DNA from: a virus
DNA length: 21,513 bases
IMG/VR virus record: IMGVR_UViG_3300030012_002484
Span: 1-21,513 of that record
Direction: 5' to 3' (one strand)
Part shown: positions 1-21,513 of the stretch, piece by piece
How positions within the stretch are numbered: position 1 is the first letter of the stretch
How the letters are laid out: the number at the start of each line of letters is the position of its first letter
Translations under genes and position numbers: made by a program
Notes under the pieces: model-generated
Database searches by the model: none
What the model was told of the DNA's origin: nothing
Seen by the model: the letters and a program-made list of their open reading frames with translations, nothing else

Positions 1-675
1 TTAAAAGGAGAACTTGGAGAACGCTTTGGAGAAAAGTGGACTATGAATGTATCTAAAGTACAAGATATATTTAAACTAGTCAGTTGTCAAAGAGAGGGCT
101 TCGATGCCTATATGCAACATTGCATAGAAAATGATATTGACTTTGCTGTTCAAAGAGGCGAAGATTATATTGATGAGTCAGAGCTTATGCTTTCTTTAGG
201 AAAAGAGGATATTACAATTACTCCAATACCTGTAGGGTCAAAAGGTAAAGTAGCAAAACTTATAACTGCAGCACTCATGATTTATACTGGATACGCTTTT
301 GTATCAGGGTCAGGTCAAGCCCTAGCAGCTGCAAATGCTAGTGCAGGAACATTAACAGCATTTAAAGTAGCAGGGTGGACTATGATTGCACTTGGAACAT
401 CTATGGGGCTTCAAACAATAGCAGAAATGATGATGCCAAGTCCAGACCAGGATAATGAAGAGGACTCTTATTTATTTAGCGGACCTCAAAATACGACAAT
501 ACAAGGAAGTGCAGTTCCTGTACTATATGGAGAAATGATAGTAGGAGGTGCAAATATTAATACAAGTTATATAGCCCATCAAGGGGGCACTAACTATGGA
601 CCAGGAATAAATATACGTCTTCCTCTCGGCGGATCTGAAGGCGCTGCAGACGTTGACATGCAAGTACCAGACTAA
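1..675 (+). CDS. Tail assembly protein I homologue (tail tip), 5' end outside the window
   Basis: The reading frame is open to the first base of the window. Residues encoded by bases 1-42 ([14 protein letters not shown], just before the ATG at 43) match the usual N-terminal signature of lambda-type tail assembly protein I, so the true start lies upstream and the ATG at 43 is an internal Met. After this beta-grasp-like N-terminal part comes an Ala/Gly-rich hydrophobic stretch at about visible codons 84-140, then a C-terminal part ending in a Gly-rich, acidic tail. In lambda, protein I is needed for tail-tip assembly with J, K and L. The stop overlaps the start of the J homologue by one base (TAATG), the expected I-J order. 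Family assignment rests on the N-terminal motif, the hydrophobic middle and gene order. Confidence 0.82.
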
Positions 676-3600
676 TGAAAAACGTATCAGAAGCAATATT
701 AGAAAGTATTAATAAACTTGCACAACAGGCAAGCAGTCGGTCTATGAGTGGTGAGACCAAACAGACTGCTGTAATATATGATGCACTCTCAGAAGGTGAA
801 GTAGAAGGCTTAGTAAATGGAGCAGCAAGTATTTATATAGATGGAACAAGACTAATTGATTTAGATGTTTATAAAACTTGTAATGAAATAAAAACAAGTG
901 CTTCAGTAAGTGCAGGAAGTAAAACAGTAACAGTTGGAAGTGGCGCATTAGACTTTGCAGATGTTGAAGGGGGCACTCGAAAAATACTAATAAGAGGAGC
1001 AGGAGCGCAAGGAAGTAGTATATTTAGTGCAACTGCAGGAACTACAACTCTTACCTCCTCTAGTAACTTTTTTACGTCATCTATGGCTTCAGGAACTATG
1101 ATGTCAGAATCTGCGGGAAGAATAGAGATTGCAGGAGCAGGAGAAGATGGACGACCTTATGTAGGTTACATTACAAAATTTACAAGTGCTACTTCAGTTG
1201 AAGTGCATCCTGCAATAAGCACTACAGTAAGTGGTGTAAGTGGAGGACTAGATCTTGTAAGTGTAATCGCTGCCTATGATACCTCAAATAATCAAGTTAC
1301 AACTACTACTGCAGCTACCACTACAGTTTCAGGTGTTGCTGCGACTTTAACTCCTCCTGTTCAGAATGTTACAAGCTACGGAACAACCACTCCTAAAACT
1401 AACTTTGAAGGCATACAGTATTCTTTCAGATCAGGAACAAAACATCAAAGTGCAATGCAACTATATGGAGGAAATCCTACTGCTAGTTTTGTACACAGCC
1501 CTGGAACACGACTTGATCAAAACCTTACTTTTGATAGTGTAAATGGTGTAAATGATACTGTAATTACATCAACTCAAATCGGTGTTCCAAATCCAGCAGA
1601 AACAGATCAAATAAAATACACACTAGAAATGCCACAGCTTTTTGCAATTAGTACAAAGTCTGGTAAGGAGTATAACTCTTGGGTAGAGTTCACTTGTGAT
1701 TTTGAATACTCTAGGGACTCAGGTTCCTCTTTTGAAAGTGTTAGGCTTACTGGTCCAAGCGATAGTGAAATTTTAAGTAGATCAGGTGGTTATGAATTTT
1801 TTAATGATCAAACTACTGTATCATTACATGATGGATTTATAGTTAATAAAACAAAGAAAAAATTTCTAGAAGAATACACACATAATATAGAACAGTATAA
1901 GCCTTTTGATACTTGGAGACTACGATTTCAAAGAGTAAATGAGCCAAACAAAGCTCAAGGTCATCATGATAACATGAATGAGGCTTTTATTAAGTTCGTT
2001 GAAGCACAGATAACAGATAAACTTAAATATCCACATACAGCATATGCAGGAGTTATGTTTAGTGCAAAAGATTTTAGTGGTCAACCAAAAAGAGGATACC
2101 ATATACGAGGTAAAAAGATACAAGTACCAACTAATTATTTTTGTCGTGAAGAGATTGACTCAAATGAATCTTCATACAAACGTCATGTTACAAATGGAAC
2201 TTCAGAAAGTAACTATCAAGACTGGGATGGTAATTTTAGAGGAGATGCCTCAACTTTTGCAGTAGGTCATGTAAACCATGATAAAGTCTACTGTAATAAT
2301 CCTGCGTGGGTATTTTATGATATTATACGAGATAAAAGGTATGGACTTGGAGATTTAGTAGAAGATGATTTTGTAGATAAGTATGCTCTCTATCAAATTG
2401 CAAGATATTGTGATGAGTTAGTAGATGATGGTAAAGGAGGTCTTGAGCCGCGCTTTACTTGTAATGTATATCTTAGCAAGCCTCAAGAAGCTTTTAAAGT
2501 ATTAAAAGATCTTGCCACAGTATTTCGAGGTATAACTTATTGGATGGATGGACAACTTGTTGCTGTACAAGATAGACCAAAAGAGCCCATTTATACATTT
2601 ACAACAGGTAATGTAATAAATGGAGAGTTTGTATATGAAAGCACTTCAGAAAGAATTCGAAAAAATCAAGTTGTTGTTAAGTGGAATGATCCTCTGGATC
2701 AGTTCAAAGCAAAATCTCATATCGTAGATGATGTAGATAATATTATTGAAACAAACAGAATAAATAGCACAAACATAACAGCTTTTGGTTGTACAAGTGA
2801 AGGACAAGCTCATAGAATCGGAAAATGGAGACTAGTAACTGATAAGGTAGAAACAGAACTTTGTAAATTTTCAACAGGACAAAATGCAGCATTTGTTCGA
2901 CCTGGCGATATTATAAATGTACAAGACTATACACTCGATGCTGTTCAATTTAGTGGTAGACTAAATACAGGTACAAGCACAACTCAAGTAACTTTAGATA
3001 GGTCTGTAACACTTGCAGCAAATACTGATTATAAACTTCACTTAGTATTCCCCTTAGGAGGTGCATACTTACAGGAAGATAAAGCAACAATTAATAGTGT
3101 AAACTATGTTCGAGGAGACTTAGTACTACTTGATGAAGATGGTGCTGCAATAGACACTCAAGAAAAAGCAGCAAATCTAAAAGATGATAGTAATAATCCA
3201 GTCTTAACTTCATGGAGTGAGAGCACTCGTGTTGAAACTAAGGCTATATCTACAGGGGCAGGAACAGCGAGCGTAATTCAAGTTAGTTCTGCTTTTTCTT
3301 CCGTTCCTGATTCAGAAGTAATTTGGGCAATTTCAGGAACAAAAAATAATACGGAGGTAGCAGGAAGTAAAAAACAATATCGTGTTATGGGTGTTACTGA
3401 TGATGGCGAAGGGATTTTTACTATTGGAGCGGCACTCTATAATGAAAACAAATATAATCTAGTAGAAAAAGAATATAAACTACTTGCAGATGCTAAATCA
3501 GAGCAGAATCTTGACTCAACTCGACTTGGAGAACTTGATAAAAGTATTCCTAGTCCTGAAGAAGCAACATTTAGTATTCAACAAGTATCAGGTGGAACAG

Positions 3601-6122
3601 ATACAGATGGAACAAATGAGAATGAAAGTCAGACAGGAGTACTAAAAGCAGTTATTGAGTGGACAAGTCCTATAGAGACAAAACTTACAAGTAATATTGC
3701 AACAAACGGAAGTACATTTATAAATGAAAATTTATCTGCAAATGATACATCACTTACTTTAGGCTCTGCTTTGAGTAGTAATACAGGCTTTGGTGTAATT
3801 GCAAGAGGAACTTCACAAGAGGAGATAGTCCAGTTTACAGCAAGAAGTGGAAATGATATTACTATAGTAAGAGGAGTGCTTGGAAGCACAGCAAGAGCTC
3901 ACAGTTCAGGAGTAAGTTTTACACAGCTTGAAACAGTTGAGAGTCCTTATACTGAACTATCTCACTTTGAGGTAGATCATACCTTTACTAATAGCACTAC
4001 AAGAACTGAAAAGTTTAAAAGAGAAACAGTACAGGGCGGAAGAACTAGTTTAGAGATATTAAATGTTTTAGGTGGTACACATAATGTAAGAGTTAGATGT
4101 GTAAATAATGTTGGTAGAGTATCTCAATGGGCAGTATTTGAAAATACTGTCAGATCTCCTGCACTTATACGAGCGACTTCAAAAGGTAACTTAGCGATTG
4201 GAGGAACAATAAGTTCTCCTATATCTATTACTAATGCAGGCGCTTATAACATAGCAAATAATATTTATACATTTACAGATGCAAGAGGGGAAGAATATAG
4301 TGTATCACAAGCTTCTGCAAGCCATGCTCAACGAACACAATCTTTTTCAGGTCTTAGTGTATCAAATGGTGTAGGTTATTCTCTTTTTGATACAAGCGCT
4401 TTTGCTTCTGATCCTTGGAGAGCTGTAGATCAGCATACAGATACAACTTTTCATATGGGTGGAGGAACTACAGCGGGTAGATTTACTTGGTGGAAAGATA
4501 TAGGAGCATCTTTAAATGGTTTAACATTAGTAACTGGAACTATAACAACTACATTAAATAGTAGTGTGGTTACAGGATCAGGAACTAGTTTTTTAAGTGA
4601 TTACTCAAATGGCGATTTAATTCGACTTGCAACTACAAATGATGGAGCAGAACAAACAGGTGCTTGGTATGGTTATGTAGACAAAGTAAGTAGTAATACG
4701 AGTCTAACAGTTCAAGGTGTTGTAACAAAAGCATTTTCAAGTAAGTTTGCATATAAACAAACATTTAAACCAGACTTTGCAAGTGATACAATCATCTCAA
4801 AAGTAACAAGAACAGGTACAAACTCTTATGTACTTGAACATTTTGGTAGTGTTCCCGGAGCAGACGGAGCCGATGGAGCACCCGGAGCAGACGGAGATAA
4901 TGCAAAAACAGCGTTCTTGGTTGCAGCAGACTATTCGATTGTCTATGATGCATCAGGAAGTAATCCAAGTGTTACAGGCGGAGGCTCTACAATTACACTT
5001 ACTGCAGTTGCTCAAGGATTTACAAATCCATTCTTTAAATTTACTGGTGATGGCATAAGTGATGAGACTAGCTTTACAGATGGAGCCACTAGTGTTAGCG
5101 ATACTTTTTCTTTTCCTGTACCTTCCAGTTTCTTCGCTACTCCTAAAACACTACGAGTAGGAATATCAGAAGCAGATCAAACTGAGGTAGCATTTGATAC
5201 AATAAGTATATTTGCGGTAAAACCAGGAGCTGCTGGAGATGATGGAACAGATGGTATGTCATTTATACTTTCAAATGAATCTCATGTATTTCCTGCAAGT
5301 GCCGCAGGCGTAGTAAGTAGCTTTTCGAACTCAGGAACAACAATCGAAGTTTTTGAAGGAGCAACTAATATACAATTTGATGGAAGTGGTACATCAAATG
5401 GAACTTTTAATGTTAGTGTAGCAAGTGCTACAAATATTACAGCAGGTGCAATTAGTGATGGTGGTGCTACTGCAACAGTTGCAGATCACTCAGGAGTTGC
5501 ATCAGGCACAGATTTAAGTTCTATCATTTACACAATCTCAGGAAAAAGAGCGGGTGGTACAAGCTTTACTGCAACTCGTCAGCAATCATTTTCTAAATCA
5601 AAAATAGGAGCGACTGGTAGTACAGGTGCTACAGGTGCTACAGGTGCTACAGGAGCAACAGGAGCTACTGGAGCCCCAGGAGCACAAGGACCTATTGGCC
5701 CAGATGGAGAGCCAGGACCAGCAGGACCAGCAGGAGCAGCTGGTGCAACAGGAGCAACAGGAGCAACTGGAGCAACTGGTGCTGCTGGAAGCGATGGTAT
5801 TACTATAGAAAATACTCAACCTTATATTTTATATTTATCTGGAGATGGAGGAGACACATTCCTTCCAAATAACACTAAAAGTTCAACAGTAACAATTAAA
5901 CAAGGAAGCACTACACTTGCACAAACAACTATAACCGCTTCTATTACTTCAACAGGGGGTACTGCAGGAAATATTGCATTAAGTTCTGGAAGTACAAGTG
6001 GAAATCCGACTATAACATTAAATCCCAATAACGCAACATTAGTAAAAGCAACAATAGTAAAAGGTAACGCAACTGCAACTGTTATTGCTGAAGCTACGAA
6101 TATGGGAGATTTAGGAAAATAA
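675..6122 (+). CDS. Tail tip host-specificity protein J homologue with collagen-like segments
   Basis: This is an 1815-residue central tail-hub and receptor-recognition protein; lambda J has 1132 residues. J-family landmarks are [14 protein letters not shown] (about 36-49), the segment around [14 protein letters not shown] (about 476-489), [18 protein letters not shown] (about 543-560), and the Phage-tail_3-like stretch with [16 protein letters not shown] (about 623-638). A fibronectin-III-like region follows (about 987-1158), split by an inserted beta domain. The C-terminal third carries Gly-X-Y runs at 1395-1409 (5 triplets), 1518-1526 (3) and 1645-1707 (21), separated by beta-rich domains and followed by a roughly 107-residue terminal domain likely to form the tip. 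Gly-X-Y runs fit a trimeric protein. The start overlaps the upstream stop, has no strong ribosome site, and is probably translationally coupled. Confidence 0.93.
5607..5795 (+). repeat. Collagen-like Gly-X-Y coding repeat in protein J
   Basis: Twenty-one uninterrupted Gly-X-Y triplets (residues 1645-1707 of protein J), mostly Gly-Ala-Thr with a Pro-rich centre. The DNA contains three perfect tandem copies of the 9-mer acaggtgct at 5622-5648, followed by near copies. It probably forms a short triple-helical stalk before the terminal domain. Shorter runs of the same kind lie at 4857-4901 and 5226-5252. Confidence 0.92.
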
Positions 6123-6124
6123 TT

Positions 6125-6748
6125 ATGAGCACATTTGATTGCACTTGTAGAGCCTACGGTCCTACACTTTACTCTAGAGGCTTACTAGAATCTGATGCAG
6201 AGCATGTACAAAGAATACTATATGATTGGGAGGATTGGCCTTTTACGGATGAGGAAGCAGAAAAGCTAACAAAGCAATGGGCCGCTCGAGATGCTAAGTG
6301 GCATGCGCCTTATTATGAGAGTATGCCAGAGACTCACTCTACAACTCTTTTTTGTTTAAAAAGCAATGATCTTCCTGTATTTATTAATAGATGTGCAAAT
6401 CTAGGAACTCACGTAGATCACTTTTTTAATGCAACAGCTCCTGAGTATAGATTACAAGGTATATATGCAGAAGCTAATCAACTTCTATTTAGGGGCGCAT
6501 GGGAGCATTACGGAATGAAAAGTATAACCATGAGAGAGCGAACAGATACAGGATCTCTTCAAGGTCATACACTAACAAGTGAAAAAACAGGAATAATTTT
6601 TGAAGGTATGCACAAACAATTAGCTCCCAGTTATAAAGAAACAACTACAACATATGCAGAGTGGGAAGCATATACAAAAACAGATCATTATAAGTCTTGG
6701 ATTATTAATTATACAATGTACCCTAAGTACCCTGGAGATCCCGCATGA
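6125..6748 (+). CDS. GNAT-like protein, divergent copy
   Basis: A 207-residue protein that looks like a GCN5-related N-acetyltransferase. The N-terminal part (YGPTLYSRGLLESDAEHV, then DWEDWPFTDEEAEKL at about 34-48) aligns by eye with the next gene (RGPNVYLRETIAADL; DWAQLPFSIDETKKV). The segment PEYRLQGIYAEA (residues 106-117) occupies the place of the acetyl-CoA pyrophosphate-binding motif (consensus R/Q-x-x-G-x-G/A), but its last Gly/Ala position is a Tyr, so binding may be weak or altered. The C-terminus is Lys/Tyr-rich. It sits two bases after protein J and overlaps the next gene at ATGA. The substrate is unknown: a virion protein, host glycan or small molecule are all possible. A purely structural role cannot be excluded. 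Confidence 0.6.
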   Translation: MSTFDCTCRAYGPTLYSRGLLESDAEHVQRILYDWEDWPFTDEEAEKLTKQWAARDAKWHAPYYESMPETHSTTLFCLKSNDLPVFINRCANLGTHVDHFFNATAPEYRLQGIYAEANQLLFRGAWEHYGMKSITMRERTDTGSLQGHTLTSEKTGIIFEGMHKQLAPSYKETTTTYAEWEAYTKTDHYKSWIINYTMYPKYPGDPA

Positions 6749-7341
6749 GCGTAGAGTTTATTAGAGGACCTAATGTATATCTTCGAGAAACAATCGCAGC
6801 AGACCTAACAAATATAAAAGATTGTTTAATTGATTGGGCTCAGCTGCCTTTTTCTATTGATGAAACCAAAAAAGTATTAAAAGGTGCATTAATTCAAATG
6901 AGATTTATTCGAAGACCTTACACTGACACTAGTAAGTTTACAGAAACGTTTACTGTATGTAAGGTATCTGATAATAGTTTTATAGGATTTATGCAGTATA
7001 AGATAGCTGAGGGACGAGAAGTAACTTTAAGATGGAATGCTTGTCTTCCTGCACTAAGAGGGCAAGGGCTAATGAATGAAGCTGCAAAGCTAATAGATGC
7101 AGCAGTCTTTACAGAACTAAAATGTAATACTTTTCATGATAAACAAGATGCTCCTTTTATTACAGGAGCAAGACCTTATCAAACTATAGTTGGTACAGAA
7201 CTAAGTAAGCGGTCAAATCGAACACTAAATATTGTAAAAGCAACTAAAGAGGATTATGATACTTGGGCAGCAGCAAATAGCAGTTCTATTCCAGCATACA
7301 CTTTCTCAGGGGGTAGTTATACTCCACCGCAAGATAGATAA
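6745..7341 (+). CDS. GNAT-family acetyltransferase-like protein
   Basis: A 198-residue protein with a clearer GNAT pattern. An N-terminal GPNVYLRETIAADLTNI start is typical of Rim-type acetyltransferases. A central strand region (FTVCKVSDNSFIGFMQYKI) is followed by WNACLPALRGQGLMNEA, in which R105-G-Q-G-L-M fits the acetyl-CoA-binding motif A. The following helix (AAKLIDAAVF) fits the fold. The last 40 residues or so, rich in Ser, Pro and Gly, are not part of the usual domain. The ATG overlaps the previous stop (ATGA), indicating coupled translation, and both proteins appear to be paralogues. This is the last gene before the only sizeable gap. Acceptor substrate is not readable from sequence. 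Confidence 0.68.
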   Translation: MSVEFIRGPNVYLRETIAADLTNIKDCLIDWAQLPFSIDETKKVLKGALIQMRFIRRPYTDTSKFTETFTVCKVSDNSFIGFMQYKIAEGREVTLRWNACLPALRGQGLMNEAAKLIDAAVFTELKCNTFHDKQDAPFITGARPYQTIVGTELSKRSNRTLNIVKATKEDYDTWAAANSSSIPAYTFSGGSYTPPQDR

Positions 7342-7352
7342 ATAATAATAGG

Positions 7353-7373
7353 CGTGGCTATCTGCCACGTTTT
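7353..7373 (+). terminator. Possible intrinsic terminator after the GNAT pair
   Basis: A perfect 6-bp stem, cgtggc (7353-7358) with gccacg (7364-7369), closes a 5-nt loop and is followed by TTTT. It lies 11 nt after the stop at 7341. The U-tract is short (four T, then C), so termination may be partial, allowing readthrough into the fibre module. Confidence 0.55.
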
Positions 7374-7425
7374 CACGACGTAAGTCAAACTGTCAAACCT
7401 ATACACGCAAAATAACTCTTAATTT

Positions 7426-7466
7426 TAGAGGAGGTGCCAAAAAATGTTTCTTGACTTTCTCCTCTA
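7426..7466 (+). promoter_or_regulatory. Inverted repeat sequestering an AGGAGG site
   Basis: tagaggag (7426-7433) and ctcctcta (7459-7466) form a perfect 8-bp inverted repeat with a 25-nt loop. In RNA the left arm contains most of the AGGAGG of the 7-codon ORF. In DNA it brackets the -35 element, so it could instead be an operator-like site. Confidence 0.4.
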
Positions 7467-7467
7467 A
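7444..7467 (+). CDS. Possible 7-codon leader peptide (MFLDFLL)
   Basis: ATG at 7444 is followed by six sense codons and TAA. It is preceded at a 9-nt spacing by a perfect AGGAGG (7429-7434), the best ribosome site in the window. The ORF would be translated only from readthrough or upstream-initiated RNA, because the promoter at 7451-7479 overlaps it. Its codons cover CTCCTC, which can pair with its own Shine-Dalgarno or with that of the gene at 7505. This could be a regulatory leader or a chance ORF in an AT-rich gap. Confidence 0.3.
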   Translation: MFLDFLL

Positions 7468-7479
7468 TTTTAGTATAAT
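7451..7479 (+). promoter_or_regulatory. Sigma-70-like promoter for the fibre module
   Basis: TTGACT (7451-7456) is separated by exactly 17 nt from TATAAT (7474-7479), 11 of 12 consensus positions. The expected transcription start is near 7486, immediately before the ribosome site at 7487-7492, giving a short leader to the ATG at 7505. It follows the hairpin at 7353-7373, a layout that would let the downstream fibre genes be transcribed separately from the tail tip. Confidence 0.75.
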
Positions 7480-7495
7480 TTAGAGTAAGGAGAAA
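7456..7495 (+). promoter_or_regulatory. Competing inverted repeat covering the next gene's ribosome site
   Basis: TTTCTCCT (7456-7463) is the exact reverse complement of AGGAGAAA (7488-7495), which contains the Shine-Dalgarno of the gene at 7505. It shares its left arm with the inverted repeat at 7426-7466, so the two hairpins exclude each other in a readthrough RNA. Confidence 0.35.
7487..7492 (+). promoter_or_regulatory. Ribosome binding site for the gene at 7505
   Basis: AAGGAG lies 12 nt before the ATG, a slightly long spacing. It is only a base or two from the predicted transcription start, so promoter-initiated RNA would lack the upstream pairing segments. Confidence 0.6.
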
Positions 7496-7504
7496 TATAA
7501 ACAT

Positions 7505-7843
7505 ATGGCAGCTGCAACTTATAACATTGAGATAGATCAAGGGTCAGACTTTAATATTGAAATTGAAGTAAAAGAAGATGGGTCAGTTAAAAACTTAACT
7601 GGATACTCGGCAAGAGCTCAGGCTAGATCTGATGAAGAGAGTTCTTCTGTAGCTTTTACTTTTACTTGTACGATTCCAACACCAACTAATGGTAAAGTAT
7701 TAATGAATTTGCCTGCGGCTACTTCGTCTGCTGCAACAGCAGGACAATATGTTTATGACTTAGAAATTTTTACTTCGGGAGACGCAGCTGTCTCTCGTCT
7801 TATTAAGGGAACTGTCACACTTGACAGAGAAATCACACGTTAG
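7505..7843 (+). CDS. Small virion beta-sandwich protein (BppU-N-like)
   Basis: A 112-residue protein whose pattern (YNIEIDQGSDFNIEIEV, then NLTGYSARAQARSD, then GQYVYDLEIF near the end, then a VTLDREI strand) matches small phage baseplate or fibre adaptor domains of the BppU N-terminal type. These have an Ig-like beta sandwich that stacks on the tail. There is no signal peptide or membrane segment. It is the first gene after the promoter and abuts the next gene with no gap (TAG then ATG). A tail-tip or fibre-attachment adaptor is the likeliest role; this is inferred from pattern and position. Confidence 0.62.
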   Translation: MAAATYNIEIDQGSDFNIEIEVKEDGSVKNLTGYSARAQARSDEESSSVAFTFTCTIPTPTNGKVLMNLPAATSSAATAGQYVYDLEIFTSGDAAVSRLIKGTVTLDREITR

Positions 7844-8224
7844 ATGGCAACAACTTTAACTATTACACCAGCAGATAGTACTACTCTTGTTATTTCAGGC
7901 ACGAGTACAGAGTTTAATATCTCTGGTGATTCTACAACTTTGACAATGAATACTGCAGTAACAGCAGCAAATGCTTCTGATATTGTTTACACTCCCTCTG
8001 GAAAAATGTCGTCTACAAATATGCAGAACGCAATCGATGAACTTGCAGGCGAACATTTCAAAGGTACAAGTGAACCTACAGGATCACAACTTGATGAAGG
8101 AGACTTATGGTATGATACTGATGATGACGAACTCAAGGTATACAGGGGAACACAATGGCAAACACTTGCCGCAGCAGGGGGCGACGTCGAAACGATGCTG
8201 CAACTTGATGGAGGCTCATTTTAA
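7844..8224 (+). CDS. Small fibre or collar-like structural protein
   Basis: A 126-residue protein. The N-terminal 50 residues are Thr/Ser-rich short strands (TLTITPADSTTLVISG). The middle carries the fibre-type motif YTPSGKMSSTNMQNAIDEL (about 49-67). Then comes GTSEPTGSQLDEGDLWYDT (about 73-91) with DDDELKVYRGTQWQTL, a module common in phage fibre and collar proteins (EGDLWYDT...LKVY...W). The C-terminus is LQLDGGSF, echoed by the next protein's end. It starts directly after the previous stop and its own stop is directly followed by the next ATG. GGAGG within its last codons serves as the next gene's ribosome site. Confidence 0.65.
   Translation: MATTLTITPADSTTLVISGTSTEFNISGDSTTLTMNTAVTAANASDIVYTPSGKMSSTNMQNAIDELAGEHFKGTSEPTGSQLDEGDLWYDTDDDELKVYRGTQWQTLAAAGGDVETMLQLDGGSF
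8210..8214 (+). promoter_or_regulatory. Ribosome binding site inside the preceding gene
   Basis: GGAGG lies 10 nt before the ATG at 8225 and is encoded within the Asp-Gly-Gly codons at the end of the previous gene. It fixes the choice of start for the 546-residue fibre. Confidence 0.6.
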
Positions 8225-9865
8225 ATGGCTAATAATATAATAAAAATAAAAAGAAGTACGGGGAACTCCGCACCCTCGTCACTAAATGCAGGAGAACTTG
8301 CATTTACAGGAGGAGCTGGAACTCAAGGTAACAATGGTCAGCGACTATTTATAGGTGATCCTGCTAATTCCAATGCTGTAACAGTAATTGGCGGAAATTA
8401 CTTTACAAATCTTATGGATCATGCTCATGGTACGACCACAGCAAGTTCAGTATTGATAGTAGATGGAAACAAGTCTACATCAGAACTTAGAACACCAGCA
8501 CTACACTTAGGCACTTCAGGAGGAGATACACTTGTAACTTCAACAGCTGCAGAACTTAATATTGTAGATGGTGGTACATCAGCTACTTCAACTACTCTTG
8601 TAGATGCAGATAGAGTTGTCGTAAATGATAATGGTGTAATGAAACAAGTTGCACTAACTGATTTTGAAACATACTTTGAATCAGCACTTGATACTTTATC
8701 AAATGTAACTTCAGTAGGAACACTTACAGCACTTTCAGTAGATAATATTACACTAAATACAAATACTATATCTACTACAAACTCAAATGGCGATTTAATA
8801 CTTGCACCAAATGGAACAGGTAATGTCGCTATGACCACAGATACTTTATCAGTAACTGCAACAGAAGGTGAATCAGCTACACTACTATTATCGGCAGATG
8901 AGTCTGATGATAATGGTGATGACTGGAGTTTTGTAAACTCTACAGCAAATACTTTAACTATCAATAATGATATATCAGGTTCTGCTGTAGCTCAAATTAC
9001 TTTAACACCAAATGCAACTGTAGCTAGTTCTACAACTGCAATCGCAGGTAATACAACAGTTGGAGGAACTCTTGATGTTACAGGAGTTATTAGTCCAACT
9101 ACTCACGTTGATATGCCTGATGATGCAAAAGTTAAACTTGGTACAGGAGATGATTTAGAACTGCATCATGATGGTACTGATTCATTTATTGATAATAAAA
9201 CAGGAACACTAAAAATTGCAACAGCTACAAGTGGAGTTCCAGTTTCTATTGGACATACTACTTCAGAAGTAACAGTAAATGATAATTTAACAGTTACAGG
9301 AGATTTAACAGTAAGTGGTACAACTACTACTGTAAATTCAACTACAGTATCGATTGCTGATCCAATCTTTGAATTAGGATCTTCAAGTTCTGATGACAAC
9401 CTTGATCGTGGTTTCAAGATGAAGTACAACAGTTCTGGAGCAAAAATCGCATTTATGGGATTTGATGACTCTGATGGTAAGTTTGTAATGATTCCAGATG
9501 CTACAGATACAAATAGTGTATTTACTGGCTCTATCGGAGTATTGAAAGCAAACATAGAAACAGGAAACACAGGTTTAGTAGTAGGAGGTTCAACACCTTT
9601 TTCTGATGATGGTTCTGGAAGTTTAACACTACAAAATGTAGATGCGATAGATGCAACTACAGAAAATACTTTAGAGGCAGCAATAGATAGTTTAACAAAT
9701 CTAACTGCAGTAGGAACACTAACGACAGGAACATGGAACGCAACAACGATTGCTATTGGCTCAGGAGGAACAGGACTAAATGCAGTAGGTACTTCAGGGC
9801 AACTATTAGTATCAAATGGATCGGCTCTTGTCTATCAAGATATAGATGGTGGAACATTCTCATAA
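8225..9865 (+). CDS. Tail fibre protein with Mtd-N-like head
   Basis: A 546-residue fibre. Residues about 1-55 (NNIIKIKRSTGNSAPSSL, NAGELAFTGG, RLFIGDP) resemble the N-terminal attachment domain of major tropism determinant-type proteins. A Thr/Val-rich beta shaft follows, with marine-fibre elements: TSTAAELNIVDGG (about 105-117), ADRVVVNDNGVMKQV, NGDLILAPNGTGNV, GDDLELHHDGTDSFIDN, and a NLTVTGDLTVSGTTTT to FMGFDDSDGKFV segment (about 354-420). Several of these recur in the long fibre at 10440. The protein ends in DGGTFS with no S74 domain, so it must fold without a built-in chaperone or be matured by another protein. No variable repeat or reverse transcriptase is nearby, so it is not a diversity-generating target. 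Confidence 0.82.
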   Translation: MANNIIKIKRSTGNSAPSSLNAGELAFTGGAGTQGNNGQRLFIGDPANSNAVTVIGGNYFTNLMDHAHGTTTASSVLIVDGNKSTSELRTPALHLGTSGGDTLVTSTAAELNIVDGGTSATSTTLVDADRVVVNDNGVMKQVALTDFETYFESALDTLSNVTSVGTLTALSVDNITLNTNTISTTNSNGDLILAPNGTGNVAMTTDTLSVTATEGESATLLLSADESDDNGDDWSFVNSTANTLTINNDISGSAVAQITLTPNATVASSTTAIAGNTTVGGTLDVTGVISPTTHVDMPDDAKVKLGTGDDLELHHDGTDSFIDNKTGTLKIATATSGVPVSIGHTTSEVTVNDNLTVTGDLTVSGTTTTVNSTTVSIADPIFELGSSSSDDNLDRGFKMKYNSSGAKIAFMGFDDSDGKFVMIPDATDTNSVFTGSIGVLKANIETGNTGLVVGGSTPFSDDGSGSLTLQNVDAIDATTENTLEAAIDSLTNLTAVGTLTTGTWNATTIAIGSGGTGLNAVGTSGQLLVSNGSALVYQDIDGGTFS

Positions 9866-9874
9866 GGATAACTC

Positions 9875-10090
9875 ATGGCAGATAATACAATTAAACATAA
9901 AAGAAATGTAACTAATACTAACGATCCAGCAGCTAGTGGTTTAGACGTTGGAGAGATTGCTATTGGAGCTGTAGCAGGTAAACTTTATACTAAAAAACAA
10001 GATGGCACAGTAATTACATTTACAGACTCAACAACAGCGGTTCAAGCAAATACTGATGAAGCAGTAGCTTTAGCGATCGCATTAGGATAG
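9875..10090 (+). CDS. Standalone Mtd-N-like knob protein
   Basis: A 71-residue protein that resembles only the head of the preceding fibre: NTIKHKRNVTNTNDPAASGL then DVGEIAIGAVAGKLYTKKQDG aligns with NIIKIKRSTGNSAPSSL and NAGELAFTGG. The last 20 residues form a short Ala/Val-rich helix. It probably acts as a small attachment or capping subunit. AAGGA at 9864-9868, overlapping the previous stop, sets the start. There is no catalytic motif. Confidence 0.6.
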   Translation: MADNTIKHKRNVTNTNDPAASGLDVGEIAIGAVAGKLYTKKQDGTVITFTDSTTAVQANTDEAVALAIALG

Positions 10091-10094
10091 AAAC

Positions 10095-10430
10095 ATGGCA
10101 AATACATTTAAGAACGCAGCTGCGGCTTCTACAGGTACATCTGAAGTAGCCGTATATACAGTAGGTAGCGGTACTACGAGTACTGTTATTGGATTAACTT
10201 GTGCTAATACAACTACAACTAGCCCTATCAAAGTTAGCATTAAATTTTTTGATGCTTCTGCATCTGCAAACTTTTTTATAGTAAAAAATGCAGAGATATT
10301 TGAAGGCGGAGCACTAGTAGCTGTAGGCGGCGATCAAAAACTTGTATTAGAAACAGGAGACAAGATAAAAGTAGTCTCAGACACGGCAAGTTCGGTAGAT
10401 ACGATAGTATCTGTACTAGAACAAACATAG
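10095..10430 (+). CDS. Small virion structural protein (beta-sandwich)
   Basis: A 111-residue Thr/Val/Ser-rich protein: MANTFKNAAAAS, VAVYTVGSGTTSTVIGL (about 18-34), CANTTTTSPIKVSIKFF, FFIVKNAEIFEGGALVAVGG (about 57-76), then QKLVLETGDKIKVVSD. The alternating hydrophobic pattern indicates an all-beta fold. Similar short proteins occur among fibre genes of marine phages as I recall them; their precise role is unknown to me. AGGA in the end of the previous gene is the likely ribosome site. It is probably an adaptor or decoration subunit rather than an enzyme. Confidence 0.6.
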   Translation: MANTFKNAAAASTGTSEVAVYTVGSGTTSTVIGLTCANTTTTSPIKVSIKFFDASASANFFIVKNAEIFEGGALVAVGGDQKLVLETGDKIKVVSDTASSVDTIVSVLEQT

Positions 10431-10439
10431 GGGTAATGA

Positions 10440-13400
10440 ATGGCATACATAGGTAAACGACCAGTAGATACTTTCCCAGCAAATAATGCAGTAACAGCTA
10501 GTATTATTTCTGCAAATGCTGTTGGAAGTTCAGAAATAGCAAATGGTGCAGTAGGTATTGCAGAGCTTGCAGCAAATGCTGTTACATCAGCAAAACTTGC
10601 ACAAAATAGTGTACTCACTAAACATATTGATGATGGTCAGGTAACTACAGATCAACTAGGGGCGGATGCTGTAACAGCAGCTAAATTAGCTGATGACGCA
10701 GTAGTTACTGCAAACATAGTAGACGCAAATGTAACTACAGCAAAGATAGCTGATGATAATGTAACTACAGCAAAAATAGCCGATTCAAATGTGACCACCG
10801 CAAAAATAGCAGATGATGCCGTGACTCTTGCTAAAATGGCTGGACTTGCTCGAGGTAAGATAATAGTCGGAGACTCGTCAGGCAATCCTTCTGCTTTAGC
10901 ACTTGGATCAAATGGTCAGATATTAAAATCAGATGGAACAGACTTAGTTTTTGCAGCAGACTCAGGATTATCAACAGAAGAAGTACAAGATATAGTAGGA
11001 GGAATGTTTAGTGGTAATACTGAAACTAACATTACCGCCACATATCAAGATAGTGATGGAACTATAGATTTAGTAGTGCCAGGCTCTTCAGAGTTAAATA
11101 GCACATCAGACCCTTCCTATCATACAGTTTTAGTTACTGTTGTAAGTTCGGGTGGAAATAAATATGCTCTTGATGGAAATACTCAAGCAATAGCAAAACT
11201 AACTCCAAGTGTTGTTTACAGATTTGATCAATCAGACTCATCAAACTCAGGACACCCACTTAGATTCTCAGAAACATCCAATGGAACACATGGTGGCGGT
11301 TCTGAAATATCTAGTGGAACAATAATTTATAACAAAGTAGGAACACCAGGAAGTTCAGGAGCTTATACAGAAGTCGCGTTTAAACAAGGCGCATTTGACT
11401 TATTATATTACTACTGTAGTAACCATAGTGGTATGGGGGCTGCAGCGGCAATCGCTGATGAACGAGCACTTACACAAACTCTTACAAATAAAACATTAAC
11501 AAGTCCAACTATTAATACACCTACAATAACTAGCCCAGCGGTTACAGGAACCGCTACTTTTGGAGGCTCAGATGGAGTAAGTATAGCACAAGGCTATGTT
11601 AAAATAAAAAATGGTGGAACACAATCATATGTAGACTTTTACTGTGAGTCATCAAATGCGCACTATGCTAGGCTACAAGCACCTGCTCACTCAGCGTTTA
11701 GCGGTAACATAACACTCACATTACCAGCAACTACAGATACATTAGTAGGTAGAACTACAACAGACACTTTAACAAATAAAACATTAACAAGCCCTAATGT
11801 AACAGGATTACAGCTTAGTGGAACAACTGTAACTTCTACAGCAGCAGAACTTAATTTATTAGATGGTGTTACTGCAACCACAGCCGAAATAAACCTATTA
11901 GATGGTGGAACCGCTGCTACAAGTACCACTCTTGTAAATGCGGATAGATTAATAATAAATGATAATGGCACTATGAAGCAAGTAGAGTTATCTGACCTTG
12001 CTACTTACATGGGTGATAATGTTACAATCAATCAAACGCAAACTGCATTAACTGTATCAGGAAATACAACTATTGGTGGAAACTTAACAGTTAATGGTAC
12101 AACTACAACTTTAGCTACTACTAATTCAGTAGTAGCAGATAGATTGATTGAGCTAGGAAATGGAACTACAGGAACTCCTGCAAACGATACAGGTATCGTT
12201 ATGGAAAGAGGAGATGCTGCAAATGCCTTTATGGGATTTGATGAAAGTGCAGACAAGTTTATAGTAGGAACAGGAACATTCACAGGAGCTTCTACAGGTG
12301 ATTTAAGCATCACAACAGGAACTCTTGTAGCAAATATAGAAGGAAACGTTACAGGTAATGTAACTGGTAATGTTTCAGGATCAGCAGGAAGTGCTACAGG
12401 TAATGCTGCTACAGCAACTGCGCTTCAAAATGCAAGAACAATACATGGTGTATCTTTTGATGGTACTGCAAATATTGATCTAACAGAGGTAGTACAAGAT
12501 ACTGTTGGTGCAATGTTTACAAGTAATACTGAATCAGGTATTACAGTAGCTTATCAAGATTCTGATGGAACAGTAGACTTTACAGTCGGTACACTTAATC
12601 AAGACACAACAGGAAATGCTGCAACTGCAACAGCTTTAGAAACTGCGAGAACAATAGGTGGAGTCTCATTTGATGGTACAGCTAATATTGATCTACCAGG
12701 TGTTAACTCTGCAGGAAACCAAAATACAACAGGTTCAGCGGCAACACTTACAACTGCTAGAGCGATTGCTTTGACAGGAGATGTAACAGGTAGTGCAAAC
12801 TTTGATGGATCGGCAGGTATATCAATAAGTTCTTCATTAGCTGCAGACTCAGTAGACTCAGCAGAAATTGCTGATGGTGCAATAGATACTGCTCATATTG
12901 CTGATGATCAGATAACTCAAGCAAAAATTGCTGATGATGCCGTTGGGGCAGATCAACTTGCTGCAAACTCTGTAGTAAGTGCATCAATCGTAAATGGAAG
13001 TATCGTAGCAGCAGATCTTGCAGATAACTGTATTACTTCTGCAAAAATTGTAAATGGTACTATTGCTACTGCAGATATTGCAAATAATGCAATTTTAACA
13101 CAGCATATAGACGACAATCAAGTAACAGGAGATCAAATAGGAGATGATGTTGTATTAAGTGGTACAGGAGCTGTTACTATTCCCAAAGGAACAACAGCAC
13201 AGAGACCAAGCGGTACAGCAGGAGAGTTTAGATTTAATACTACAACAGCAAAGTTTGAAGGACACAATGGAACTGAGTTTGGAGAAATCGGTGGAGGTAG
13301 TGGCACAAGTGCTTTCACAAGAAATGCATTTACTGGAGATGGTAGTACAACAGCATTTAGTTTATCATCTGCGCCTGATAGTGAAAACACTTTAATTGTA

Positions 13401-15395
13401 TTTATTGAAGGTGTTTTCCAAGACCAAGATGCTTACTCAGTTAGTGGCACAACACTTACTTTTGGAACTGCACCAGTAAATGGTCGTGGAATAATAGTTT
13501 ATAATGTAAAAGGAGCAGTAAGTGGTACAAATCTAAATCATAATCAATTTAGTGCAAATGGTAGTAGCACGCAGTTTACTTTGAACTTAAATCCTGAGCA
13601 TGAAAATAATACTATGGTATACATAGATGGTGTATATCAGAATAAAACAAGTTATTCAGTAAGCGGTACAACTTTAGATTTTGGATCAGGAAATGCACCA
13701 CCAAACGGTACAACTGTAGAGTGTATGATTATGAATCAAACTGATGTAAATGTACCAGTTGATGATACAATTTCAACAGCAAAATTACAAGATTCAGCAG
13801 TAACAGAAGCTAAAATCGCAGTAAATGCGGTAACATCTCTGAAGATAGCAGAAAACGCAATAACTGCAAGAGAGCTAGCTACAAATGCTATTGCTACACT
13901 ATACTTAGCAGATGACTCAGTAACAACAGTTAAGATAGCAGATAACGCTGTAACAGCAGCAAAAATAGGACAAGATGTGCTTACAGACCAAGTAAGAGGT
14001 ATTACATCAGCTGCATCAGTTGGCTCAGATGCTCTTACTATTGATGGTAGTGAGCACGTTACAATTCTAAATGACCTTATAGTTGATACTAGCACTTTAA
14101 AAGTTGACTCAGGTAATAATAGAGTAGGTGTAGGAACTACGAGTCCTGCGAGTGCTTTACACGTATCAGGAGGTGATAACACAGCAGCAAAACTAACTAT
14201 TACCAATACTGCCAATACAAACACTTATTCAATACACGCTCAAAACAACGCACAGTCGTTAAACTTTCAAGAAGATGGCACAAATGTTATGAGTTTAGCG
14301 ACAGGGGCTAAGTTAGGAATCGGAAGCTCACCAACTAATCTAACAGATGAAATTATAACGATTACAACTCCTGCTTCTGGTGGCGGTCAAGGTATAGCTT
14401 TCAAAAGACTTGATTCAAATAATGATCAAACTGTAGGATCAATAAGATTTAGTAATAATTCAACAGATAATTTGGCATTTATAAAAGTTAAAACAGATGG
14501 TGCTAATACTTCTTCTGCTATGCAGTTTTTTACTAATACAGGTTCAGGTTCAACAGAGCGGTTGCGTATTACTTCCAACGGGTTTATGTTATTTGACACA
14601 ACAGTAAATGGTCAAGGAACTGGACTAGTAGTAAATTCAACTATATCATCAAGTTCAACTACAGCAATAGAAATACAACAAGCGACCAATGGTGCAAATA
14701 AAGCAGCCGCCGCTTTTGGTGTGGCTATTGGTAATGGTGGTGAAAGCACAAACGCAGCAGACTTAACATTCCATGCAGCTACTGGAGGCTCTTTAGCAGA
14801 AAGAGCTCGTATTACTTCTGGTGGTGACTTTGTTGTAGCAACTACATCAACAGTAGGTAGTTTTTATAATGGAGCTAGTGGGATTGGCTTTGGATATAGT
14901 TCAGGAGGATATGGTGCTTTTGTTAGAAGCGGAGTAAATACCCCTTTATATGTTTCAACTTTAAGTACAGGTTCAGGTGGTTTCATAGAGTTTTTTCAAG
15001 GCACTTCTTCACGAGGAACAATAACATATAATGGCTCTGCTATGGTTTATGGAGGCACTTCAGACTATAGATTAAAAGAAAATATCACACCTATAGAAAA
15101 TGCACTAGCTAAAGTATCAGCTTTAAATCCTATAAATTTTAAATGGAAAGATAGTGGTGAAAGTTCAGAGGGCTTTTTAGCACATGAAGCACAAACTGTC
15201 GTACCTTATGCAGTAACAGGTGTTAAAGACGAAGTTGCTACAGATGAAAACTCACCTGAAGAAAAAGCAAATGGAGAACCATTGTATCAAACAGTTGATT
15301 ATGGAAAGATTACACCATTACTTGTAAAAGCAATCCAAGAACAACAAACAATTATAGACGATCTCAAAGCGAGAATAGAAACTTTAGAGGGTTAA
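10440..15395 (+). CDS. Long tail fibre with cupredoxin-like domain and S74 chaperone
   Basis: A 1651-residue fibre. Order of parts: MAYIGKRP start; 10-residue repeats 16-135; an ARGKII...GDSSGNP collar (about 137-178); a cupredoxin-like domain 227-335; TLTNKTLTSP elements and a VKIKNGGTQSYVDFYC segment; TSTAAELNLLDG elements; two ARTIxGVSFDGTANIDL copies; a second 10-residue block 803-902; two tandem beta domains (about 964-1027 and 1036-1101); a third block 1109-1178; GVGTTSP-type beta segments; and S74 domain 1541-1651 with S1541, D1542, R1544, K1546. S74 domains help trimer folding and then self-cleave before the Ser using a Ser-Lys pair. The end (QEQQTIIDDLKARIETLEG) is coiled coil. Another ATG at 10436 is out of frame; AGGGG before 10440 supports this start. 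Confidence 0.9.
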   Translation: MAYIGKRPVDTFPANNAVTASIISANAVGSSEIANGAVGIAELAANAVTSAKLAQNSVLTKHIDDGQVTTDQLGADAVTAAKLADDAVVTANIVDANVTTAKIADDNVTTAKIADSNVTTAKIADDAVTLAKMAGLARGKIIVGDSSGNPSALALGSNGQILKSDGTDLVFAADSGLSTEEVQDIVGGMFSGNTETNITATYQDSDGTIDLVVPGSSELNSTSDPSYHTVLVTVVSSGGNKYALDGNTQAIAKLTPSVVYRFDQSDSSNSGHPLRFSETSNGTHGGGSEISSGTIIYNKVGTPGSSGAYTEVAFKQGAFDLLYYYCSNHSGMGAAAAIADERALTQTLTNKTLTSPTINTPTITSPAVTGTATFGGSDGVSIAQGYVKIKNGGTQSYVDFYCESSNAHYARLQAPAHSAFSGNITLTLPATTDTLVGRTTTDTLTNKTLTSPNVTGLQLSGTTVTSTAAELNLLDGVTATTAEINLLDGGTAATSTTLVNADRLIINDNGTMKQVELSDLATYMGDNVTINQTQTALTVSGNTTIGGNLTVNGTTTTLATTNSVVADRLIELGNGTTGTPANDTGIVMERGDAANAFMGFDESADKFIVGTGTFTGASTGDLSITTGTLVANIEGNVTGNVTGNVSGSAGSATGNAATATALQNARTIHGVSFDGTANIDLTEVVQDTVGAMFTSNTESGITVAYQDSDGTVDFTVGTLNQDTTGNAATATALETARTIGGVSFDGTANIDLPGVNSAGNQNTTGSAATLTTARAIALTGDVTGSANFDGSAGISISSSLAADSVDSAEIADGAIDTAHIADDQITQAKIADDAVGADQLAANSVVSASIVNGSIVAADLADNCITSAKIVNGTIATADIANNAILTQHIDDNQVTGDQIGDDVVLSGTGAVTIPKGTTAQRPSGTAGEFRFNTTTAKFEGHNGTEFGEIGGGSGTSAFTRNAFTGDGSTTAFSLSSAPDSENTLIVFIEGVFQDQDAYSVSGTTLTFGTAPVNGRGIIVYNVKGAVSGTNLNHNQFSANGSSTQFTLNLNPEHENNTMVYIDGVYQNKTSYSVSGTTLDFGSGNAPPNGTTVECMIMNQTDVNVPVDDTISTAKLQDSAVTEAKIAVNAVTSLKIAENAITARELATNAIATLYLADDSVTTVKIADNAVTAAKIGQDVLTDQVRGITSAASVGSDALTIDGSEHVTILNDLIVDTSTLKVDSGNNRVGVGTTSPASALHVSGGDNTAAKLTITNTANTNTYSIHAQNNAQSLNFQEDGTNVMSLATGAKLGIGSSPTNLTDEIITITTPASGGGQGIAFKRLDSNNDQTVGSIRFSNNSTDNLAFIKVKTDGANTSSAMQFFTNTGSGSTERLRITSNGFMLFDTTVNGQGTGLVVNSTISSSSTTAIEIQQATNGANKAAAAFGVAIGNGGESTNAADLTFHAATGGSLAERARITSGGDFVVATTSTVGSFYNGASGIGFGYSSGGYGAFVRSGVNTPLYVSTLSTGSGGFIEFFQGTSSRGTITYNGSAMVYGGTSDYRLKENITPIENALAKVSALNPINFKWKDSGESSEGFLAHEAQTVVPYAVTGVKDEVATDENSPEEKANGEPLYQTVDYGKITPLLVKAIQEQQTIIDDLKARIETLEG
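10485..10844 (+). repeat. 10-residue shaft repeat, block 1 (12 copies)
   Basis: Twelve in-register 30-bp units encoding the pattern xAVTxAKIAD (residues 16-135 of the long fibre). Units at 10728-10817 are nearly identical in DNA. The regular hydrophobic spacing fits a thin trimeric beta shaft. Confidence 0.9.
11118..11444 (+). other. Cupredoxin-like domain inside the long fibre
   Basis: Residues 227-335 carry a beta-rich segment with NKYALDGNTQAIAKLTP, SVVYRFDQSDSSNSGHPLRF, a THGGGSE loop, then LLYYYCSNHSGMG. H272, C326, H329 and M332 have the order and C-x2-H-x2-M spacing expected of a type 1 copper centre. That the protein binds copper is inference. Confidence 0.6.
12846..13145 (+). repeat. 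10-residue shaft repeat, block 2 (10 copies)
   Basis: Ten 30-bp units (residues 803-902 of the long fibre), for example GAIDTAHIAD and DQITQAKIAD. They lie mid-protein, which suggests a second shaft or a fusion junction. Confidence 0.85.
13329..13745 (+). repeat. Two tandem beta domains in the long fibre
   Basis: Copies at about residues 964-1027 and 1036-1101 share the pattern GST-F-L, then an I(E/D)GVxQ motif, then YSVSGTT-L-FG, then NG. The first has FIEGVFQDQDAYSVSGTTL and the second YIDGVYQNKTSYSVSGTTL. They probably decorate the shaft between repeat blocks 2 and 3. Confidence 0.8.
13764..13973 (+). repeat. 10-residue shaft repeat, block 3 (7 copies)
   Basis: Seven 30-bp units (residues 1109-1178 of the long fibre), such as NAVTSLKIAE and DSVTTVKIAD. 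The copy number equals that of the separate fibres at 15397, 17092 and 21023. Confidence 0.85.
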
Positions 15396-15396
15396 T

Positions 15397-17088
15397 ATGA
15401 CAACAACTAAAATACCACCAGAGTTCCTTGAAGCCCTTACTGGGTCTGAGATTAGTGATGGATCAATAGGAGCTGCTGATATAGCAGATGGAGCAATCAC
15501 TACTGCAAAGCTTGCCGCAAACGCTATAAACGCTACAAAGCTTCCAGATAATGTTATAACTGCAACTCATATTCCTGATGGATTGATAACTGGGAGTCAT
15601 ATTGCAAATGATACAGTAACTGCAACTCAAATGGCTGATAACTCTATCGGCACAGACCAGCTTGCAGGTATCGCACGTGGTAAGATAATTTATGGAGATT
15701 CAAATGGTGATCCTCAACTACTTGCTATTGGATCAAGCGGTACAGTATTAACGTCAGATGGCACAGATATATCATGGGCAAGTGGAGGTGTTGATGGAAT
15801 ATCTAGTTCAGCAGATGCAACAGCTATCACTATTGATAGTTCTGAAAACTCTACGTTTGCAGGAAATGTTACATCACCTAGATTTATATTAAATGGAACT
15901 GACAGTGCAACTACTCGGTATATTTTTACAGATAATACAAATACTGGAGATGGCAGGCTCGTTATACAATCTGGAGGAGGTTCAGCAGGGTATGGTGGTG
16001 CTATCAATCTGTATTCTCATTCCCATGCTTCTAAGCCAGGTGATGTTGTGGCAGGTATTTCATCAGGGTCAGGTGGTGCATTTCGTGTAAATACAAGTGG
16101 TATTGATAATGGAAGTGATGTTTTTGTAGCTAAAGCGGATGGAAAGGTAGGTATAGGAACTGATAGTCCTTCTAGAGATTTCACTTTTGTTAGTGAAGGT
16201 AGTACTAATGGATTTGAAATAAAGTCAAATGACGAGCGTGTACATCTTATGGCTGCTGGTGGCTCTAGTGGGTCAGCTGCTGATGATGGTTATTATGCAC
16301 AATATTCTGGAGGTACAGGAAAAACTCAACTTTGGGCTAATGGAACTAATTTTTTAAATGGTGGAGATGTAGGAATTAATACTGATAGTCCTGCAGCAAA
16401 ACTACATGTCAAATCAGCTGGAGCTTCTAGCGAAAAAGCCTTTCATGTTACAGAAAGTAATAATAATGATGTTTTTACTGTGCAGGGTGGGGGTAGAGTA
16501 ACTGTAAGATACTATCCGTTAGTAATAGGTAATGATTCGGGACACTCAGTAACGTCAGGTGCTAGACTATTTATAGATGGTACAACCTATGACACTATTT
16601 TTGATAGCGTAGGTCGTTTATTGATAGGCACTACAAGTGTGTATTCAGATAGTAATGATGCTATGGTTGTATCTGGGGGTAGGTCTAATTTTACAGCTTC
16701 AGGACATACATCAGGATCTTTTAATAGGCAAACAAATACAGGAGAAATAGTTACTTTTTTATATAATGGTTCTGGTAAAGGTTCAGTATCTACTGATGGC
16801 TCAAACGTATCTTTCAACACCTCATCTGATGCAAGACTTAAAAATATTTTAGGTGAGTCAAAAGGTCTTGATATTATTAGTCAACTCAAACCAGTAAACT
16901 TTGAATGGAAAGAGTCTGGTAAAATTCAAGATGGTTTGATTGCACAGGAAGTAGAACCCTTAATACCTGAGGCTATAAATATTAATGAGCAATCAGGGTA
17001 CTATGAAATGGACTATTCCAAAATAGTGACACCGCTTGTCAAAGCAATCCAAGAATTAGAGGCAAGGATAAAAGAATTAGAAAAGTAA
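15397..17088 (+). CDS. Tail fibre with S74 chaperone, second of the array
   Basis: A 563-residue fibre. After a unique start (TTTKIPPEFLEALTG) come seven 10-residue repeats (22-91), then the collar IARGKIIYGDSNGDPQLLA (about 92-110) and SDGTDISWA, shared with the long fibre. The body has GISSSADATAITIDSSEN (134-151) and at least two GIGT/GINTDSP-type beta segments, which give the variable distal part. The S74 domain begins at about 477 with S477, D478, R480, L481, K482, followed by FEWKESG, GLIAQEVEPLIP and a coiled-coil end (AIQELEARIKELEK). The gene begins one base after the long-fibre stop with GAGGG as ribosome site. Likely a trimeric receptor-binding fibre. Confidence 0.88.
   Translation: MTTTKIPPEFLEALTGSEISDGSIGAADIADGAITTAKLAANAINATKLPDNVITATHIPDGLITGSHIANDTVTATQMADNSIGTDQLAGIARGKIIYGDSNGDPQLLAIGSSGTVLTSDGTDISWASGGVDGISSSADATAITIDSSENSTFAGNVTSPRFILNGTDSATTRYIFTDNTNTGDGRLVIQSGGGSAGYGGAINLYSHSHASKPGDVVAGISSGSGGAFRVNTSGIDNGSDVFVAKADGKVGIGTDSPSRDFTFVSEGSTNGFEIKSNDERVHLMAAGGSSGSAADDGYYAQYSGGTGKTQLWANGTNFLNGGDVGINTDSPAAKLHVKSAGASSEKAFHVTESNNNDVFTVQGGGRVTVRYYPLVIGNDSGHSVTSGARLFIDGTTYDTIFDSVGRLLIGTTSVYSDSNDAMVVSGGRSNFTASGHTSGSFNRQTNTGEIVTFLYNGSGKGSVSTDGSNVSFNTSSDARLKNILGESKGLDIISQLKPVNFEWKESGKIQDGLIAQEVEPLIPEAININEQSGYYEMDYSKIVTPLVKAIQELEARIKELEK
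15460..15669 (+). repeat. 10-residue shaft repeat (7 copies) in the second fibre
   Basis: Seven 30-bp units covering residues 22-91, for example GAITTAKLAA, NVITATHIPD and DTVTATQMAD. Confidence 0.85.
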
Positions 17089-17091
17089 ACA

Positions 17092-19215
17092 ATGTCAATA
17101 ACAAAAGTACAAAATGAACTTATCGCAGTAAATGCCATTAGTGGAACACTAATAGCAGATAATGCTGTTACATCTGTACATATTGCAAAAAATAATGTAG
17201 GAACTGTACAGATAGCAGAAAACTCTGTAACTTCAGTATCTATAGCGCAAAATAATGTAACAGGAGTTCAGATAGCAAATAATGCTGTAACTTCTACTCA
17301 ATTAGCAGACAATGCTGTAACCGCAACAAAGATTCCAGATGGAACTCAGCTTGCGTTAGGCAATACAACAATTTCTGGCAATATCTCTGTTGATAGTGGA
17401 ACAATCAAACTAGACGGCAACTATCCTACAGGCACAAACAACGTTGCTATGGGTAATACTGCACTTGATAGTGTGGAGAGTGGTGGTGTAAATAACACAG
17501 CCATAGGTGATAAATCACTTACAACTCTAACTACAGGTGATGGCAATACAGCTTTAGGAGCTAGTTCATTAGAATTTACTACGACTGGTTCAAATAATAC
17601 TGCAATGGGACTTGATGCCTCACGAGCAATCACTACAGCAGAAGAAAACGTTGCAGTTGGATATTCAGCTATGACGTCAACTACTACAGGAAATGTAAAT
17701 GTAGCTGTAGGCTCTAATGCTCTTGCAGATAATACTACAGGTACATCTAATGTTGCAGTAGGTAGAGAAGCCTTACACGCAAATACTACAGCAGACAGCA
17801 ACGTAGCAGTCGGTAAACATGCTATGAGAGCAAACACTACAGGTGGTTCAAACGTAGCAGTTGGAAAAGATTCTTTATTAGTTAACACCACAGGGGGTAC
17901 AAATACTGCAATAGGTGCAGCAGCTATGAGTGCTAACACGACAGGTGCAAGCAATACCTCTTTGGGTTTTAATACTCTAGCTTCCAACACAACAGCATCA
18001 AATAATACAGCTATTGGAAATAGTGCTTTAGTATTAAACACTACAGGTGCAGGAAATACTGCTGTTGGAGCTGAAGCTTTAGATGGTATTACTACTGCAA
18101 GTGAATCAACTGCTGTAGGTTATCGAACTTTAAGTGCTGCTGTTACTGGAGTAAGAAATCAGGCTTTTGGAACAGAAGCAATGTTACTTACAACGTCTGG
18201 AGCCGATAATGCTGCGGTTGGTAAATCTGCTTTGCAAAATAATACATCAGGAAGCTATAACACAGGAATAGGCAACTACGCTTTGAAATCTAACACTACT
18301 GCAAGTAATAACACAGCACTTGGTTACTATGCTTTGCAAACTAATACAACAGCAACATACAACCTAGCCATAGGCTCATTGGCTTTAAGTACAATTACAG
18401 GAGGCTCATATAATATAGCTATTGGTAATAATGCTTCACAGTATCAATCCACCACAAGTGGTAATGTCTTTAATATAGCTATTGGTCATTACTCTATGCA
18501 AACATCTACTACAGGATATGACAATACAGCAGTTGGTTACGCTTCTTTATTAGACCTGACAACCGCAACCGGTAATACAGTTTTTGGTAATTATGCAGGA
18601 GAGAATATAACTACTGGTTATTCTAACTGTTTGATAGGTCGTAGTTCAGGTGATGTAATAACTACGGGATATGCTAACACGTTAGTAGGTTATGGAACTA
18701 ACGTAAGTGCTTATAGTGGATACCATCAAATTGTTTTAGGTAATGGTATATTAAGTCATGGTAATAACACATTTACATTTGGTAAAGGCACTGGTAACGA
18801 TAGAGTTTATAATAATTTTGATTCAAACGCTTCTTGGACAAGAGTATCTGATGAAAGATACAAAGAAAACATTACACCTAATACAGATTGTGGTTTAGCT
18901 TTTATAAATGATTTGAAGCCTATAACTTTTACATGGAGAGCTAAAGCAGACATAGACAAAATACTGCCTGACTATGATGAAAAAGCATTAGAACCAGAAT
19001 ATAAAGAAAAAATGTATGGCTTGATAGCACAAGAAGTTAAATCATCGCTTGATAAGCATGGCATTGAAAACTTTGGTGGTTGGGATGTAGAAGAAAGTTC
19101 AGGTATACAATCTATATCACAAGAGATGTTTATACATCCTCTTATCAAAGCAGTACAAGAACTTTCTGAGCAAGTAGAATCACTTAAAAAAGAGGTGGAA
19201 ACCTTAAAAGGATAA
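17092..19215 (+). CDS. Tail fibre with YadA-like repeats and S74 chaperone
   Basis: A 707-residue fibre. It starts MSITKVQNELIAVNAI, a start shared in form with the next two genes, and continues with seven 10-residue repeats (14-83). Residues 117-545 are about 25 copies of a 17-residue repeat, NTAIGxxALxxNTTGxx, resembling the beta-roll head of trimeric autotransporter adhesins such as YadA, although YadA's unit is shorter (about 14). A short linker leads to an S74 domain at 586 with S586, D587, R589, Y590, K591. This copy has Tyr in place of the usual Leu and a longer insert rich in Asp, Glu and Lys before GLIAQEV. The C-terminus is coiled coil (SEQVESLKKEVETLKG). Only a weak ribosome site is seen, 3 nt after the previous stop, so coupling is likely. 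Confidence 0.88.
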   Translation: MSITKVQNELIAVNAISGTLIADNAVTSVHIAKNNVGTVQIAENSVTSVSIAQNNVTGVQIANNAVTSTQLADNAVTATKIPDGTQLALGNTTISGNISVDSGTIKLDGNYPTGTNNVAMGNTALDSVESGGVNNTAIGDKSLTTLTTGDGNTALGASSLEFTTTGSNNTAMGLDASRAITTAEENVAVGYSAMTSTTTGNVNVAVGSNALADNTTGTSNVAVGREALHANTTADSNVAVGKHAMRANTTGGSNVAVGKDSLLVNTTGGTNTAIGAAAMSANTTGASNTSLGFNTLASNTTASNNTAIGNSALVLNTTGAGNTAVGAEALDGITTASESTAVGYRTLSAAVTGVRNQAFGTEAMLLTTSGADNAAVGKSALQNNTSGSYNTGIGNYALKSNTTASNNTALGYYALQTNTTATYNLAIGSLALSTITGGSYNIAIGNNASQYQSTTSGNVFNIAIGHYSMQTSTTGYDNTAVGYASLLDLTTATGNTVFGNYAGENITTGYSNCLIGRSSGDVITTGYANTLVGYGTNVSAYSGYHQIVLGNGILSHGNNTFTFGKGTGNDRVYNNFDSNASWTRVSDERYKENITPNTDCGLAFINDLKPITFTWRAKADIDKILPDYDEKALEPEYKEKMYGLIAQEVKSSLDKHGIENFGGWDVEESSGIQSISQEMFIHPLIKAVQELSEQVESLKKEVETLKG
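17131..17340 (+). repeat. 10-residue shaft repeat (7 copies) in the third fibre
   Basis: Seven 30-bp units covering residues 14-83, for example NAVTSVHIAK, NNVGTVQIAE and NAVTATKIPD. Confidence 0.85.
17440..18726 (+). repeat. 51-bp tandem coding repeat (about 25 copies), YadA-like
   Basis: A 17-residue unit, N-T-A-(I/V/L)-G-x-x-A-L-x-x-N-T-T-G-x-x, recurs about 25 times without a break. All but two units are exactly 17 residues; the exceptions have 18 (first) and 20 (twentieth). Copies diverge towards both ends, and central copies are most alike. The fold expected is a trimeric left-handed beta roll. Confidence 0.93.
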
Positions 19216-19218
19216 ATA

Positions 19219-21021
19219 ATGGCAATAACAAAAGTAACAACAGATGTAATAGTTGATGATGCTATCACAAGTCCAAAGGTAGCTGATGATTTGGCTTTGA
19301 GTGGCAATCCTACAGCTACAACACAAAGTGCTGGAAATAATACTACAAGACTATCTACAACTGCTTTTGTAACTACCGCCGTAGCTACTAAAGCACCACT
19401 ATCAGCACCTACATTTACAGGAGATGTTGATATAGATGCTACTGATGACTTGAGGCTTAGATTTTTAAGGGGAAGTACTTTTAAAGGTGGCATACAAGTC
19501 CCGACATCAACAGGTGATATGATTTCTGGCTCAGCAGTAGATGACCTAGCAATAAGATCGCAAGGTAATCTTCTTTTCTCAAGTGGCGGTAATACTGAGC
19601 GTATGCGTATTGATTCCTCTGGAAACATAGGCATAGGGATTACAAGCCCTAGTAGTATGTTGCACTTATTTGATGGCGGTACAGATACTAGTATTAGAAT
19701 ACAAGCAGCCGCAACAGCCGACAATACTTCAAGTATTACATTTGATTCAAGACTTGCTGATAATACTAATAAACAAGTATTTTTAAAAGCATACAGAGGC
19801 AATATAAGTTTTACAGGCGATAGTGGATATGGAAATGTAGGCATAGGAACTACAAATCCGCAACACCCATTCCATGTTTATTTAACAAATGGTGAACTCG
19901 CTATGTTTGGCAGTAACCAAATGAACTCAGTAGGACAGTATGCAGGTATTGGATTAGGTCAAGTCTTAGCTAATAACACTACGTATCAAAAAGTGGCAAT
20001 AGTTGCAGAGGGTAGAGATAGTGGAAGCTATGTTTCAAATTTACACTTTTTAGTTGATACCGCAGCTGATGGTAATAGTGCGGTTTTATCTGATTCTAAA
20101 ATGATGATTTCAGGTGGTAATGGCTATGTCGGCATAGGAACTACAGATCCTGATGAGCTTTTAGAGATAGTAAGTGATGATCCAAGAATAAGAATAAGAG
20201 ACAACACAGCAGGAGGAGGTGTAGGTAATGGTGGAAAAATTGAGTTTATGGGTCATCATGCAGGTGCATCTGATGGTAAGAGAGTATTTGCTGAGGTTCA
20301 TGGATTAAAACAAAATTCAACTGGTGGCGATACTAAAGGTGAAATGATTTTTAAAGTCAATAAAGGTTCAGCTTCTACCACAGAGGTATTCAGACTAGAA
20401 TCAAGTGGCGCTTTAGCTGTGGGAGACTCAAGTAACCGTAGACCACTTGCAGCACCAACTTATATGGGTTATGCAAACTATTATAGATCTACTGTTATTG
20501 GGTCAACTTCTGCAAGTTATGGTACTGATGCTGTAGGAGCGGTTACTCTCTCTTTCAATTACGACCCATCAGGCAATACTAGTGGATCCTTTAGTGGTGA
20601 TGGAAGTGAGGTTTTCTTTAGGAGATCGACTAGTTTTAGAACTCCTAACTCTGCTAATAATGGAATACATTTACAGTTTACTATGACTGATGGAGTAACT
20701 AGTGGTGATTTTAATGATACATCTGATAGAAATTTAAAACAAAATATAAAGTCAATAACAAATGGTTTTGATGTAATTAAAGACTTGAATCCAGTCCTAT
20801 TTGATTGGAAAGATGCAGATAAGGGTAATGGGCTAGGAGGTTTTATAGCTCAAGAGGTAGAAACAGTATTACCTAATGATGTGTTAGGAGAAGATTATAC
20901 AGAGGGTGAGAGAGGTCAACCTTTAACCGACGGTAAAAGTATAAACACAGTATCTATCGTGGCTCACTTAGTAAAAGCACTTCAAGAAGTAGAAGCAAGA
21001 GTAAAAGAATTAGAGAAATAA
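19219..21021 (+). CDS. Tail fibre with S74 chaperone, fourth of the array
   Basis: A 600-residue fibre. The N-terminus MAITKVTTDVIVDDAITSPKVADD keeps the array's shared start but only one 10-residue unit (14-23). It then switches to a module common in Stf-type side fibres: NPTATTQSAGNNTTRL, STTAFVTTAVATKAPLSA, PTFTG (about 30-70). The body has several GIGTTNP / GIGTTDP / GIGITSP beta segments. The S74 domain starts at 502 (S502, D503, N505, L506, K507), with FDWKDADKGNGLGGFIAQEV and a coiled-coil end (ALQEVEARVKELEK). AAGGAT ahead of 19219, overlapping the previous gene's end, is the ribosome site. The different proximal module suggests an exchange upstream of a conserved chaperone. Confidence 0.87.
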   Translation: MAITKVTTDVIVDDAITSPKVADDLALSGNPTATTQSAGNNTTRLSTTAFVTTAVATKAPLSAPTFTGDVDIDATDDLRLRFLRGSTFKGGIQVPTSTGDMISGSAVDDLAIRSQGNLLFSSGGNTERMRIDSSGNIGIGITSPSSMLHLFDGGTDTSIRIQAAATADNTSSITFDSRLADNTNKQVFLKAYRGNISFTGDSGYGNVGIGTTNPQHPFHVYLTNGELAMFGSNQMNSVGQYAGIGLGQVLANNTTYQKVAIVAEGRDSGSYVSNLHFLVDTAADGNSAVLSDSKMMISGGNGYVGIGTTDPDELLEIVSDDPRIRIRDNTAGGGVGNGGKIEFMGHHAGASDGKRVFAEVHGLKQNSTGGDTKGEMIFKVNKGSASTTEVFRLESSGALAVGDSSNRRPLAAPTYMGYANYYRSTVIGSTSASYGTDAVGAVTLSFNYDPSGNTSGSFSGDGSEVFFRRSTSFRTPNSANNGIHLQFTMTDGVTSGDFNDTSDRNLKQNIKSITNGFDVIKDLNPVLFDWKDADKGNGLGGFIAQEVETVLPNDVLGEDYTEGERGQPLTDGKSINTVSIVAHLVKALQEVEARVKELEK

Positions 21022-21022
21022 T

Positions 21023-21513
21023 ATGGCATTAACAAAAATATCATCAAACTTAGTTGCAGACGATGCAATCGTTACAGGCAAAATTGCTGACGGCGGTGTT
21101 GCGACTGCAGACTTAGCCGCAAATGCAGTTACTACTGCAAAGATAGCACAAAATAATGTAACTGCTCATCATATAGCAGATGGTAGTATTACAACTACAC
21201 AGCTTGGAGCAGATGCGGTTACAGCTGCTAAACTGGCGGATGATGCCGTATCAGAAGAACACTTAGATAAAACTATAATATCTGATATGACACAAGTTAC
21301 TCCTGTAGCGGGAGACTTTGTACTTATTGGAGATACAAGTGATTCAAATAATCTAAAGAAAGCACCAATCAGCGGAATAACTGCACTAGCAACCGTTTCA
21401 GGTATATCTTCTAGCGCAGATGCAACCGCTATAACCATTGATAGTTCTGAGAATGTAGGCGTAGGAGCTACGAGTCCATCGGCAGGAGCAGTAGGTGGAA
21501 AAGTTTTACACGT
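21023..21513 (+). CDS. Tail fibre, fifth of the array, 3' end outside the window
   Basis: The frame from the ATG at 21023, one base after the previous stop, stays open to the window edge, giving 163 visible residues. It starts MALTKISSNLVADDAI, like the two fibres upstream. It has seven 10-residue repeats (14-83), including GADAVTAAKLADDAV, identical to a stretch of the long fibre. It then has DFVLIGDTSDSNNLKKAPIS (about 97-116) and GISSSADATAITIDSSEN (127-144), identical to residues 134-151 of the second fibre. The last visible part is a GVGATSP beta segment. A distal receptor-binding part and an S74 domain are expected beyond the window but not seen. Confidence 0.85.
   Translation, partial: MALTKISSNLVADDAIVTGKIADGGVATADLAANAVTTAKIAQNNVTAHHIADGSITTTQLGADAVTAAKLADDAVSEEHLDKTIISDMTQVTPVAGDFVLIGDTSDSNNLKKAPISGITALATVSGISSSADATAITIDSSENVGVGATSPSAGAVGGKVLH
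21062..21271 (+). repeat. 10-residue shaft repeat (7 copies) in the fifth fibre
   Basis: Seven 30-bp units covering residues 14-83, for example NAVTTAKIAQ, NNVTAHHIAD and DAVTAAKLAD. Confidence 0.85.

Follow-up and report, generated by a model that had tools for sequence, protein, structure and literature searches.

A predicted type 1 copper site in a cupredoxin-like domain of a phage tail fibre, with relatives in marine virion and bacterial surface proteins

Does the tail fibre of this virus contain a copper-binding domain of the blue-copper kind, and if so, what might such a domain do on a virion? The question arises from a 21,513-nucleotide stretch of viral DNA (IMG/VR record IMGVR_UViG_3300030012_002484), hereafter called the window, in which an earlier note had placed a possible cupredoxin domain at residues 227-335 of a 1651-residue fibre. 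The open reading frame is present as described, and residues 227-335 correspond exactly to window positions 11118-11444. The homology edges of the domain lie slightly outside these limits, at residues 221-341. His272, Cys326, His329 and Met332, which had been named as ligands, and His284 in a neighbouring loop all occupy the positions given for them. The features discussed below are as follows.

10440-15395, + strand: tail fibre open reading frame, 1651 amino acids (open reading frame list, domain profiles)
10977-11060, + strand: upstream fibre module EEVQDIVGGMFSGNTETNITATYQDSDG, residues 180-207, which adjoins the cupredoxin in several relatives too
11100-11462, + strand: cupredoxin-like domain, residues 221-341 (homology edges, AlphaFold2 model, Foldseek matches to PDB cupredoxins)
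11253-11255, + strand: His272, first predicted metal ligand, in GHPL (SGHPLRF), at the start of model strand 54-57
11289-11291, + strand: His284, in the GTHGGGSE loop (row alignment)
11415-11417, + strand: Cys326, predicted thiolate ligand, at the end of model strand 101-106
11424-11426, + strand: His329, predicted metal ligand (conservation)
11433-11435, + strand: Met332, predicted axial ligand, in Cys-x2-His-x2-Met spacing (conservation)
12486-12569, + strand: second copy of module EEVQDIVGGMFSGNTETNITATYQDSDG, at residues 683-710 of this fibre, not followed by a cupredoxin
Residues 1541-1592, + strand: Peptidase_S74 intramolecular chaperone at the fibre C-terminus (PF13884, 47.1 bits)

The fibre gene and its cupredoxin-like module

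The 1651-residue product matches several tail-fibre PHROGs in a profile search, and domain profiles place two DUF4183-type stretches within it. Judged by its profiles, the gene product is a phage tail fibre with an S74 chaperone, a member on both counts. Since a lambda-type tail assembly gene and a homologue of the central fibre J are found upstream of this gene, the window has the look of a siphovirus-type tail module. The J homologue (675-6122, phrog_31) has a GATGAT collagen-like repeat near its C-terminus. Between this J-type fibre and the side fibres, positions 6125-7341 encode P0007 and P0010, adjoining diverged paralogues (23% identity, E 1e-12), the latter of which weakly matches GNAT acetyltransferases. 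Four successive fibre genes with S74 chaperones, P0001, P0003, P0004 and P0005, occupy positions 10440-21513 together with the beginning of a fifth; NTAxGxxAL..TTG repeats make up P0004. Cysteine is as rare in these fibre genes as had been claimed, with four in the 1651-residue fibre (326, 402, 864 and 1095), two in P0004 and none in P0003, P0005 or P0006.

The cupredoxin-like domain sits in the N-terminal fifth of the fibre. Given that one gene contains the EEVQDIVGGMFSGNTETNITATYQDSDG module both with and without a cupredoxin, the domain is a separable cassette. The domain's flanks vary among relatives and tandem cupredoxin copies occur, which, together with the recurrence of EEVQDIVGGMFSGNTETNITATYQDSDG without a cupredoxin, shows that the cassette is exchangeable.

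Fold and conservation of the predicted metal site

An AlphaFold2 model of window positions 11100-11462, built with 36 sequences, has nine strands, a mean pLDDT of 88.4 and a pTM of 0.84. When the model was compared to the PDB with Foldseek, all 50 of the 50 matches listed were cupredoxins. The top match was rusticyanin (E 2.8e-4, probability 1.00); the others included multicopper oxidases and laccases, three-domain nitrite reductase, a purple cupredoxin from Nitrosopumilus and pseudoazurins, one of which bears an amicyanin loop. The Nitrosopumilus protein (5fc9) gave the best mutual TM-score, 0.56 by query and 0.69 by target. TM-scores are moderate overall, about 0.4-0.58 by query, and therefore speak for membership of the fold rather than close kinship. 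Among viral models, 63 matched at E <= 1e-3, with marine phage virion proteins foremost. Membership of the cupredoxin superfamily, as a Greek-key beta sandwich of about eight strands, is thus well supported by the model, and the complete small beta sandwich that had been read from the strands and loops is recovered as a cupredoxin sandwich. In the model, His272 opens one strand and Cys326 closes another, while the loop that leads into the last strand contains both His329 and Met332, a placement that is consistent, by strand order, with the cupredoxin layout.

The window domain matches no Pfam or NCBIfam model: it does not reach the curated cut-off of PF00127 (Copper-bind, 21.2 bits), has no match to PF13473 (Cupredoxin_1) and is not a member of the NCBIfam plastocyanin family TIGR02656. 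Its relatives match weakly, 7 of 36 to PF00127 (best E 0.04) and 2 of 36 to TIGR02656 (best E 0.027). A single-sequence search of the PDB with the domain returned no matches, a profile search of the PDB returned only chance-level ones (antibodies beginning at E 0.03 and, at E 1.2, a two-domain laccase), and a profile comparison with plastocyanin aligned only the Cys-His loop. Three cellular relatives, L124 (25.8 bits), L122 (24.6 bits) and L260 (28.1 bits), match both the phage profile and, above its cut-off, PF00127; on these scores, they are a bridge between the phage family and PF00127. A set of Flavobacteriaceae domains aligns with the phage profile over 97 columns (probability 98.6%, E 7e-16), a probability that measures likeness and not independent discovery, the set having been collected with the phage profile itself.

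All four ligands are present in 72 of 81 non-redundant rows drawn from phages and bacteria, in agreement with the earlier reading of a type 1 blue-copper ligand order in this fibre. Across the 81 rows the most conserved columns are Phe262, His272, Tyr260, Met332, Cys326 and His329, so that the ligands make up four of the top six. The nine departing rows comprise one with Gln in place of the axial Met, one without both His residues and seven that lack at least two ligands. In a larger set, 192 of 209 distinct domain sequences are complete, and most of the incomplete ones either run off the end of their contig or lack several ligands at once. The Cys-x2-His-x2-Met loop spacing occurs in 235 domains. 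The ligand Cys is the sole Cys of its domain in 194 of the 209, and for this reason it is not half of an intradomain disulfide.

Because a search peptide that holds the Cys could bias such counts, we scanned with a peptide free of ligand residues and ran three pattern scans of viral contigs, each with one of Cys, His or Met left free. The three pattern scans found the same 80 loci among the matches listed, and, likewise among the matches listed, the freed position was Cys at 82 of 82 sites, His at 82 of 82 and Met at 82 of 82; the conservation figure for His272 rests on the aligned rows. Homologues do not, then, freely lose these residues. The conservation of the ligands rules out a chance spacing of His, Cys and Met, and the order found, a first His and then, from the penultimate strand onward, Cys, His and Met, is that of a predicted type 1 copper site. 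A ligand set kept in domains whose partners differ so widely speaks for a functioning metal site. His284 occurs in 68 of 74 rows of the window's own subfamily and is missing from other subfamilies; since whole subfamilies do without it, a fifth ligand at this position is ruled out, and His284 is probably no ligand.

Some copies depart from the complete site. Axial Met to Gln is a known variation of type 1 sites, and it occurs naturally in L109 (G003:C3:180819-181211), which keeps the Cys and both His residues. Copies with a dead site are found as second copies in T4-GC_350-type proteins and in S-SZBM1, L101, L108 and L121, and the fold would appear usable without metal, given that some virion copies lack the site. 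The T4-GC_350-type virion proteins of Kyanoviridae (L241, L243, L245, L248 and L250) have domains at residues ~240-365 and 775-1040, one copy being site-complete and the second, split by an insert, lacking most or all ligands. Read from its ligands, each such protein is a natural holo/apo pair within one virion protein.

Relatives in viruses and bacteria

A tblastn search with the domain matched 47 phage records, and wherever the source is named it is a marine host or seawater: phages of Synechococcus, Prochlorococcus, Pelagibacter and Methylophilales, and marine metagenomic phages. In IMG/VR, at least 585 relatives were confirmed from 600 candidate stretches among the matches listed, using a profile-derived scan peptide from the YRFDQSD region that contains no ligand residue. 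YYYCxxHSGM segments do occur in marine phages, as the earlier note had stated. Searching a plasmid collection with the domain gave no match. Isolate genomes hold up to four copies at E <= 1e-3 (P-SSM2, ACG-2014h), and the cultured phages in the family include P-SSM2, S-TIM5, Pelagibacter phage Mosig and Methylophilales phage Melnitz. Viral copies with an annotation belong to tail fibres, to a tail spike or to structural proteins of the virion; several adjoin baseplate genes, and a copy in S-TIM5 is close to the portal gene. The domain is contained, unnamed, in tail-fibre and baseplate wedge subunit PHROG profiles, which gives a likely identity, that of a cupredoxin domain, to a segment that recurs without a label in several tail-fibre PHROGs.

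A cellular, plastocyanin-like subtype of cupredoxin also occurs in virion proteins, in the P-SSM2 tail spike PSSM2_298 (L239, from 11166 onward) and at residues 673-790 of a MED4-213 protein (L247). A 189-kb phage-like contig in a Prochlorococcus single-cell genome (G003:C3) has, besides four cupredoxin matches of the fibre type, a distinct plastocyanin-like gene at 110907-111155.

The cellular copies look extracytoplasmic from the proteins that contain them. One Prochlorococcus copy lies in a 406-residue protein with DUF4214 repeats beside a gamma-glutamyltransferase-like gene, and a SAR116 copy, followed by an RTX-like stretch, adjoins an EF-Tu gene (both neighbours named from sequence reading). 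Secreted-looking proteins of the Prochlorococcus group with an N-terminal cupredoxin (L096:5941-7158, L098, L100, L255 and L257) bear DUF4214 repeats in the two scanned, L096 and L255. In three genomes of the marine Flavobacteriaceae group, giant surface proteins (L084:718-12282, L111 and L112), with open frames of 5494, 5553 and 5987 residues, each carry one intact copy, which in L084 stands among Ig-like repeats. Other bacterial copies form the C-terminal ends of CHRD-type or related lipoproteins.

In a domain tree, which has few columns and mostly weak forks, the secreted Prochlorococcus copies fall within a clade of phage-fibre copies with an SH-aLRT of 100, and strongly supported branches require at least four changes of label for the cellular group. 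Four of the Prochlorococcus-group copies form a single group inside that clade. Judging by the nested position of the Prochlorococcus copies and the label changes, phages and cells have probably passed the module to one another.

Possible roles and comparison with known copper proteins

With fold, ligand set, conservation, modularity and spread established computationally, the role of the domain is a matter of hypothesis. We judge it probable that the window domain is an extracellular cupredoxin module, exchangeable and copper-binding, whose part is to stiffen the fibre and to provide a surface for metal-dependent docking. An intact predicted type 1 set of two His, one Cys and one Met would be housed in one exchangeable module of a trimeric fibre, and the module would belong to a marine extracellular cupredoxin family found in virion proteins of phages as well as in surface or secreted proteins of bacteria. 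The apo-domain would fold in the host cytoplasm with its predicted site pre-organised. Loading would probably follow lysis, since virions are assembled in the cytoplasm, where there is little free copper; the metal, presumably copper, would then be taken up from seawater or cell debris. Once bound, it would tie the last loop to the sandwich and so rigidify an Ig-like arm at the side of the fibre, and this arm would add contacts with the host surface or with neighbouring parts of the fibre. We infer that the role is stabilising or adhesive rather than one of electron transfer.

A more specific proposal is that the copper-loaded domain is a bait, or docking ligand, for a copper-uptake receptor in the host outer membrane, a copper Ferrojan horse. 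Secreted azurin docks on OprC, a TonB-dependent copper transporter of Pseudomonas (PMC6907878), HxH motifs in the fibres of marine phages have led to the proposal of an iron Trojan or Ferrojan horse (PMC11705849), the family includes secreted-looking bacterial members, and 47 of the 47 phage records come from marine bacteria or seawater as far as named. However, the position of the window domain, within the N-terminal fifth of the fibre, is away from the C-terminal chaperone and the usual region of receptor tips, and the domain is found also in baseplate-region proteins and near the S-TIM5 portal gene, so we consider this proposal unlikely. Somewhat less likely again is the broader reading in which the virions of marine phages bear copper-loaded cupredoxins, acquired from or in common with the secreted copper-binding proteins of their hosts, and dock by means of them on copper-uptake receptors; if it were true, ocean virus particles would be a pool of protein-bound copper. 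Adhesion that needs no copper, in which the fold would act as a binding arm of Ig-like form and the metal residues would be relics, has a precedent in ephrins, cupredoxins that lost their copper as they gained a binding role (PMC6485061), and the site-dead copies in T4-GC_350-type proteins, S-SZBM1, L101, L108 and L121 fit it. Relics would be expected to drift, however, whereas the ligand set is complete in 72 of 81 divergent rows and losses are usually joint; copper-free adhesion leaves the retention of the site in the remaining copies unexplained, and it seems to us quite improbable.

The ligand set matches that of electron-transfer cupredoxins and the nearest solved structures are redox proteins, as would suit electron exchange or oxidant quenching near the virion or host surface. 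Yet a free virion has no plausible partner or electron chain, closed type 1 sites are poor catalysts and the domain is found with very different partners, which makes a redox or protective role very unlikely. There is scarcely any likelihood that the site holds another metal (zinc, silver or mercury) or is apo in nature. Cys/His/Met sites do take up other soft metals in vitro and free copper in seawater is very low, but two His, a Cys and a Met at cupredoxin spacing are the classic ligands of copper, and L109 changes the axial Met to Gln alone, a substitution known from type 1 sites. If the preferred reading of a stabilising, copper-binding docking module is correct, copper may be present on the exterior of ocean viruses.

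The fold and the site are of a known kind, and it is the setting, a large family of marine virion-fibre and bacterial-surface proteins, that is apparently unreported in the literature searched. In that literature, which covered few subscription papers, we found no report of such a domain in phages, whether in virions, tail fibres or structural proteins, or in a marine setting. Phage fibres with iron sites are known (PMC11705849), and a whole redox-metal domain common in marine viruses would add copper to the interactions of ocean viruses with metals.

Among known systems, the small blue-copper proteins (amicyanin, pseudoazurin and plastocyanin; PF00127) have in common with the window domain the fold and the order His, Cys-x2-His-(x2-4)-Met. 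The loop of amicyanin is spaced Cys-x2-His-x2-Met, an x2/x2 loop like that of the fibre. In contrast to these proteins, which are free electron carriers, the window domain is embedded in a fibre, scores under the PF00127 cut-off and has HP rather than HN at the first ligand, and its family has conserved FDQSD and GTPGxxGAYT segments. Rusticyanin and the cupredoxin domains of multicopper oxidases and nitrite reductase are its best Foldseek matches, and the H-P at its first ligand recalls the HPxHLH motif that multicopper oxidases carry; unlike these domains, with which identity is ~8-18%, it has a single site and lacks trinuclear and type 2 ligands. The C-terminal domains of Flavobacteriaceae lipoproteins (CHRD and others) have a similar site, GHPF...FYNCEFHGxM, but are lipoprotein tails rather than parts of fibres and lack the THGGG loop. 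Cyanophage plastocyanin (petE) is, like the window domain, a phage-encoded cupredoxin, yet it is no part of the virion and acts outside it as a free photosynthetic electron carrier. Finally, the HxH tip of T4 gp37 and the marine HxH fibres have a metal-binding virion fibre in common with the window (PMC11705849), but they bind iron through paired HxH motifs, whereas the window fibre has a predicted Cys/Met site within a folded cupredoxin domain.
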